Assembly: GCF_021533835.1 (NCBI RefSeq)
Contig: NZ_JAKFYQ010000003.1
Span: forward strand, 186,001 to 250,000
Source of the DNA: Synechococcus sp. Nb3U1
GTDB taxonomy: Bacteria; Cyanobacteriota; Cyanobacteriia; Thermostichales; Thermostichaceae
Length of the DNA stretch: 64,000 bases
Direction: 5' to 3'
Positions within the stretch are counted from its first letter, which is position 1, and every line of letters starts with the position of its first letter. Positions 1 through 64,000 of this stretch are shown in pieces. The position numbers and the translations under genes are program-made. The notes under the pieces are model-generated. The model saw only the letters and a program-made list of their open reading frames with translations. It did no database searches and was not told the DNA's origin.

Positions 1-1
1 C

Positions 2-3000
2 TTACCCCAGGTGCCTCTAACCGATGTGCAAGGGAATGCCGGTTTGGAGTTGGAGGTGGCTTGGGGTCGGGATCAACCGCTAGACCTGACAGGACAAGCT
101 CGCCTGCAACAGGCCCGCCTTGGGCTGGAGATGTTGCCTCATCCTTTTGAGGAAGTGAGTGGTTCTGTCCGGTTTACTTTGCAAGGACTGGATCTGGAGC
201 AGGTGAGCGGTACCTTCGGCCAACTGCCCTTCCGGGATCTGAATGGCCCGATTCGCTTCGGTGCTGAAGGGTTCGATTTACGGGCAGACCTTCCCCAGGC
301 CAGCTTGGCGCAGGTACAACAAACTTTCGATTTTGACCTGCCCGTGGATGTGGAGGCGGTGCTGGGGGGATCCCTGACGGTGGGGGGATCCCTGACGCAG
401 CCAGAAATCCGGGGTCAGCTTCAGGCGCAGGCTCCTGGGCGGGTGGATCGGATCCCGTTGCCGCAGTACGGTTTGGATTTTCGGTTTGCCAACCAGACTT
501 TAGCCTTTGAGCGGATCGACTTGGCAGCTGCTGGTGGACGCATTCAAGGTTCCGGTCAGCTCCAACTAGGCCTGCGTCCCGCTGACGCGAAGGGATCCCG
601 ACTGGAGGGCTTGTTTCAACTTCAGGTGAGGGGGGCGGATGCCGAGCAGGTGGTGGGCTGGTATGGGGGCAGCTTGCCGCGCTCGGTGGGGCAGGTGTCC
701 GGGCAGGTGGAGGTGGCTCTGATGGGATCCCAGCCACGGATCCAAGGGACTTGGGAGGCCACCGGGGGAGAGATTGCTGGCACGGGGCAAGTGCAGATTC
801 TGCGTGCCCTGGAACCTGGGGCACTGCCGGATACCCGCGGCTGGGTGGTGGAGATTCCGCAGGCGATGTTAAGGCTGGGGGAGGGGCAGGCAGCACTGTC
901 GGGGCAGTGGGCGCAGGGGCAAATTCAGGCGCAAGTGGCTCCGCAAAATCTCCCCTTGTCTTTCTTCAACCCAGAGTTGGCAGGATCTCTCTCGGGGGAT
1001 ATTACGGCTCAGGTGAACACGGCTGAAATAACGGCATCGAGTGTCTTGGCGGCATTGCGGGCAGAAGGATCTGTAGCCCTTTCTCAACCTCTAGGCGACA
1101 TCAAGGGGCAGGTGGCCTGGGATGGATCCGGCTTGGTGATTGAGCGCGGAGAAGCGCTGGGGCTGGCAACAGTGCAAGGGCGGATCCCGGTGGATCCCGA
1201 AACCCTCCAGGTGGGATCCCTAGATTTGGCTGTGCAGGCAGATGAGGTTTCGCTGGCTCAGATCCCGGGTGTACCCGACCCGGTGCAGGGGGTTCTGCAG
1301 GGTTCCGGTCGAGTACAGGGATCCCTGGATGATTTGCAGGTGCAGGGGGATGCTCAGCTACGGGGCCTGACTCTGGGGGGGATCGGCTTTGAGGATATGG
1401 CGGGGCCTTTTCGCTGGTCTAGGCAAGGGACAGAGGTGGCTTTGCAGGGGCAAAGAGACCAGTTGGCGCTGAGTTTGGATCCCCAGTTTCAACCGCTGCA
1501 GTTCCGGGTGCGCCGGGGAGAAGCGGAGGCAATCGGTCAGCGACAGGAAGACCTTCTGCAGGTAGGGGTGAACCAGTTGCCCTTGCCCCTGGTGGCTGGG
1601 TGGGTGGCAGAAGGGCCTTTGGCCAGCTTGGAAGGGATCCTCAGCGGCGATCTGGCCATCAACCTCAGGAATCGCGCTGTACAAGGGCGAGCCTCCGTCG
1701 CGGATCTGCGCTTAGCAGGCATTGAGGCGCAAGGGTTCTCTCTGGATTTCGACTATCGGGTGGATCGCCTTACCGTCACTCAAGCGCGGTTGGATTTGTT
1801 CGAGAGCACCTACACCGCTAGCGGTACGCTGCGTCTGCCGGAAGCCCCCCTCCTGGCCCGCTTGGATCCCAGCCGCGAAACCCCTGTGCCTCAGATCGAA
1901 CTGCAGATCAGTACCACCCAAGGCCGCCTGGAAGATATCATCTCCACCTTTAAGTGGCGGCAATGGAGCGATCTGACCCGCCGCGGCTTCCAGTTACCCC
2001 CCCTGCGTCCTGCGTCGGTGTTGGAGAGCGAACCGGTAGGTTTACCAGAACACCCTCTGGTGGAGCAGTTACAGTACTATGCTCAGGTTTTGGCCACCCA
2101 CCTGGAAACCTTGGCCAGCCGCATGGATCCCTTGATTCCGCCCCCCAGCAGCTTGCGGGGTGAATTCCAGGCCAGTGTCACCCTTGCCGGTGGGCTCAAC
2201 CAGCCCAGTGTCAGCTTTCAACTGGATGGACAGAATTGGCAAGCGGAAGAGTTTGGGATAGAGAACCTCACCGCTAGCGGCAGTTTTGCCGATGGGGCCG
2301 TGATGTTGGAGCCGCTGCTGTTGCGCAGTGGAGAACGGCAGGCCAGCTTCTCCGGCACTTTGGGCCTGAACGAACAGTCGGGATCCCTGCAAATTCAGGG
2401 CTTGCCCCTGACCTTGGTGGATCGCTTCTTGCCGGATGAGCTGGAGCTAGAGGGGGATCTGAACCTAGATGTGGAATTGGCGGGTAACCTGCGGGATCCC
2501 CATGCCACCGGATCCCTGACGGTGTTGAATGCCCAGATCAACCGGGTGCCGCTGCGGGAGGTAGGGGGCCAATTTGACTACAATCAAGGGCAGTTGCGCT
2601 TCAATAGCACCCTCTTGGCCAATGGGGACGAGCCAATCCGCATGGTTGGTTTTGTGCCCTACACCCTCCCCTTTGCTGAGGTTCGGGCCGAATCCGATCA
2701 GATCGATCTCACTTTACAAGCCCAAAATGGCGGTCTGCGGCTGATCAACCTCTTCACCGATCAAGTGCACTGGGAAGGGGGACAAAGCCAACTGGAGCTG
2801 GCTATCCAGGGCACTTTGCGAGAACCCAGCCTGCGGGGAAATCTCAGCGTCAGCGAAGGGATCCTCAGCTTTGCCGCCCTACCGGAGCCGATCACCAATC
2901 TGACGGGGCAAATCGCCTTCAATCTGAACCAACTGGAGGTGCAAGAGCTAAGTGGACAATTCAGCCAGGGATCCCTCCTGGTTAATGGCATTTTGCCCAC

Positions 3001-4072
3001 CAACTCCCGCGGGGCGCTGCAATCGGGGGAAGGGTTCCAACCCTTGAGCTTGCAATTGCAAGGGATCAACCTTACCTTGCCCAATCTCTACAGGGGTCAC
3101 CTGGAAGGGGAAGTGGTGGTGGCGGGCTTGCTGTTGCAACCTCTGATCGAGGGCCGCTTGCAAGTATCGGAGGGGATTGTGGATGTTAGTCCCCGCAATG
3201 GTGCTACCCCAGAAGGGATCCCGTCGGATCCACCCACCTGGCAGCCCCGCCTGAATGGGCTGGAACTGGCCTTGGGATCCGGTATTCAAATTCTGCGTCG
3301 CAATCTATTTGAATTCAACGCCTCTGGCAACCTACGCCTTTTCGGCACCCCCCAAGATTTGCGCCCGGCGGGCACCATCACCCTGGAGCGAGGCCGGGTC
3401 GCCTTACCCATCGCCGCCTTTCGCTTGGATCGCTCCCGACCCAACATGGCTGTCTTTGATTTGGATAATGGGTTGGATCCCTTCTTGGATCTGCGCTTAG
3501 TGACTCAGGCGACCGAGGTTTACCGTTTCCCGCAGGATATCTCCCCCTTCGACAACAACCGCAACGTATTGGGATCCCAGCAGAGCATCGATATTTTTGC
3601 CACGGTGAATGGCCGGGCCAGCGAGCTAGGCGAAGCGGATCCCCGCAATGGCATTTTGGCCCTCTCCAGTAGCCCCAGTCGCTCGCCAGAAGAGATCGTC
3701 GCCCTCCTGGGGGGAACGGCTTTGGCCCGTCTGAATGCGGAAGTGGGGGTGGCGGGCTTGGCGGGAACCGCGCTTCTGAACGACCTGCAAGAAGCCTTGG
3801 GTGATACCTTAGGTCTGGATGAAATTCGCCTCAGCCCTGTCCCCCAAATCGATACTCGCGCTCCCAATCGCTCTTCGGTGGGGCTGGCTCTAGAAGTAGC
3901 CAAAGATCTTGGCTCCACCATGTCCGTATCGGTGCAGCGGAACCTGACGGATCCCTTCCAGCCCACCCGCTACAGCACCCGCTATCGACTGAATGAGCAA
4001 ACCCTCACCCGTGCCAGTACAGATCTAGAGGGCAACAATGTCATTTCTGTAGAATTTGAGACCCGCTTCTAA
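2..4072 (+). CDS. tamB: TamB/TIC236-like translocation and assembly protein, C-terminal part (5' end outside window)
   Basis: The reading frame is open from the first bases of the window, so the N-terminus lies upstream; about 1,356 residues are visible. The sequence is a long run of amphipathic beta-strand segments with repeated G-x-L/V and D-L/I-x-L patterns, typical of the AsmA/TamB beta-taco fold that bridges the periplasm. The last about 400 residues look like the conserved TamB (DUF490) C-terminal domain and end in aromatic/Arg-rich strands (TRYSTRYRLNEQT and a final FETRF), like an outer-membrane strand signature. In plants the homologue TIC236 links the inner and outer envelope translocons; in bacteria TamB family members help outer-membrane biogenesis or lipid transfer. 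About 27 GGATCC palindromes fall inside this gene. Family assignment is confident; the exact role in cyanobacteria is inferred. Confidence 0.88.
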   Translation, partial: LPQVPLTDVQGNAGLELEVAWGRDQPLDLTGQARLQQARLGLEMLPHPFEEVSGSVRFTLQGLDLEQVSGTFGQLPFRDLNGPIRFGAEGFDLRADLPQASLAQVQQTFDFDLPVDVEAVLGGSLTVGGSLTQPEIRGQLQAQAPGRVDRIPLPQYGLDFRFANQTLAFERIDLAAAGGRIQGSGQLQLGLRPADAKGSRLEGLFQLQVRGADAEQVVGWYGGSLPRSVGQVSGQVEVALMGSQPRIQGTWEATGGEIAGTGQVQILRALEPGALPDTRGWVVEIPQAMLRLGEGQAALSGQWAQGQIQAQVAPQNLPLSFFNPELAGSLSGDITAQVNTAEITASSVLAALRAEGSVALSQPLGDIKGQVAWDGSGLVIERGEALGLATVQGRIPVDPETLQVGSLDLAVQADEVSLAQIPGVPDPVQGVLQGSGRVQGSLDDLQVQGDAQLRGLTLGGIGFEDMAGPFRWSRQGTEVALQGQRDQLALSLDPQFQPLQFRVRRGEAEAIGQRQEDLLQVGVNQLPLPLVAGWVAEGPLASLEGILSGDLAINLRNRAVQGRASVADLRLAGIEAQGFSLDFDYRVDRLTVTQARLDLFESTYTASGTLRLPEAPLLARLDPSRETPVPQIELQISTTQGRLEDIISTFKWRQWSDLTRRGFQLPPLRPASVLESEPVGLPEHPLVEQLQYYAQVLATHLETLASRMDPLIPPPSSLRGEFQASVTLAGGLNQPSVSFQLDGQNWQAEEFGIENLTASGSFADGAVMLEPLLLRSGERQASFSGTLGLNEQSGSLQIQGLPLTLVDRFLPDELELEGDLNLDVELAGNLRDPHATGSLTVLNAQINRVPLREVGGQFDYNQGQLRFNSTLLANGDEPIRMVGFVPYTLPFAEVRAESDQIDLTLQAQNGGLRLINLFTDQVHWEGGQSQLELAIQGTLREPSLRGNLSVSEGILSFAALPEPITNLTGQIAFNLNQLEVQELSGQFSQGSLLVNGILPTNSRGALQSGEGFQPLSLQLQGINLTLPNLYRGHLEGEVVVAGLLLQPLIEGRLQVSEGIVDVSPRNGATPEGIPSDPPTWQPRLNGLELALGSGIQILRRNLFEFNASGNLRLFGTPQDLRPAGTITLERGRVALPIAAFRLDRSRPNMAVFDLDNGLDPFLDLRLVTQATEVYRFPQDISPFDNNRNVLGSQQSIDIFATVNGRASELGEADPRNGILALSSSPSRSPEEIVALLGGTALARLNAEVGVAGLAGTALLNDLQEALGDTLGLDEIRLSPVPQIDTRAPNRSSVGLALEVAKDLGSTMSVSVQRNLTDPFQPTRYSTRYRLNEQTLTRASTDLEGNNVISVEFETRF

Positions 4073-4149
4073 TAAGGATCCTTCCCTGGGCCTGACCATT
4101 CAAGGCTAGAATGCAAACCGACTCTAAGTTTTGTAACGACCGTGGGATC

Positions 4150-4208
4150 AGGGATCCCTGGTGCGGTTTCACCTGTTGAAACTTAAGGGGTGAATCCCCA
4201 GGGTTGGA
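4150..4208 (+). other. Two adjacent hairpin-forming sequences upstream of the methyltransferase gene
   Basis: The gap between tamB and the next gene contains GTTTCA-N5-TGAAAC (around 4167-4183) and then GGGG-N5-CCCC (around 4187-4200). Neither is followed by a T run, so these are not clear terminators. They could be 5' UTR structure of the downstream gene. Function unknown. Confidence 0.3.
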
Positions 4209-4242
4209 CAGAACACTGAGTCAGTGACCGGAAGATCGAGGA

Positions 4243-5238
4243 ATGGTGATGATGGTACTGGGTTGGGGATTAAGCCTACTGGGTCTGGCGCTGCTGAGCG
4301 GGATCGGCCTCTATCTGCTCAGTGCCCGCCCCTACCAATCGGCGGATTCGGTGGCCAACTCCTACGACCAATGGACCGAAGACGGCATTCTGGAGTTTTA
4401 CTGGGGAGAACACATTCATCTGGGCCACTATGGATCCCCGCCGCAACCCAAAGACTTCTTGGAGGCTAAAGCAGATTTTGTCCACGAGATGGTGCGCTGG
4501 GCTGGATTGGATCAGCTGCCCGCTGGAACACGGGTGTTGGATGTGGGCTGTGGGATCGGGGGTAGCAGCCGCATTCTGGCCCGTGACTATGGCTTTTCGG
4601 TGACCGGGATCACGATCAGCCCCCAGCAGGTGAAACGGGCGCAAGAGCTCACCCCCCCAGGGTTGGATGTGCAGTTTTTGGTGGAAGATGCCCTGGCTAT
4701 GTCTTTCCCAGACGGTAGTTTTGATGTGGTTTGGTCGATCGAAGCCGGCCCCCACATGCCAGACAAGGCTCTATTTGCCAGAGAGCTGTTACGGGTGCTC
4801 AAACCGGGCGGCATTCTGGCCGTGGCGGATTGGAACCAACGGGATGACCGACAACAGCCTCTGAACGGATGGGAACGTCTGGTGATGCGACAGCTGTTGG
4901 ATCAGTGGTCTCATCCAGCTTTTGCCAGCATTGAAGGCTTTGCAGAACTGTTAGCTGCAACCGGATGGGTGGCAGGTGAGGTGATCACCGCCGATTGGAC
5001 AGAACCGACATTGCCCTCCTGGCTGGACTCGATTTGGCAAGGGATCCGGCGGCCCCAGGGTTTTCTGCGCTATGGCTTGGCGGGATTCCTGAAATCTGTT
5101 CGGGAAGTACCCACGTTGTTGCTGATGCGCTTGGCCTTTGGAGTCGGCCTGTGCCGGTTTGGCATGTTTCGAGCAGTGCGGGCCAAGGCCTCTCCCCATT
5201 CCCAGGCAAACTCTGCCAGCTTGGCAACCCCCCTCTAA
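4243..5238 (+). CDS. 2-methyl-6-phytyl/solanyl-1,4-benzoquinone methyltransferase (MPBQ/MSBQ MT)
   Basis: SAM-dependent methyltransferase of 331 aa that closely matches, from memory, the Synechocystis Sll0418 enzyme. That enzyme methylates 2-methyl-6-phytylbenzoquinone in tocopherol synthesis, and probably the solanyl analogue in plastoquinone synthesis. An N-terminal hydrophobic anchor spans residues about 4-27. The family block SVANSYDQWTEDGILEFYWG follows, then SAM motif I VLDVGCGIGG at about 98-107, the acidic region after it, and EAGPHMPDK. The C-terminal block around VREVPTLLLMRLAFG is also characteristic. The start at 4243 follows a GAGG stretch, but ATG codons at 4243 and 4249 are close together and either may be used. 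Expected location is the thylakoid or plasma membrane. Confidence 0.93.
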   Translation: MVMMVLGWGLSLLGLALLSGIGLYLLSARPYQSADSVANSYDQWTEDGILEFYWGEHIHLGHYGSPPQPKDFLEAKADFVHEMVRWAGLDQLPAGTRVLDVGCGIGGSSRILARDYGFSVTGITISPQQVKRAQELTPPGLDVQFLVEDALAMSFPDGSFDVVWSIEAGPHMPDKALFARELLRVLKPGGILAVADWNQRDDRQQPLNGWERLVMRQLLDQWSHPAFASIEGFAELLAATGWVAGEVITADWTEPTLPSWLDSIWQGIRRPQGFLRYGLAGFLKSVREVPTLLLMRLAFGVGLCRFGMFRAVRAKASPHSQANSASLATPL

Positions 5239-5271
5239 GAAATCCCCGGCATCTTTCCCGACAGTACCCCC

Positions 5272-5642
5272 ATGCACTCCAAAACTTCCCATCGTCTTCT
5301 GGTCTGTACCACCTTCGGCTCTACCTGGGTCAATGGCCAGCGACAGGGCAAAAGCCGGGGGGAAACACTTTGGGATCATCTGCAAACCCAGCTGGATTGC
5401 CTTGACCCGGCCATTCAGATACATCCGGTGGAGTGCATGAGTGCCTGTAGCCACGCCTGTGTCATCGCCTTGGCTGCCCCACAGAAAACCACCTACGTGT
5501 TTGGGGATCTCTCCCTTGAGGACGATGAGAGCATTTTCGCTACAGCAGCCCTCTACGCCAGCAAAACCGACGGCATCCTGCCCTGGGCGGATCGCCCACA
5601 CTCAAAAAGGGGGTTATTGCCCGCATCCCGGCCCTGGGTTAA
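5272..5642 (+). pseudogene. DUF1636 metal-binding-type protein with an apparent -1 frameshift near the C-terminus
   Basis: The N-terminal about 110 residues match the DUF1636 (COG5469) family: an early CTT motif, TW-NG-RQG, and the central VECMSACSHAC and KTTYVFGDL blocks. Family members end in a K-K-G-x-x-A-R-I-P-P-L-like tail. In the current frame, reading after the run AAAAAGGGGG (5604-5613) gives an unrelated tail running to 5820. Moving back one base gives KKGVIARIPALG and a stop at 5640-5642, exactly the family ending and about 123 aa in total. This also removes the overlap with the convergent gene at 5726-6094. The run could hold a real frameshift, a sequencing error or a slippage site; the sequence alone cannot separate these. 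Confidence 0.75.
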
Positions 5643-5725
5643 AAGCCTGGACACCCAGAGCTGGATACCTAGAAACGATGCCGCGGATCCCGGCTTAACG
5701 GTTTTCCGAGTAAGGGATCCCGTTT

Positions 5726-6094
5726 TTACTGCAGGTAGGGGGTTACATCTTCCCCCTGCTCAGCCAGAAATGACAAAGCCCGAAACCGTAAGCCCGCCAC
5801 TTGGTCGTACAGGGGGTTGAGCTTGCACATGGGAGGAATGTGCATAACTTTGTGGCCAAATAGCACTACATCTCGCTCAAAGGGACACTGAGCAGGGATC
5901 CACTGACAAACCAAGTGAGCTAAATGGGGATCCCGGATTTTAAAGTTGTCGATCATGGTTCGAATCGGTCGTAACGGGGCCTGCAACCAGTCACGTAGGC
6001 GAACCGTCGACTTGAGGCGCAAAGAAGTCATGGAAACAGTCAGCTCCTGAGGAGCTTTGCGAGCACGTTGCAAGGAAATTGTTGTGGAACCCAT
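5726..6094 (-). CDS. Small protein with a Mo-dependent nitrogenase C-terminal-like domain
   Basis: Protein of 122 aa whose second half (residues about 60-122) carries the cyanobacterial Mo-nitro_C pattern: CQWIPAQCPFERDV, then a LFGHKVMHIPPMCKLNPLY block, then LRFRALSFLAE-GEDV. These proteins are named for similarity to an annotated nitrogenase C-terminus but are found in non-diazotrophs too, and their biochemical role is not known. There are no nif genes nearby, so the name should not be read as evidence for nitrogen fixation. The start ATG is preceded by an AGGTGA-like site. A 7-bp hairpin lies 21-39 bp upstream. Confidence 0.8.
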   Translation of the reverse strand: MGSTTISLQRARKAPQELTVSMTSLRLKSTVRLRDWLQAPLRPIRTMIDNFKIRDPHLAHLVCQWIPAQCPFERDVVLFGHKVMHIPPMCKLNPLYDQVAGLRFRALSFLAEQGEDVTPYLQ

Positions 6095-6114
6095 AGGTCT
6101 TCACCTCACACCCT

Positions 6115-6133
6115 GAAGGAGCACCACTCCTTC
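6115..6133 (-). promoter_or_regulatory. Perfect 7-bp hairpin in the leader of the Mo-nitro_C-like gene
   Basis: GAAGGAG-CACCA-CTCCTTC is a perfect stem-loop 21 bp upstream of the ATG on the minus strand. The stem contains a Shine-Dalgarno-like GGAG, but it is too far from the start to be the actual site. Possible operator or mRNA structure; unproven. Confidence 0.3.
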
Positions 6134-6711
6134 TGAATTGGCTAGTCGCTACGTAAAGAATCGATAGATCTCTGTATCAAGGGAAACATTGATTACATCC
6201 CCTCTCTTAGTTTGCCCCTCCCAATCGAAAACTGGCTTGTGTAAAACAAAATCTCCGACCAATGTTGTAGAGCTACACATTTTGTCTTCAAAAGTTAATA
6301 TGTAACGATAACTACAAAAACCTCCTGAGGCGCTCGGTTGTCGGGACTTTGTCTGGGGAGATGTGTCGGTACGTTACCCTCCCTATTCCTGTTATAGAAT
6401 TTACCGCTGGCTTCAAGCCAGGGGGATCCTCGCAGTTGAGGTTACAGCCTTTTCCAGCAATACATACTACAGCCGATGCAGGCCAACCCCTTGTCCGACA
6501 AAAATTTCTTCTTGACCTTGTGTCGTGCCTGAGGTTGGAAAAGGCTGTACCTTGACTCGCTTAGGAAGGAATTTTCTCTTGATCAAAGTTGGTTTACTAC
6601 AGTCGTTACGGAGCATAACGATTGTCCAATTCCACCGAAGGGGCGTTCTAGAATTCCAAGGGAGATTCCAGTCGGGATCCCAGTTCTACCCCCTTGCTTG
6701 GGAGCCTCCCC
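6134..6711. other. Long intergenic region upstream of chlB
   Basis: No credible gene is seen here. The first about 300 bp are comparatively AT-rich (many A/T runs around 6160-6320), and the divergent promoters of the Mo-nitro_C-like gene and chlB must lie in the region. The 107-bp inverted-repeat element copy A lies at 6443-6549. Small open frames in this gap (for example 6349-6555 and 6525-6794) run through the element or into chlB out of frame and have no family resemblance. Confidence 0.6.
6443..6549 (+). repeat. Dispersed 107-bp inverted-repeat element, copy A
   Basis: Begins TACAGCCTTTTCCA and ends TGGAAAAGGCTGTA, a perfect 14-bp terminal inverted repeat bounded by TA at both ends. The interior is the most diverged of the full-length copies but keeps CCCCTTGTCC and an ACCTTGTGT-like segment. 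Related copies are at 10751-10854, 22541-22633, 36571-36677 and 60476-60581. Confidence 0.8.
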
Positions 6712-8244
6712 ATGAAATTGGCCTATTGGATGTATGCTGGCCCTGCCCACATCGGCACCCTCAGGGTGGCCAGCTCCTTCAAAAACGTTCATAGCATCAT
6801 GCATGCTCCCCTCGGAGATGACTATTTCAATGTGATGCGTTCCATGCTGGAGCGGGAGCGAGACTTTACCCCTGTTACTACCAGTGTGGTTGACCGGCAT
6901 GTGTTGGCGCGGGGATCCGACGAAAAAGTCATCAACAACATCACCCGCAAAGATGGTGAAGAACAGCCGGATTTGATCGTTCTCACCCCCACCTGTACCT
7001 CCAGCATCTTGCAGGAAGATTTGAACCACTTCGTCCAGCAGGCCCAGTTGGTCAGTCGCTCCGATGTGTTGCTAGCGGATGTGAACCATTACCGTGTCAA
7101 CGAATTGCAGGCAGCGGATCGCACTCTCAAGCAGATTGTCGAGTTCTACATCACCAAAGCCCGCAAAAATGGGGAACTAAGCGACTCTCCTTTCAAGACT
7201 GAACGCCCCTCCTGCAATATTCTTGGCATTTCCAGCCTTGGGTTTCACAATGCCCACGACCTGCGAGAGCTGAAAGTGTTGCTGCGGGATCTCGGCATTG
7301 ACCTCAACCTGGTGATCCCGGAAGGGGCCAGCGTGCATGAGCTCAAACACCTCGGGCGGGCCTGGTTTAATGTAGTGCCCTATCGCGAACTGGGGCCACT
7401 GGCGGCTCATTACCTACAAGAACAATTTGGCACCCCGTTTATTGATACTTGCCCGATGGGAGTCGTGGAAACCGCCCGCTTCATTCGCCAGGCACAAAAA
7501 ATCCTAAATGAGCAAGGGATCCTGGTCGATTATGAACCCTACATTCAGGAGCAAACCCTGCATGTTTCTCAGGCCGCTTGGTTCTCTCGATCCATCGACT
7601 GTCAGAATCTAACCGGCAAAAAAGCGGTGGTCTTCGGGGATTCCACCCACGCTGCGGCGATCACCAAAATTTTGGCCCGTGAGATGGGGATCCATGTGGT
7701 TTGGGCGGGTAGCTATTGCACCTACGATGCCGAGTGGTTCCAAGCGGAAGTTGGCGAGTATTGTGACCAGATTCTGATGACCGATGATCACACTCGCGTT
7801 GGGGATGCCATTGCCCAAGCAGAACCGGCGGCAATTTTTGGTACTCAGATGGAACGCCATGTTGGCAAGCGTTTGCGCACCCCTTGTGGCGTTATCTCAG
7901 CCCCTATTCATGTGCAGGATTTCCCGATTGGCTACAAACCCTTTTTGGGCTATGAAGGCACCAACCAGATTGCCGACTTAATTTACAACTCCTTTACCCT
8001 CGGCATGGAGGATCACCTACTGGAGATCTTTGGTGGCCACGATACCAAAGAAGTAATCCACAAGGGCCTAAGTGCCGATTCCGACATCAACTGGACTCGA
8101 GAAGCCCAGATGGAGCTGAACAAGGTACCCGGTTTTGTGCGGGGTAAGGTGAAACGCAACACCGAGAAATTTGCCCGTGAACGGGGTTTGACCGAGATCA
8201 GCGTGGAAGTGATGTACGCTGCCAAAGAGGCTGCCGGGGCCTAA
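6712..8244 (+). CDS. chlB: Light-independent protochlorophyllide reductase subunit ChlB
   Basis: Subunit B of the dark-operative protochlorophyllide oxidoreductase (DPOR). With ChlN it forms the NifDK-like catalytic component that reduces protochlorophyllide to chlorophyllide without light, fed by ChlL. The 510-aa length is normal. The N-terminus [15 protein letters not shown] is diagnostic, so the start is the ATG at 6712 and not an upstream TTG. The unusual aspartate ligand of the NB [4Fe-4S] cluster is present as Asp36 in PLGDD, and TPTCTSSI supplies a cluster cysteine. chlL and chlN are not in this window, so the operon is split. The stop overlaps the convergent lipoprotein gene by 4 bp. 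Confidence 0.98.
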
Positions 8245-8459
8245 TTGGTGCGCACCACTACCCGCACGGGATCTGACAGACTTACCACAGGCGGATTGCT
8301 ATAGCTGCTGCCTACCTGCAAAAAAACCGTGAAGGAAGCAGGCAAACTCGGCTGCTGAGTGGGCTCCTGCGGCAGAAGACTGACACCGTTGCTGCTGCTC
8401 GACCCACAGCCAGCCAAAATCAGGCCTAATCCTAACCCAATTGCGAGCTTACTCATCAT
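8241..8459 (-). CDS. Small predicted lipoprotein
   Basis: Protein of 72 aa starting MMSKLAIG, with a short hydrophobic stretch and the lipobox LAGC, then a Ser-rich linker. The mature part ends in [15 protein letters not shown] and a short strand-rich tail. A GTGAGG ribosome-binding site lies just upstream of the ATG pair. The longer open frame to 8720 overlaps the large neighbouring gene in another frame and is rejected. It lies directly downstream of the beta-helix gene on the same strand (17 bp gap), so the two may be co-transcribed and the lipoprotein may belong to the same surface structure. No family recognised. Confidence 0.65.
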
Positions 8460-8476
8460 TAACCTCACTATTAACT

Positions 8477-10552
8477 TCACTGCAAAACCACTTGAAAACC
8501 GATTGACCCACTCACCCCCGCCGGGATCCCATCGGGCAGAGTCACCACCACCGCTCCGTTGCGATTGGTTCCCTGACAAGCGGCAGGAACGGGTTGCCCA
8601 GCCGGGATGAACTGTGTTGTGAAATCTCGGCTGGCCACCCCAGCGATTATCACTTGGGTACTCGCCTGCAGCGGCAGTTGCGGTGAGCTGAAGGCCAGTC
8701 CCTCCGGCACCAGCACACACACTTGCACCGGAACCCGAATTGGCCCACCCAAGTTGCGAAAATCAAAGACTACCCCCCGCAACTGGTTGGCCTGCACCTC
8801 CAAAGTCGGGATCCCCTCTTGCCGGGTTTCTTGCACAATCAACCGGGCAGGATCCCAAACCAAACGACCCGCCGGGGGACGGTTGGGGGATTCTGGGGTC
8901 GGGGTGGGAGTTGGTTCAGGGGTCGGGGTAGCTGTGGGTGTCGGGGTGGGAGTTGGTTCAGGGGTCGGGGTAGCTGTGGGCGTCGGTGTCGGGATTGGCG
9001 TGGGTGTGGGCTCGGGTGTCGGGGTGGGAGTTGGTTCAGGGGTCGGGGTAGCTGTGGGCGTCGGTGTCGGCTCGGGTTCTGTCAGAGCACTTTCAAAGGC
9101 CCCGATATCGCAGGTGGTGCTAGCCGGCTGGGGACGAGTCACCCCTCTTTGGTCGAGGTTATTGATAGGGGCTGCTGCACAGATACCAGGGTCTGCGGCC
9201 TCTAGGGCGGGGCTATTGGCTACCAAGGCCAGGGTCAGAACCGGTGTTCCCGGCAGAACCCCAGCAAAGATCGTGGTGCCATTGGCAGCTAGGGTGGTCT
9301 GCAGAACCGTGGAAATAGCCCCAGTTGGCACAATGTTCCCTGCCACGGGGCAACCACCAGCATTGCCACTGACGCCAAAGACATTCTTGCTGCCGCTGAT
9401 GCTGCCGGAACATTCTTCATTGCCGGCAGAACCCGTGTTGCCAGCGATAATACTGTTGTTCACCGTCGCTGCGGTAACGGCACGGATCCCGCCGCCGCCG
9501 AAGTTTGCGCTATTGCCACTCAGGGTGCTGTTGCTCACCGTTGCGGTATTGGCACGGATCCCGCCGCCATCGAAGTTTGCGCTATTGCCACTCAGGGTGC
9601 TGTTGCTCACCGTCGCGGTAACGGCAAAGATCCCGCCGCCATAACTGCCTGCGCTATTGCCACTCAGGGTGCTGTTGCTCACCGTCGCGGTAACGGCAAT
9701 GATCCCGCCGCCATCGAAGTTTGCGCTATTGCCACTCAGGGTGCTGTTGCTCACCGTCGCGGTAACGGCAATGATCCCGCCGCCATCGTCTCCTGCGCTA
9801 TTGCCACTCAGGGTGCTGTTGCTCACCGTTGCGGTATAGGCACGGATCCCGCCGCCATCGTCTCCTGCGCTATTGCCACTCAGGGTGCTGTTGCTCACCG
9901 TTGCGGTATAGGCATAGATCCCGCCGCCATCGTCTCCTGCGCTATTGCCACTCAGGGTGCTGTTGCTCACCGTTGCGGTATAGGCATAGATCCCGCCGCC
10001 CACGTCTCCTGCGCTATTGCCACTCAGGGTGCTGTTGCTCACCGTCAGGGTGGTGCCGCTACCTGCCCGGATGCCACCACCGTCGCCAGCAGTGTTTCCA
10101 TTGCTGATGGTCAGTCCCTCAATCTCTACACTGAGGTTATTCCCAATATCAAACACCCGAACTAAATTATTCCCACTTACCTCTAGGTCGGTTGCTCCTG
10201 GCCCGTCAATCACCACATCTTCAGTAATCGTCGGTAAGGCAGTGACCAGGGTAATGATTCCTGTGACGCTGAAATCGATGGTGTCAACAGTAGGAAGAGA
10301 ATCCCCTGCTGTGCAGCCTTGCACTGCGGCATTGGTATTGGCCGCTTCGATGGCATCCCGCAGCGTACACTGCCCGGCTACAGAGCCTTGATCCAGGCTG
10401 TTCACCGTGATCGTTGCCGCCTCTGCCATTCCCGCCCACAGCACCAGTGTCGCCAGCGGGGATCCAAGCAGGAGCAACATTTTCCACCATCTGGCTAGCT
10501 GTCGCCGGTGAGACAGGGCTGGCCTGCCCGCAGAGAAAATCATTAGAACCAC
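8477..10552 (-). CDS. Exported CSLREA-type beta-helix repeat protein with Pro/Thr-rich stalk
   Basis: Predicted surface or secreted protein of 691 aa. A hydrophobic signal segment lies at about residues 25-45 (ending near GMAEAA). It is followed by a CSLREA-like domain (TITVNSL, then [11 protein letters not shown] at about 62-72), a right-handed beta-helix region, and eight 24-residue rungs with [11 protein letters not shown] and GGGI (about 156-348). A Pro/Thr/Glu-rich PTPTPEPTP-type linker spans about 489-556, and a separate strand-rich C-terminal domain of about 135 residues follows. The repeats are almost identical at DNA level, which indicates recent expansion. No cell-wall anchor or sortase motif is visible. 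Proteins of this layout are typical cyanobacterial surface or adhesin-like proteins; no ligand can be inferred. Confidence 0.82.
8885..9085 (-). repeat. Minisatellite coding the Pro/Thr-rich linker
   Basis: Degenerate direct repeats (units built around GTCGGGGTGGGAGTTGG and GTCGGGGTAGCTGTGGG on the plus strand) recur about three times between 8896 and 9065. They code [12 protein letters not shown] repeats on the minus strand. In-frame expansion would change stalk length. Confidence 0.75.
9509..10084 (-). repeat. Eight tandem 72-bp repeats inside the beta-helix gene
   Basis: Units begin at 9509, 9581, 9653, 9725, 9797, 9869, 9941 and 10013, each exactly 72 bp and each starting GCTATTGCCACTCAGGGTG on the plus strand. 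Differences are concentrated in two short windows that code the turn residues (GDD/NFD/SYG/GDV and YAY/RAY/IAV/FAV). The last unit is partly diverged. Each unit codes 24 residues, one or more beta-helix turns. Confidence 0.95.
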
Positions 10553-10907
10553 TCCTCACTCAGGGTTAAAATTTGGCAAAACTTTGCTGCCGCAACGTTT
10601 CACTGCCTCAAGATGAAGAGCATCTCTAGGTTTGTATTTCACAAGGAGCAACAAACTTGCCGTTTCAATTTGAACCTGAGGTGCAAAATATCAACAATTG
10701 GCTCATTTGGCAACCGGCACCCTCGACATGGATACCTCGCTCTGTCACGGCTACCCTTTTCCAGCATTATCTGAGGCAGCAGATTCAGGTCAATCCCTTG
10801 TCCATAAGGTTTTTTGCGTAGCTCAAGGGCCTGTGTGAAGCCGGAAAAGGCTGTCAGTCATCAAAGTTATTGGATTGTCATTTGATTGTGTTCCCCCCAT
10901 TCTTGTT
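10553..10907. other. Divergent intergenic region between the beta-helix gene and the ABC permease
   Basis: No gene is seen. Inverted-repeat element copy B lies at 10751-10854. Promoters of both divergent genes are expected here, but no -35/-10 pair was convincing by eye. Confidence 0.55.
10751..10854 (+). repeat. Dispersed inverted-repeat element, copy B
   Basis: The left end (CTACCCTTTTCCAGC) is slightly decayed and the right end is CCGGAAAAGGCTGT. The interior GATTCAGGTCAATCCCTTG and GCTCAAGGGCCTGTGTGAAG is nearly identical to copies D and E. The right end lies 53 bp before the permease start codon. Confidence 0.85.
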
Positions 10908-11894
10908 ATGCAAACCGCTGCCCCCCCCCGACCTACCCTGCTCACGATTACCCCCATTTGGAAAGATGGGATCCTCTATGGCTGTGGTCTGTTGGGATTG
11001 GGGCTGCTCATGCTCCACACCAGCGGGGAGATGAATGCAGCAACTGCGCCAGTATCGGGCTGGTTTTTGCCGGCGGTTTTGCTGGCCACCCTGCTTGGGG
11101 GAATGGGGTGTTGGGGCTTGGGCCGACGGGGGCAGGGCTGGGGGCCTCCCTTGCTGATTTTGTTGTTGGGGCTGGTACTGACGCAAACCTTGCTGGTGGG
11201 CTATCGGGTACCACCGGGGTTGATGCCAACCCCAACGCGGGTAGTACGGGCAATGTGGATGGCGCGGGCTGCCCTAATGCGGGATGCGGTGCAAACTTTT
11301 GTTCGACAAGCGTTGGTGGGGTTTGGCCTGGGGGTGGGATCCGGGCTATTGCTGGGGGGGATCTTGGCTCGTTTTCAGAAGATCGAGCAAGGAGTTTTGC
11401 CCTATTTGGCGGCCCTCTCTAGCATTCCCATCCCGGCTTTGGCCCCGGTGATGGTGGGGGCTTTTGGCATCGACTGGCCTTCAAAGGCAGCAGTGGTTGC
11501 GGTGGTGGTGCTGTTTCCGGTGGTAATCAACACGGTGCGAGGGTTGCGTTCGGTGGATGCGAGCCAATTGGATTTGATGCGCTCTTACGGAGCCAGTGCT
11601 GGGCAAGTGTTTTGGCAGGTGCGGATCCCGCAGGCTTTGCCCTATGTGTTTAATGCCCTGAAGTTGGCGATGACGCTGGCGATGATCGGGGCGATTGTCG
11701 GGGAATTTTTTGCAGCACCAGGATTTGGCCTGGGGTTTCGCATCAAGATCGAGGCGGCCCGCTTTAATTTCGACATTGTTTGGGCCGCGATCCTTTATGC
11801 CACTGTCATCAGCACCCTGGCCTATGGGTTGATTTTAAGGATCGAAAAGCGCCTTACCTTTTGGCACAGTTCCATTCGCTCTGAGGGGCATTGA
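10908..11894 (+). CDS. ABC transporter permease (SsuC/TauC/NrtB-type), orphan
   Basis: Inner-membrane permease of about 328 aa with roughly seven hydrophobic segments. The cytoplasmic EAA-type loop is clear: LMRSYGASAGQVFWQVRIPQ followed by ALPYVFNALK, as in the nitrate/sulfonate/taurine/pyrimidine-precursor importer class. The ATG at 10908 is chosen because the upstream TTG extension adds a non-conserved stretch next to the element copy B. No ATPase or substrate-binding gene is adjacent, so the partner subunits must be elsewhere and the substrate cannot be assigned. Confidence 0.85.
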   Translation: MQTAAPPRPTLLTITPIWKDGILYGCGLLGLGLLMLHTSGEMNAATAPVSGWFLPAVLLATLLGGMGCWGLGRRGQGWGPPLLILLLGLVLTQTLLVGYRVPPGLMPTPTRVVRAMWMARAALMRDAVQTFVRQALVGFGLGVGSGLLLGGILARFQKIEQGVLPYLAALSSIPIPALAPVMVGAFGIDWPSKAAVVAVVVLFPVVINTVRGLRSVDASQLDLMRSYGASAGQVFWQVRIPQALPYVFNALKLAMTLAMIGAIVGEFFAAPGFGLGFRIKIEAARFNFDIVWAAILYATVISTLAYGLILRIEKRLTFWHSSIRSEGH

Positions 11895-11914
11895 CGCTTC
11901 TGGTGACTCCCGCT

Positions 11915-12451
11915 CTACAACGTGGCGGGGCTTGTCCACACCAAAAGGGCGATCACCCCATCCCAAGCCAACAAAAGCAGAGCAAAAAAGCCCAAAAGCG
12001 CATACATCCAAGGCTGTACATAGGGGCGCAGGCTATCCACTTGTATTCCGGTGTGGCGCTGAACTTCAGCCAACAGACGCTTGAACCCAGCTACCCGCAT
12101 GGGCAACAGCACACAATCTCCAGCTTGAGTGACCCAGTAGTAAACTACCCCCCCCTGACTGGTGGATCTCGGCTCTATCCGTTCCACATCAGACCACTGC
12201 ACTTGCCATTCTTGCCGCAAAAAAGCAGGCACCCAAGCGGGATAAGTGGCTCGCATTCCCTGGTCATCTACATTGACTTGTTGACTGAGGGATCCTAGTA
12301 GCAAGCCCCACCCTATCAGCAGCGCCACCAGCAGGGATCCCACCCAAACGGGATCCGCCTGTCGGGAGAGCAACATGGGCAGTGGCAGCACCAAAGCCCA
12401 ATAGAGCGCTTGAATGGTATAGCGAATTAACGGGGATAGAGGAAAGCCCAT
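11915..12451 (-). CDS. Membrane protein with PH-like soluble domain, function unknown
   Basis: Protein of 178 aa. Two hydrophobic segments (about residues 12-30 and 38-54) are followed by a strand-rich soluble domain. That domain has the look of a bacterial PH/YdbT-like fold: VNVDDQGMRATYPAW, then EWQVQWSDVERIEP and the strand VYYWVT. A third hydrophobic segment near the C-terminus (about 150-170) follows. The fold guess comes from the W-S-D-V-x-x-I-E-P pattern common in bPH proteins. It is convergent with the ABC permease, with a 20-bp gap. No conserved operon context. Confidence 0.6.
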   Translation of the reverse strand: MGFPLSPLIRYTIQALYWALVLPLPMLLSRQADPVWVGSLLVALLIGWGLLLGSLSQQVNVDDQGMRATYPAWVPAFLRQEWQVQWSDVERIEPRSTSQGGVVYYWVTQAGDCVLLPMRVAGFKRLLAEVQRHTGIQVDSLRPYVQPWMYALLGFFALLLLAWDGVIALLVWTSPATL

Positions 12452-12712
12452 GGCCGAGGGAGAAAGCTGCCTTTGCTAGCTTAGCCAACCCGAGTAGACC
12501 TGTTGTGGAAGCTGAGGGTTGATCGCCAGGCATACCCCGGATCAACCCCGCAAAAGAACCCAGCACGGATGTCGAGCAGGTTTGCTCATACCCGATGGGA
12601 TGCCTGAGTTAAGTTGGTTGGGCAGCAGCTCTTTATCTATTCTCCGTCGGGATCCAAATTTCCTTTCTGATTTTCTGATACTTCATCTGATACCCCACTT
12701 GGACATCCCACC

Positions 12713-13825
12713 ATGACCACCTTTTACCGCGCCACTGTTCAAGCCGGTGCCCGCACCCTGCCCGGCCATTACTATGTCTCTCCCAGTCGTTTTGAGGCGG
12801 AGATCGAGCAGATTTTTTATCGAGAATGGTTCTGCGTGGGGCGCAGCGCCGATCTGGCTCAGCCGGGGGATTTCTTGCAGGTACAGGTACTGGGCGAAAG
12901 TCTGATTTTGGTGCGGGATCCCCAAGCTCAGGCCCATGCCTTTTTTAATCACTGTCGCCATCGCGGCACCCGTCTGTGTAGCGAACCGCAAGGGCATTTT
13001 TCGGATGGGATCCCCTGCCCCTATCATGCCTGGCGATATGGGTTGGATGGACATCTGTTGGCGGCCCCACAAATGCAGGAGGTGGAAGATTTTCGTCGGG
13101 AAGACTATCCCCTCCACTCAGCCGCCCTGGTGGAATGGGAGGGATTTATCTGGGTGAATCTCAGCCGCGATCCCCAACCTTTTAGCGAGACTTTTGCCCC
13201 GTTACAGAGGCGCTTTCGGGAATGGAACTTGTCCGCTTTGCGACGAGGATACCGCATCGAATACGACATTCACGCCAATTGGAAATTGCTGTTTGAGAAC
13301 TATTCGGAGTGCTACCATTGCCCCCTGATTCATCCGGAATTGGCCCGTCTTTCTCCAGCCCGCAGCGGACGGAATGACCTGATGGAAGGCCCTTTTTTGG
13401 GGGGGTACATGTTGCTCAACCCGGATGTCACCAGCCTGAATATGAGCGGCCAACGCACCTTGCCCCTGATCTCCACTGTGGAGGATGAGAACCAAAAGCG
13501 GGCCTACTACTACACCCTCATGCCCAACCTGTTCTTGAGCTTGCAGCCCGATTACGTCATGACCCATACCCTTTGGCCTCAAGGGCCGGATCGGACGCGA
13601 TTGGTCTGTGATTGGCTGTTTGAACCGGAGACTTTGGCCCAAGAACACTTTGATCCGAGCGAGGTGATCGAACTGTGGGATCGCACCAACCGACAAGACT
13701 GGCACCTCTGTGAGCTGACCCAGCAAGGGGTGGGATCCCGTGCCTACGAGGCCGGACCCCTCTCTCATGCGGAGGGGTTGATCCAAGCTTTTGGGCGGGA
13801 GTATCGCCGCCAGATGCAGGAGTAG
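12713..13825 (+). CDS. Rieske non-haem iron oxygenase, alpha-subunit type
   Basis: Aromatic-ring-hydroxylating-type oxygenase of 370 aa. The Rieske [2Fe-2S] ligands are Cys81-x-His83 and Cys102-x2-His105 (CRH and CPYH). The mononuclear iron site is in ENYSECYHCPLIHPEL: Glu199 with His202 and His207. The C-terminal SRPBCC catalytic domain follows. The N-terminal layout resembles choline monooxygenase/GbcA and related cyanobacterial enzymes, but nothing fixes the substrate. No ferredoxin or reductase gene is adjacent, so electrons probably come from a general ferredoxin. Confidence 0.88.
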   Translation: MTTFYRATVQAGARTLPGHYYVSPSRFEAEIEQIFYREWFCVGRSADLAQPGDFLQVQVLGESLILVRDPQAQAHAFFNHCRHRGTRLCSEPQGHFSDGIPCPYHAWRYGLDGHLLAAPQMQEVEDFRREDYPLHSAALVEWEGFIWVNLSRDPQPFSETFAPLQRRFREWNLSALRRGYRIEYDIHANWKLLFENYSECYHCPLIHPELARLSPARSGRNDLMEGPFLGGYMLLNPDVTSLNMSGQRTLPLISTVEDENQKRAYYYTLMPNLFLSLQPDYVMTHTLWPQGPDRTRLVCDWLFEPETLAQEHFDPSEVIELWDRTNRQDWHLCELTQQGVGSRAYEAGPLSHAEGLIQAFGREYRRQMQE

Positions 13826-13902
13826 CCCATCCCTCTTGAGGGTAAAGCAGCGTACAGTGTTGGCACACGGCTACCTATGTCGATCTTTTGGGGAGGTATC
13901 GG

Positions 13903-14352
13903 ATGACCCATAGCAGCTACCAAGATGGCATCGAAGCGGTTCAAGCTGGGGACTTCCAGGCGGCCATTCAAGCGTTTCGGCAGGTGCTCGCCTCCGACCC
14001 CACCCACACCGAAGCTCGCTACAACCTGGCCTGGGTACTGGGCATGAGCGGTTATCTGGATCCTGCTCTGGCGGAGCTCGAAGCGGTTTTGGCAGCAGAT
14101 CCCAACCACCCAGAAGCCCACTACAACCGGGGGGCACTCCTTTTGCAAAAAGCCCAGTTGGAAGCGGGTATGGATGGGCAAATGGATATCCCCACCCTGC
14201 AGCAGGCGGAAGCAGCCTTTCAGGCGGTGATGCGGTTGGATCCCTCCGATCAACGGGCCTATGCCTTTCTCAACTTGGTGAAACGGGCCATTCGCAATTA
14301 CCAGAAGGACTCTGCAGCGGCATCTAACCCATCTAACCGTAGTGTTCCGTAA
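13903..14352 (+). CDS. Small TPR-repeat protein
   Basis: Protein of 149 aa made of about three tetratricopeptide repeats: GDFQAAIQAFRQVLASDPTH, then ARYNLAWVLG-PALAELEAVLAADPNHPEAHYN, then a later AEAAFQAVMRLDPSD unit. The ATG at 13903 is preceded by GGGAGG at a good distance. The last 20 bp overlap the 3' end of the convergent TerB-like gene. TPR proteins act as protein-binding scaffolds; the partner is unknown. Confidence 0.82.
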   Translation: MTHSSYQDGIEAVQAGDFQAAIQAFRQVLASDPTHTEARYNLAWVLGMSGYLDPALAELEAVLAADPNHPEAHYNRGALLLQKAQLEAGMDGQMDIPTLQQAEAAFQAVMRLDPSDQRAYAFLNLVKRAIRNYQKDSAAASNPSNRSVP

Positions 14353-14812
14353 ACCCTTTCACCAGCGCCTCTATCGGAGCAATGCTGGGATCCCCTAGCT
14401 CGCCTTCTGCTTCTTGAGAGACCTGCTGCACCACTTCGGGGGGAAGCTGAAGCTTAGCCACCAACTGCTGGAAGGCATCCAACTCTTCCAGATTCACCAC
14501 AGGTTCTTCCGGGCTGCGGGCACTGGCGGCAATCACCAGATAGCCCAACTTGAGGATCATACGCTTTTCGGCCTCATCGCTAATCTTGGGCAACACTTCA
14601 TCCAACGGGATCCGCTGGACAAAGTACTCCCGGATTTGTTTGGCCAAGCTAGCCTGCTGACTGGGATCCGGAGCAAAATGTTGGGACAGTTGCTGGGCCA
14701 TCAGCTCCACTTCGTCAACCTCTAGGGCACCATCTGACCAGGCCATGGCCGTGACGGCTCGTAAGAGATTCATTTGTTTGGGGGTAATGCCGGGCGGGGG
14801 GGGAGTGGGCAT
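14333..14812 (-). CDS. TerB-family protein
   Basis: Mostly helical protein of 159 aa with the TerB (tellurite-resistance/DjlA N-terminal) pattern: LLRAVTAMAWSDGALEVDEVELM near the start, where the acidic D-G-x-L-x-x-D-E segment is the usual metal-binding-like feature. GGAGGA precedes the start ATG. There are no other ter genes around, so a general stress or envelope role is as likely as metal resistance. Common in cyanobacteria as a single gene. Confidence 0.75.
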   Translation of the reverse strand: MPTPPPPGITPKQMNLLRAVTAMAWSDGALEVDEVELMAQQLSQHFAPDPSQQASLAKQIREYFVQRIPLDEVLPKISDEAEKRMILKLGYLVIAASARSPEEPVVNLEELDAFQQLVAKLQLPPEVVQQVSQEAEGELGDPSIAPIEALVKGFTEHYG

Positions 14813-15034
14813 TGCATCCTCCTGAAAAGCTCACCTGCCAGTGTAGGAGGGGATCCCTGCCGGTGCTCATTAAATTTGTTGTCTAGTGGGGGCTGGTGGT
14901 GTCCTTGCTTCTGAAGACTCCGTGCTACCAGTCGGATGGGCTCTGGCATAGGGTGGGCATCTCAGCATACGATGGAAAGCTGAATACCTGATGGTTGCAG
15001 AAAACTCCATACGCGGTCTGTCCCTAACAGCCTT

Positions 15035-15119
15035 GGAGAGGTGTCCGAGCGGTTTAAGGAAGCAGTCTTGAAAACTGTCGTGGTTCACGCCACCGTGGGT
15101 TCGAATCCCACCCTCTCCG
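15035..15119 (+). tRNA. trnS-UGA: tRNA-Ser(UGA)
   Basis: Cloverleaf of 85 nt with acceptor stem GGAGAGG/CCTCTCC and discriminator G. The anticodon arm is GCAGT-CTTGAAA-ACTGT with anticodon TGA at 15069-15071. A long class II variable arm (GTGGTTCACGCCAC) and T-arm GGGTTCGAATCCC are present. The 3' CCA is not encoded. A Rho-independent terminator follows directly. Confidence 0.97.
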
Positions 15120-15126
15120 TATCATT

Positions 15127-15151
15127 CGTTGTGGCTTACGACGCTTTTTTT
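15127..15151 (+). terminator. Rho-independent terminator of tRNA-Ser
   Basis: Stem CGTTGT/ACGACG (one G-T pair) with a five-base loop, followed by C and seven T, starting 8 bp after the tRNA. Confidence 0.8.
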
Positions 15152-15222
15152 CTGGCCAGATTGGAGGTTCCCAAGGCCTCACCCCAGAGATGGGATCCGC
15201 TGCAAATCAGATGAGCCCCCAT

Positions 15223-15870
15223 CTATTCTAAGGGCATCTCCGCTTGAGAAAGCGCTACCGCGAGATCCATAGGATTAAAACGGTTCATCGCTATAGGTAA
15301 CCCCTCTCGTAGGCAGCACTCTACAGCTTCGACAGCCGTATTCAACACCTGCTCCAATACCTCCTTCTCCTGCGGGCTAAACCCTCCTAACACATGCCCG
15401 ACCACATCTTTCGAGCCCTTAGGTTTACCAACTCCCAGGCGCAGCCGCGGGAAGGATTCACCCCCCAGGTGCTGAATTAGCGACTTCATGCCGTTGTGCC
15501 CCCCGGCAGAACCGGATCCCCGCAAGCGCAAGCGCCCCAAAGGCAGATCCATATCGTCATACAGAATCAGCACCGAGTCGGGATCCAATTTGTACCAATC
15601 CAAGACTGCTCTGACCGATTGGCCGGAACGATTCATATAGGTTTCGGGTTTGAGTAGGCGTCGCTTTCCCCCTAAGGCAAACCCTTCGCCATAGATCCCT
15701 TGAAATCGTTTTTCCGTAGCTAAGGGGATCCCCCAGCGTTGTGCCAGCCGATCCACCACCATAAAGCCGCAGTTGTGGCGCGTGTCCGCGTATTGAGCAC
15801 CAGGGTTGCCCAAGCCAACGATGAGTTGTGGGGCAACCGACTCTGTAGAAGTGGGATTGACCTGGGTCAC
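15223..15870 (-). CDS. pth: Peptidyl-tRNA hydrolase
   Basis: Releases tRNA from peptidyl-tRNA dropped by ribosomes; essential and cytosolic. Protein of 215 aa with family motifs LIVGLGNPGAQYADTRHN (catalytic His32), YMNRSG, DDMDLPLG, SAGGHNGMKS and RLRLGVGKP. Slightly longer at the N-terminus (about 12 residues before the first strand) than the enterobacterial enzyme. It faces away from the GAF/HD-GYP gene. Downstream of it lie only the tRNA-Ser terminator and about 70 bp. Confidence 0.97.
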   Translation of the reverse strand: MTQVNPTSTESVAPQLIVGLGNPGAQYADTRHNCGFMVVDRLAQRWGIPLATEKRFQGIYGEGFALGGKRRLLKPETYMNRSGQSVRAVLDWYKLDPDSVLILYDDMDLPLGRLRLRGSGSAGGHNGMKSLIQHLGGESFPRLRLGVGKPKGSKDVVGHVLGGFSPQEKEVLEQVLNTAVEAVECCLREGLPIAMNRFNPMDLAVALSQAEMPLE

Positions 15871-16040
15871 AGATTTCCTCCCGTCCTCGGGCTAAAGTGA
15901 GGCATCAGTGTTATTTTTGTTGCTTCGCACGGTTCAGAAACCTAACTAAGCTGGGTAGGGCCACAGTGAGGCTCCCTGCATCGGCGCCATTGACTCCACT
16001 GCCGTTCTATTGTGAACCGATTCTGACCAGAGAACTAGTC

Positions 16041-17276
16041 ATGCACAGCCTGCACACCAATCCGAGTATTCACCCCAGCGGAACCGAGGCGGAGCCACTA
16101 GGAGCCAGCGGCGGGAATGCGCTGCACATGAGCCATCGCCTGATCCAAGTGGGCATTGCCCTCTCTTCCGAAACGGATTTGGGGCGGCTGCTGGAGCTAA
16201 TCGTGCAACAGGCCAAAGAACTGACCCGTTGTGATGGCGGTAGCCTTTTCATCCGCGAGGGAGAAGAACTGCGCTTTTTTGTGGTCAGCCGCAATGAAGA
16301 TCTGCGGGATCTGCGGATGCCTTTGAGCCCTTCCAGCATTGCTGGCTATGTGGTGCTGACGGGGGAAAGTCTGAATTTGCCCGATGTTTACGAGTTGCCC
16401 CCCCACTTGCCCTACGCTTTTAACCGCCAGGTGGATCAACAAACCGGATATCGCACCCGCTCTCTGCTCACTGTGCCGATGCGGGATCCCTCAGGGCAGG
16501 TGATCGGGGCTTTGCAGCTGTTGAACCGCCTCAAACCCAATCACCCCAACCCTTTGGAGCCCGGCCAAGTGGCGGAGTGGAGCCAGCCCTTTTCTGGCCT
16601 AGAGGCCAGTGTAGCGGAATCTCTGGCTTCACAGGCGGCGGTGGCCTATCAAAACGTACAATTGCGCGAAGAACTGAAATCCGCCCATTTTGAGACGATC
16701 TTCTGCTTATCTCTAGCGGCGGAATACCGGGATCAAGATACCTCTTTTCACCTGAAGCGGATGAGCAACTACTCCCGCATCATCGCCAAACATTTGGGTC
16801 TTTCTAGCCGTGAGCAAGAGCTGATTTTCTATGCCAGCCCCATGCACGATGTCGGCAAAATCGGGATCCCGGATGCCATTTTGCTCAAGCCAGGTCGCTT
16901 TACCCCGGAAGAACGGCTGATCATGAACCGACATCCGGAAATTGGCTACGAAATTCTCAGCAAATCCGATTCGGAACTGATGAAAAAAAGCGCCATTATC
17001 GCTCTCACCCACCACGAGAAGTTCGATGGCAGCGGCTATCCGCGTGGGCTGAAGGGAGAAGACATTCCCCTGGAAGGGCGGATTGTTGCCTTGGCAGATG
17101 TATTCGATGCCTTGGCTAGCCGTCGCCCCTACAAAGAAGCCTGGGACTTAGTGGATATTTTTCAGTTGGTGGAAGAAAGTACGGGCAGCCATTTTGATCC
17201 ACAAGTGGTGGCGGCTTTTGACCGAGGCCGCAGCGAAATTCTGGAGATCTACCATCGCTATCAAGAGCACAGCTGA
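16041..17276 (+). CDS. GAF domain HD-GYP phosphodiesterase-type protein
   Basis: Cytosolic signalling protein of 411 aa. An N-terminal GAF sensor domain (about residues 30-210, with DGGSLFIREGEELRFFVVS) is followed by an HD-GYP domain. The HD-GYP metal and signature residues are present: HDVGKIGIPDAIL at about 272, HHEKFDGSGYPRG at about 323, then ALADVFDALASRRPYK. HD-GYP proteins usually hydrolyse cyclic di-GMP. All motif residues look intact, so activity is plausible. The upstream extension from 15897 has no similarity to GAF proteins, so the ATG at 16041 is preferred. Confidence 0.9.
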   Translation: MHSLHTNPSIHPSGTEAEPLGASGGNALHMSHRLIQVGIALSSETDLGRLLELIVQQAKELTRCDGGSLFIREGEELRFFVVSRNEDLRDLRMPLSPSSIAGYVVLTGESLNLPDVYELPPHLPYAFNRQVDQQTGYRTRSLLTVPMRDPSGQVIGALQLLNRLKPNHPNPLEPGQVAEWSQPFSGLEASVAESLASQAAVAYQNVQLREELKSAHFETIFCLSLAAEYRDQDTSFHLKRMSNYSRIIAKHLGLSSREQELIFYASPMHDVGKIGIPDAILLKPGRFTPEERLIMNRHPEIGYEILSKSDSELMKKSAIIALTHHEKFDGSGYPRGLKGEDIPLEGRIVALADVFDALASRRPYKEAWDLVDIFQLVEESTGSHFDPQVVAAFDRGRSEILEIYHRYQEHS

Positions 17277-17461
17277 GAATTCCAGCGTTTTGTTTTCCGA
17301 GCCTTGAAGAAGAACCCCTGAAGCTGGTTTTCCGCCAAATGTCGTAGCCAGATAGCTCCAAGGCAAGGCAAACTGAAGGTGTTGGCTCATCCGTACTGGA
17401 CTGACCAATAAATGTGTTGCCCTACACATTATATATCCAATGGATGCAGAGGATCCCTGCA

Positions 17462-18580
17462 ATGGCTGCCCTGATCAATCCCCCGACTCTGTCTGTCAAT
17501 GCCAAGCTGCGCGATCTGAGTTTGATCGATTTTCAGGTCAGCGAGTCTACCCCCTGTGAAAACATCGTCCGTCGCCTAGAGGACGACAGCAGCCTTTCGG
17601 GGGTGATCGTGGTGGATAGTCTGTCGCGGGTGCAGGGGATGTTGACTCGCCGCGCCATTTTGGAGTGGATGCTCAGCAAACCCTACGGGCTGGATGTCTT
17701 TCTGAAGCGACCCATCAGCTCCATGGTGGAGTTTCATCAGCGGGGGTTTTTGCTGCTGCCTGGAGATAGCGATGTGATCGAGGCGGCCAGCCGGGCTTTC
17801 CAAAGGCCGGAAGAAACCATCTACGACCCGGTGGTGGTGCAACTGGGATCCCATGAATACCGCCTCTTGGATGTGCCTGTGTTGTTGGTCGCACAAGCCC
17901 AAGTGCATCTGGCCACCCAGCAGAAACTGCGGGAACAGCAGCAGGAAATGCAGTTGGTGTTGGTGGCCCTCGAACAGGAAAAAAATCGTAGCCTGCAATA
18001 TGCCCAGGATCTGGAGCGGCAAAAAGCCGAGATCCTCAGCCAAAATCTGGCCCTAGAGGTAGAACGTCGCCAAGCCCAGGAACGTTCGGAAGAGTTGGCC
18101 CGCCTCAATGCCCGCATTCTTGAAATTAGCGCGGTGCTCTCCGAAAAAGGCCAATCCACCTTTGCCGCTACCTTCGAGGGAGTAGAAGCCGTCCGCAGTC
18201 TCACGGGAGAGATCACCGCCAGCAGTCAGGAATTGTCCCGCGAGCTGAGAGAGATTGGCACCATCGTCGATTTGATCGTAGAAGTGGCCGGGTATATTCG
18301 CCTACTCTCCTTTAATGCCGCTGTAGAGGCCAATCGCAGCAGCAGCAGTGTCGGCGGGTTTGGGGCCATTGCGCAGGAAATTCGCAAATTGGCGGGGCGT
18401 ACCACCGAAGCCAGCAACCGCATTCGCAGCCTGGCAGAGCGCATTCAACGCAAGAGCCAATCAACGCTGCAGTCGGCCCAGGCAAGCTCTGAGGTAGTGC
18501 AGTCTCTCTATCAGCAGGCCCAGTCAGCCCAGTCAGCTCTAGAGCAGTTACAAACCTTGTTGGAACGAGCCCAGGATTAG
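17462..18580 (+). CDS. Soluble methyl-accepting-chemotaxis-type signalling protein
   Basis: Protein of about 372 aa with no membrane segment. The N-terminal 150 residues resemble a CBS-like module (GVIVVDSLSRVQGMLTRRAILEWML). It is followed by a Gln/Glu-rich coiled coil (about 155-240) and an MCP-type signalling hairpin whose tip reads LSFNAAVEANR followed by GGFGAIAQEIRKLAGRT. That tip is the CheA/CheW contact region. It would act as a cytoplasmic receptor or partner for a Che-like array or kinase, but no che genes are nearby. Start chosen at ATG 17462 after a GAGG; ATG 17447 is an alternative. Confidence 0.8.
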   Translation: MAALINPPTLSVNAKLRDLSLIDFQVSESTPCENIVRRLEDDSSLSGVIVVDSLSRVQGMLTRRAILEWMLSKPYGLDVFLKRPISSMVEFHQRGFLLLPGDSDVIEAASRAFQRPEETIYDPVVVQLGSHEYRLLDVPVLLVAQAQVHLATQQKLREQQQEMQLVLVALEQEKNRSLQYAQDLERQKAEILSQNLALEVERRQAQERSEELARLNARILEISAVLSEKGQSTFAATFEGVEAVRSLTGEITASSQELSRELREIGTIVDLIVEVAGYIRLLSFNAAVEANRSSSSVGGFGAIAQEIRKLAGRTTEASNRIRSLAERIQRKSQSTLQSAQASSEVVQSLYQQAQSAQSALEQLQTLLERAQD

Positions 18581-18639
18581 CCTTTGGCAATACGGAAGCC
18601 CTGCTGAAGGCGGCAATAGGCCTGAAAATCAGCTTGTGA

Positions 18640-19872
18640 TCAACCTTTTTCGTTAAGCGGATCCACCCAACGGCCATCGGCTTTGATCAGCTCGATCAGC
18701 TCTTTCACCCCATCCGCCTCCGGTACCTTTTTCACCTCTTCTTTGCCGCGGTAGAGGGAGATGAAGCCAGGATTTTTGCCAACGTAGCCATAGTCGGCAT
18801 CGGCCATTTCTCCGGGGCCATTGACGATGCAGCCCATCACCGCAATATCCAGACCCACCAGATGCTGGGTGGCGGCGCGAACCTTGTGCAGCACCTCCTC
18901 TAGGTTGAACAGCGTCCGACCACAGGAAGGGCAAGCCACATACTCCACCATCGTTTTGCGCAGGTTCAGGGCCTGCAAAATGCTGTAGGCAACTGGAATC
19001 TCTTTTTCCGGCGCTTCTGTCAGAGAAACGCGAATGGTATCGCCAATCCCTTCGGCCAAGAGGGTGCCGATCCCCACCGCCGACTTGATCCGGCCATACT
19101 CCCCATCGCCCGCCTCGGTCACCCCCAGGTGGAAGGGATAGTTCAAGCCGAGAGAGTCAAAACGCTGGGCCGCTAGACGATAGGCCGCCAGCATCACCTG
19201 CGGACGAGAAGCCTTAAAAGAGAGAACCAAATTGTGAAAGTCTTGTTCTGCGCAGAGCTGGGCAAATTCTAGGGCCGATTCCACCATGCCCTCGGGTGTA
19301 TCTCCGTAGGTGAACAGCATGCGCTCCGCCAGGGATCCGTGGTTGACCCCGATGCGCATCGCTTTGTTCTGATCTTTAAGGGTTTGCACCAAGGGGGTGA
19401 AGGTTTCGCGGATCTTGTTGCGGATGGCCTCAAATTCAGCTTGGGTGTATTCGGTGCGACCGGGCTGAGGTTTTTCAAAGACAAACAGGCCCGGATTGAT
19501 GCGCACCTTATCGACGTATTTGGAGACTTCCAGCGCAATTTTGACGCCATTGTGATGGACATCCGCCACCAAGGGCACCGGCTTGTAGGTTTGGCGCAAC
19601 TTGTCCCGAATCGTTTCCATCGCTTTGGCGTGAGCCATGCTTGGGGTGGTCACCCGCACAATTTCGGATCCGGCTTCGTGCAGACGGCGGATCCCGGCTA
19701 CAGCCGCTTCGATGTCGAGGGTATCTTCGTTGATCATGGATTGCACCACCACTGGGTGCTGACTGCCAATCAACACATCGGCTACCGCCACAGTTCGAGT
19801 CGGGCGACGGGGGTAAACAGGTTCTGGGTAAGGCTGCTGAGCAGAGGCGATGGGCCGATCCAGGGTTTGCAT
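18640..19872 (-). CDS. ispG: 4-hydroxy-3-methylbut-2-enyl diphosphate synthase (ferredoxin-type)
   Basis: IspG/GcpE of the MEP pathway; converts MEcPP to HMBPP using a [4Fe-4S] cluster and, in cyanobacteria, reduced ferredoxin. It supplies isoprenoids for carotenoids, phytol and quinones. Length 410 aa. Motifs include [31 protein letters not shown] and [16 protein letters not shown]. The C-terminal cluster motif is [13 protein letters not shown] (about 313-325) plus [10 protein letters not shown] (about 345-354). The start ATG gives the usual N-terminus before [11 protein letters not shown]. Confidence 0.98.
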
Positions 19873-20157
19873 GGCTTGCTTGGGGCTAAGAAGGGCTACT
19901 CTAGCTTGATTGTAGGCGGAAATTGCCGCAGAGCCGGGCGGGAGGTGCTGTCATAAAACCCTGTCACGAAACCCTGAATATCTCCGCCCGATCTCCTTTT
20001 TGGCTGGCCTCTTTATCCAATTCGGCGGGATCCCAAATGATGTGGTGATGTCCATCACTGGCGGTTCGCGGGATGGGGCATAGCCTGTACAGAAGGGGAA
20101 AGATTCCTGCCCAGACAGCGGCACTTTTACCCATCCATATTTTGGAGTGTCAGGGGT

Positions 20158-20358
20158 ATGGTTAGGGTCTGTCAAGGATTGGGGGTGGTGGGGGTGTTGC
20201 TCGGATCCCTGGCGCTATGGGAGTTGGGGGGATTGGCTCAAGGAGGGGCGGTGGACTGTCCACTTCAGATCCGGTCTGCTGCAGAATTGGCGAATCTGTC
20301 TTGGGGGGTGAAAGACCAGGCTGCTAGGGGCTTCGACTCAGCTCGGGATAAGCACTGA
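20158..20358 (+). CDS. Possible small exported protein (66 aa), unrecognised
   Basis: Short frame with a signal-peptide-like N-terminus (VVGVLLGSLALWELGGLAQ) and a 35-residue tail with one Cys. GGAG lies 15 bp upstream of the ATG. The C-terminus overlaps the last 35 bp of the convergent MOSC gene, and the mature part has no family resemblance. It may be a real small protein, a truncated remnant of a larger exported protein, or chance. Confidence 0.3.
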   Translation: MVRVCQGLGVVGVLLGSLALWELGGLAQGGAVDCPLQIRSAAELANLSWGVKDQAARGFDSARDKH

Positions 20359-21142
20359 GGGGTTCAACGCCGATTATTTCGACGGGATCCCCAATTTTTA
20401 GCCCTTTGCCCGCCTCTGTTCTCGGGATCCAGGTATTCAGCCCGAGGCGATAAAAGTGATCAAAACGGCTAAGTTCAGCCCACTTGGGCAAGGTTTTCTG
20501 CCGCTGAGTGATGAAGTGCTTTTGAAAGCCGAGATAGGAAGCGCCCGTGATCGGATCGCGGGTGGGCACCACACAGCGGGCACAGGGGTTGATACCCAAC
20601 AGCTCCACCTCACCGATGCGAAAGCGCACCACCTGATCCGCCTGGGCAAAGAGGTGATCTTCCCAAAAGGGCAGACATTCGGACACCTCAATATTCATGC
20701 GAAACCGCTGCCGCAGTTCCTCGGAGGCAAGTCCGGGGAACCAGTTGGCCACTGCTTCCAGGGTGGGAGTGCTGATCAGGGTGGGTCCACTGGCGTAAGG
20801 ATCATCCGGAAAACCCGTAATGGGATCCTCTAGAATCTGCACCGGAAAACCCAACCAGTTGCTCAGCCAAGTTTGCAGAGGATCCCGCTCCTGTTGCAGA
20901 TCAAACTGCGCCGCCTGTCCATTCCCCCACAACTGTACCAACCGCAGCCCCGGATCAAATTGGGCTCGCAAGCGATGGAGTTGCGGGTGGCGTTTGCCGT
21001 GGACTCGTTTCCCTTGAGCATCCACTAGGGCATAGCGCCGATCCCCCACAAGAGCACCCAATGGCGTCAGGCTCACCTCCGGCAACGATACCCCATCTAA
21101 GGACTTGATCGGGTAGATGATTAACTCAGCAACATCGGGCAT
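20324..21142 (-). CDS. MOSC domain protein (MOSC N-terminal barrel plus MOSC)
   Basis: Protein of 272 aa with the N-terminal beta-barrel (ELIIYPIKSLDGVSLPEV and GDRRYALVDAQGKR) and a C-terminal MOSC domain. The MOSC cysteine that binds the molybdenum cofactor or carries sulfur is in NPCARCVVPTRDP. The family includes YcbX and the mARC enzymes, which reduce N-hydroxylated compounds with a ferredoxin-type donor; no fused ferredoxin domain is present here. Alone on its strand; substrate unknown. Confidence 0.88.
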   Translation of the reverse strand: MPDVAELIIYPIKSLDGVSLPEVSLTPLGALVGDRRYALVDAQGKRVHGKRHPQLHRLRAQFDPGLRLVQLWGNGQAAQFDLQQERDPLQTWLSNWLGFPVQILEDPITGFPDDPYASGPTLISTPTLEAVANWFPGLASEELRQRFRMNIEVSECLPFWEDHLFAQADQVVRFRIGEVELLGINPCARCVVPTRDPITGASYLGFQKHFITQRQKTLPKWAELSRFDHFYRLGLNTWIPRTEAGKGLKIGDPVEIIGVEPLSAYPELSRSP

Positions 21143-21175
21143 GATCTGGTTGACCCAATCGGGATCCCCTTTGCT

Positions 21176-21691
21176 TCAGCCATCAGCTTCGGTGGGGTAG
21201 TCGGTGAAGGGTTGGCTGCGGATGAAATCCTTGGGGCTGACATTTTCTACAAACTTGCGAAATGCTTCTCGTTCCTCTTCGTCGGCATCTTGGTTCATGG
21301 GAATGGAGGCTTCCGCGATCACCTCTTCGACCGTCCAGATGGGGACATGAGCCCGCAGGGCAATGGCAATGGCATCGCTGGGACGGCAATCAATCTCTTG
21401 TTTTTTCTCGCCGCTTAGAGTAGTGAGCACCGCATAAAACGTGTTGTCCAGCAGGGCGTGAATAACCACTCGCTCTAGGGTAATCCCCCAAGTCTCCCAA
21501 GAGTTGAGCAGTAGATCGTGGGTCATGGGGCGGAGGGGCTTTTGGTCATCTAGGGCTTGCAAAATGGCATTAGCTTCAGCTTTACCCACCCAAATGGGCA
21601 GAGCACGACGCTCACTGCTGTCGCGCAGGATGACAATGGGGTTCTGGTTGACGGCATCGACTGCGATCCCAGCCACATGCATCTCGATCAT
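21176..21691 (-). CDS. Bifunctional nuclease-family protein (BFN, DUF151)
   Basis: Protein of 171 aa from the ATG at 21691, which follows a good GGAGG. Matches the DUF151/BFN domain: VDAVNQNPIVILRD, then RALPIWVGKAEANAI, then the RPSDAIAIALR signature, and an acidic C-terminus. The plant BFN founding member shows RNase/DNase activity in vitro; in bacteria the role is not settled. Divergent from cobK with 63 bp between the starts, so the two may share a promoter region. Confidence 0.87.
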   Translation of the reverse strand: MIEMHVAGIAVDAVNQNPIVILRDSSERRALPIWVGKAEANAILQALDDQKPLRPMTHDLLLNSWETWGITLERVVIHALLDNTFYAVLTTLSGEKKQEIDCRPSDAIAIALRAHVPIWTVEEVIAEASIPMNQDADEEEREAFRKFVENVSPKDFIRSQPFTDYPTEADG

Positions 21692-21754
21692 GAGCAATTG
21701 CCTCCAGCCATTAGCCTGATCGTATCTACGGGTGTCAAAGTTTGGCAACACACC

Positions 21755-22531
21755 ATGCATCTACTCCGTAGCCCGACTTCGGTAGCAGTGCTCGGCGGTA
21801 CGAGCGAAAGCCGCAGCCTGACCCAAGCCCTCAGCCAACAAGGGATCCCTTGGCTCGTGACAGCTACCACGGCAGGCGCAAGAGAACTGTATCAGGATTT
21901 GCCGGGTCAGGTGATCATCACCCGATTTTCGCCGCAGTCTTTGGGGCAATTTCTTCGAGAACACGGGATCCGGGTGGTGGTGGATGCCTCTCACCCTTTT
22001 GCCCAGGAGATCTCGCAACAGGCCATTCAGGTGACAGCTCAACTGGGGATCCCCTACCTGCGCTACGAACGCCCACCTGTTGAATTGGATCCCTGGGTAC
22101 AGGTGGTGCCGGACTGGCAGGGGGTACTGACAGATGCGGTGCTGGTGGGGCGGCGGGTGCTGCTACTGGTGGGGGTGAAGGCTTTGCCGCTGTTTTTGCC
22201 CTGGCGGGATCGCTGCCAACTGTGGGCGCGCGTCTTGCCAGAATCGGTATCCCGAGCTGTTCAAGCTGGGATCCCTGTCGAACGGGTGATCGGGATGCGC
22301 TTGCCCCTCAGTTTTGAGCAAGAATTACAGCTTTGGCAGCAGTTACCCATCGAAGTGGCGATCAGCAAGGCTTCTGGAGAAGCCGGCGGGCTGAGGATCA
22401 AACAAGCGGTGGCCAAAACCCTCGGGATCCCGTTGTGGGTGATCCAGCGGCCCCCTCTGGACTATCCCTGGTGCAGTGAGGATCTGGCAGAGGTGATCCA
22501 GGAATGTCAAAGGTTGCTGAGGGATGCCTAA
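21755..22531 (+). CDS. cobK: Precorrin-6A/cobalt-precorrin-6A reductase
   Basis: Corrin-ring reductase of B12 synthesis, NAD(P)H dependent, 258 aa. The N-terminal Rossmann-like motif VAVLGGTSESRSL, VVVDASHPFA, and the C-terminal SKASGEAGG-KIKQA-like stretch (here GGLRIKQAVA) match the CobK/CbiJ family. The open frame extends upstream to 21557, but that part is antisense to the BFN gene, so the ATG at 21755 just before the Rossmann strand is the start. No other cob genes are adjacent, as is common for dispersed cyanobacterial B12 genes. Confidence 0.9.
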   Translation: MHLLRSPTSVAVLGGTSESRSLTQALSQQGIPWLVTATTAGARELYQDLPGQVIITRFSPQSLGQFLREHGIRVVVDASHPFAQEISQQAIQVTAQLGIPYLRYERPPVELDPWVQVVPDWQGVLTDAVLVGRRVLLLVGVKALPLFLPWRDRCQLWARVLPESVSRAVQAGIPVERVIGMRLPLSFEQELQLWQQLPIEVAISKASGEAGGLRIKQAVAKTLGIPLWVIQRPPLDYPWCSEDLAEVIQECQRLLRDA

Positions 22532-22540
22532 TGTGAGGTC

Positions 22541-22633
22541 TACAGCTTCTGTTACAGCTCATATGGGCCAATCTCTTGCCTGACGGAGATTTTGGGCAGC
22601 CTAAGAACCGCTGTGAAGTTGGGGAAAGCTGTA
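22541..22633 (+). repeat. Dispersed inverted-repeat element, short diverged copy C
   Basis: Starts TACAGCTTCTGTTACAGC and ends GGGGAAAGCTGTA, with TA at both ends. The interior keeps CCAATCTCTTGCC and GCTGTGAAG but is about 14 bp shorter than the others. Begins 9 bp after the cobK stop. Confidence 0.6.
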
Positions 22634-22691
22634 TCCAATAGCATAGTGGGTTGCCCCACTAGCGCATTTCTGCCGTCCGCACGGGGATCCC

Positions 22692-23402
22692 TTACAGACT
22701 GGGGCTAGCTGTAGTGGTGCGGCGGATCGGTTGCCCATTCAGAGTATTCCCTTCTACCGTTTTCACCCAGCCTTGCCCCGGCACGAATTGATACTGCACA
22801 TCCGTATCAGAGCCCCCGAGCAGCTCCCCTTCGCCATTGAACACACGGGTTTTCAGCCGCCTTTGTCCTGGCCCGGTTGGTGTGCCACTAGACTCAGTGG
22901 TCAAGCTCTGGCCGCGAGCGTTATGGAGTTGCCCGGTACGCTGCCAGCCCTCTCCTGGTTGACCTTTGATAATAGCCGAGCTGCTGCCCACAGTTTCCCC
23001 TGCCGCATTTTGCACCGTGGTGTTGCCCTGTCGTTGCCAACCCTCGTCGGTGCGGATGGTGGTGTGCTGATGGTTTATGTGCCAGTTCTGACCTTGCTCG
23101 GTGGTGATTTGGCCGGCATATTCCCCTTCCACCCCCTGACCTGGAATAAATTGCCGCGATCCCTGACCCGAATAAGTACCACTGCCGGATCCCCCATTTG
23201 ACCCAGTGCGGGTGTAGCTGCCGGAATGGGAGAAGGAGCCGGGGCCTGTGGAGGTGCGCTCGCCGCTAATATTCAGGGATCCAGCCGGTTGTGTGGTGGT
23301 GATGCGGGTGCGCTGACGGGGTTGAGCCCGGGCAGAGGAAGCAAGACTCAGCACCATCAAGAGGGCAGCAACCAGCAATAGACGGAAGTTAGCATTTTTC
23401 AT
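22692..23402 (-). CDS. Exported Gly/Ser/Thr-rich repeat protein, function unknown
   Basis: Protein of 236 aa with a clear signal peptide (FRLLLVAALLMVLSLASSARA, cleavage before QPRQR). The mature part is low-complexity and strand-prone, rich in G, S, T, Q and N. Recurrent short patterns such as GEGWQR/DEGWQR, IPGQGV/VPGQGW and T-x-T-G-P-G suggest three degenerate modules of about 45-60 residues. No cysteine in the mature part and no anchor. Probably secreted to the periplasm or outside; no family recognised. Confidence 0.65.
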   Translation of the reverse strand: MKNANFRLLLVAALLMVLSLASSARAQPRQRTRITTTQPAGSLNISGERTSTGPGSFSHSGSYTRTGSNGGSGSGTYSGQGSRQFIPGQGVEGEYAGQITTEQGQNWHINHQHTTIRTDEGWQRQGNTTVQNAAGETVGSSSAIIKGQPGEGWQRTGQLHNARGQSLTTESSGTPTGPGQRRLKTRVFNGEGELLGGSDTDVQYQFVPGQGWVKTVEGNTLNGQPIRRTTTASPSL

Positions 23403-23580
23403 TTTTTAGAGTCTCCCCGGATGGCCGTAAACAATTCCCCATCTTCTACTCCATCAGACTTGGACTCCACCCCGAAGGTTCAATCAATACGTCGGCACGG
23501 GATTCCAGAGTTATAACCTGCTCTTAATGTTGCTGCTGTAGCCTCAGACTTGGCTTTAATTTACCCGAATGCATTTTTCT

Positions 23581-24933
23581 ATGAATACCCGCCGTACCTT
23601 CTTGGCTGTTGCAGCTGGCTTAGTGGCCGCCTCTGGGGCTGCTTTCTGGGCTGCCGACAGCTTTGCTCAGTCCCCTGCCGATGTAAAAGTTTGGATTGCC
23701 TTCACCGACAATCGTCTTGATTGGGCCCGCGAAAAAGCGGCTGAATTTAACAAACAGTTTCCCCAGTACAACGTTACGGTTGAAGGCTACGGCAACTACG
23801 AAGAAATTCAGCAAGCTACCGACCTAGCGATCCAACAGAATGCAGCTCCTTCTGTGGTGCAATGGTTTGAGGTGGGCACTCAACGGGCGCGCGATTTTGG
23901 CTATTTCAAGTCCATTGCCGATGCTTTGGGCGAACGCACGGAAGTGAACGGGATCCCGGTGAATTTCGATGACTTCATTCAGCCGGTGGTGAGCTATTAC
24001 ACCCTGGAAGGGGAGTTCACCTCCATGCCCTGGAACAGCTCCAGCCCTATCCTCTACTCCAACACCGGCATTCTGGAAAAAGCTGGCATCGATACGCCAC
24101 CTGCCACTTGGCAAGAAGTGGAAGCTGCCTGTGAAAAAATCATGGCTCTTCCGGATGCCCCGCAAGGCTGCATCACCTGGCCCAACCATGGTTGGTTCTA
24201 CGAGCAGTGGATGGCCCAACAAAATGCTGTCCTCGCCAACAATGAGAATGGCCGAGCTGCTCGCGCCACTGAGCTTTTCCTCGATTCTGAGCCTTCTGTC
24301 GCTATTGCCTCTTGGTGGCAGAGCATGGAAGACAAAGGCTACTACGTCTACAGCGGTCGGCAACGGGATTGGGCCGCCACCGAGCAAGCGATTCAAACCG
24401 GCACCGTCGCCATGGCGATCACCAGCAGTGCTGACGCCGCCAACATCACCAACGCCGCCAAAGAAAACAACATTGATATCGTCACCACCCGCATGCCCTA
24501 CAACGCCGAAACCGGCTGGACAGGCAACCTGATTGGGGGAGCGAGCCTTTGGCTGGTGAAGGATCTCCCTACGGAGGTGGAAGATGGGGCGCTGTCCTTC
24601 ATGCTGTGGCTGAACAACACCGAAAACGCTGCCGAGTGGCACCAGGTGACTGGTTACTTGCCGATTCGGGAAAGCTCGGTGGAATTGCTGGAGTCTCAAG
24701 GCTGGTTTGAAGAAAACCCCAACTTCTACACTGCTAGTGACCAAATCAACAACTCCACCGTAACCACCGCTACCCGTGGTGCCCTACTGGGATCCTTCCC
24801 CCAAACCCGCGATGTGATCACCCAAACCATGGAAAATCTGATGCTCCAGGGTGGGGATCCGGCCCAAGCCATGGCCCAAGCCAACCAGCAGGCCAATCAA
24901 CTGCTGGCAGAGTACAACTCCCTCTACAACTAA
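23581..24933 (+). CDS. ABC transporter extracellular solute-binding protein, UgpB-like (family 1)
   Basis: Periplasmic binding protein of about 450 aa for a sugar or glycerol-3-phosphate-like substrate. The N-terminus TRRTFLAVAAG is a twin-arginine-type signal ending near SFAQ, so Tat export is likely. The mature part has family-1 features: VKVWIAFTDNRLDWAREKAAEF, then YSNTGILEKAGIDTPPATWQEVE, and GGASLWLVKDL. An ATG four codons upstream (23569) is possible. It sits 134 bp before a MalF/UgpA-type permease. The MalG/UgpE-type permease and the ATPase are not next to it. Confidence 0.88.
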   Translation: MNTRRTFLAVAAGLVAASGAAFWAADSFAQSPADVKVWIAFTDNRLDWAREKAAEFNKQFPQYNVTVEGYGNYEEIQQATDLAIQQNAAPSVVQWFEVGTQRARDFGYFKSIADALGERTEVNGIPVNFDDFIQPVVSYYTLEGEFTSMPWNSSSPILYSNTGILEKAGIDTPPATWQEVEAACEKIMALPDAPQGCITWPNHGWFYEQWMAQQNAVLANNENGRAARATELFLDSEPSVAIASWWQSMEDKGYYVYSGRQRDWAATEQAIQTGTVAMAITSSADAANITNAAKENNIDIVTTRMPYNAETGWTGNLIGGASLWLVKDLPTEVEDGALSFMLWLNNTENAAEWHQVTGYLPIRESSVELLESQGWFEENPNFYTASDQINNSTVTTATRGALLGSFPQTRDVITQTMENLMLQGGDPAQAMAQANQQANQLLAEYNSLYN

Positions 24934-25067
24934 CCTGAGAGGGCTACTTTTGGGTTATTGAATCCAGGTATGGGGGTGGGTGGTGGCCTGCCCCTTTCTT
25001 GGTTTTTGTCATCCTAGGTTGTGGGCCACATCAGAGAAAGACTTGAGAAGAACTAAGGGAGAAAGCC

Positions 25068-26270
25068 ATGTTGGGGCTCATCCAAATACTGGTGCCGCTG
25101 TTGGCGGGGTTGATTGGGGCCGTTTGGGTAGGATCCCGTTTTCGGCTCATGCAGCGCTCCGGAATGGTAGGGGCTATTTTGGGGGGTCTGGCGGGGGGCT
25201 TGGGATCCCTGATTTTCATGGCACCGCTAGATTTTTGTACCTTTGAGCCGGAACGCAACCTGATCGATGCGGTGTTTGGGGTGGGGTTGGTGCTGGTGGG
25301 GATGGCCATCCCGCTAGGGCCGCTGCTGGGGTGGACACGACAGGCATATCACCGCCACCTGGGCATGAAGAACACAGTCCCCCAGCAAAAGGGCATTTTT
25401 AAGCAGTGGTGGCTGGCCTGGTTATTTCTGCTGCCCACCCTCACCATTTTGGTGCTGTTTCTGTATTACCCGGGGCTAGATACCTTCCGCCTCTCCACGC
25501 TTCTCACCTTTGTGGGGGCACCGCGTACCCGCTTTGTCTGTGTGGATAATTTCACCGGCCTGCTGACGGATTCCACCTATCTGCGCAGTATTGGTATTAC
25601 CTTCGCCATTTCTGCTGCCATTATTATCTTCGGTTTGGCGGGATCCCTTTTGATTGCTACGCTGGCTTATCAGCCCATTCGAGGAGCCGCGATTTATCGC
25701 ATTCTGTTGATCTGGCCCTACGCCATTTCTCCGGCGGTGGCTGGGATCATCTTTTTTATTATGTTTAACCCCTTGGGGGGAGTAGCTAACTATTTGCTGG
25801 GGTTGGTGGGGATCCCGCGCTTAAATTGGCTGAGTGACCCCAATTTAGCTCCTTGGGTAGTAATTTTTGCCAGTATCTGGAAGCAGATGGGCTACAATAT
25901 TTTGTTTTACATTGCTGGATTACAAAACTTGCCCAAGGATCTACAAGAAGCAGCTGCCATCGATGGGGCAGGGGCCTTTCGCCGCTTTCTGGCAATTACC
26001 GTACCTTTGTTATCTCCGATCACCTTTTTCTTGGTGATCACCAATATGACCTATGCTTTCTTTGATATTTTTGGCACCATTGATCTGCTCACTGCCGGTG
26101 GCCCTTCGGGATCCACGTCGGTGTTGATCTATGAGATTTACAAGATCGGGGTATCTTCGGGTAATCTGGGCAAAGCAGCGGCCCAATCGATTGTGCTGTT
26201 TTTGATGGTGGTGGGTCTTACCCTGATTCAATTCCGCACCACAGAGCGCAATGTCACCTATGGGGGATAA
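25068..26270 (+). CDS. ABC transporter permease, MalF/UgpA-type, with extra N-terminal membrane segments
   Basis: Inner-membrane permease of 400 aa. Residues about 115-400 are a normal sugar permease, with the EAA loop EAAAIDGAGAFRRFLAITVP. The first about 100 residues add three hydrophobic segments (around 3-20, 32-52 and 66-88) before the usual core, an extension absent from most UgpA proteins. A GGGAGA site lies 5 bp before the ATG. Together with the upstream binding protein it would form part of a sugar or polyol importer; the second permease and ATPase must be encoded elsewhere. Confidence 0.88.
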   Translation: MLGLIQILVPLLAGLIGAVWVGSRFRLMQRSGMVGAILGGLAGGLGSLIFMAPLDFCTFEPERNLIDAVFGVGLVLVGMAIPLGPLLGWTRQAYHRHLGMKNTVPQQKGIFKQWWLAWLFLLPTLTILVLFLYYPGLDTFRLSTLLTFVGAPRTRFVCVDNFTGLLTDSTYLRSIGITFAISAAIIIFGLAGSLLIATLAYQPIRGAAIYRILLIWPYAISPAVAGIIFFIMFNPLGGVANYLLGLVGIPRLNWLSDPNLAPWVVIFASIWKQMGYNILFYIAGLQNLPKDLQEAAAIDGAGAFRRFLAITVPLLSPITFFLVITNMTYAFFDIFGTIDLLTAGGPSGSTSVLIYEIYKIGVSSGNLGKAAAQSIVLFLMVVGLTLIQFRTTERNVTYGG

Positions 26271-26323
26271 ACCCTCGACAAAGCACCCCTTTTAGAATGG
26301 GGAATGCTACTCAGGGATTCCGA

Positions 26324-26833
26324 ATGAACCTCACCACAAGACCGACTCCCTTGCTGCAAGGGCTATGGGCAGGGTTGCTGCTAGCCCTCCTGCTCTGGCT
26401 AGGGGGATCCCCGGCTTGGAGCCAAACTCGTCTCAACCTCAGCAATGCCAATTTGCAAGGGCAGGATTTTTCTGGCCAGGACTTGCGGGGCAGTAGTTTT
26501 GTCAGCGCCAATCTACACGGGGTGGATCTGCACGGTGCCAATTTGTCGGGGGTGGCCTTAACCAAAGCAGACCTAACGGAGGCCAACCTATCGGATGTGG
26601 ATCTGAGCAATGCCTTGCTGGATCTGGCCAATTTGGCAGGAGCCGATCTGCGGGGAGCCAACCTCAGCGGCACGATCACCGCCCGTGCGGTTTGGCAGGG
26701 GGCGGATATCACAGGGGCGGATTTCAGCGAAGCCTATGTGGATCGGGCGGCGCAGCGGCAGTTGTGTGAACGGGCCAGTGGATCCCATCCGGTCACCGGC
26801 GTGGATACCCGTGAGAGTTTGGGCTGCCGGTGA
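26324..26833 (+). CDS. Exported pentapeptide-repeat protein
   Basis: Protein of about 169 aa. A signal sequence (LWAGLLLALLLWLGG, cleavage near AWSQ) is followed by roughly 18 A(D/N)LXX-type pentapeptides (SNANLQGQDFSGQDLRGSSF and so on) between about residues 40 and 135. The C-terminal tail has two Cys residues. Pentapeptide repeats form a right-handed quadrilateral helix. Secreted versions are common in the thylakoid lumen or periplasm of cyanobacteria, with roles mostly unknown. Starts 53 bp after the permease, so it may be read through from it. Confidence 0.8.
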   Translation: MNLTTRPTPLLQGLWAGLLLALLLWLGGSPAWSQTRLNLSNANLQGQDFSGQDLRGSSFVSANLHGVDLHGANLSGVALTKADLTEANLSDVDLSNALLDLANLAGADLRGANLSGTITARAVWQGADITGADFSEAYVDRAAQRQLCERASGSHPVTGVDTRESLGCR

Positions 26834-26843
26834 AGAACCTAGC

Positions 26844-27623
26844 TCAAATCCATTCCACCCAGATCTCGTCTGCTACATTCAGGCCCAAAGTCTGGCTGGC
26901 ATTGCCTTGATTTTGGGCGATCTCTAGCCAACCGGAGCTACCCACCACGGCCATCAGTTCTCCCACAGAGCCACTGGCAAAGGTAGGAGCAGCAGGGATC
27001 CGGGTTCCTTTGGCCCAAACACTCCAGCTACGTCCCTTCAAGAGCTGCTCGGGCAAGGTGCTAATGCAGTTACCAAAGTGATCGACGGCTTGGATCACAG
27101 CTTGGTATCCGCCCGGAAGGAGCTTGGGTTCCGGCCAGTCCAGCCTCGTCAATTCCGCCGGGTTGAGGGGATCCCCCAGTTCCGACAAAGGGATCCCGTT
27201 GGCCAAGTGGGCAGCGGCTGGGGCAAAAATATCCCGCCCGTGAAAGGTGCGGCTGGGCTCAGGGGTGCGCCAGTAGCAGGAGTTGTTGAGCTCAATAGCT
27301 CTGAGAGCGGGGAAGTGAGCCAAAATGCCGCCGAAGAGGCCATTATCGGGGCCAACCAGATAGCCCTGTGCTGTTTGCAGGGCAATGCCACGCCGCGCAC
27401 TTCCCACCCCCGGATCCACCACCGCCAACTGAATGGTTCCTTGCGGCAGGTAAGGATAGGCCGTCATCAGAGCAAAGCGAGCCGCCGCCACATCCTGGGG
27501 TGGGATCCCATGGGTGAGATCGATCAGCCGAACCTGGGGGGCAATGGCGTAGATCACCCCTTTCATGATGCCGACATAGGGATCCCGAAGGCCAAAATCC
27601 GTCAGTAAGCTAATCCATGCCAT
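26844..27623 (-). CDS. SAM hydroxide adenosyltransferase (DUF62 / SAM hydrolase)
   Basis: Protein of 259 aa starting MAWISLLTDFG. Matches the DUF62 family related to fluorinase/chlorinase: LLTDFGLRDPYVGIMKG, then DLTHGIPPQDV, then VDPGVGSARR and the VGPDNGLFG loop. Most bacterial members hydrolyse SAM to adenosine and methionine rather than halogenate; the VDPGVG-x-x-R pattern fits this class. An upstream in-frame ATG at 27647 is possible. It follows argZ on the same strand with a 115-bp gap and is convergent with the pentapeptide gene, with a 10-bp gap. Confidence 0.87.
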   Translation of the reverse strand: MAWISLLTDFGLRDPYVGIMKGVIYAIAPQVRLIDLTHGIPPQDVAAARFALMTAYPYLPQGTIQLAVVDPGVGSARRGIALQTAQGYLVGPDNGLFGGILAHFPALRAIELNNSCYWRTPEPSRTFHGRDIFAPAAAHLANGIPLSELGDPLNPAELTRLDWPEPKLLPGGYQAVIQAVDHFGNCISTLPEQLLKGRSWSVWAKGTRIPAAPTFASGSVGELMAVVGSSGWLEIAQNQGNASQTLGLNVADEIWVEWI

Positions 27624-27689
27624 ATAGGTTGATGCGGGCGATGGCATCTCAAGTGGCCTCTCTCGGATCCCTTACCGATACCGATCGAG

Positions 27690-27724
27690 CGAGCTTGACA
27701 TCCTCTCCCCGCGAATCGAGGAAA
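27690..27724 (-). mobile_element. Possible decayed end of an IS200/IS605-type element
   Basis: The stretch AGCTTGACATCCTCTCCCCG followed by a weak inverted repeat (CGCGAATCGAGG) resembles, from memory, the end that follows tnpB in IS200/IS605 elements. No tnpA or tnpB frame is adjacent and no second end was found, so at most this is a scar. Confidence 0.3.
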
Positions 27725-27738
27725 TGGGCTACTACAGG

Positions 27739-29850
27739 CTACTGCCGAGAGGCCAGAGCCAGTTCAGGACGCTTGTACACCTGCCCCAAGCGACTCAACT
27801 GCTGCACCAGCAAGCTCAAGAACAAGCCCACATCCGTCACGATCCCCACCGATTCCAAAGATCCCCGATCCGCAAGCTTGGTTACCACCGCCGGGTTGAT
27901 ATCTACACAGATCAGCTTCACCCCCGCCGGAGTCATATTCCCGGCCCCAATCGAGTGCAACATGCTGGAGAGCATCAGCACCATATCTGCTCCCTGGATC
28001 AGGCGGGCATAGTCCTGCTGCGCTTTTACCAGATCCATCTCCGTATCCGGCAGCGGCCCATCATCCCGAATCGACCCTGCCAGGGAAAAGGGCACTTGAG
28101 CACGAATGCACTCATAAAACACGCCTCCGGTAATTGCCCCTGCTTCCACTGCTGCCTGGATATTGCCGTGCTTGCGGATGAGGTTGATGGTTTTCAGGTG
28201 ATGCTTGTGGCCCCCCTTGACGGCATTGCCCCGCACCAGATCCACCCCTAGTGAGGTGCCATACAGGTTTTGCTCTAGGTCGTGTACGGCAATGGCATTG
28301 CCGCCCAAGAGCGCCTGCACATAACCCTCCCGAATCAGGCTGGCCAAATGGGATCCCCCGCCTGTATGAATCACCACCGGCCCCGCCACCACCACCGTTT
28401 TGCCACCCCGCTCTTTGATTTGGCGCAGTTCCCAGGCAATCTGTTCCACCAGGATTTCCACCCGTCGCTCGCTGGATACCCCGGATCCCATGAAGGTAAA
28501 TTCCTGGGATCCCCGTTCTTTGCTAGCTTGGCGCAGGGTACGGATCCCTTCCACCCCCGAGACCACCGCATCCCCCACCTGCAAATCTCGGATCAGCGTG
28601 CAGTAAGCTTCGGATCCTCTCACCACGATCACCCCATCCATGCGCTGCCGTCGCACCGGAATCCACTCACCAGCCACCCGCACTTCAGTGGGATAGATGG
28701 TGGTGACATAAAAGTCATCCGGAGCCACCCCAGCTTTCTGTACCTGCTCTAGGCGGGCATTCTGATGACTTTGCTCCGGCAACTGAGCTCCCCGCTCGAT
28801 CAAGGCACTGAGGATGGTATCGAGCATTTCCTCGGTAGGAGCAGAAACCGATAACTCCACAGTTGAAGTGCTTTGCCGGGTTTCCCCCAGATGGAACTTG
28901 AGGATCTGGAAGCTGCCGCCATTTTCCACGATGCAATCGATGGCGTTGGTGAGCAGAGCGCTATCCACCAAATGCCCCTGGAGGGTTACGGTTCGGCTCA
29001 ATACGGTAGCAACCGGATCTGTCTGGGGGGCAACGGCTTCGTTGAGGCGCAGCGTCAAACATTTGGCTGCCCCACCCGCCTTTAAAAATTCCGTCAGCTC
29101 CGTCTGCACCACCGAAAACCCCCGCTCCTGCAGCGTGGCCTCCAGCTCTGGGCTGACTCGATTCACCAGAATCGTGCCATTTACATCCACGGCATTACAA
29201 GCAAAGTGGATGGCATCCGCCTCTTGGATAGGGATCCGTTTTTCGGGGGGCACCCGCATCTCGATCAAGCGGTTGGAGTAAGCATCAAAAGCCGCCGGAT
29301 AGTAGAGCAAATATCCTTCCGAAAGCGGGCAAAAGCAGGTGTCCAGGTGATAGAACCTCTCATCCACCAGCCGCAGAGACAGGACTTCAATTTCCAGCCA
29401 TTTGGCCAGGTATGGGTGAGATTCCAGCATGGAGCGGAAGCCATAGCCCGCCCACAGCCAGCGCCCCGCTCGATCCAACAAGGCATCGCCCGCCCCCTCA
29501 AAAGCCAGTGCCGGCGGCAATTCGTAGACCCTGTACCCCTGCCCCTCAAACCAAGCCTTGAAATAGGGTTGTTCCCCCTGCCGTTCCGGGTGATAAAAGC
29601 GGCTCAGCACCACGGTAGATCCGAGAATTAAGCCCGCATTGGCGGTAAAGACCATATCCGGCCACCCCTGAACGGGATCCACCAATTGAACTTTGGCCCG
29701 CTGTGAGAGTTGTTGGTACAAAGCCTGCCACTGCTGCACCGCCCGTTCCCGCGAGGATCGATGCACATTCCCCACCATCCAGGGGTTGATCACATAGTCC
29801 ACCTCGTAATGATCGGGTGGGCACATCAAATACTGAATTAGACTAGACAT
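27739..29850 (-). CDS. argZ: Arginine dihydrolase ArgZ/AgrE (bifunctional, with ornithine cyclodeaminase-like C-terminal domain)
   Basis: Protein of 703 aa, the size of Synechocystis ArgZ and Anabaena AgrE. The N-terminal guanidino-group-modifying domain (about 1-280) converts arginine to ornithine, releasing ammonia and CO2. It shows NPWMVGNVHRSSRERAV, PDMVFTANAGLI, the EGAGD motif, LDTCFCPL, and the catalytic-cysteine block GGAAKCLTLRL. A linker (LOR/SDH) region follows. The C-terminal NAD-binding domain, which in AgrE makes proline from ornithine, includes TVVVAGPVVIHTGGG and GGHKHHLKTIN. The pathway is nitrogen remobilisation from arginine or cyanophycin and the ornithine-ammonia cycle. 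ATG at 29850 is preferred over a TTG three codons upstream. Confidence 0.95.
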   Translation of the reverse strand: MSSLIQYLMCPPDHYEVDYVINPWMVGNVHRSSRERAVQQWQALYQQLSQRAKVQLVDPVQGWPDMVFTANAGLILGSTVVLSRFYHPERQGEQPYFKAWFEGQGYRVYELPPALAFEGAGDALLDRAGRWLWAGYGFRSMLESHPYLAKWLEIEVLSLRLVDERFYHLDTCFCPLSEGYLLYYPAAFDAYSNRLIEMRVPPEKRIPIQEADAIHFACNAVDVNGTILVNRVSPELEATLQERGFSVVQTELTEFLKAGGAAKCLTLRLNEAVAPQTDPVATVLSRTVTLQGHLVDSALLTNAIDCIVENGGSFQILKFHLGETRQSTSTVELSVSAPTEEMLDTILSALIERGAQLPEQSHQNARLEQVQKAGVAPDDFYVTTIYPTEVRVAGEWIPVRRQRMDGVIVVRGSEAYCTLIRDLQVGDAVVSGVEGIRTLRQASKERGSQEFTFMGSGVSSERRVEILVEQIAWELRQIKERGGKTVVVAGPVVIHTGGGSHLASLIREGYVQALLGGNAIAVHDLEQNLYGTSLGVDLVRGNAVKGGHKHHLKTINLIRKHGNIQAAVEAGAITGGVFYECIRAQVPFSLAGSIRDDGPLPDTEMDLVKAQQDYARLIQGADMVLMLSSMLHSIGAGNMTPAGVKLICVDINPAVVTKLADRGSLESVGIVTDVGLFLSLLVQQLSRLGQVYKRPELALASRQ

Positions 29851-29926
29851 AAAGACCAACTATCCCAGTGATCCGCAGCAGGGCATCCCCTAGATTAGCA
29901 GTTGATGTCGGCAGCGTCCTCAGCGG

Positions 29927-30676
29927 TTAGAGGCTCTCTTTGACCAGTTCCGGCTCCGGCTGACCTGGGTCGGCAATATTGGGCAGTTCCAGGCAGTACC
30001 CCGCCCCATAAACCGTTTTGATGTATTGCGGATGGCGAGGATCTGGCTCCAGCTTGGTACGCAGGTGGCGGATGTGGACGCGAATGGTTTCGATGTCATC
30101 GTCCGGTTCGTAGCCCCACACCTCCTGCAAAATCTCGCTGGGAGAAACCGTCTGGCCGTGGCGCTGCATCAAGCAATGGAGCAGATCAAACTCCAAGTGG
30201 GTGAGCTTAATGGTTTTGCCGAACCACAACACCTCGAAGCGCTCTGGCACCAGGGTGAGTGGCCCGTAGCTGAGGATTTCGCTGTGCTTGGCCGTCTGCG
30301 GGATCCGATCCGAGCGGCGTAACAAAGCCCGTACCCGCACCAGCAGCTCTTGTACCTCGAAGGGCTTGGTCAGGTAATCATCTGCGCCAGCATTAAAGCC
30401 CTCAATCTTATCTTGGGTTTGCCCAAGGGCAGTGAGCATCAACACCGGGATCTCGCTGGTACGTTCTTCCCGGCGCAAGCGCTGACAAATGGTCAGGCCA
30501 TCCACTTGGGGCAACATCAGATCAAGGATGATCAGATCGGGGAGCACTTGCAAGGCCATCGCCTGTCCGCGTACCCCATCGCTAGCCTTCACCACTTCGT
30601 AGCCCGCCAACTCCAGGTTGATGCGCAGGATATCTAGAATAGAAGGGTCATCTTCAATGACGAGTATGCGAGCCAT
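29927..30676 (-). CDS. rpaA: Two-component response regulator RpaA
   Basis: OmpR-type regulator of 249 aa that matches RpaA closely: receiver with phosphorylation site Asp52 ([12 protein letters not shown]) and switch lysine in DDYLTKPFE. The RpaA-specific linker [20 protein letters not shown] follows, then the winged helix ending [20 protein letters not shown]. RpaA is phosphorylated by SasA, dephosphorylated via CikA, and drives circadian output (dusk) gene expression. It was first described for phycobilisome energy distribution. Monocistronic by position: 76 bp before argZ on the same strand and a long gap upstream. Confidence 0.94.
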
Positions 30677-31031
30677 AGGTCAGATTGCAGCCCAAACTGC
30701 GGATAAAGCGTTTTGTTAAATATCCTGACAAGAAGTCCAAAGCTTTACGACTCAAAGTTTACTTAATTTTACCCCTATTGCAAATCTCCTGCCGAAAAGG
30801 CCGAGATCCAGGGAGCTTTTGTGTTGGCCTATACCCAGATTTTCCTCTCCCAAAGAGGGTTATGGCAGTAAGGCCACTGTTTTTCTTGCGGTTTACACGA
30901 CTTGCAGGTGGGTTTGCTTCTGATCTGGAGGTCTTGTCCATTCACCCTGAGTCAGGGTGCTCTGACTCAGGCTTGGGCTTGGCTAAGATCATAGGAGGAT
31001 CATAGGATCATCGCCGTTGCGAGGTTTGTGT
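30677..31031. other. Intergenic region upstream of rpaA
   Basis: About 355 bp with no gene seen. It must hold the rpaA promoter and that of the divergent Cys-motif gene. AT-rich around 30690-30780. A short palindrome-like TGAGTCAGGGTGCTCTGACTCA lies near 30946-30967 (arms TGAGTCAG/CTGACTCA), possibly an operator or hairpin. Confidence 0.4.
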
Positions 31032-31487
31032 ATGGCTGCGTCAAGCCAAGTCAAAGCCTATGTGGCCTGCTGGATACAGTTGGGCAAAGCGGTGATGTGC
31101 GAGTCTCCTGGCGGCAGTGAGCGCATCCAACCTCAGTCCGTACTCAGCTTGGGATCCCTAAGCCAGGAATTTCACCTCAGTTGGCATCGCGTGAGTCTGG
31201 ATCCCTGGCATTGTCACCTGGAAGGAACCCATGAGTCTTTGGGGCAGTTACTCAGCCCTGCCTGGGAGATCGGTTCCTGTAGTCGTTGCGGTTTACCCAT
31301 ACCTCTGCCGGCTACCACAGCGACTGCTATCGGGCCTTGTCCCTGCTTTGATCTGAAGGGATGGCCGAATTCAACAACCGTGCCTCCCCGTATACAGGAT
31401 GAGCAGTTTTTACAAGTGGCTGGGTTGAGATCTATGCATCAGCGCCTCATGGATCGAGACAGAATGCTGGACAAGCAAGATAGATAG
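31032..31487 (+). CDS. Conserved cyanobacterial protein with Cys motifs, function unknown
   Basis: Protein of 151 aa. KAYVACWIQLGKAV at the N-terminus, a central W-E-I-x-S-C-x-x-C-x-x-P-x-P segment and a later CPC-x-D-L-x-x-W-P-N resemble a protein that I recall as widespread and unnamed in cyanobacteria. The CxxC plus CPC arrangement could bind zinc or a redox metal, but this is inference. A GAGG site precedes the ATG at 31032. Divergent from rpaA. Confidence 0.65.
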   Translation: MAASSQVKAYVACWIQLGKAVMCESPGGSERIQPQSVLSLGSLSQEFHLSWHRVSLDPWHCHLEGTHESLGQLLSPAWEIGSCSRCGLPIPLPATTATAIGPCPCFDLKGWPNSTTVPPRIQDEQFLQVAGLRSMHQRLMDRDRMLDKQDR

Positions 31488-31567
31488 GTCGCTCCTAAAG
31501 GCTTTGAGAATATGAGTTTCCCTTCGTTCCATCTGGCCCGATCTCTACCCCACTGGTTTTAGCCTCC

Positions 31568-34327
31568 CTAGGTTGCAGATCTCATCTTTTCAAGTTTCTG
31601 TTGTAAATTTTCAAGGCGGGATTGGAAGATCTGTTCAATTTCATTCGCTAGGTTCTGTTGCTCAATAGACAGAACCTCAGGATATTGCCCTGGTGTAGCC
31701 TGGAAACGTTGGAGCTGACGATCAAAGTGGTTCCCTGGGTATCGAATGTGCTCTACAGTTTCATTTTCAATCCACGTAAAGAAAAAGAAAGAAGACAACA
31801 GTTTTGCAAAGACTTGATCTTCCAAACTATAGGTGAATTGCCTAAATGCCATCTCTTCTGGGAACCCACCGATAAAATCAAAGGCTTCGCGACGAAGGCA
31901 TAAGTTGATTACACAAGTATTGCTTACGGCTTTTTGCCAGTAGAGATGAAGCTGTTCAGATAGATGAATCCCAGTCTTCACAATCATTGGATAGGGTCGA
32001 CAAGGCCAATAGGTATCTTGTCCTGTCTGAACAGTCAGAGGTGTATTTAGTGTTTTCCAGCACTGAAGAATATGCTCTTTGAAATAGAGGTCATCATCAT
32101 CGCAGAAGAATAAGGCCTTAGAACTCGTAGCGTTGGCACCGGTGTTGCGGGCTGCAGCTTGACCACGATTTTCAGAATGTCGAAGAAGTGCAACGTATGA
32201 CTTTCCTTTCGACCAGTTTTCTAAATGGGAATAAGTATCATCCGTTGAAGCATCGTCGACCAAAATAATTTGGCCGTCTACTTGGCTCGCATAACAATAG
32301 TTCTCACGAAAATAATGTAAGCTGGCTTCTATGCTCTTTAGGGTGCGCTCCACGATCGGCCATCCACGTCGGCTGGAGTTAAATATCGGAACCACTACAG
32401 CAAAGGAATGAATAATAGGTTCTCTGTTGGGCTTTCGCCCAATCAGGGCAAGGTTTTGACTCCCTTGAAAGATTGCCCTCTGCTCGACGTGATTTGTTAA
32501 GGACTGACTGAGTTCCTGGAATAGGCTCTGCCAGTCTCCCATAGAAGGCTGCCTGTAGAGTTGATGGGTTGGGTACCAGGGGCTATCTTTTCGTTCCCTC
32601 AGCCAACGCCAATCAGGGCTGTAGGAAAGCAAAAGCCATACGGGCTTACCCAGTGCTCCGGCTAGATGCCCAACAGAAGTATCGACTGTAATGATCAAGT
32701 CTAGCTGTTGGATCAGACAGGCCGTATCAGCAAAATCTTGAATGTGAGGGGCCAGATCAAAAACTTCTCCTTCAGGCAATGTCTTCAGCTCTGACTCTTT
32801 TGGCCCTTTCTGTAAACTATAAAAACGCACTCCAGGGATCCCTAACAGAGGCTGAAAATGTTCTAACTTTGTAGAACGGAAGCGATCCCCTTTGTGATCC
32901 GGGTTGCCTGCCCATACGATTCCTACCTTTAGCACGGGATCCCCTTCAGCAAGCAAAGGATCCAACTCCTCTAGCTTTAATGTTTTGTCTTTAGGAACTT
33001 GCAGATAAGGGGTATGGGTAGGGATGGTTTCTAAGGTCGTACCCAAAAGATGGGGAAGACTCAGGAATGGAGCATGAACATCAAATTCTGGTAGAGGTTT
33101 GCCCCGAGCGATAAGTTGAGCAATGCCTGGGATCCCCTGGAATAGCTCTACTAAAACCTCTTGGCATTCCACGATTACTCTTCCGCCCATCTCAGCAACT
33201 TGGGGTACATAGCGGATGAACTGTATCGTATCTCCCAGTCCTTGTTCTGCATAGAGCAAGATGGTTTTCCCCGTCAGATCAGACCCATCCCAAAGGGGTT
33301 GAGCAAAAGTTCGGGGTGGGATCCCTTCTTGCTTCCAGCGCCATTCATATTCCGCAAAGCCTTGCTTGAGATCCCCCGAAGACAATAAGGCTAAAGAGCG
33401 GTTCCAAGGGGCGGAAACACAGTTGGGATCGAGAGCAAAAGCCTGTTCAAAACAAGCAATAGCCGGTAAAAGATTGCCTTGGCTGTGGTAAGCAACTCCA
33501 AGGACATTGTAGGCATCTGCATAGTCACTCTTAAGAGCAATGGCTCGTCGCAAGTGAGTAATGGCTTCTTCAACACGGTTTAAGCTCCACAGCACTACCC
33601 CAGCATTTTGGTGGGCTTGCGGAAACTCAGGCCGCAGGCGAATTGCCTCTTGGTAGTGGTGAAGGGCTTCTTGTAGATTGTTTTGAGCAAACAGAGCCAC
33701 GGCCAAATTGTTGTGGGCATCCGCATGATTGGGATCTTGGGCAAGAGCAGCCCGGTAGGCGGCGATCACCTCCTCTAGGTTGGTTTTGGCATTGGCATGA
33801 TCCGGCTTGAGGGTGAGGGCTTTTTGATAGTGTTGGATAGCTACACTCTGCCGACCTTGTTCCCACAGGGCAACCCCCAAGTTGTTCAGGGCATCTACAT
33901 GACGGCTATTTAGCTTCAGCGCTTGGCGATAGTGGTCTATGGCCGCATCTAGGTCGGATAAACGCCGATAAGCGCTCCCTAAATTGTTGAGGGCATCCGC
34001 ATAATGGGGCTTCAGCTTCAGCGCTTCCCGATAATGACGAATGGCTTGATCAATTTGGCCAAGATCCTGCAGGGCATTGCCCAGATTGTTGTAGGTCTCT
34101 GGTGCTTGGGGCTTAAAGATCAACGAGCGCTGCAAATAGCTAACTGCCTGAGAGGGATCCCCTTGTTGCCGGGCAATCATGCCCAATAGGCAGAGCACGT
34201 CGGCATGGTGAGGCTGCACCCGCAAAACCTGCTGCAAGCGTTCTTTGGCCGTTGATAGGTCTCCTGCTTGGTAAGAGCGGATCCCTTCCGTCAGAACAGC
34301 CGAAAGGTCTGAAGTTTCATGACTCAT
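31568..34327 (-). CDS. TPR repeat protein with two glycosyltransferase-like domains
   Basis: Large cytosolic protein of about 919 aa. Residues about 1-330 are nine or ten TPR units (for example SYLQRSLIFKPQAPETYNNLG and AIRHYREALKLKPHYADALN). Residues about 340-620 resemble the GT9/heptosyltransferase-like module often fused to TPRs: ILLYAEQGLGDTIQFIRYVP and TVDTSVGHLAGALGKPVWLL. Residues about 640-919 are a GT2-type family domain: VVVPIFNSSRRGW, ILVDDASTDDT, NRGQAAARNTGA and the metal-binding CDDDDLYF. Likely modifies surface polysaccharide or protein. From about 31.6 to 32.9 kb the DNA looks more AT-rich than its neighbours, which could mean the GT2 half was acquired. Confidence 0.85.
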   Translation of the reverse strand: MSHETSDLSAVLTEGIRSYQAGDLSTAKERLQQVLRVQPHHADVLCLLGMIARQQGDPSQAVSYLQRSLIFKPQAPETYNNLGNALQDLGQIDQAIRHYREALKLKPHYADALNNLGSAYRRLSDLDAAIDHYRQALKLNSRHVDALNNLGVALWEQGRQSVAIQHYQKALTLKPDHANAKTNLEEVIAAYRAALAQDPNHADAHNNLAVALFAQNNLQEALHHYQEAIRLRPEFPQAHQNAGVVLWSLNRVEEAITHLRRAIALKSDYADAYNVLGVAYHSQGNLLPAIACFEQAFALDPNCVSAPWNRSLALLSSGDLKQGFAEYEWRWKQEGIPPRTFAQPLWDGSDLTGKTILLYAEQGLGDTIQFIRYVPQVAEMGGRVIVECQEVLVELFQGIPGIAQLIARGKPLPEFDVHAPFLSLPHLLGTTLETIPTHTPYLQVPKDKTLKLEELDPLLAEGDPVLKVGIVWAGNPDHKGDRFRSTKLEHFQPLLGIPGVRFYSLQKGPKESELKTLPEGEVFDLAPHIQDFADTACLIQQLDLIITVDTSVGHLAGALGKPVWLLLSYSPDWRWLRERKDSPWYPTHQLYRQPSMGDWQSLFQELSQSLTNHVEQRAIFQGSQNLALIGRKPNREPIIHSFAVVVPIFNSSRRGWPIVERTLKSIEASLHYFRENYCYASQVDGQIILVDDASTDDTYSHLENWSKGKSYVALLRHSENRGQAAARNTGANATSSKALFFCDDDDLYFKEHILQCWKTLNTPLTVQTGQDTYWPCRPYPMIVKTGIHLSEQLHLYWQKAVSNTCVINLCLRREAFDFIGGFPEEMAFRQFTYSLEDQVFAKLLSSFFFFTWIENETVEHIRYPGNHFDRQLQRFQATPGQYPEVLSIEQQNLANEIEQIFQSRLENLQQKLEKMRSAT

Positions 34328-34576
34328 TAACCTCGTCGCCCCTTTCACTTGTTATATTCAAATTATATTCAGGACAAAACCTGTGAAGCTTTTGTCTGCC
34401 TTCAATTTAGATCTACATGGCTCTTCTGGCTTTATGGGGATACTACTGAGAAGCCATTAGTGCTAAGGGTTAGTGATAGGGTTGCGTTGCACTGTGTCAA
34501 CTCCTGACAAGGGAAGGAACTTAGAGATGGAAATAAGCTGACTCCAACTACATTGATATCTAGATATCTGAAATAT

Positions 34577-36304
34577 CTAATCAAAGTCTACGGTCGTTGT
34601 TAAGGTACTGGTATTGTTGAAAGGATTCACATCTCCAGCTAGGTTTACTGTGACCGTATTCACAAAGGTTCCTGTTGTAGCAAAGGTTCCTGTAACCTCG
34701 AAGAAGATGAAATCAAGGGAGCTAAGGGTACCAAAATTACAGGTCAGGATACCTATACCTGTCAAGGTACAGCGAGGATCCGAGACACTGAAAGCTGAGA
34801 ATTCAGGGGGGAAGGAATCTGTGAGGGTAACCCCTGAGGTGGTGGAAATAGGTTGATTATTAAAGACGGTGAAAGAGTAAGTGTAAAGCCCTGGCTCGAC
34901 AAATAGCTCGCCAAACTTATTAACACCAACATCTTGCCCAAAGGTGATGGTTGTGAAATCAATATCGGAGACAGAAGTGGTTTGGTCAGAATCTACCGTC
35001 ACTGTGTTGGTTAATGTAGAAGGCACAGGGAAGTCAGGCTCGCAGCCGTTCCGTGCTTCTGGGGAATCAATCAGCCCAATACATCTATCCACCTCAGAAG
35101 GGAAAGGGACAGCAGCAACGATCTGCAGAGTTAGGGTTGCATCAGGAGCGAGTTCTCCGATCGAGCAAACCACTACATCTGGCCCAGAACTACTGAGGGT
35201 ACAAGCCGAGTCAGAAGCAGAGATAAATTCCAATTCTGGTGGAAGGGTATCTGTAAGAACGACCCCGGTAGCTGTGCCATCTCCAGTATTGGTAACAGTA
35301 ATCGAATAGGTGAGAGTTCCTGAAAGAGAATTAAAGAACTCAAAGTCGCTGATAGCGTTGATGCCATCTGTTTTGGAGACCGTGAGATCAACGGTCGTCT
35401 CAGGGGGCGGCGGTGGCGGCGGTGGCGGCGGTGGCGGCGGTGGTGGCGGTGGCGGTACGGGAGTGGGAGTGGGCAGAGGAAGCTCCTCGAGCTCCGTCTC
35501 GATCGTGCCGTTGCGGGTAACAATCCGTAGAAGCCCAGCGTTAGGGCCAGGAAACAGCAACACCTGTAACCGACAGTCTGGAGGCGTTCCGATCACGAGG
35601 AAAGACTGAACTGACTGCCCATTGAAGTTAATGGCAGTCGTATCACAGAGATTTTCTCCCTCGATGAGCAATTGCAAGCCGTTTGGCGTAAGACTAGCGG
35701 TAATATCGGTGATAGCAGGGGGTGTGGGGCCACTAACCCGATCAATGCGAAAATTACGCTGAACGGTGTAGCTGAATCCTGCTTGATCAAAAAAAGTAAT
35801 CTTAAGGGTGTAGTTACGCCCTAGAGCTAGGTCGAAGCTCAAATCAGGGCCACCAGGGCTGCAAGAACCTCCGGGCACTGTTGCAGGGGTACATCCAATT
35901 TCTGAAGCAGAGAAACTTTGCTGGAACGGAAGACCCAATGCGCGACCAATGGGTTCAGGAACTGTTATTTCAACTTGAAGGGCCAGCTCAGGTTTCAATC
36001 CGTTTTCAAAAGCGATTACACTTCTCTGAAAAAGGCGCTGGAAAAGGAGAGTTGTAGGAACAACTCGTGTGCCGTTGGGGAAGCCCGAAACAGCAGCCTC
36101 GATACTGGCCTGAGTAGAGGTGGAAAAACTCGAGGGTTTGGGAGGTGTTTGAGTTGGAGAAGGTGTTACGGGGTTAAAAGATGTTGTACTTGTACTATCA
36201 CCACCGCAGCCGACGAAGGACGAGCTGAGGAGAAAGAGCAGGATCACCAGTGGAATCTGCCTGAACGAGAGCAAAAACTTCAAGAGCACTCGTGTAATCA
36301 TCAC
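34577..36304 (-). CDS. DUF11-repeat surface lipoprotein with polyproline linker
   Basis: Protein of 575 aa with an N-terminal hydrophobic segment and lipobox FVGC (lipid Cys33). A Ser/Thr/Pro linker, an N-terminal domain (about 65-185), and an IPT/TIG-like strand block (ITDITASLTPNGLQLLIEG) follow. About 18 consecutive prolines (about 284-301) separate these from two DUF11 repeats (about 307-430 and 458-575), each with TYSITVTNTGDGTATGVVLT or similar and DTLPPE/DSFPPE motifs. DUF11 domains form Ig-like strands in surface proteins. Expected on the outer membrane or exposed surface; no ligand known. Confidence 0.82.
   Translation of the reverse strand: MMITRVLLKFLLSFRQIPLVILLFLLSSSFVGCGGDSTSTTSFNPVTPSPTQTPPKPSSFSTSTQASIEAAVSGFPNGTRVVPTTLLFQRLFQRSVIAFENGLKPELALQVEITVPEPIGRALGLPFQQSFSASEIGCTPATVPGGSCSPGGPDLSFDLALGRNYTLKITFFDQAGFSYTVQRNFRIDRVSGPTPPAITDITASLTPNGLQLLIEGENLCDTTAINFNGQSVQSFLVIGTPPDCRLQVLLFPGPNAGLLRIVTRNGTIETELEELPLPTPTPVPPPPPPPPPPPPPPPPPPETTVDLTVSKTDGINAISDFEFFNSLSGTLTYSITVTNTGDGTATGVVLTDTLPPELEFISASDSACTLSSSGPDVVVCSIGELAPDATLTLQIVAAVPFPSEVDRCIGLIDSPEARNGCEPDFPVPSTLTNTVTVDSDQTTSVSDIDFTTITFGQDVGVNKFGELFVEPGLYTYSFTVFNNQPISTTSGVTLTDSFPPEFSAFSVSDPRCTLTGIGILTCNFGTLSSLDFIFFEVTGTFATTGTFVNTVTVNLAGDVNPFNNTSTLTTTVDFD
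35405..35455 (-). repeat. GGC/GGT microsatellite coding polyproline
   Basis: About 17 consecutive GGC/GGT triplets (CCG/CCA/CCGCC on the coding strand) encode the proline run. In-frame length change by slippage would alter the stalk without frameshift. Confidence 0.85.
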
Positions 36305-36570
36305 CTAGCCCTCACCCAGCCTAAACGCGTACATCTCTGGATTGAACCACATATTTATTCAAGAAGCAACTGGGCTAGGTCGACTATTTTCACTTCTAGT
36401 GTTGCTTGCACAAGGAGTAACCAATGGACGTCACCTCATCCCTAGAGGCATCCGGGCTGTCTCCGGGCTTGTTGGAAGAGGATTAGTAAGGATTACAGAG
36501 TTATTTCAGAGTGAAGTTTTTTTGTGTCTATATCTTGTATTCTTGGTATTCTTGCTTTGCAAAAAAGTCT
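36305..36570. other. Intergenic region upstream of the DUF11 lipoprotein gene
   Basis: No gene supported. It is T-rich near 36515-36560. Element copy D follows directly. Confidence 0.5.
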
Positions 36571-36677
36571 TACAGCCTTTTCCGACTTCACACAGGCCCT
36601 TGAGTTAGGCAAAAAACCTAATGGAGCAAGGGATTGACCTGAATCTGCTGTATCAGACAACGCTGGAAAAGGCTGTA
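36571..36677 (-). repeat. Dispersed 107-bp inverted-repeat element, copy D
   Basis: TACAGCCTTTTCC at the left end and GGAAAAGGCTGTA at the right, bounded by TA on both sides; exactly 107 bp like copy A. In reverse orientation its interior is nearly identical to copies B and E. Its right end stops 3 bp before the stop codon of the adjacent gene fragment. Confidence 0.9.
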
Positions 36678-36680
36678 ATG

Positions 36681-36959
36681 CTAATCCGTCACCAGCACCC
36701 TCTCGGTCACCATGGCACTTTGCCCCAGCCGGTCGAAAGCCCGCAAACTGAGCAGGTAGGATCCGGGCACCAAGCTCAGGGGAGGACGGATGCTGAAACG
36801 GGTTGTACAAGAAACTTCACCAGAAATGCAATTTACTTCAGCCGCGGATAGGGTTTGGGCCGCGATGCCTGACCAAGTGACCTGAAAGGCTAGCTCTGCC
36901 GGGATCCGCCCCGGTACCGACACCGAAATCCCAAGTTCCAAGAAGCCGTTCCGACTCAC
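36681..36959 (-). pseudogene. Fragment related to the N-terminal domain of the neighbouring DUF11 lipoprotein
   Basis: Open frame of 92 aa with only a GTG start. An in-frame TGA lies about 50 bp upstream, and there is no signal sequence or lipobox. The pattern I-x-V-x-V-P ... S-A-x-E-V-x-C ... S-C ... G-x-Y-x-L ... F-D-x-x-G-x-x-x-x-V matches residues about 90-185 of the 34577-36304 lipoprotein. It therefore looks like the remnant of a duplicated domain. It abuts inverted-repeat element copy D. A genuine small protein cannot be excluded. Confidence 0.5.
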
Positions 36960-37168
36960 TGCAGAAGGGATGTCACTATAATTTGGATCCCGGTTTCATC
37001 TGCACACTCAGTCTCACCACCGACGATCTCAGTATAGGAGGGGTGAGCAGTAGCCTTAGCGTCAGTCAGGGAAAAGATTAAAGATTCACCCTATATGTAG
37101 TGCCAAGCTGGATATTCACCAAGGCCATCTGCTACAGTGAGGCCCATGACCTGTTGAGCGGCCTGGCT

Positions 37169-38842
37169 ATGGAAGAGGAGTTGAAAGCCTTGCGAGCGCG
37201 TGTGCGCAACCTAGAGCGATCCTTGGCGGAATCTGAGGCGTTATCGTTGCAGCAGATTGAGTGTACCCATCGCCTGGAACATCAACTGTTTGAAGCCCAA
37301 GCCCAAATCAACGAACGGGATCGAGCCCTGCAAGCGTGTCAGCAGGAACAGTCTCTTTTGGCACAACGGCCCACTCCTGAAGCTTTTCAGCTGCAGCAAC
37401 AGCATATCGAAGAACTGCAAAACCTGCTGTGGGAAATGGAGCGTCGCCCCACCCTGGAGCATTATCAGATCTTGCAACAACAGCTACAAACCAGCCAAAC
37501 CGAAATCGAGATGCTCAAGTCCGAGCTACAAAGGCGGGTGGATCCAGCCCGCTTTTACCAGCTACAACAAGAACTTCTGGAGCTGAAACAACACGCCGGC
37601 CAGCTCAGTGAGTATGCTGTCAAATTACCGCAAGTGCAGCTTTTGCAAGCCCAAACCCAGCTACGCCTGCAGGAACTAGAAGCGGAAAAAGGGCAATTGC
37701 AAGCCCAGATCCAGGAGCTGGCAAGTCGGCCCTCTACCCAAGAGTTGACCGCTCTGCGAGAAGAGCTAGAAGCCAGTCACCGTCAAGCAGAAGCTGAATG
37801 GCAACATCTGAAAACCACCTTGGAACACGAAAGAGCACAAATGGAAGCGGATCTCAATACCCACCAACAGCGCATTCGAGAATTGGAGGAACGCCCCACC
37901 CTGGATCAATGGGCGCGGTTGCAGTCGGAGCTGGATCGCTTACGCCAACAAGCCTCTTTTGCCAAGGCAGAGCGGACTACTCTACTGGAGGAGTTGCAGC
38001 AGAGTCAACAACAGCAGGCGGCGCAAGCTCAGCAGATCGCAACCCTTGCATCGGAGCTTGAGGCTCTACGGCAACATCCATCCCCAGATCTGGCCGCAGC
38101 TCATGCGGAACAGTCGGAACGGATTCTGGCCCTAGCGGGTGAACTTCAGACGCTAACTGCCGAACTTGACACCCTGCGAACGGAGCGTGACCAGTTGATC
38201 CAGGAACTCGCGCAACGCCCGACGATGGCCCAATGGGAAGAGGTTCGGCACCAGTTGCTGGAACTTCTACAACGCCCGACTCGGGAAAGCTACGAAGAGG
38301 CCCAACGGGGTCGGGAAGTGGCCGAGGCCCATCATTTGGTGAGCCAGAAGCAAATCGACAAGTTGCAACAGCAGGTGATGCTTCTCAAGACCGAGTGTGT
38401 CCAAGCCCATGCCTATGCGCAAACCCAGGAGAAAGAGGTGGCTTTGCTACAGCAGCTCAAACAGGAGCTAGAAGATCGACTGGCTAATTTAGGTCAGCCA
38501 GCGGATCCCTCTGTTTCACCGGCTCCGGAAGCTGTTGAACCCAAATCGGTATCTCGTCTGAGCTGGGATCTGATTCATCCTGAAGAAGTAGCCCCAAAAC
38601 CAGTGGTCGCGGCGGTGAAATCAACTGTGAGCCAACCCATGACCTGGAGAACCCCTACCGGAACACCCGCCACAGGGATCCCTCCCCTAACTCTGGAGGA
38701 GCGAGAAGACCGGGCCGAAAAACTGCTGAAACGCTCTGCTTTGGTGACTGGTGCTGGACAACGGGCTGTGGTGGAAGCGGGTGGCCGTACCTCCCGTAGC
38801 CGCATTGAGCTGCCAGCTTTTGTGCAGCGTCGCTCTTACTGA
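37169..38842 (+). CDS. Long coiled-coil protein with RPT-motif repeats, function unknown
   Basis: About 557 aa, almost entirely Gln/Glu/Leu/Ala-rich coiled coil (about 1-450), then a less ordered Pro-rich tail with a basic end. A repeated motif L-x-x-R-P-(T/S)-x-x-x-(W/Y/F)-x-x-L-x-x-E-L breaks the coil about seven times: AQRPTPEAFQ, ERRPTLEHYQ, QRRVDPARFY, ASRPSTQELT, EERPTLDQWA, AQRPTMAQWE and QRPTRESYEE. No membrane segment or known domain. Possibly a scaffold or cytoskeletal-type filament protein. Start at ATG 37169 rather than the in-frame GTG at 37100; its stop region overlaps the convergent glycosyltransferase by 7 bp. Confidence 0.75.
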   Translation: MEEELKALRARVRNLERSLAESEALSLQQIECTHRLEHQLFEAQAQINERDRALQACQQEQSLLAQRPTPEAFQLQQQHIEELQNLLWEMERRPTLEHYQILQQQLQTSQTEIEMLKSELQRRVDPARFYQLQQELLELKQHAGQLSEYAVKLPQVQLLQAQTQLRLQELEAEKGQLQAQIQELASRPSTQELTALREELEASHRQAEAEWQHLKTTLEHERAQMEADLNTHQQRIRELEERPTLDQWARLQSELDRLRQQASFAKAERTTLLEELQQSQQQQAAQAQQIATLASELEALRQHPSPDLAAAHAEQSERILALAGELQTLTAELDTLRTERDQLIQELAQRPTMAQWEEVRHQLLELLQRPTRESYEEAQRGREVAEAHHLVSQKQIDKLQQQVMLLKTECVQAHAYAQTQEKEVALLQQLKQELEDRLANLGQPADPSVSPAPEAVEPKSVSRLSWDLIHPEEVAPKPVVAAVKSTVSQPMTWRTPTGTPATGIPPLTLEEREDRAEKLLKRSALVTGAGQRAVVEAGGRTSRSRIELPAFVQRRSY

Positions 38843-40056
38843 GCCTTCCATTCTTTGGGATCCAACGGTTCTCCAGCCTGAAAACGGGGCCAAGCCCAGC
38901 GCAGCAGGGATCCCATTTGGGCATGAAATCGAGCGGGGGCAAATTGTAGGGCATGGGTGCGAATCCGCTCGGGATCCCATTCCTGTCGGTCGGCTTGGCG
39001 CAGCCCTTCTACCAAGGCATCGACCCTGGCCTCTGGGATGTGGAGCCCGGTTTGACCATGGATCACCGTCTCTTGGGTGCCACCACGGTTGAGGGCAATG
39101 ACAGGGCGGCCACAGGCTTGCACCTCCACAGGCACGAGACCAAAATCCTCTACCCAGGGAAACAGAAGCGTGCGGCAGTTCGCGAACAGCTCCTGCAGAC
39201 GAGCTTGCGGTTGATAGGGCAAAAATTCCACCGCTGGCCCCGCCAACTGCTTGAGCCGAGGCAACTCAGGCCCTTCTCCCACAATCAGCAAGCGGCGGCC
39301 CAACTGTTCACAGGCGGCGATGGCCAGATCCACCCGCTTATAGGGCACCAGTCGGCCTGCCACCAGGTCATAGTCGGCGCTGGGATCCGCAACCGGATGG
39401 AACCCCTCCAACGGCACCGGCGGATGGATAACGACTGCATCGCGGCGGTAGGTTTTGTAGAGGCGGCGGCGAATGTGCCAGGAGTTGGCGATTAATAAAT
39501 CTGGGCGCTGGGCAGCCAAAACATCCCATTGGCGCAGCCGGTGTAAAAGCCATTGGCTAACGGCATAAGCCGGTCGGATCCCCGATCCACCGCCGCGCAA
39601 CCCTCCCCGCTCCAGATACAGCTCCCGATTTTCCCAGAGGTAACGAGTCGGGCTGTGAATATAGCTGAGATGGAGGGTGGAATCCCCCGTCAGGATCCCT
39701 TTGGCAAAGGCATGGCTACTGGAGATAACACAGTCATACCCTGAGAAGTCAAAGCTCTCGTAGGCCAGGGGCATCCAGGGCAGAAGGTACTTGAGGCGGG
39801 CATGGTAATCTCGGCGTAGCACCCCCAAGCGTTTGGCCCAACTTTGCAAAAAGGAGGTGCAGATCTCCAACTCCTGCCAGGCAGGGGGCATGGTGTGAGC
39901 CGAGAAGAGGCTGGTGTAAAGAGGGGCTTGTGGGGCAAAGACTGCCAGCTCCTGCACCACTTTCTCTGAGCCACCCGGCTGGATCAGATACTCATGTACT
40001 AGGGCGATGCGCTGCGGCAAACCCGAATCCCTGCTCTTGGGAGCGAAGTGGGTCAT
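38836..40056 (-). CDS. Glycosyltransferase family 4 protein
   Basis: Protein of 406 aa with GT-B fold features. The N-terminal block RIALVHEYLIQPGGSEKVV carries the glycine-rich acceptor-side loop. The C-terminal block has VAGRLVPYKRVDLAIAACE, VGEGPELPRLK and the EX7E region WVEDFGLVPVEVQACGRPVIA, followed by NRGGTQETV. This is the WcaI/PimB-like class that transfers a hexose from a nucleotide sugar, probably in surface polysaccharide or lipid glycosylation. The ATG at 40056 is preferred over 40128 because homologues start just before the first strand. Confidence 0.9.
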   Translation of the reverse strand: MTHFAPKSRDSGLPQRIALVHEYLIQPGGSEKVVQELAVFAPQAPLYTSLFSAHTMPPAWQELEICTSFLQSWAKRLGVLRRDYHARLKYLLPWMPLAYESFDFSGYDCVISSSHAFAKGILTGDSTLHLSYIHSPTRYLWENRELYLERGGLRGGGSGIRPAYAVSQWLLHRLRQWDVLAAQRPDLLIANSWHIRRRLYKTYRRDAVVIHPPVPLEGFHPVADPSADYDLVAGRLVPYKRVDLAIAACEQLGRRLLIVGEGPELPRLKQLAGPAVEFLPYQPQARLQELFANCRTLLFPWVEDFGLVPVEVQACGRPVIALNRGGTQETVIHGQTGLHIPEARVDALVEGLRQADRQEWDPERIRTHALQFAPARFHAQMGSLLRWAWPRFQAGEPLDPKEWKAQ

Positions 40057-40087
40057 GGCGAGGGATCCCCCTGAGAGAGCAGTAGCC

Positions 40088-40501
40088 TCAGGATTTGACA
40101 GGGCGGCGTTTTTTGCCGATCGGGCCACTCACCTGTTTGGCTTTCTCGTCGATACGCTCGTTGATGTAGTCGTAAATCTCTCGGAAACGAGGTAGGGCAC
40201 GCATCTCTAGGCGGCTACCATCCTTGAGGGTGAGAACCATGTCTCCCCAGGCTCCCAAACCACGGGGAACAGTGACGACCTTGGCAATTTCGCTGTAGAT
40301 GACATCAGAACGCTCCTTGCCCCCCCACCCTCCGATGACGGTGATGCGGCGACTGGTGATGCGATAGTGCACCCAAAGTTTGCGCACCAAAGCCCCGACA
40401 AATAAAGGCAAGCCGACGAGCGTGGCTCCAATGAAGGAGTTCATCACCAGGTCGCCACTATGAGGGCCGCCCTCAAAAAACACATCCTCTTGCACAGCCA
40501 T
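40088..40501 (-). CDS. PH-domain (bPH2) membrane-associated protein
   Basis: Protein of 137 aa starting MAVQEDVFFEGGP. A hydrophobic stretch (ATLVGLPLFVGALVRKLW) is followed by a bacterial PH domain: HYRITSRRITVIGGWGG, IYSEIAKVVTVPRG, then LTLKDGSRLEMRALPRF. In many cyanobacteria a gene like this sits between rnpA and yidC, and from memory it matches that protein; here rnpA and yidC are not present. The large upstream open frame to 40921 overlaps the next gene in another frame and is rejected. Confidence 0.8.
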   Translation of the reverse strand: MAVQEDVFFEGGPHSGDLVMNSFIGATLVGLPLFVGALVRKLWVHYRITSRRITVIGGWGGKERSDVIYSEIAKVVTVPRGLGAWGDMVLTLKDGSRLEMRALPRFREIYDYINERIDEKAKQVSGPIGKKRRPVKS

Positions 40502-40569
40502 GCTGAGCCTTACCCGACTGATCACGATGTTAACGATCTTAAACGTTTTCTCAGTTTTCCCCAACTGTT

Positions 40570-41130
40570 TCAGGGTTTGATGGGGGGTCGTGGTTGGACC
40601 AGCTTCTGAATGGCTCGCACTGAGCAGTAGGTAGCCCAGACCAAGTGACCCAATAACAGCAGCACAACCCCAGCAACCGCCAGTGCCCCGATATTGCCTA
40701 ACCAGCGCCAGCCTTCCAAACCTGTTAACGCTACCAAGGCCCAGGAGGCGGGGTGTAACATTCCCCCCAAGAGGAGAATTTGCGAAAAGAGATGTCCAGC
40801 TGCCAAGCGGGATCCCAGCACCACCAGCGCCAGTCCGCCGCCAATGTTGATCAACCCCATGTTGCCGAGAAAGGCGTAGCAGATGTGCCAGGCATACTTT
40901 TGTTTGGGGACTTCCTGCCAAGAGACAAAACGCTGCTCTGCTTCTGGAACAGGTTCTGTCAAGGCTGTCAATTCATCAGCGGGGTAGGCTGGGGTCAGAG
41001 GAGCAGAAGCAGGAAGCAACGGCTGAACTTGGCTGAGCAGTAGCCCGAGGGCAATGGCAGCCAAAAGCATCACCAGGCCCGCCCTCACATTCAGCTTGCC
41101 AGGGATGATCAGCCTAGGGTGAGTCAACAT
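40570..41130 (-). CDS. Predicted membrane protein, unrecognised
   Basis: Protein of 186 aa with about four hydrophobic segments (around 17-35, 90-108, 112-130 and 140-165) and a polar region of about 45 residues between the first and second. Contains KYAWHICYAFLGNMGLINIGGG. Same strand and 68 bp upstream of the PH-domain gene, so a common transcript is possible. No family recognised. Confidence 0.6.
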   Translation of the reverse strand: MLTHPRLIIPGKLNVRAGLVMLLAAIALGLLLSQVQPLLPASAPLTPAYPADELTALTEPVPEAEQRFVSWQEVPKQKYAWHICYAFLGNMGLINIGGGLALVVLGSRLAAGHLFSQILLLGGMLHPASWALVALTGLEGWRWLGNIGALAVAGVVLLLLGHLVWATYCSVRAIQKLVQPRPPIKP

Positions 41131-41206
41131 CGCCGCCCCTTCATACTTAATGATCTCTCAATGATCTAACGATCCGCCTCAGCCTATCCCGTCTCTGCAT
41201 AAATCC

Positions 41207-41235
41207 TCCTTCACCTCGCGTTAGCAGGTGAAGGA
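41207..41235. other. Perfect inverted repeat (10-bp stem, 9-base loop)
   Basis: TCCTTCACCT and AGGTGAAGGA flank CGCGTTAGC, between two minus-strand genes. Only a short T run (TTT) follows on the minus strand, so it may be a weak terminator of the 41255-41692 gene or an mRNA structure ahead of the downstream gene. Confidence 0.6.
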
Positions 41236-41254
41236 TTCATCCTCTGGAGATCCC

Positions 41255-41692
41255 CTACTCAATCACCACATTCTTCGGGCCACCATTCACATCCGGGCGC
41301 CCCTGATTAAAATTTGCCAGGAACGTATCGGAATCCTTGAGACTGAAGACGAGCTTCTTGCAGGGCAGTTGTAGCCCCACCGGCCCCAATAATGGGATGA
41401 ACAGCAGTTTTTCTTCCAACAGCGGAATGGCCACCACCCCCTGCGTGCTGGTTACCGGGCCGACGATTCCTTGAAAATCGGTGCGTACCCCCAATCCGTA
41501 GTACCAGGGCCAGGGGAACCGCTCCCCTTGCCCCAATTCACTGAGGGAGAACGTTTCGTTGAACAGGCTGCCCGCCCGCACGATCAACTTGTCTTGCAGC
41601 AGATCGACATAGGCCGATTCGCCACTCACCCCAAACAAAGAAAGCGGCAAACTGGCTAAAGGATTGGAGTCAATGGCCATGTAATAGCGCAT
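41255..41692 (-). CDS. Conserved hypothetical protein (145 aa)
   Basis: Strand-rich protein with no signal peptide or membrane segment. It has DKLIVRAGSLFNETFSL, WPWYYGLGVRTDF and VVAIPLLEEKLLFIP, and ends NGGPKNVVIE. No recognised family. Stands alone, with the perfect inverted repeat just downstream. Confidence 0.55.
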   Translation of the reverse strand: MRYYMAIDSNPLASLPLSLFGVSGESAYVDLLQDKLIVRAGSLFNETFSLSELGQGERFPWPWYYGLGVRTDFQGIVGPVTSTQGVVAIPLLEEKLLFIPLLGPVGLQLPCKKLVFSLKDSDTFLANFNQGRPDVNGGPKNVVIE

Positions 41693-41919
41693 GGGAAGTC
41701 TCCGAGGTCAGAAAAAGGATGACCAGGTAAGCTACAGCCTCCCAGCCTTGCCAATTATAAAGAATCCCCCGCTCGGGTTTTGGACGGTGCCGGGCTCTCA
41801 GTCTTGAATTTGGGCTGAACTGACCCCGACCCATAGGGATCCCTTCCACCATTCGGGAGTTGAGCAGGTATGATGGGTTGCTTGGAAAGCCCTTTTGTGC
41901 AGGTCGGGAGGAGAACAGG

Positions 41920-42441
41920 ATGGATCTGCGATCCCTAATTCGCTTGGTGCCCGATTTCCCCAAACCTGGGATCCTCTTCCGGGATATGACTCCCCTTTTG
42001 CAGGATCCGACAGGCTTCCGGGTGGCGATCGAACGCCTAGCTGCTGGCACCGCCAGCATGGGATCCCTCGATTACATTGTCGGTATCGAGTCCCGCGGCT
42101 TTATTTTGGGTGCGGCTCTAGCTCAGCATTTGGGCTTGGGGTTTGTCCCCGTCCGCAAACCTGGCAAACTGCCGCCGCCGGTTCTCAGTCAAAGCTACAG
42201 CCTCGAGTACGGCCAAGACCAGCTGCAACTGCACGCCCACGCCCTGCGCCCCGGAGAACGGGTGTTGATTGTGGATGATCTGATCGCCACCGGCGGTACC
42301 GCGGTTGCCACCGCCGAATTGATCGCCCAAACAGGTGCCGTAGTGGGAGGGTTCGCGTTTTTAATCGAGCTGGCCTTTTTGCCCGGTTGTAAAGCCCTGC
42401 CCCAAGGGATCCCAACCCATGTGTTGATGGTGGAAGAATAG
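41920..42441 (+). CDS. apt: Adenine phosphoribosyltransferase
   Basis: Purine salvage enzyme that makes AMP from adenine and PRPP; cytosolic, 173 aa. PDFPKPGILFRDMTPLL, GIESRGFILGAALA, VRKPGKLP and the PRPP-binding loop VLIVDDLIATGGTA are all present. The ATG at 41920 follows GGGAGGAGAA; the frame upstream to 41860 lacks family similarity. First gene of a likely apt / small ORF / mutS2 transcription unit. Confidence 0.97.
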   Translation: MDLRSLIRLVPDFPKPGILFRDMTPLLQDPTGFRVAIERLAAGTASMGSLDYIVGIESRGFILGAALAQHLGLGFVPVRKPGKLPPPVLSQSYSLEYGQDQLQLHAHALRPGERVLIVDDLIATGGTAVATAELIAQTGAVVGGFAFLIELAFLPGCKALPQGIPTHVLMVEE

Positions 42442-42470
42442 GAGTAGATCCCGTTCAAGAGCCTGCCACA

Positions 42471-42668
42471 ATGGATCCAGAGCGCTTCGGATCCCCCATG
42501 AGCCTGTCTTCTACCCAACCCCGCCTCAACTCGGAACAGTACCGGCAACTGTTGGTGCGCGATGGCGAACGCCGCTTCCGCGAGTGGCACAATGCCTTCC
42601 TCAACTACCAGAAGCAGTTTTTACGTGAAATGAAGCAACTGCGCCCCAGTTCTCCCCTTAGCCGTTAA
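42471..42668 (+). CDS. Small conserved-looking protein upstream of mutS2
   Basis: Protein of 65 aa, basic and helical, with EQYRQLLVRDGERRFREWHNAFLNYQ. Lies between apt (29-bp gap) and mutS2. Its stop TAA shares one base with the mutS2 ATG (TAATG), which supports translation coupling and therefore that it is real. ATG 42498 is an alternative start. No function known. Confidence 0.6.
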   Translation: MDPERFGSPMSLSSTQPRLNSEQYRQLLVRDGERRFREWHNAFLNYQKQFLREMKQLRPSSPLSR

Positions 42669-45058
42669 TGCCCACCGCCTTGCACCCCACTCCAGTGGCC
42701 TGCGAGCCAGATCCCTCCCTCCGGCAAGAAACCCTGGAACTGCTGGAGTGGCCCCGTCTCTGTCAGCATTTGGCCACTTTTGCCGCCACAACACTGGGCC
42801 GCCGCGCCTGTTTAGAACTGGATCCCTGGCTGAGCCGAGCCCAGAGCGAAGAACGCTTGGAGCAAACCGAAGAGGCCATCCGTCTCGATCAAACTCAAGC
42901 CGGAGGGCTATCCCTAGAGGGGATCCACGATTTGCTCTCAGCCTTGGAGCGAGCCGAACGGGGTGGCACCCTGTCGGGCGAAGAGCTGATCCAGATCGCC
43001 ACCACCCTAGGAACGGCCCGCCGGATTCGCCGCCTTATCGATGCCGATGATCATTTGCCGCGCCTGCAAGAATGGGTCAGCACCCTGCGCACCTACCCAG
43101 ACTTGGAACAGGAGATCTTTCGCTGCCTGGAAGATCACGGTGAAGTGCGAGATAGCGCCAGCCCCAGTTTGGCCGATCTACGCCGCCAACAACGTCAGCA
43201 GCGCAGCCACCTTCAAGAACGGTTGCAGCAGTTGATGAATCAATACCCGCAAGCCCTGCAGGATACCCTGATCAGCCAGCGGCAGGGACGGTTTGTACTG
43301 ATGGTAAAGGCTACCCACCGCGATGTGATCCGAGGCGTAGTTCACGACAGCTCCGCCAGTGGGGCCACCCTTTATGTAGAACCCTATGGGATCGTAGAGC
43401 TGGGCAATCGGCTGCGACAAACCCAGGCCCAAGCTCAAGCAGAAGAAGAACGGATCTTGGCGGCCCTGTCTGCTCAGGTGGGATCCGTCGTCTCCGACTT
43501 GGAACAGTTACAGGCGCTGATGGTGGGGTTGGATGTGGCCTTAGCCCGTGGCCGCTACAGCTTATGGCTAGAAGGAAATCGTCCCCAGTTTGTCTCTGGG
43601 GGGGTGCGATTGCGCCGCGTTCAGCATCCCCTGCTGCTTTGGCAAACCCGTACAGAAGGAAACGAGTCTGCGGTGATCCCGATTGACTTCACCCTGTCTG
43701 CACAGGTTCGCACCGTCGTCATCACCGGCCCCAACACTGGCGGCAAAACCGTTGCCCTGAAAACCTTGGGTCTCCTGGTGCTCATGGCCAAGGCAGGGAT
43801 CTTCTTGCCCGCTCAGGATCCGCCGGAACTGCCTTGGTTCGACTGGGTTTATGCCGATATTGGCGATGAACAATCTCTACAGCAAAGCCTCTCCACCTTT
43901 TCTGGGCATATCCGCCGCATCAGCCGCATGGTGCAGGCAATTAATTCCACCTCAGAATCTGCCCTGGTCTTGCTGGATGAAGTGGGGGCAGGTACGGATC
44001 CTACAGAAGGGGCCGCTCTGGCTGCCGGCCTCCTGGAATATCTCTCGGAAAAGGCTCTGCTCACTCTGGCCACCACTCACTACGGCGAGCTGAAGGCTCT
44101 GAAATATCAACACCCCGGCTTTGAAAATGCCTCGGTGGAGTTTGATGAGACCACCCTCGCTCCCACCTATCGCCTGCTTTGGGGGATCCCGGGCCGCTCC
44201 AATGCCCTGACCATTGCCCAACGGCTGCACTTGGATCCTGAGATCCTGGGACGGGCCAAGCAGCGTTTGCAAGGGGAAAGCCAAGTGGATAGGGTGATCG
44301 CTGGGCTAGAAGGGCAACGGGCGGAACTGGAAGCCCGCGCCACCCAAGTGGGATCCCTGCACCGAGAGCTGGAAACCCTGCACCGTCAGATGCAGCAACG
44401 CAGCCGCCAAATGGCTGAGCGGGAAGCCCAGCTTGAGCAAAAACAAACCCAAGGGATCCAAACCCTTTTAGCTGCTGCCCGAGAAGAAGTGGCCGCTGCC
44501 ATCCGCAAGCTGCAACAGGGGGATGCCCCCCAGCAAATCACCGCCAAGCTGGATGAAATCCGGGAGCGCTATTCTCCGCCGCCGCCTGTGGAAACAGAAT
44601 TTGTGCCGGAAATTGGGGATCGGGTGCGCTTGCGGGGTCTGGGGCAAACGGGAGAGGTGATCGCCGTTGAAGAAGATGTGTTCGTGGTGCGCAGCGGCAT
44701 TTTGAAATTTACAGTGCCGCGTGGACAACTGGATCCCATCGATGAGCATCAGGCCAAACAGCGCCAACGTCCCAAAGCGCCACCTCTAGCCCCCTCTACT
44801 TCAGCTCCCCTCAACATTCGCACCCGCCAAAATACCCTCGATCTGCGGGGGAAAACCACAGTCGACGCAGAGGTACTCCTAGAGCAACATTTTGCCCAAG
44901 CTCCTCCTGGCCCGGTCTGGATCATTCACGGCCATGGCACGGGTCGCCTACGCGCCGGGGTACAAGCCTATTTGCAGGAGCATCCCCGGGTACAGGGTTT
45001 TGCGGCTGCCGAAGCCCAGGATGGGGGTGCGGGGGTGACGGTAGCGCAGTTACGGTGA
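42668..45058 (+). CDS. mutS2: MutS2 family ATPase with C-terminal Smr nuclease domain
   Basis: Protein of 796 aa. MutS-like core and ATPase with Walker A GPNTGGKT (about 354-361), then DIGDEQSLQQSLSTFSGH, Walker B LVLLDEVGAGTDP and TTHYGELK. The MutS2-specific coiled-coil region (about 530-630) and KOW-like strands follow. The C-terminal Smr domain (about 724-796) has LDLRGKT and IIHGHGTGRLR. MutS2 lacks the mismatch-recognition domain. In different bacteria it suppresses homologous recombination or rescues collided ribosomes. Motifs look intact. Translationally coupled to the preceding small ORF. Confidence 0.96.
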   Translation: MPTALHPTPVACEPDPSLRQETLELLEWPRLCQHLATFAATTLGRRACLELDPWLSRAQSEERLEQTEEAIRLDQTQAGGLSLEGIHDLLSALERAERGGTLSGEELIQIATTLGTARRIRRLIDADDHLPRLQEWVSTLRTYPDLEQEIFRCLEDHGEVRDSASPSLADLRRQQRQQRSHLQERLQQLMNQYPQALQDTLISQRQGRFVLMVKATHRDVIRGVVHDSSASGATLYVEPYGIVELGNRLRQTQAQAQAEEERILAALSAQVGSVVSDLEQLQALMVGLDVALARGRYSLWLEGNRPQFVSGGVRLRRVQHPLLLWQTRTEGNESAVIPIDFTLSAQVRTVVITGPNTGGKTVALKTLGLLVLMAKAGIFLPAQDPPELPWFDWVYADIGDEQSLQQSLSTFSGHIRRISRMVQAINSTSESALVLLDEVGAGTDPTEGAALAAGLLEYLSEKALLTLATTHYGELKALKYQHPGFENASVEFDETTLAPTYRLLWGIPGRSNALTIAQRLHLDPEILGRAKQRLQGESQVDRVIAGLEGQRAELEARATQVGSLHRELETLHRQMQQRSRQMAEREAQLEQKQTQGIQTLLAAAREEVAAAIRKLQQGDAPQQITAKLDEIRERYSPPPPVETEFVPEIGDRVRLRGLGQTGEVIAVEEDVFVVRSGILKFTVPRGQLDPIDEHQAKQRQRPKAPPLAPSTSAPLNIRTRQNTLDLRGKTTVDAEVLLEQHFAQAPPGPVWIIHGHGTGRLRAGVQAYLQEHPRVQGFAAAEAQDGGAGVTVAQLR

Positions 45059-45086
45059 TCTCTACCTGCTGCCTTTTCTGTCCGCT

Positions 45087-45103
45087 CTGTGAATGTTTCA
45101 CAG
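45087..45103. promoter_or_regulatory. Perfect palindrome downstream of mutS2
   Basis: CTGTGAA-TGT-TTCACAG resembles a CRP-type TGTGA/TCACA site but with a 5-base instead of 6-base spacer. It could equally be the stem of a weak terminator of mutS2. It lies 28 bp after the mutS2 stop. Confidence 0.35.
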
Positions 45104-45189
45104 TTCTATAACAGTTGCAAAAAGTAGATAAGATACCTGGAAAAAAGGACTTTCCTACTTTTCAGAAAAATTGCCGTTCCGTGGAGTAC

Positions 45190-45207
45190 AAAATCTCCAG
45201 CTGGAGA
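45190..45207 (-). terminator. Likely terminator of the Tic22-family gene
   Basis: On the minus strand TCTCC-AGCT-GGAGA is followed by TTTT, 31 bp after the stop codon. Confidence 0.5.
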
Positions 45208-45237
45208 CTCTCAGGAACCGCCAGAATCACTGGGTAA

Positions 45238-46038
45238 CTAGGGATTGGCAGGACGAGCCAAAGACTGGATGTACTCGAGAGAGGAGCGAGAGGGAATAAA
45301 GGCGATCTTTTGCACATCCGCTTGGGCATCGGGAGCCAACATGCGCTCCACCACAATTGCCAAAGAGGTGACTTCAATCTGAGTTTGCTGGACTACGTCG
45401 GGGTTTTGCGCTGCCGCCCGATCCAAAGCCCCCCTGAGGTCGTTGCGGTCGAAGAAGAAGGGCACGACTTCATAGCCATCCTGTTCGATGGTGAGTAAGC
45501 CTTCCCCAGAGCGGCCATAGAAGAGGGGCACGCCAATCGCTTCGGGGGGCACATCTTGGCCGGTTTGCTGCAGCACTTGCTTAGCAGCTTCTACATCTGA
45601 AGAACGAGGCACCACCTCGAAGAGCAGATCCCCATTTTTGGCTCGCTCTTCTTCCGACTTTTCGTAGGCATATCCCAACGAGAGGGGTACCACTCGAGCT
45701 TGACCAGCCACCTCTGGGTTACTGGTCTTTACCTGCTGCAAAACCTGTTGGGCCTGAGCTTGATCCAACCAAAATGAAGCCACTTGTATCGTGCGGCCTT
45801 CCCGATCCACATTGGCCACAACGGGGGTGCCATCCTGAGACACAATCGCAAAAACCGGCACCAAATTCAGCCGCTCCGCCACCTCCTGGCGACTCATGGG
45901 GCCAGCCGGCGCTGCTTGAGCCAACAAATAACTCTCTTGGGCCAGAACCGGAGCCACGTTTACACCGCCCCAAGCGATGCCCATCAGGATCCCGGCTATA
46001 CCACCCGCCTGAGCTGCTCGGCGCAAAAAGGATGCCAT
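45238..46038 (-). CDS. Tic22-family protein
   Basis: Protein of about 266 aa with a signal-peptide-like N-terminus (cleavage near PVLAQ) and a Tic22-like domain: LNLVPVFAIVSQDGTPVVA, ASFWLDQAQAQQVL, a second repeat VPLFYG-EGLLTIEQDGYEVVPFFFDRNDL, and LAIVVERML near the end. In chloroplasts Tic22 is an intermembrane-space chaperone of protein import. The cyanobacterial protein is periplasmic and linked to outer-membrane biogenesis. The ATG at 46038 gives a normal signal peptide; longer forms add a second hydrophobic stretch. Confidence 0.87.
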   Translation of the reverse strand: MASFLRRAAQAGGIAGILMGIAWGGVNVAPVLAQESYLLAQAAPAGPMSRQEVAERLNLVPVFAIVSQDGTPVVANVDREGRTIQVASFWLDQAQAQQVLQQVKTSNPEVAGQARVVPLSLGYAYEKSEEERAKNGDLLFEVVPRSSDVEAAKQVLQQTGQDVPPEAIGVPLFYGRSGEGLLTIEQDGYEVVPFFFDRNDLRGALDRAAAQNPDVVQQTQIEVTSLAIVVERMLAPDAQADVQKIAFIPSRSSLEYIQSLARPANP

Positions 46039-46446
46039 AGGCGCTACTACAAGCACTACATTGCAGCACATCACTCTCATCTCAACTCCCGGCATTCTGC
46101 CTTGTTCTGGTCACTATGGGGTCAGATCCCTGGGCACTAGCGTTTAAGGCTTTCGGCCTGCTGACTCAACTCAGTCGACGCTAGCAATGCGGCACACTCC
46201 CGGTGTTAGGGATCCAGGTCGGTCATGGCTGACAACAACCCCGGCACACCTATCTTGATGAGCGCTCTTGAACCACCCTAGAAGCCAAGGTTAAAACATC
46301 TGCTTGGCCACTGTCGAGGGGTAAAGCCCCTGTTTGGGGTGGGGATCCCGCATCACCCATACTATATACGGAGTAGCCCAAAACCGATCCACGCTAAATG
46401 CAGATTTCAATTGAGATCCAAGGCCACGAGGAGGGATCCGGATCCC
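46039..46446. other. Intergenic region between tic22 and the NrtR-like gene
   Basis: About 408 bp with no gene supported. Short frames here are out of frame with any family. Contains the tic22 promoter region and the 3' end of the NrtR-like gene. No hairpin with T run seen. Confidence 0.5.
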
Positions 46447-47190
46447 TTAGACGAACACCATCGGTTTATGGCGGATTTTCTCAAAAGCTGCTGCATCAAA
46501 ACAGTAGAGGGTTGCCGGTCGGCCTGCTCCCTGAGTACTCTTCTGGCCGGTATTGCGCAAAATGCCCAACTTGAGTAAGCGAGCCCGAAAATTGGAGTAG
46601 TCGGAGAAGCTCTCCCCCAAAACGGTGCCGTAGAGTTGATAAACCTCCCCCAAGGTGAAGGTGCTGGGCAAGATGTCGAAAGCAATCGGGCTATACTCCA
46701 GCTTGGCGCAAAGGCGACGGCGGGCGTAGCGACAAATTTCTTCGTGGTCAAAAGCCAAAGGCGGAACTTGATCGGCAGGATACCAGGCGATGCCCTCCAC
46801 TCCATCCGCCAACAGTTGGGCATCCTGGAAACGCACCAGAGCGAAGTAGCTGACGGACAAATAGCGTACCCCGTAGCCATCGGCAGCTTCGCGGGGATCC
46901 CGTTCTGGCCCGCCAAAGGTATAGAGTTGCTCTAAGTAGAGATTCTCAACACGGATTTTTTCCGCCAGGATGCGATAGGCTGCCGCCTCTAGGGATTCTG
47001 CACGGCGCACCAGAGTGCCCGGCAAGGCCCAACAACCACGAAAAGGCTCCTCCCGCCGCCGCACCAACAGCACCAGCAGGCGATTCTGTTCCGTATCGAT
47101 AGAGAAAATGACCGCATCTACCCCAACTCGGAACTCCGCCAGGCTGCTCCGCTCCTCTGGCATGCTCCCCATGACGCGGGATCCCTGCAT
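46447..47190 (-). CDS. NrtR-type transcriptional regulator (Nudix-like domain plus winged helix)
   Basis: Protein of about 247 aa. The N-terminal Nudix fold (RVGVDAVIFSIDTEQNRLLVLLVRRR, then PFRGCWALPGTLVRRAESLEAAAYR) lacks the REx2EE catalytic box, where RILAEK stands in its place. It is therefore probably a ligand sensor, as in NrtR, which binds ADP-ribose. The C-terminal half (KLEYSPIAFDILPSTFTLGEVYQLY, then NFRARLLKLGIL and GRPATLY) is the NrtR winged-helix region. NrtR represses NAD salvage genes; none are adjacent here. ATG 47190 is preferred, with GGAGG about 15 bp upstream; longer TTG start possible. Confidence 0.85.
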   Translation of the reverse strand: MQGSRVMGSMPEERSSLAEFRVGVDAVIFSIDTEQNRLLVLLVRRREEPFRGCWALPGTLVRRAESLEAAAYRILAEKIRVENLYLEQLYTFGGPERDPREAADGYGVRYLSVSYFALVRFQDAQLLADGVEGIAWYPADQVPPLAFDHEEICRYARRRLCAKLEYSPIAFDILPSTFTLGEVYQLYGTVLGESFSDYSNFRARLLKLGILRNTGQKSTQGAGRPATLYCFDAAAFEKIRHKPMVFV

Positions 47191-47365
47191 AGACTGGCCC
47201 TGATCCTCCACCAACAGCCTACCCAGTTTGCTGCCGGATGGGGATCTGTAGGCTTGATTCTGTTCAACGCCAGTCCACCCTAGAGCACTTCAAGCTCGTG
47301 ACAACTCCCGACACCCATCTTTATCTTTAAATTAAGTAAACACAATTCAGATGGACAATTCAGAT

Positions 47366-47411
47366 AGAGTGCGGGCTAGGAACGGCCTGCGGTCTACCCG
47401 TCGATGAGCTA
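47366..47411 (-). repeat. tRNA-D-arm-like repeat, copy 1
   Basis: On the minus strand reads AGCTCATCGACGGGTAGACC then GCAGGCCGTTCCTAGCCCGC. About 85% identical to a segment at 57896-57946. The AGCT..GGTAGA part resembles the D-arm of a tRNA, but no T-arm or acceptor stem follows. Lies upstream of rpoZ. Function unknown. Confidence 0.55.
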
Positions 47412-47491
47412 ACTGATTGCGCTTTTCCCGCAATGACTGGGTAACCTTGCTACGATGAGGATCCCTTTAGCAACAAGACGAGACTTCAACT

Positions 47492-47731
47492 ATGGCCCTG
47501 CGCAACAATCACCTTGCCATTGACAACGACGAGCTGATGCGTCGGGTGGAAAATCTAATCAATGCCTCCAAAAACCGCTATCGCATTACTGTGATCGTGG
47601 CCAACCGTGCCAAGCAGCGCCGCTATGAAGCTCCTGACGATATGGAAGATGGCTGGATGAAGCCGATCCGCCGTGCGGTAATCGAAATGTCGGACGAGCT
47701 GACTGCACCCGAAATTATTGGCGACGAATAA
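47492..47731 (+). CDS. rpoZ: RNA polymerase omega subunit
   Basis: Small subunit (79 aa) that aids assembly of core RNA polymerase and, in cyanobacteria, sigma-factor use. Matches cyanobacterial RpoZ throughout: [34 protein letters not shown], then [15 protein letters not shown]. The ATG is preceded by an AACAAGACGAGAC stretch with a weak ribosome-binding site. Alone on its strand, downstream of the NrtR-like gene and divergent from it. Confidence 0.96.
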
Positions 47732-47813
47732 GGGCAAATAAATAAATAAGGATTTAAGAACCAAGGACAAGCTACCCAACCTCAAGCCATGCCTGAGGGG
47801 ATCCTAGGGGATC

Positions 47814-49700
47814 CTAGTTGCGATGGGATCCCTCCATCAAGCTCTCGGAAGAGGGTTTGTCTTCTACGGGCTCGTATGGGCTAGTACGGGCGCGAAGCTG
47901 CGATTCCATCAGGTGCAGCAGCCGTTGGGTTTCTTCTGAGCTGAGGCCTTGAATGTGCATCTGCAGGGGGTGGCGGAACCCCAAGGTTTGCTGGGGAAAG
48001 GGGATCTGGATCCCAGCTTGGTCAAAGGCATGTTTGAGGCGACGACGGTACTCCCGCGCCACTTTCCACTGCTGTAGGGGTTGCACCTTAATCCAGATGC
48101 GCAGGGTTATCCCCCGTTCCCCCAGGTGATCGACGCCGTGCATCTCTGGCAGATCCAAAATTTTCTCTCGCCAAACGGGCTCTCGGTACATCTCCAGGGC
48201 TACCCGCTCGGTGATGTATATCGCTTGCTCCAGATCATTTTCGTAGGCGATCACAATGGCCAGATCCACCCGTGACCACCCGTTGGAGAGGTTTTCTACC
48301 ACCCGAATCGCACTGTTGGGGATAGAGATCAAGGTGCCTTCAGTGTTGCGCAATTGGGTCAGCCGGAGATCCATGTGTTCCACCAAGCCACCCCGCCCAT
48401 CCACCACGATCACATCCCCTTCGGCAAACTGATCCTCCACCAAAATCAATAGGCCATTGATGATGTCTTTAATGAGATCCTGCGCCGCCAGGGAAATGCC
48501 CAAGCCGATAAAGCCAAGGCTAGCCACCAGGGGGCCAATATTTACCCCCACCAGAGCCAGCCCCACCAGGGATCCCACCAAAACCAGGGTGGTGGCCGTG
48601 ATCCCTTTCGAGACCCCGGCAAAGGTGCTGAGGCGTTTGCTGAGGCGATAGGTGGGGGTTGTGGGGGCATTTTGCCACTGTTCCTGGCGCAGAGCCGCGA
48701 AGAGATTATCCAGCACCAGGCCACTCAGCCAAACACTGCCGTAGGTGGCCAAGCCCACCCCCGCCAGCCGCAATAGGGGACCCCGCAGAGAAATGAGAAA
48801 AAAAGTTTGTAAAGCCCGAGTTTGTGGGAATAGGCCCAAGCTTACTCCCACGCCACCCATCCAGACGCCAAGTTGAACCAAGCGCAGCAGACGAATTTGC
48901 AGCTCTAAGTAGGATTCCTGCCGTTTGCGCTGGGCCTGTTGTTCCAAAAGGATCGGATCCACACCCAGTTGATCTTCCTCCTGAAGGCGTTCCTGAACTT
49001 CGGCCTGAATAGCACTGTATTCCGCCTGTAATGCATCCCGTTGTTGGGTGAGGCGCTGGCGTTCCCGCTTACATAACTGCCCCATGCCCCAAACCGCCAC
49101 CAGGAGCCCGAGGGCAATCAATCCCTGCCGGCGCAAAAACTGGGGCTGCCGCTCCTGCTGCGAGGTGCGTAGAGCCTGCTCAACAATGTTGGCCACCTGT
49201 TCTGCCCAATCGATGGCCTGAGTTCCCTGCAGTTGGGCATCGAGGGAGGTGACCGTGAGCAGATATTGTCCGTTGACCTGAACCACCGGCTGGTTGGTCT
49301 GGGCATCGATGGCCACCGATACCTCCAGAGTGTCCAGATCCAGAGGCATGGCAGCCAGGCGACGCAAGGTTTGTTCGATGGAGCGGATCCGCTGCGACAC
49401 CGGCGGGGTACTACCGGGATCCCCCTGTGGAGCAGTCACCAAAAACAGACGCCGACCATCCAACGTGACTGCTCCGGTTTGAACGGAGGAGGTCGGCAGG
49501 CTAAGCGCTTGCCGTAACTCTTCGATGGCATCCACCGTATTCAGCAAAGGCAGGTTGGGCAGCGAGGTGCTGTTAGTGGCGGGGGCTTCCTGTCCCCAGG
49601 TGGGTGGGGCCGCCAAGACGATGCCCAGGAGCGATAGCCAAAGCAGGGATCCCGTTCTCCCAAGCTTTGGCCTGTGCGGATGGCGTTGGTGATGCGGCAT
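47814..49700 (-). CDS. MscS-family mechanosensitive ion channel
   Basis: Protein of about 628 aa. A signal peptide is followed by a periplasmic domain (about 30-220) and a first membrane segment (LRRQGLIALGLLVAVWGMGQL). A coiled coil (about 230-280), further membrane segments, and the MscS pore and beta domain follow: VASLGFIGLGISLAAQDLIKD, then GLLILVEDQFAEGDVIVVDG and TEGTLISIPNSAI. It would open on hypo-osmotic shock to release solutes. The ATG at 49700 lies 11 bp after the stop of the antiporter gene, so the two are probably one transcription unit. Confidence 0.92.
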   Translation of the reverse strand: MPHHQRHPHRPKLGRTGSLLWLSLLGIVLAAPPTWGQEAPATNSTSLPNLPLLNTVDAIEELRQALSLPTSSVQTGAVTLDGRRLFLVTAPQGDPGSTPPVSQRIRSIEQTLRRLAAMPLDLDTLEVSVAIDAQTNQPVVQVNGQYLLTVTSLDAQLQGTQAIDWAEQVANIVEQALRTSQQERQPQFLRRQGLIALGLLVAVWGMGQLCKRERQRLTQQRDALQAEYSAIQAEVQERLQEEDQLGVDPILLEQQAQRKRQESYLELQIRLLRLVQLGVWMGGVGVSLGLFPQTRALQTFFLISLRGPLLRLAGVGLATYGSVWLSGLVLDNLFAALRQEQWQNAPTTPTYRLSKRLSTFAGVSKGITATTLVLVGSLVGLALVGVNIGPLVASLGFIGLGISLAAQDLIKDIINGLLILVEDQFAEGDVIVVDGRGGLVEHMDLRLTQLRNTEGTLISIPNSAIRVVENLSNGWSRVDLAIVIAYENDLEQAIYITERVALEMYREPVWREKILDLPEMHGVDHLGERGITLRIWIKVQPLQQWKVAREYRRRLKHAFDQAGIQIPFPQQTLGFRHPLQMHIQGLSSEETQRLLHLMESQLRARTSPYEPVEDKPSSESLMEGSHRN

Positions 49701-49710
49701 GAGCCGAATC

Positions 49711-50907
49711 TCAGTCGAGGAAGAAAAAAGCGATGCCCAGGATGGTGTAGGTGGCCAGAAGTAACAACCCCTCCAACCAGTTGGACCGTCCATCGCTGCT
49801 GACGGAATTGATCAACAAGACCGAGACGGCGATCGCCACCAATTCCACCATGCCGAAGTTAAAATTCATCGGTTGATGGAGCACATCCCCTGCCAGCACA
49901 AGTAAAGGCGCCACAAACAGGGCAATTTGCATCGTCGAACCGAGAGCCACTGAGAAGGATAGATCCATCTTGTCTTTCATGGCCACCGTTACCGCCGTCG
50001 CATGTTCTGCGGCATTGCCGATAATCGGCAGCAGGATCACCCCCATGAATAGGGGCGTGACGTGAAAGTGCTCCAGGGTGCTCTCCAGGGTGCCCACCAG
50101 CAGCTCAGACTCCACCGCCACCAGCACCGTCAACCCCAGCAGAGCCAGCAGCCAAGGCCACACCCCGACTTGCTCTGGAGGCGCTGTCAACACCTGGGGA
50201 ATGGATCCCTGAGCTTGCAACACCGGATTGGGGGCAAGGCGGTCGGCGGCTTCATCTTCGGCGGCCTCCGCTTCGTGAATGCTATAGAGGTAGCTGTGGG
50301 TTTTCAGGGAGAACAGCAACGTCAACCCATACACCCCGATCAACACCAAGGCCACCGCCGTAGAGAGTTCCTGAATCGATAGCTCCCCCAAGGTGACATC
50401 GGCATAGGTAACCACGCTGGGCAAGATCAAGGCCACCACCGCCAGGTTCATCACGGAAGCATTCATGCGCGCCACTTCCGGACGAAAGCTCTGCTCCCGA
50501 AACTTAATGCCCCCCAAAAACATGGCCAAGCCCGCTACCAAGAGCAGGTTACCGATGATCGAGCCGGTAATCGAAGCCTTGACCACATCTACTAACCCGG
50601 CCCGCAGCGCCACCAACCCGATGATCAACTCCGTGGCATTGCCAAAGGTGGCATTCATCAGTCCCCCGATGGTGGGTCCTGTGAGGGCGGCAACCTCTTC
50701 GGTGGCTTGACCCATAAACTTCGCTAGGGCCACCACCGCCAAAGCGGCACAAACAAAAACCAGATTGGGATCCCAACCTTGGAAATGCCCAACCCAAGAC
50801 AAAGGGATCCCGGCCAATAACAGAATCATCAAGTTGTTCAAACCTTTCTGCCAACCTTCAGCAGAACGATCGGGAGAAACCAGCGGATTTGCATCAGCAA
50901 GGGTCAT
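49711..50907 (-). CDS. Calcium/proton antiporter (CAX/ChaA family)
   Basis: Integral membrane protein of 398 aa with about 11 hydrophobic segments. The two CaCA alpha repeats are clear: GLMNATFGNATELIIG and LLPIIGNAAEHATAV. An acidic loop in the middle (HEAEAAEDEAADRL) is typical. It exports Ca2+ in exchange for protons and contributes to salt and pH tolerance. Followed by the MscS-family gene 11 bp downstream. Confidence 0.93.
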   Translation of the reverse strand: MTLADANPLVSPDRSAEGWQKGLNNLMILLLAGIPLSWVGHFQGWDPNLVFVCAALAVVALAKFMGQATEEVAALTGPTIGGLMNATFGNATELIIGLVALRAGLVDVVKASITGSIIGNLLLVAGLAMFLGGIKFREQSFRPEVARMNASVMNLAVVALILPSVVTYADVTLGELSIQELSTAVALVLIGVYGLTLLFSLKTHSYLYSIHEAEAAEDEAADRLAPNPVLQAQGSIPQVLTAPPEQVGVWPWLLALLGLTVLVAVESELLVGTLESTLEHFHVTPLFMGVILLPIIGNAAEHATAVTVAMKDKMDLSFSVALGSTMQIALFVAPLLVLAGDVLHQPMNFNFGMVELVAIAVSVLLINSVSSDGRSNWLEGLLLLATYTILGIAFFFLD

Positions 50908-51050
50908 AGTCGCACAAGGGGGGAGAAAAAACGTGGAGCCAACAGAGGCTATTAGGAGGAGAACTGCCCAACCCCAGCGTCTCCAGACGATCAGTAGGGC
51001 ACCCCCAAAAGTCTAGCGGTTGTGAGGAGGGGTTGAATAGGTGCCGGGAG

Positions 51051-51821
51051 CTACGGAGAGATGACATGGGTGCGTTCTAGCTGACGGGCGATCTCGGCCC
51101 CCAGTTGATCCGATAACCGTCGCGGATCGGTGATTTTTAGAACGCTGCTGCCCTCCACCTCGAAGGGAAAAGATCCCGCTACTCCATCACGGGGCATTTG
51201 CACCAATAGCAACTGCTCGGGGCGCTTTGATTGCAGAGCATAACCCAACTCCAGACACACCTGCGGGCTGGGCAACGGGCGGCCATGACCATTCACCTGT
51301 ACAGGCGTGACATCAGCCACCACCAGCAGGGCATGCTTGAGCTTGCGAATCAGGGCGGCATCGATGAGCAGGGGTTCCGCCTCAGCTAGGGGGGATCCCT
51401 CCAACTGGAGGGGGATGCTGAGCTTGTGTTTGCGGTTCAGGGTATCCACTACCGCCTGGAGGGTGCGCTGTAGGATGTTGCTGGATTCGGGGTAGTCCAA
51501 TTGGCCGCAAAAGTAGATCGTCGGCTCCGTCATGCTCAGGGCGGCGCGTTTGTTAAAGTAGATCTCGCGGCTGATCAAATCCAAGTTAGAGATGCTGTAG
51601 GCACCGCTGCCCTCGATGTAAAACTCCACCAACTCCCCTTCCAGGTAGCGCTGCCACCAAAGGGAGGTTTTCACCTGCTCCACATCATCGAGAAAATCGG
51701 CTCGCATGGCTGTTTTGAGCAAGCCGGTGCGACTCAGACGCAGATCAGGGCTTTTCTGCTGAACTTGGGAGGCGGATAGAACGGAGTCCAAATACCAGGC
51801 TTTCAGGACAATGATCGCCAT
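51051..51821 (-). CDS. Conserved protein with a TIR-like/NDT-like C-terminal domain, function unknown
   Basis: Protein of 256 aa. The N-terminal about 95 residues are unrecognised. The second half looks like the domain seen in CAP12/Pycsar-type TIR-like effectors and DUF4062-like proteins: TIYFCGQLDYPESSNILQR, then HALLVVADVTPVQVNG, then the signature SPQVCLELGYALQ, then QLLLVQMP and SFPFEVEG. In that family the E of LELGYA is the active-site-like glutamate, and NAD+ or nucleotides are the substrates. This gene stands alone, with no cyclase or other defence partner. Whether it is an enzyme is not known. Confidence 0.5.
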   Translation of the reverse strand: MAIIVLKAWYLDSVLSASQVQQKSPDLRLSRTGLLKTAMRADFLDDVEQVKTSLWWQRYLEGELVEFYIEGSGAYSISNLDLISREIYFNKRAALSMTEPTIYFCGQLDYPESSNILQRTLQAVVDTLNRKHKLSIPLQLEGSPLAEAEPLLIDAALIRKLKHALLVVADVTPVQVNGHGRPLPSPQVCLELGYALQSKRPEQLLLVQMPRDGVAGSFPFEVEGSSVLKITDPRRLSDQLGAEIARQLERTHVISP

Positions 51822-51882
51822 GGGATCCCTCTGAGTTTAGCCTCAAAGGTACCTGATTTTTTCGGAGAGCGTTATACCCCAT

Positions 51883-53106
51883 TCAACCCAACTGAAGCGC
51901 CAGATCCAGCAGTCGATGGGCCATGATCGATTTTGTACAAGGAAGGATTGTTTCAATGTTTCCGCAGCGCGGGATCCAATAGCCCTGGTTATGAAGGCTT
52001 CCAAATCCACTGTCCGGTAGATCGATTGGGTTGGCCACGATGGCATCCAGTCCTTTCTGGTGCAGTTTGGCTTGAGCGGGCGGTAAAGGATCCCCCGTTT
52101 GCGCAGCAAAGCCAATGATGCGTTGATCGGGGTGTTTGCTCTGGCTTAAAGTCCCCACGAGATCGGGGATCTGTTCCAAGGGCAGCATCTCCGGCAACTG
52201 CGCTTTCGGTAACTTTCCCGCATAGGGCTGAGAGGGTCTCACATCTCCAACGGCAGCAGCCATCCAAAGCATATCCACCTGCGGGAAGAGGGTACTTAAT
52301 GTGTTCTCCAATTGGGCAGCGGTCTCTACAGCAAGGGCTTGAATGCCGAATGGTTCCGGCTGAAATGGGATCCCGAGCGGCCCATGTACCATGGTCACGC
52401 TTGCCCCCCGACAGGCGGCCGCCACAGCTAAAGCGATTCCCATCCGACCACTGGCAGGGTTGCCGATAAACCGCACCGCATCGATCGGTTCTCGGGTACC
52501 GCCGGCACTAACCAAAACCCGTTTGCCCTGCCAGTCCCGTTGCCCCTTTGTCCACACCAAGGCCAGCGCATATTCCTGCAATGCTTCGGGCTCCAACATG
52601 CGTCCTTCCCCCACAGCATCACAGGCCAAACGCCCACTAACGGTCGGTAAGGCCCAAAAGCGGGGATCCCGCTGTAATAGCTGCCAATTCTGAGCTACAG
52701 CCTGAGCCCGCCACATTTGAGTATTCATGGCTGGAGCCACCGCCACCGGACACTGGGAAGCCAGCACTACATTGGTGAGCAGATTGTCTGCAAGGCCATG
52801 AGTCAATTTACTTAATGTATTGGCCGATAGTGGGGCGATCAAAATGGCTTCTGCCCATTCTCCCAACTCGATGTGCAGAGGACGGCCCCGTGTTGATTGC
52901 CAAAACTCCACGTCGGTCAGAGTCGGTTGTCGGGACAAAGCCGCAAAGGTGAGGGGAGAAACAAATTTTTCTGCTGCCGCCGTTAGAACCACTTTCACCT
53001 CTGCTCCCTGTTGGACCAACCCAGAGACTAAGGCACAGGTTTTGTAGGCAGCAATTCCCCCACTTACCCCGATGAGGAGGCGCCGACTTGACCAAAAGGG
53101 ATCCAT
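51883..53106 (-). CDS. coaBC: Bifunctional phosphopantothenoylcysteine decarboxylase/phosphopantothenate-cysteine ligase
   Basis: Coenzyme A synthesis, steps 2 and 3; 407 aa. The CoaC flavoprotein half has RRLLIGVSGGIAAYK, the PLSANTLSK and VAPAMNTQMW blocks, and the catalytic cysteine in LACDAVGEGRM. The CoaB half has VLVSAGGTREPIDAVRF and the ASGRMGIALA nucleotide motif, then DAIVANPIDLPDSGFGS. The normal LACG motif reads LACD here, a small change next to the key Cys. Start at ATG 53106 within MDPFWSS. The C-terminal tail is short. Confidence 0.96.
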   Translation of the reverse strand: MDPFWSSRRLLIGVSGGIAAYKTCALVSGLVQQGAEVKVVLTAAAEKFVSPLTFAALSRQPTLTDVEFWQSTRGRPLHIELGEWAEAILIAPLSANTLSKLTHGLADNLLTNVVLASQCPVAVAPAMNTQMWRAQAVAQNWQLLQRDPRFWALPTVSGRLACDAVGEGRMLEPEALQEYALALVWTKGQRDWQGKRVLVSAGGTREPIDAVRFIGNPASGRMGIALAVAAACRGASVTMVHGPLGIPFQPEPFGIQALAVETAAQLENTLSTLFPQVDMLWMAAAVGDVRPSQPYAGKLPKAQLPEMLPLEQIPDLVGTLSQSKHPDQRIIGFAAQTGDPLPPAQAKLHQKGLDAIVANPIDLPDSGFGSLHNQGYWIPRCGNIETILPCTKSIMAHRLLDLALQLG

Positions 53107-53498
53107 GCAGAGTTGACAACAAAACAATCTTGATTCCAGTTTCCCTGTTTTTGTTCGATTCCGCCGCTAGAATCCGAATCTATAGGCTAGAGATACTTTG
53201 GTCTGCATACACGACGTTGCCGAGAACATTACCTTTGTCCTGCATGGGTTGTCCATCCACCTGACGACAAACCGCTCTTCTCAACTGACGTGAAAGTTTC
53301 AGCACAGACAATCACCAACGATGTCATCAGGGAAGTCAATTTCCACTGCTGTTTTGCGCACTCTATTCGCTGGCCAAAATCAGATCAGTGAACTTATTTC
53401 ATTGGATAAGAACAGGTTTGATCGAAACTCTATTGCAAGTTCTGTTTCTTTCTGGCTACACTAACTGTTGTCCTCAAATCATCTTGATATGTCTTGAT
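53107..53498. other. Intergenic region between coaBC and the AbrB gene
   Basis: About 392 bp with no gene supported. It holds divergent promoters. AT-rich at 53400-53490. The in-frame extension of the AbrB gene to 53388 crosses this region but has no family similarity. Confidence 0.5.
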
Positions 53499-53867
53499 AT
53501 GGCTACAACCACCAAAGCAAAACCGCTGACCGGACAAGAACTCCTCGATAAGGTGACTTCGATGGAGAACGTGGATCGCAAAGAAAAGGCTCGTGCCTGT
53601 GGTTATGTCACCTACACCAAGAATGGCCAAGAGCGTGTGAATTTGATGCAGTTTAACAATGCCCTGCTCAAGGCTGTCGGTGTCGATCTGGATGCTAGCG
53701 ATGAAAATGGATCTCGGGGTCGCGCACCCACCTTCCGTGTGTCAGTTCATAAGAATGGCAACCTACTGATTGGCGCTGCCTACACCAAGAAGATGGGGCT
53801 CAAGCCCGGTGATGAGTTCGAGATTAAGTTGGGCCACCACAACATCAAACTAGAGCGCCTCGACTAA
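53499..53867 (+). CDS. Cyanobacterial AbrB-family transcriptional regulator
   Basis: Protein of 122 aa that matches the cyAbrB family (Sll0359/Sll0822 type) from the start MATTTKAKPLTGQELLDKV through KEKARACGYVT and the C-terminal AbrB fold (GNLLIGAAYTKKMGLKPGDEFEIKLG). cyAbrB proteins regulate carbon/nitrogen balance, hydrogenase and other genes, and are nearly universal in cyanobacteria. The upstream extension contains a hydrophobic stretch and is rejected. A GGCTCTC/GAGAGCC hairpin lies 30 bp after the stop. Confidence 0.95.
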   Translation: MATTTKAKPLTGQELLDKVTSMENVDRKEKARACGYVTYTKNGQERVNLMQFNNALLKAVGVDLDASDENGSRGRAPTFRVSVHKNGNLLIGAAYTKKMGLKPGDEFEIKLGHHNIKLERLD

Positions 53868-53897
53868 TCTCTTAATCTCTCTTCGTTTGTCGGTTCA

Positions 53898-53918
53898 GGC
53901 TCTCCATGGCCGAGAGCC
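53898..53918 (+). terminator. Hairpin after the AbrB gene, possible terminator
   Basis: Perfect 7-bp stem GGCTCTC/GAGAGCC with a 7-base loop, 30 bp after the stop codon. No T run follows immediately (first is TTTT about 16 bp on), so termination is uncertain. Confidence 0.4.
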
Positions 53919-54109
53919 CACTCCAGGTAAGGTTTTACTCCCAATCTTCTGTTTTCCTGAGAGTGTCGGAGGGGCAAGTAGCTCCCCAGGTTAGTTTTCT
54001 TAACCAAGGGATCTCTGGTGGATAGGGATCCCTAATGATTCGTATCAACAAGCAGATTGGCTGCTATGCAGTTCGTTATCCTGAGAGCAGATGAATTTGG
54101 GCTGTGGCG

Positions 54110-54898
54110 ATGAGTAATCGGACATTTCAGAACCTTTCTCGCCATTGGCGACGGTGGCGAACTTGGGTGGGGCTATTGTTGCTGGGGGTGGTTTTCGTTG
54201 GGATCAAGTCTTTTTCCCCTGTTTGGTCCCAAAACGAGTCTCCTTTGCAGTGGGTTTCTTCTCAGCCCACCCCTGAACAACGGGATGTCTATGTGGATGG
54301 GGTGATTCGGTTGCAATTTAATCAGCCCTTGGATACCAATCTGCGCCGTTTGGTCGCAGATCTGGATCCCCCGGCACCGGTGATTTTTGATGTGCAAGGG
54401 AATGAGCTATTGCTGAAATCTCGGGATCCCTTGAACTTTAGTACCGATTATACCCTCACAGTTTCTCCTCAGGAAGGGTTGCCCCTAGAGCAGGCGATAC
54501 GGCTACCCTTTCGCACTGAGCCGGAATTCACCTATGAAAAAGATATCAAGCCGCTATTGGAAGCCAGTTGTGTGGGCTGTCATCAACCCGCTGGGCGTCA
54601 ACGTACCCAATTGTTAGACAGCTACGAAGCAACTTTGGCCTATGTGACACCGGGAGATGCCAACAGCGAATTGCTCAATCCTCGCTGGACGGGCCGTCAT
54701 GCCACTATCCTGAATGTGAATAACCCCAACCGCCCCCAACCCCGAGGTGGATCCCCTGAAATTGCCTACATTCAAGCCCGCGGACTGCCCTTGTCCCGTC
54801 TTGGCTTCTGGACACCGGAAGAAGTGGAGATTGTCCGCACCTGGATTGTGCAGGATGGGGCCCCCCAGACCAGCGCTCGTGTGCAGGCGGGTGAGTAG
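54110..54898 (+). CDS. Membrane-anchored c-type haem protein with Ig-like domain
   Basis: Protein of about 262 aa. One N-terminal membrane anchor (WVGLLLLGVVFVGIKSF) is followed by an Ig-like domain (DVYVDGVIRLQFNQPLD ... DYTLTV, about 60-140). A single c-type haem motif CVGCH (Cys154, Cys157, His158) sits in a planctomycete-cytochrome-c-like context (DIKPLLEASCVGCH, then the conserved WTPEEVEIVRTWIVQDGAP at the end). It would sit on the periplasmic or lumenal side. Redox partner unknown. Start at ATG 54110 or the GTG two codons earlier. Confidence 0.78.
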   Translation: MSNRTFQNLSRHWRRWRTWVGLLLLGVVFVGIKSFSPVWSQNESPLQWVSSQPTPEQRDVYVDGVIRLQFNQPLDTNLRRLVADLDPPAPVIFDVQGNELLLKSRDPLNFSTDYTLTVSPQEGLPLEQAIRLPFRTEPEFTYEKDIKPLLEASCVGCHQPAGRQRTQLLDSYEATLAYVTPGDANSELLNPRWTGRHATILNVNNPNRPQPRGGSPEIAYIQARGLPLSRLGFWTPEEVEIVRTWIVQDGAPQTSARVQAGE

Positions 54899-55053
54899 AT
54901 AAAAGACCTATGAAAGAGTCTTTGAAGTGAAAGCAAAAGGCGAAAGACCGACATCTGAAAGACATCTGAAGTACAAAAGTAAAAATAAAACAACAAATAA
55001 GATCCTCAAAACACCAACAGACCCCCTCGGATCTGTTCTGGAGCCCCATAGCT
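54899..55053. other. A-rich gap before the HerA-like gene
   Basis: AT-rich, with short AAAG-rich stretches at 54900-55010, unlike the GC-rich surroundings. No gene seen. The only site of note is GGAG about 12 bp before the next ATG. Confidence 0.5.
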
Positions 55054-56763
55054 ATGACCGCTTCGCAACCTTTGGCCACCGTCATTCAGGGATCCCTGAG
55101 CCGCGGACTGGAAGCTCGCCTCAACCCTGGCATTTCGGTGGAAGATCTGCGGGTGGGTAAGTTTATGGTCATTCAAGGACAACGGAACCGCTTCTTCGGC
55201 CTGCTCACGGATGTCACCCTTGAGGTCAGCAACAGCCAGATCTTGATCAACCCACCTCGCCCGGAAGAGGTGCTGCTGCGGGAAGTTTTGGCCGGTACCA
55301 GCACCTATGGCATCATCGCCCTCACCCCGATGTTGATGTTGGTGCCACGGGAGACCGAAGTAGAACGGGAGTATTCTCTGGCCAATCCAGACTTGGCAGA
55401 ACCTCAAACGGCCCCTACCCCTGCCAGCATGGAACTGTTGCCCGTCAAAACGGTACCGGCCCATTTCTCACAGGTATACGAGGCGCGGGAGCTGGATTTT
55501 CGCACCGTATTCGGTTGGGAAGAAGATCCGAATCGGCGCAACTTTGCCATTGGCCAGCCGATCGACATGCCCGTCCCCATCTGTCTGGATCTGGATCGCT
55601 GGGTGGAGCGCAGCAACGGCATTTTTGGTAAATCTGGCACCGGCAAATCTTTTCTAACTCGCTTGATCCTCTCGGGCATCATTCGCAAACGGGCGGCAGT
55701 GAACCTAATCTTCGATATGCACTCAGAATATGGCTGGGAGGCAGCCACCGAAGGGAAGCAATTCAACACCGTCAAAGGCTTGCGACAACTGTTCCCTGGT
55801 CAAGTGCAAATCTATACCTTGGATCCCGATTCCACCCAGCGGCGGGGGGTGCGTGATGCTCAGGAACTCTACATTGCCTACAACCAAATCGATGTAGAAG
55901 ATCTGGCGCTACTGGCGGGAGAGTTGAACCTGTCGGAAGCCAGCCTAGAAAATGCCATCATCCTACGCAACGAGTTTGGCCGCGATTGGATCAGCCGTCT
56001 GTTGAGCCTCTCCAACACCGAGATTCAAGAGTTTTGCGAGCAGAAAATGGGCAATAAAGCTTCGATGATGGCTCTGCAACGCAAGCTAACCCGCCTCGAT
56101 GACCTGAAATACATCCGCAACAGCCTGCCCCACAACTACATCGGCCAAATCCTGGATGCCCTCAGTCGTGGTATTCATGTGGTGATCGAGTTCGGATCCC
56201 AGTCCAACTTGCTCTCCTACATGTTGGCCACCAACGTGATCACCCGCCGTATTCACCAAGCTTATGTTCATCAGGCGGAGCGGTACCTGCAATCCAAAAA
56301 TCCCCTCGATAAACCGCGCCAGCTCTGTATCACCATCGAAGAGGCGCACCGTTTTTTGGATCCCCGCGCAGCCAAGCAAACCATTTTCGGCACCATTGCC
56401 CGCGAGATGCGCAAATATTTTGTTACTCTGCTGGTGGTAGATCAGCGCCCCTCCAGTATCGACAGCGAAGTGATGTCGCAACTGGGCACCCGTATCACTG
56501 CCCTGCTCAATGATGACAAAGATATCGAAGCGGTCTTCACGGGGGTAGCGGGTAGCCAAAACTTAAAAACCGTGCTGGCCAAGCTGGACTCCAAACAACA
56601 AGCCCTCCTCCTCGGCCATGCTGTCCCCATGCCGGTGGTGGTGCAGACCCGTCCTTATGATCAGCAGTTTTATGTTGAGATTGCCGATCCCGATTGGTCG
56701 CAGGCTTCGGATGCGGAGGTGCTCCTGGCGGCACAACAAGCTAAGGCAGATTTGGGGTTGTAG
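55054..56763 (+). CDS. HerA-like ATPase (DUF87) with HAS-barrel-like N-terminus
   Basis: Protein of 569 aa of the HerA/FtsK superfamily. The N-terminal about 110 residues are strand-rich like the HAS barrel (DLRVGKFMVIQGQRNRFFGLLTDV). Walker A is GKSGTGKS (about 192-199), with DMHSEYGW after it. Walker B is in ITIEEAHRFLDP, and the sensor/arginine region is VDQRPSSIDSEVMSQLGTRI. HerA forms hexameric DNA-translocating motors, usually paired with the NurA nuclease for end resection, or in newer defence systems with other effectors. No NurA gene is next to it. It stands 155 bp after the haem protein gene on the same strand. Confidence 0.9.
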   Translation: MTASQPLATVIQGSLSRGLEARLNPGISVEDLRVGKFMVIQGQRNRFFGLLTDVTLEVSNSQILINPPRPEEVLLREVLAGTSTYGIIALTPMLMLVPRETEVEREYSLANPDLAEPQTAPTPASMELLPVKTVPAHFSQVYEARELDFRTVFGWEEDPNRRNFAIGQPIDMPVPICLDLDRWVERSNGIFGKSGTGKSFLTRLILSGIIRKRAAVNLIFDMHSEYGWEAATEGKQFNTVKGLRQLFPGQVQIYTLDPDSTQRRGVRDAQELYIAYNQIDVEDLALLAGELNLSEASLENAIILRNEFGRDWISRLLSLSNTEIQEFCEQKMGNKASMMALQRKLTRLDDLKYIRNSLPHNYIGQILDALSRGIHVVIEFGSQSNLLSYMLATNVITRRIHQAYVHQAERYLQSKNPLDKPRQLCITIEEAHRFLDPRAAKQTIFGTIAREMRKYFVTLLVVDQRPSSIDSEVMSQLGTRITALLNDDKDIEAVFTGVAGSQNLKTVLAKLDSKQQALLLGHAVPMPVVVQTRPYDQQFYVEIADPDWSQASDAEVLLAAQQAKADLGL

Positions 56764-56791
56764 CGAGTTATCTCAGCAGCAGGGTCGAGTC

Positions 56792-57799
56792 CTAGGGGAT
56801 CAACACCACCTTCCCCTGCACCAACCGTTGGCTGAGGTAGTAGTGAGCATCGGCTGCAGCTCCTAGGGGAAAGATTTTGTCTACCACCACCTGCAATTTG
56901 CCCCCATCCACCAAAGCCGCCACCTGCTCCAAAATCCATCGTTGATGGGCCAGGGCGGTAGGGAGATTCATCAGTTGCGGGGTGAGCATAAGGGTAAATT
57001 GAATGTCTAAGTTGCGCTGGCGGGCCACTTTCCAGGGGGTATCTGGAGCTGGTTCGAGGAGGGTACAGAGGCGGCCATAAGGACGCAGAGCCTGAAAGGT
57101 TTGGCCGAGGGTGGCGTCGCCGACGGTATCAAGGGCAAAATCAACCCCTTGACCCGCCGTCCAGTCAAGCACTGCCTCCACCCAGTTGTCTGTCTTGTAG
57201 AGGATAGTTAAGGTGGCACCTAGCCGTTCTACAAATTGGGCCTTGGCCCTAGAGCCAACGGTGGTGGCTACAGCCGCCCCCAATTGCCGTGCCAGTTGAA
57301 TTGCCAAATGCCCTACCCCTCCTGCGCCGGCGTGAATCAGGAGGGTCTTGGGAGTGGCTTTGGGGAATGCAGGGTTGCCCCGATCGCCCAGAGCTTCCCA
57401 AGCGGTGATGACTGCTAAGGGTAAGGCTGCGGCCTGAACGAAGGACAAAGACTTGGGTTTGTGGGCAAGGGCTATTTCGGGAGCAACCGTGTACTCAGCG
57501 TAACAGCCGCCCCGATCCCCTAGGCCACCGTAGCAAAAGTACACTTCGTCTCCCACCTGAAATTGCCGTACTGCCGAACCCACAGCAACCACTACCCCGG
57601 CTCCATCACACCCCAGGATCGCCAGCCCCCGATCCGGGTAAAAGGTGCCTCGCTGCCGCAACTTGGTATCAATGGGGTTGACACTGGCGGCCCGCAGTTG
57701 GATTTTTACCTCGTTAGGAGCCTCAATCTCAGGCTCCGGCAGATCCCGCAGAACCAATACTTCTGGATCGCCGAATTCTTTGATGACAATGGCTTTCAT
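56792..57799 (-). CDS. Zinc-free MDR-family quinone oxidoreductase-like protein
   Basis: NAD(P)H-dependent oxidoreductase of 335 aa of the medium-chain dehydrogenase/reductase superfamily. The catalytic GroES-like half has IKEFGDPEVLVLRDLPEPE, VNPIDTKLRQRG and LGCDGAGVVVAVG. The Rossmann motif AGAGGVGHLAIQLARQ follows. The zinc-ligand Cys/His set of alcohol dehydrogenases is absent, which places it in the zeta-crystallin/QOR-type group. Substrate unknown. GAAGGT precedes the start. Confidence 0.9.
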   Translation of the reverse strand: MKAIVIKEFGDPEVLVLRDLPEPEIEAPNEVKIQLRAASVNPIDTKLRQRGTFYPDRGLAILGCDGAGVVVAVGSAVRQFQVGDEVYFCYGGLGDRGGCYAEYTVAPEIALAHKPKSLSFVQAAALPLAVITAWEALGDRGNPAFPKATPKTLLIHAGAGGVGHLAIQLARQLGAAVATTVGSRAKAQFVERLGATLTILYKTDNWVEAVLDWTAGQGVDFALDTVGDATLGQTFQALRPYGRLCTLLEPAPDTPWKVARQRNLDIQFTLMLTPQLMNLPTALAHQRWILEQVAALVDGGKLQVVVDKIFPLGAAADAHYYLSQRLVQGKVVLIP

Positions 57800-57895
57800 G
57801 TACCTTCAGGGGACTCTTGAAGAGGTTAGCAAATGGTTCGGTTGATAGGAACCCTCTTGTCGCTTGACCAATGCACAAACGCAAATAATGCACAA

Positions 57896-57946
57896 ATACA
57901 GTGCGGGGCTAGGAACGACCTGCGCTCTACCGGTTGATTCAGCTCC
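57896..57946 (-). repeat. tRNA-D-arm-like repeat, copy 2
   Basis: On the minus strand it reads AGCTGAATCAACCGGTAGAG then CGCAGGTCGTTCCTAGCCCC and GCACTG, close to copy 1 at 47366-47411. It lies in the non-coding gap between the MDR gene and the broken PPC gene. No anticodon or T-arm can be folded. Confidence 0.55.
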
Positions 57947-58032
57947 AAAAAGGCGTTGACTGTGATCTGGATCCTGGCCAGTTGGCCCCCTTTGCTCTAT
58001 GACGGGGATATCCATTGCGGAGCCCTACTGCT

Positions 58033-58486
58033 ATGCGTTTTGCTACTTTGCCCCCCCTCAGTCTGGGTCTAATCGCCAGCTGCCTGCTGTTCGGCCAACC
58101 TTCCACATTGGCCCAATCTTTTTATAATCCTTTATAATCCGATCCCGCTCAGGGCTGGAGAAGCCGTCGAGTCTGCCTTAACTCCAGAAGACATTCCTAC
58201 CGGCGAGGTTGGGGCTTTTCACCGCGACTACTGCATCCGGGTAGAGTCGGGCACTTATCTGGCCATAGAGCTGTCTTCCGAGGATTTCGACACGGTGGTG
58301 CGGCTGCTCGGCTCGGATGGCAGCCTATTGGGAGAAAATGATGATGCCAACTACGAAACTACCAACTCGATTTTGGTTAGCCGCGTGGAGCCGGGCCAAG
58401 ACTACACCATTCGGGTGGGCAGCTATGGGGAAGTCGGGGCGGGGCGTTTTCAGTTGAAGGTGATCCCGCTGCGCCCGGTGGACTAG
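58033..58486 (+). pseudogene. Secreted PPC-domain protein interrupted by a 10-bp tandem duplication
   Basis: The ATG at 58033 opens a signal peptide (SLGLIASCLLFGQPSTLAQ), but the frame ends at TAA 58135-58137 after 34 codons. The sequence TTTATAATCC occurs twice in direct tandem at 58121-58130 and 58131-58140. With one copy removed the frame runs on without a stop to 58486. It then reads a normal exported PPC (pre-peptidase C-terminal) domain of about 140 aa: PTGEVGAFHRDYCIRVESGTY, then SSEDFDTVVRLLGSDGSLLG, ENDDAN, and VEPGQDYTIRVGSYG. This is a clean single-event inactivation, in principle reversible. Confidence 0.85.
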
Positions 58487-58580
58487 CCTAGACGAAGGCT
58501 TGGGCTGTGAGCCCATCAGCCGTTGGCTGAGCATTCCCTAGCGTTCACTGATCAAGAGAAGAGTAAAGAGAAAAGCTCTG

Positions 58581-59246
58581 ATGTTGAACCTGCGTCGCTG
58601 GATCCTGGTTGTTTTGAGTGTGTGTCTCTGGGTGGGGGGGTGCTCTGCTTCCCATTCGCAGCAGCCCCTTTTGCTTGCGGATCCGCCGGCGGTAGCCACC
58701 TTTGCGGGGGGCTGTTTTTGGTGCATGGAGCCGCCCTTCGATAAGCTACCGGGAGTTTTGAGCACCACCTCCGGCTACATGGGAGGGCATACCCCGGATC
58801 CCACCTACCCAGAGGTCTCTCGAGGCAATACCGGCCATTACGAGGTGGTGCAGGTGGCTTACGACCCTGAGGTGGTCACCTATCCAGAGCTGTTGCAGGT
58901 GTTTTGGCGTAATGTGGATCCCTTCGATGCGTCAGGGCAATTTTGTGACAAAGGAGATCAATACCGCTCTGCCATTTTTGTAGGCAATGAAGCCGAGCGA
59001 GAGTGGGCCGAAACCTCTAAAGCTGCTCTAGAAAGTCGTTTTTCAGAGCCGATTGTTACAGCGGTGTTGCCGGCAGCCACCTTTTACCCCGCCGAAGATT
59101 ACCACCAAGACTATTACCTGAAAAATCCGCATCGTTATCAGTTCTATCGCTACGCTTGTGGGCGGGATCGGCGCTTGGTAGAAGTCTGGGGCCAGGTGCG
59201 CCAGGAGCCGGTGCACAAGGATGAGTCCCACGAGATTGTGGATTGA
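58581..59246 (+). CDS. msrA: Peptide methionine-S-sulfoxide reductase A, predicted lipoprotein form
   Basis: Reduces methionine-S-sulfoxide in proteins and free methionine. Protein of 221 aa; catalytic motif GGCFWCMEPPF with nucleophile Cys45, then SGYMGGHTPDPTYPEVSRG, GHYEVVQVAYDPEVV, FCDKGDQYRS and AEDYHQDYYLKNPHRYQFY. The first 21 residues form a hydrophobic signal with lipobox VGGC (lipid Cys21). The enzyme is thus probably anchored in the outer or inner membrane and faces the periplasm, rather than being the usual cytosolic MsrA. The methionine-R enzyme MsrB is not adjacent. Confidence 0.94.
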   Translation: MLNLRRWILVVLSVCLWVGGCSASHSQQPLLLADPPAVATFAGGCFWCMEPPFDKLPGVLSTTSGYMGGHTPDPTYPEVSRGNTGHYEVVQVAYDPEVVTYPELLQVFWRNVDPFDASGQFCDKGDQYRSAIFVGNEAEREWAETSKAALESRFSEPIVTAVLPAATFYPAEDYHQDYYLKNPHRYQFYRYACGRDRRLVEVWGQVRQEPVHKDESHEIVD

Positions 59247-59264
59247 TTGCTGAGAGTTGATCGC

Positions 59265-60434
59265 TTAGCGTGTCTGCGTGAGCCGCACCCCTGGGAAATA
59301 GTGGTTGAGAATGTGTTGGGCTGTATAGCCCTGCTCAGCTATACCACGGGATCCCCACTGACACAGGCCGACCCCATGCCCTGCCCCCCGATAGGTGAAA
59401 GAGTACTGACGGGATCCCTCTGGAGGTTGTTCTAATGTAAAGCGATTGCTGGGGAGGATCCCCCACCCCAGGGTTTGGCCAAGACGCAATCCAAAGGTTT
59501 GCCCATCCCAAATGCGGGATCCAACGCGAATGCGCAGGGGTCGACCCCAGGGATCCGATTGCACCACCTGGAGATCTGAACTGCCCAGAGCTTGTTCTAG
59601 ATCCGTCGCAGTGACCTGGACGGTGTAGGGGCCATAAAAGGGAGAATCTCGGCACCACTCACAGACGACCCCCTGCAGATAGGGGTGGGCGGGTGGGGCA
59701 AAAATATCCTGGTTGGCGCTGGTGTGGCCGCCGCAGGTGGAGTGGAACAGAGCGGCGATCGGTTGCCCATCCCTCGGATCGATCAGGATCTGTCCTTGGG
59801 TTGAGCGAACGGCGGCAGTGGTGGCGGCAGTTTCGTAGGTGAGGCCCCCATAGACCTGATCGGCGGTGGAGTCGCGGAGACGGGATCCCTCGGGAAGATC
59901 CACTCCTAGCCTGGGTTGCAGATAGGGAAGCGCCAACGTGCGGGCGAGAATCGCCTGTGCTTGTAGAGCGGCAGCCGGCCAGTCGGGGGGCATTTCGCTG
60001 GGCACCAAACCCCACAGGTATTCCTCCAGTTCTACCCAGTTGATCAGACGCATCTGGTCAGCAGCCTCAGGACGGATCTGCAGCAAACCCCGATAGCGCT
60101 GCCGTTCCCCGCTTGGGGAACGTAATTCTCCCCCCTGTAACCAAAGGGATCCCTGATAGCGACGCGGTTGCCCCGGCCCCGTTAAAAAAAGCTGCTGGTG
60201 ATGGACATGCAGCCGCCAAGTTCCACCGGGAAAAGGTTGTCGCTCCAAAACAAAAGGCCCGGTCAATTCCAGGGTGGTCAGAGGATCCCTTCCCAAACGG
60301 CTGAACAGATCCACCGGCACCCAACCCCGCAGATTCACACGTCCTGGTGAAGTTTCAGCCTCAGCGGTTGGGGTGGAGATTGCCCACAGGGATCCCAGCA
60401 CCATAATCCCAAGCTGTCGTCGGCGCATCGGCAT
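59265..60434 (-). CDS. SpoIID/LytB-domain exported protein
   Basis: Protein of about 389 aa. Signal peptide (QLGIMVLGSLWAIS, cleavage near AEAE). An N-terminal strand-rich region is followed by the SpoIID domain: LEEYLWGLVPSEMPPDWPAAALQAQAILARTLAL, DQVYGGL-YE, FHSTCGGHTSANQDI, and the C-terminal GAGHGVGLCQWGSRGIAEQG. SpoIID domains are peptidoglycan lytic transglycosylases or amidase partners in spore formers; in cyanobacteria the role is likely cell-wall turnover. The longer frame up to 60533 reads into inverted-repeat element copy E. ATG 60434 with AGGAG just upstream, or ATG 60428, are the plausible starts. Confidence 0.87.
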   Translation of the reverse strand: MPMRRRQLGIMVLGSLWAISTPTAEAETSPGRVNLRGWVPVDLFSRLGRDPLTTLELTGPFVLERQPFPGGTWRLHVHHQQLFLTGPGQPRRYQGSLWLQGGELRSPSGERQRYRGLLQIRPEAADQMRLINWVELEEYLWGLVPSEMPPDWPAAALQAQAILARTLALPYLQPRLGVDLPEGSRLRDSTADQVYGGLTYETAATTAAVRSTQGQILIDPRDGQPIAALFHSTCGGHTSANQDIFAPPAHPYLQGVVCEWCRDSPFYGPYTVQVTATDLEQALGSSDLQVVQSDPWGRPLRIRVGSRIWDGQTFGLRLGQTLGWGILPSNRFTLEQPPEGSRQYSFTYRGAGHGVGLCQWGSRGIAEQGYTAQHILNHYFPGVRLTQTR

Positions 60435-60475
60435 GGATCTCCTGTGCATCCTCCCAATTTCTTCCCATAGCACAT

Positions 60476-60581
60476 TACAGCCTTTATTTAGCATTATCTG
60501 ATATGGCAGATTCAGGTCAATCCCTTGCCCCATAAAGTTTTTTGCCTAGCTCAAGAGCCTATGCGAAGCCGAAAAAGTGTA
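60476..60581 (+). repeat. Dispersed inverted-repeat element, copy E
   Basis: TACAGCC at the left end and a decayed AAAAAGTGTA at the right, with TA at both ends. The interior GATTCAGGTCAATCCCTTG, GTTTTTTGCCTAGCTCAAG is nearly identical to copies B and D. It sits between the atpB terminator and the SpoIID gene and extends the SpoIID open frame spuriously. Confidence 0.88.
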
Positions 60582-60605
60582 TCCTGAAGCACATTAATTG
60601 ACAGG

Positions 60606-60637
60606 ATAAAAAATAAAAAAAGCCCCTTCAGGGGCCA
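60606..60637 (-). terminator. Rho-independent terminator of atpB
   Basis: On the minus strand GGCCCC-TGAA-GGGGCT is followed by TTTTTTATTTTTTAT, 30 bp after the atpB stop. Strong stem and T tract. Confidence 0.92.
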
Positions 60638-60664
60638 AGCAAAAACGAGCCTGAGAAGAGAGCT

Positions 60665-62465
<1,801 letters not shown>

Positions 62466-63359
62466 GTGACAGCCCTTTCGATGGCCCCAACCTTACCTCA
62501 GACCCAGCCGGCGGCGGTGGAACTGCAATCGGTATGGAAACGCTTTGGGGAGCAGGTTGCCGTTCAAGACCTGAGTTTACGGATCCCACAGGGAGAAGTG
62601 TTCGGGTTGCTAGGGCCAAATGGAGCCGGGAAATCGACCACCATCCGTATGCTGACCAGCCTCACCCGACCCAGCCAGGGATCCATTCAGGTGGGGGGCT
62701 ACGACGTGGTACGGGATCCCTTGCTTGTCCGGCAACAGATCGGGGTGGTATTGCAACCAATCACTCTAGAGGCGGAGCTGAGCGTTTGGGAAAACCTAGA
62801 GTTTCATGCCCGAATGCACCACATCCCCAACCCGGAGCGGCAACAGCGCATTGACCAGTGGCTGGAGTATGTGCGCCTGGCGGATCGGCGACAGGACAAG
62901 GTGAGAACCCTTTCCGGGGGTATGAAACGCCGCTTACAAGTGGCCAGGGCCCTGTTGCATCGACCGCAAATTTTGTTTTTGGATGAGCCTACTGTCGGGT
63001 TGGATCCGCAGGCACGGCGGCTACTGTGGGAGATCATGCGGAATTTGAACCAGCAGGGGATGACCTTGTTGGTGACCACCCACTATATGGAAGAAGCAGA
63101 AGAACTGTGTGACCGCATCGGCATTATGGAGGGCGGGCGGTTGATCGAATTGGGCAGCCCAGCCCAGTTGCGAGCCAAACATGGGGAAGCCCTACTGGTG
63201 CGTTCCCGTCCCGGACTCGAGGCCGACTACACCTTTTTCCCCAGCTTGGCCGAAGCCCAAAGGCAGTTGGAGTTAGAACCCGACAAAACCGGCCTGATGG
63301 TACGTCCTGCCAACTTAGAGGATATCTTCGTGCGGCTGACGGGCCGTCGCCTGGATTAG
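62466..63359 (+). CDS. ABC transporter ATP-binding protein (ABC-2 / drug-export type)
   Basis: Protein of 297 aa. Walker A GPNGAGKS (about 50-57), Q-loop VVLQPIT, signature LSGGMKRRL, Walker B ILFLDEPTVGLDP, and H-loop TTHYMEEAEELCDR. The D-x-L-x-x-P-S-Q-x-x-I-x-V layout and the short C-terminal extension fit the DrrA/NodI class that works with ABC-2 permeases. The GTG at 62466 with GGAG six bases upstream is preferred; ATG 62481 is an alternative. No permease follows, because the next gene is convergent with a 4-bp overlap. Confidence 0.92.
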   Translation: MTALSMAPTLPQTQPAAVELQSVWKRFGEQVAVQDLSLRIPQGEVFGLLGPNGAGKSTTIRMLTSLTRPSQGSIQVGGYDVVRDPLLVRQQIGVVLQPITLEAELSVWENLEFHARMHHIPNPERQQRIDQWLEYVRLADRRQDKVRTLSGGMKRRLQVARALLHRPQILFLDEPTVGLDPQARRLLWEIMRNLNQQGMTLLVTTHYMEEAEELCDRIGIMEGGRLIELGSPAQLRAKHGEALLVRSRPGLEADYTFFPSLAEAQRQLELEPDKTGLMVRPANLEDIFVRLTGRRLD

Positions 63360-64000
63360 TTCTTTTCCCCCACCCACCCCTCCCCGGAAGGGGGTTCAAA
63401 CTTGTAGCCCACCCCACGCACGGTGCGAACCAACTCCGGTTTGCTGGTATCCGTTTCTAGTTTCTTGCGGATCTGACCGATGTGAACATCTACCACCCGT
63501 TCATCCCCCTCGTGGTTGAAGTCCCACACCTCCTGAATTAACTCAGCCCGTCGCCAAACCCGGCCCGGATGTCGGGCCAGAGCGTAGAGCAGGTCAAATT
63601 CCAACGCAGTCAAGTTGATCGGGCGCTGATTTCGGGTCACTTCTCGCGTTTCGGGGTCGATCACCAAAGAGGCGAAGGTCAACATCGGCGCGCTGGCAAT
63701 CTCGGTTTTTAGCCGTTGTCGCCGCAAAATAGCTTGCACTCGCGCTTGTAATTCTGGCAAGCTGAAAGGCTTGGTCAGATAGTCATCTGCCCCCAACTGG
63801 AAACCCTGCAATTTGTCGGCAGCACTGACCCGGCTGGTCAGCATCAGCACGTACACGCCAGTTTCTTTTTGCATTTGCTGACAGAGGTCGTAACCGCTCA
63901 CATCCGGCAAATTCAGATCCAAAATCACCAAAATCGGTTGGAAGGAGCGCAACCGTTGTAAGCCTTCCGCCCCGGTAACTGCCACCTCGACCGAATACCC
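63356..64000 (-). CDS. OmpR-type response regulator, C-terminal part (5' end outside window)
   Basis: The frame stays open to the window edge. The visible part has the receiver domain with the phosphorylation motif LVILDLNLPDVSG, MLTSRVSAADKL, and switch lysine in [14 protein letters not shown] winged-helix domain follows (LTALEFDLLYALARHPGRVWRRAELIQEVW, DVHIGQIRKKLE, VRTVRGVGYKFEP). The partner kinase is not visible. Clearly a different regulator from RpaA; the name cannot be fixed without the N-terminus and neighbours. Confidence 0.9.
   Translation of the reverse strand, partial: GYSVEVAVTGAEGLQRLRSFQPILVILDLNLPDVSGYDLCQQMQKETGVYVLMLTSRVSAADKLQGFQLGADDYLTKPFSLPELQARVQAILRRQRLKTEIASAPMLTFASLVIDPETREVTRNQRPINLTALEFDLLYALARHPGRVWRRAELIQEVWDFNHEGDERVVDVHIGQIRKKLETDTSKPELVRTVRGVGYKFEPPSGEGWVGEKN

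Follow-up and report, generated by a model that had tools for sequence, protein, structure and literature searches.

A probable frameshifted, dispensable DUF1636 duplicate in Synechococcus sp. Nb3U1

In the 64,000-nucleotide stretch of the Synechococcus sp. Nb3U1 genome analysed here (the window), we find a DUF1636 gene whose conserved C-terminal ending lies out of frame with its body. We conclude, with a probability of about 0.8, that the locus is a recently frameshifted, dispensable DUF1636 duplicate undergoing ordinary gene decay. A special frameshifting signal is unlikely, and the encoded product would be a 182-residue protein with a nonsense tail, most likely inactive or unstable.

The reading frame and its family

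The open reading frame (ORF) at 5272-5820(+) encodes 182 amino acids in its own frame (frame 0), of which residues 9-113 match positions 1-108 of the 117-position DUF1636 profile (PF07845) with a score of 99.3 bits, against a Pfam gathering cut-off of 31.6, and an E-value of 5e-28. The agreement extends as far as the dipeptide RP (5593-5598), and the body of the ORF is free of stops. The body also matches a relative of solved structure, PDB 9jn8 ('ORF378'), at E 4.6e-15; we found no paper joining 'ORF378' with 'ferredoxin'. Querying viral contigs with the DUF1636 body gave pattern matches in four stretches and no relatives. Upstream lies a methyltransferase gene (4243-5238(+)), whose stop precedes the DUF1636 start by 33 nt, and downstream a convergent gene (5726-6094(-)) with a Pfam match to the Mo-dependent nitrogenase C-terminal domain (PF06967).

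A passage in PMC4520260 ties DUF1636 to the thioredoxin-like [2Fe-2S] ferredoxins and describes three of the four ligand cysteines, together with one additional cysteine, as conserved. Five positions (12, 15, 55, 59 and 63) are conserved cysteines as defined from our own alignment, not by Pfam. The window copy retains Cys 12, 55, 59 and 63 but differs from the family in having phenylalanine at position 15 (codon TTC, 5314-5316(+), giving CTTF in place of CTTC), an otherwise invariant cysteine that is found in all 61 relatives covering the position; alignment rows start at the tblastn match, so that Cys 15 lies outside 3 of the 64 rows.

These relatives were drawn from 59 whole genomes, including the window's own (31 with a match), and from GTDB contigs (36 loci), taking one best match per locus and extending it to its stop. 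The window's own loci L002, L003 and L073 were left out of the tblastn search, as was, without need, L079. Eight duplicate loci (L001, L004, L011, L016, L085, L086, L088 and L090) were removed before the 64-row counts, among which near-identical rows may remain.

The frame is broken upstream of the A5G5 run

The family ending, LKKGVIARIPALG followed by a stop, occupies 5601-5642(+) and is read in the -1 register relative to the body. The initial annotation had described an A5G5 run at 5604-5613(+) and, after it, a -1-register ending with its own stop; the run (AAAAAGGGGG) is indeed there, and KKGVIARIPALG is read in that register up to the TAA at 5640-5642. Because the ending agrees with the LKKGVIARIPP of the canonical paralogue at the same family position, it is not a chance match. 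Where we differ is on the site of the frame change, which had been placed at or after the run. The first residue of the ending, L, is encoded by CTC at 5601-5603, upstream of the run, which itself encodes KKGV in the family frame; the break lies in the CACAC at 5597-5601(+).

Across the junction the window reads CGC CCA CAC TCA AAA AGG, so that translation in the ORF's own frame gives WADRP-HSKRGLLPASRPWVKS, with HS (5599-5604) occupying the site that holds L or I in the nearest relatives. The seven nearest relatives (six copies from the same genus and one from genome G007) have RP-(L/I)-K, versus RP-HS-K in the window. The remnant of the gene in a congener, G005, described below, has a 2-nt gap opposite window positions 5600-5601 and is without two bases of CCCACACTC. 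The window thus carries two extra bases with respect to both the G005 remnant and the codons of the nearest relatives, a disrupting lesion against orthologue and paralogues alike, although which pair within CACAC is additional is ambiguous. Given that the nearest relatives have RP-(L/I)-K and that G005 is without two bases, the simplest lesion would be a 2-bp gain within 5597-5601, as opposed to slippage at the run. Between RP and L-K, however, there are no residues in 7 of the 64 rows, two in 50 (among them G006, which belongs to the same family) and an unclassified number in the remaining 7; given these 50 longer rows, the 2-bp gain has an alternative in which a longer ancestral gene lost 4 bp. 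Either event places the lesion upstream of the run.

A family-type ending stands in frame with the body in 63 of the 64 relatives by a loose pattern, and the intact copy of G001 (L008) carries the identical run in frame. The single row without the pattern is L068, from a Nostoc sp. TH1S01 metagenome-assembled genome, whose DUF1636 frame follows the family only as far as about query residue 80. We rejected the run as an unusual feature: the window contains one A5G5-type run against 0.36 expected, and 34 of 100 shuffled sequences have at least one.

Paralogues, constraint and the same locus in related genomes

Each of the six genomes of the genus covered by the analysis (G000-G005, G000 being the window's own) has a DUF1636 copy at another place with its ending in frame; in the window's own genome this second copy is on contig C1. 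The canonical copy adjoins a TonB-dependent receptor ORF in G000 and G005. The receptor ORF of G005 (L071 1721-2092, contig C19) is only 123 residues long with a partial Plug match, compared to 654 residues in G000, and has probably been shortened by a large internal deletion. By these comparisons, we regard the window gene as an extra paralogue. It is 61-68% identical to its seven nearest relatives over 101 codons, and in a phylogenetic tree of 28 of the 65 rows it joins them (support 100/99) but lies outside them (their own split 97/87), with an end branch of 0.34; this is a single-gene tree, weak in parts, with 10 of its 25 inner branches open.

Over the same 101 codons, dN between the window copy and the seven is 0.26-0.31, versus 0.02-0.25 among the seven, while dS is undefined in four pairs and 1.4-3.6 in the other three. 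These values of dN and dS point to constraint before the frame break, and suggest that this constraint acted on the window copy during most of its history, even if the copy has changed faster than its seven nearest relatives.

At the orthologous place in G005, flanked by the methyltransferase gene on one side and the convergent gene on the other, we found an 87-nt DUF1636 fragment, stop included. Its translation is YANKPDSILP-stop-AERPLKKGGVARIPALG-stop, a single register through to the ending apart from the TAG. The methyltransferase stop lies 12 nt from the codon that matches window position 5554, compared to 315 nt in the window. The two neighbouring genes are adjacent in G002, with no DUF1636 match between them, and sit at separate places in G001, G003 and G004.

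The gene downstream of the methyltransferase gene is a second, divergent DUF1636 gene of the thioredoxin-like [2Fe-2S]-ferredoxin type. We envisage that it was long under constraint, turned dispensable because the canonical copy remained, and is probably now undergoing loss separately in two lineages.

The 0-frame tail

Beyond RP, frame 0 continues into an unrelated tail of 73 residues (5599-5817(+)) that runs into the convergent gene, as the initial annotation had held; the last 95 nt of the ORF overlap 5726-6094(-), so that part of the tail is antisense to it. By translation, residues 109-182 match G005 at 67% identity with one TAG, and residues 152-181 match G002 at 70% with no stop. Both matches are at the orthologous locus, in a region whose DNA is conserved on account of the convergent gene it belongs to.

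A reading of the 182-residue product, with its exchanged C-terminus, as a new variant that is functional would be consistent with the open ORF, with the retention of four of the five conserved cysteine positions and with the thirty tail residues that are open in G002 too. We nevertheless consider it highly improbable. The G005 and G002 matches are antisense to, or beside, the conserved convergent gene, and the G005 stretch aligned to the tail has, besides its TAG, a gap of 14 nt (window 5652-5665). The initial annotation would have been refuted by orthologues that carry the long tail in frame; among the 64 relative rows there is none.

RNA structure and alternative explanations

The 81 nt 3' of the run are predicted to fold unusually well (z -3.18, none of 200 shuffles being equally stable; z -3.64 on repeat folding, with 3 of 600 stretches drawn at random from the window reaching -3.18 or lower). 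The predicted structure spans 5619-5694(+), starting 5 nt past the run, with an outer helix enclosing an inner hairpin at 5634-5672. The inner hairpin dominates the five 60-nt folds, which were started at 5614-5626 (z -2.67 to -3.13). The distance from the run to the structure thus depends on the length folded, being 5 nt in the 81-nt fold and 20 nt, to a strong hairpin with z -2.67, in the 60-nt folds. The structure stands between convergent genes and is without a terminator-type T run; a terminator scan of 5200-5800 found none. Perhaps it is a 3'-end structure.

Such a fold is what one would look for if functional -1 slippage, ribosomal or transcriptional, at AAAAAGGGGG yielded a protein with the family ending, as 5 nt is a usual spacing for a frameshift stimulator, which would be expected about 5-9 nt downstream of the slippery site. 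Apart from the -1 register of the ending itself, the structure is the sole point in favour of this option of the initial annotation, which has little support, and we judge it very unlikely to be correct. Programmed -1 frameshifting, for example in dnaX, likewise combines a conserved -1-frame ending near an A-rich run with downstream RNA structure, but the window differs in having no usable in-phase tandem slippery site. Tandem slippery heptamers are judged by the X XXY YYZ rule; the 0-frame phasing here is TCA AAA AGG GGG TTA, which offers no heptamer that re-pairs well; at most one tRNA, that on GGG, could do so. Runs of five are short for transcriptional slippage. The aligned G005 stretch has a different, weak fold (z -1.39), and the 20-nt distance in the shorter folds would weigh against slippage. 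Moreover, the arrangement is neither found nor needed in relatives: 63 of 64 require no shift, G001 reads the same run in frame, and the G005 locus is without a gene body. Slimmer still is the chance that the mutated gene continues to make some protein with the family ending through infrequent -1 shifting at A5G5, aided by the structure; if so, long-tail and normal-ending forms would both exist.

A sequencing or assembly error in a real, in-frame gene is also unlikely. In its favour, the window lineage is represented by one assembly, and the body is open and family-like; however, what has changed is a pair of bases in CACAC and not a homopolymer count, the copy has additionally lost an invariant cysteine, G005 is degenerate at the same locus, and the open frames of three neighbouring genes all have Pfam matches that exceed the cut-offs. 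Error, recent mutation and slippage had all been proposed at the homopolymer; recent mutation is the best supported of these, with its site moved to the CACAC just upstream.

Gene decay has points against it as well. The body is open and scores 99.3 bits against a cut-off of 31.6, so the product may still be active. The orthologous comparison is limited to the 87-nt remnant of G005, with the window lineage resting on a single assembly, and the single-gene tree is partly weak. The stable fold after the run counts against decay, which does not explain it. In its broken frame and lost invariant residue the window copy nonetheless resembles a frameshifted pseudogene of a duplicated gene, as it does in having an intact second copy and, at the corresponding place in a related genome, a remnant; it differs in that its body is little decayed so far.

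The locus is not named in the titles and abstract openings among the matches listed for thermophilic Synechococcus, Yellowstone, pseudogenes and frameshifts. We suggest that it be annotated as a frameshifted, probably inactive extra DUF1636 copy; it is unsuited as a frameshifting candidate absent further evidence, and would illustrate on a small scale how a duplicate is being lost in two related lineages.

Other features of the window

The octamer GGGATCCC occurs at 88 sites in the window, against 2.8 expected (for example 367-374, 5714-5721 and 62713-62720). It is HIP1-like, and a passage in PMC4390886 reports that no other octamer is as frequent in the hot-spring Synechococcus JA-3-3Ab and JA-2-3B. 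Its abundance would place the window in a thermophilic cyanobacterium of the Synechococcus type. An ORF of 691 amino acids at 8477-10552(-) contains many near-identical repeats and a linker of the PTPTPEP type.

Follow-up and report, generated by a model that had tools for sequence, protein, structure and literature searches.

The window, the whole stretch of 64,000 nucleotides that was analysed, contains a gene for a small secreted protein whose reading frame is split by a short tandem duplication, with two genes downstream of it that could be used as synteny anchors. The features at the locus are as follows.

58033 to 58137, plus strand: 5' part of the broken gene, with the signal peptide and the first mature residues, 34 codons ended by a premature TAA (reading frame; alignment to the beginning of the intact ortholog in G005, a relative introduced below).
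58121 to 58140, plus strand: frame-shifting lesion, an exact 2 x TTTATAATCC tandem duplication (direct read and Tandem Repeats Finder; single unit in the G005 ortholog).
58142 to 58486, plus strand: PPC-domain body, 114 codons and a stop in the other frame, with conservation reaching the final residue (open frame, domain match and alignments).
58581 to 59246, plus strand: downstream neighbour, intact gene for peptide methionine sulfoxide reductase (MsrA), synteny anchor with G005.
59265 to 60533, minus strand: gene for a SpoIID-domain protein, second synteny anchor with G005.

Direct reading of the sequence placed two exact, adjacent, head-to-tail copies of TTTATAATCC at 58121–58130 and 58131–58140, in the context ...CAATCTTTTTATAATCCTTTATAATCCGATCCCGC..., and the same array was also called by Tandem Repeats Finder. 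The array covers exactly 20 bp (2.0 units), with a partial third copy on neither flank and no microhomology at the junction, and its 20-mer occurs only once genome-wide (3.49 Mb). Translation from ATG 58033 gives MRFATLPPLSLGLIASCLLFGQPSTLAQSFYNPL, having a signal-peptide-like N-terminus, and ends after 34 codons at the TAA of 58135–58137. The remainder of the protein is encoded in another frame, which stays open across the array, from 58073 to the stop codon at 58484–58486, and which, compared with G005, has no further stop or indel in its remaining 114 codons. The pair and its coordinates, the stop after 34 codons through a shifted frame and the otherwise intact remainder had all been described in an earlier note made from the sequence alone, and were borne out here. 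Rescue of the downstream frame by an internal start was considered and rejected, as ATG, GTG and TTG are absent from that frame before 58295, which falls inside the domain. Low-level +1 ribosomal slippage at TCT-TTT-TAT may occur on the two-copy allele. A promoter role for the duplicated TATAAT was likewise rejected, no sigma-70-like site having been found around it, and the region 50000–64000 gave no Rfam match to an RNA element.

The downstream fragment on its own matched PF04151 (PPC) with E=1.6e-4 and 22.9 bits, just below the curated cut-off of 25.9. Searching the window's own genome together with 38 relatives, family matches were found in 29 of the 39, with the best matches in other families of the class at 39–51% identity; judged by these matches, the family is widespread in cyanobacteria. 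All 18 aligned family members matched PF04151 (best E 1.2e-9) and most matched NCBIfam NF038127, with 23 columns invariant among the 18 sequences. Like the other small secreted PPC-domain proteins of cyanobacteria (PF04151; NF038127), the window gene encodes a signal peptide followed by (Y)NPIPL..., the DIPTG, RDY, FDT, ENDD and TNS motifs and a C-terminal LKV..LRP, but it differs from them in being frameshifted after 34 codons and in having its own Pfam score under the cut-off. A single-sequence AlphaFold model (pLDDT 76) had nine strands, and the PPC domain 5sv5 gave the highest TM-scores (0.59/0.64) among the PDB matches listed. A beta-sandwich fold like that of solved PPC domains is thus predicted with moderate support, because the E-value for 5sv5 was a weak 2.2e-3; searching solved structures by sequence gave no match. 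Taken together, the family match, the presence of PPC in 18 of 18 members and the model indicate that the gene codes for a small secreted PPC-domain protein, as had been proposed in the earlier note. A literature search found no report on this PPC gene.

The nearest relative having the gene, G005, belongs to the same genus, and its ortholog adjoins the same msrA and SpoIID-like genes. At the site aligned with the TTTATAATCC pair, G005 carries one diverged unit, TTTACAACCC, that forms no array, and its reading frame is intact with 145 aa. With a single unit and an open frame in this syntenic ortholog, the two-copy form is therefore derived, and the one-copy, open gene that the earlier note had obtained by removing one copy does exist in a relative. 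When genome contigs were searched for conspecific or more distant alleles, one distant match only was obtained. A zinc-type alcohol dehydrogenase gene (56792–57799) lies upstream of the broken gene and occupies another location in G005, whose PPC ortholog is preceded by a different gene; since the upstream neighbours differ, the upstream context has been rearranged. Four other species of the genus (G001–G004) yielded no ortholog in either DNA or protein searches, solely distant PPC proteins with about 25–36% identity, and in G002 another gene precedes msrA and nothing left of the PPC gene was found there. The PPC gene is dispensable in the genus.

Across the 114 downstream codons, comparison of the window with G005 gave a pS of 0.587, a pN of 0.090 and a pN/pS of 0.153, values from one saturated pair (dS about 1.1) having little power to date the event, as compared with pN/pS of 0.182 (msrA) and 0.252 (SpoIID-like gene) in the same pair. 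This shows the downstream half to have evolved under normal purifying constraint. Since constraint was in force for almost the whole period after the split and no other stop or indel is present, the inactivation is recent, although its precise age is not given by so saturated a pair. The recent event proposed in the earlier note thus agrees with both the low ratio and the absence of other lesions. What we found is as expected of a recent pseudogene, in that the gene is disabled by a lesion that its intact ortholog does not have and has decayed little further.

We also determined how common such duplications are, using spaced stretches covering 464 kb of this genome and 400 kb of G004, with second-order Markov sequence as the null. 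Exact two-copy duplications with periods of 9, 10, 11 and 12 numbered 27, 9, 8 and 9 in this genome, to be compared with expectations of 2.0, 1.8, 0.5 and 0.1 (about 1–1.8 for period 10), and 15, 7, 5 and 3 in G004. From base composition, about 0.05 exact 10-bp tandem pairs would be expected per 64 kb. As the observed numbers exceeded chance and many cases were alike, the TTTATAATCC pair is beyond chance yet belongs to a common class, and two-copy duplications of 9–12 bp are common in both this genome and its sister genome. Considering periods of at least 9 in this genome, 17 of the 41 duplications with a multiple of three were located inside long ORFs, versus 0 of the 22 others; every one of the 17 inside long ORFs in the sample was consequently a multiple of three, with all 22 others outside. 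Such a bias is to be expected where selection acts against frameshifts on top of an ordinary mutational process. Seven of the nine period-10 arrays were exactly 20 bp long, and junction microhomology is therefore unnecessary for their formation.

Another exact 10-bp pair, TCTTGATATG x2, is found at 53482–53501, 4.6 kb from the TTTATAATCC pair, where it spans the initiation codon (53499) of a conserved gene, MATTTKAKPLTGQELLDKV..., that is AbrB-like by eye. The single-unit state is seen in three of the four relatives aligned at this site (G001, G003 and G004), and that position holds a different insertion in G002, so that the alignments indicate a duplication derived independently of that of TTTATAATCC. 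The first TCTTGATATG copy makes a two-codon mini-ORF, ATG-TCT-TGA, just ahead of the real ATG, which could alter translation of the AbrB-like gene. Fragments of an interspersed repeat with the core CGTTCCTAGCCCCGCACTGTACC are present at 57896–57946, in the intergenic region upstream of the broken gene and about 200 bp ahead of the TTTATAATCC pair, and at about 47361–47411. The core had 18 matches in this genome, while part of it occurred at 10 places in G001 and at least 40 in G004. The repeat may represent one terminus of a small non-autonomous mobile element; its tRNA-like look was followed up, with no tRNA found at the repeat copies. No tandem array in the window is stronger than a 72-bp repeat at 9453–10045, which has eight copies with 92% matches.

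The earlier note had viewed the arrangement as phase-variation-like, that is, as a contingency gene in which gain or loss of the 10-bp unit by slipped-strand mispairing toggles a surface or periplasmic protein. Ten is not divisible by three, so that a change in copy number does shift the frame and the two-copy form stops early; the copies are perfect with the rest of the frame intact, and secreted products are typical of phase-variable genes. Classical slippage switches have many units, and two alleles in a population. The window gene shares with them a unit length not divisible by three, within a gene for a secreted protein, but has only two units instead of a long array of several to many, one known allele (from the single genome of the species), and a relative, G005, with one diverged and non-repetitive unit. 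Similar two-copy duplications are moreover scattered genome-wide, mostly outside genes, and the sister species are without the gene altogether rather than having it switched. One unit could physically be lost, as it could from any two-copy duplication. In Mycobacterium tuberculosis Erdman, tandem-repeat copy-number variation changes gene output, deep reads detected minority alleles at 1 in 1,000 to 1 in 10,000, and the repeat variants were termed phase-variable only once ultra-deep reads had revealed such alleles (PMC12817950). Those repeats have a promoter location, longer units and demonstrated subpopulations (PMC12817950), in contrast to the coding 10-bp pair with one allele found here. With two units, common duplications that are not switches and a gene absent in sister species, the phase-variable reading was left unsupported, and we consider it very unlikely. 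Just as doubtful is a broader version, by which the frequent 9–12-bp duplications of the lineage would act as a slow, reversible source of mutation, with mixed one- and two-copy alleles in mat populations and low-rate phase variation without long tracts; a literature search found no report of reversible two-copy 10-bp duplications in cyanobacteria.

Should the pair instead be an error of assembly or sequencing, the true genome would have one copy and an intact gene, in line with the full constraint on the rest of the gene. However, neither short- nor long-read errors typically take the form of an exact 10-bp duplication in non-repetitive sequence, misassembly more often collapses repeats, the assembly has 4 contigs and is 99.89% complete, and the comparable duplication at 53482 and others represent a real biological class, making an error more improbable still. 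Least probable is a 10-bp target-site duplication left as the footprint of an excised mobile element. The array of exactly 2.0 units lacking junction microhomology would suit such an origin, as would the repeat fragment upstream, but no element remnant lies between the copies and there was no peak at period 10 (9, 8 and 9 cases at periods 10, 11 and 12), which makes a fixed-length transposon footprint less likely. Clean excision keeping both target copies is also unusual for bacterial insertion sequences.

We therefore favour, with a probability of roughly 0.85, the view that this PPC gene in a hot-spring-type cyanobacterium is a recent spontaneous loss-of-function allele on its way to becoming a pseudogene; ordinary gene inactivation is most likely, and a purpose-built on/off switch is disfavoured. 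A spontaneous 10-bp tandem duplication would have arisen just after the signal-peptide region, by replication slippage, template switching or fill-in repair, shifting the frame and leaving a 34-codon stub, so that functional protein would not be made from the two-copy allele. The lesion is probably fixed or common in the strain, as represented by the one genome of the species. The protein is dispensable in the genus, and the mutation would have been caught before decay or purging. No programmed switching would be implied; loss of one unit could occasionally revert the allele, and such reversion may have occurred in part of the population.

Given how common short two-copy duplications are in these genomes, single cases should not be read as switches. 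The locus would instead capture gene loss cleanly at its very beginning, when one duplication has shifted the frame of a gene that was otherwise constrained until recently, and this in a genus in which four other species have no such gene.
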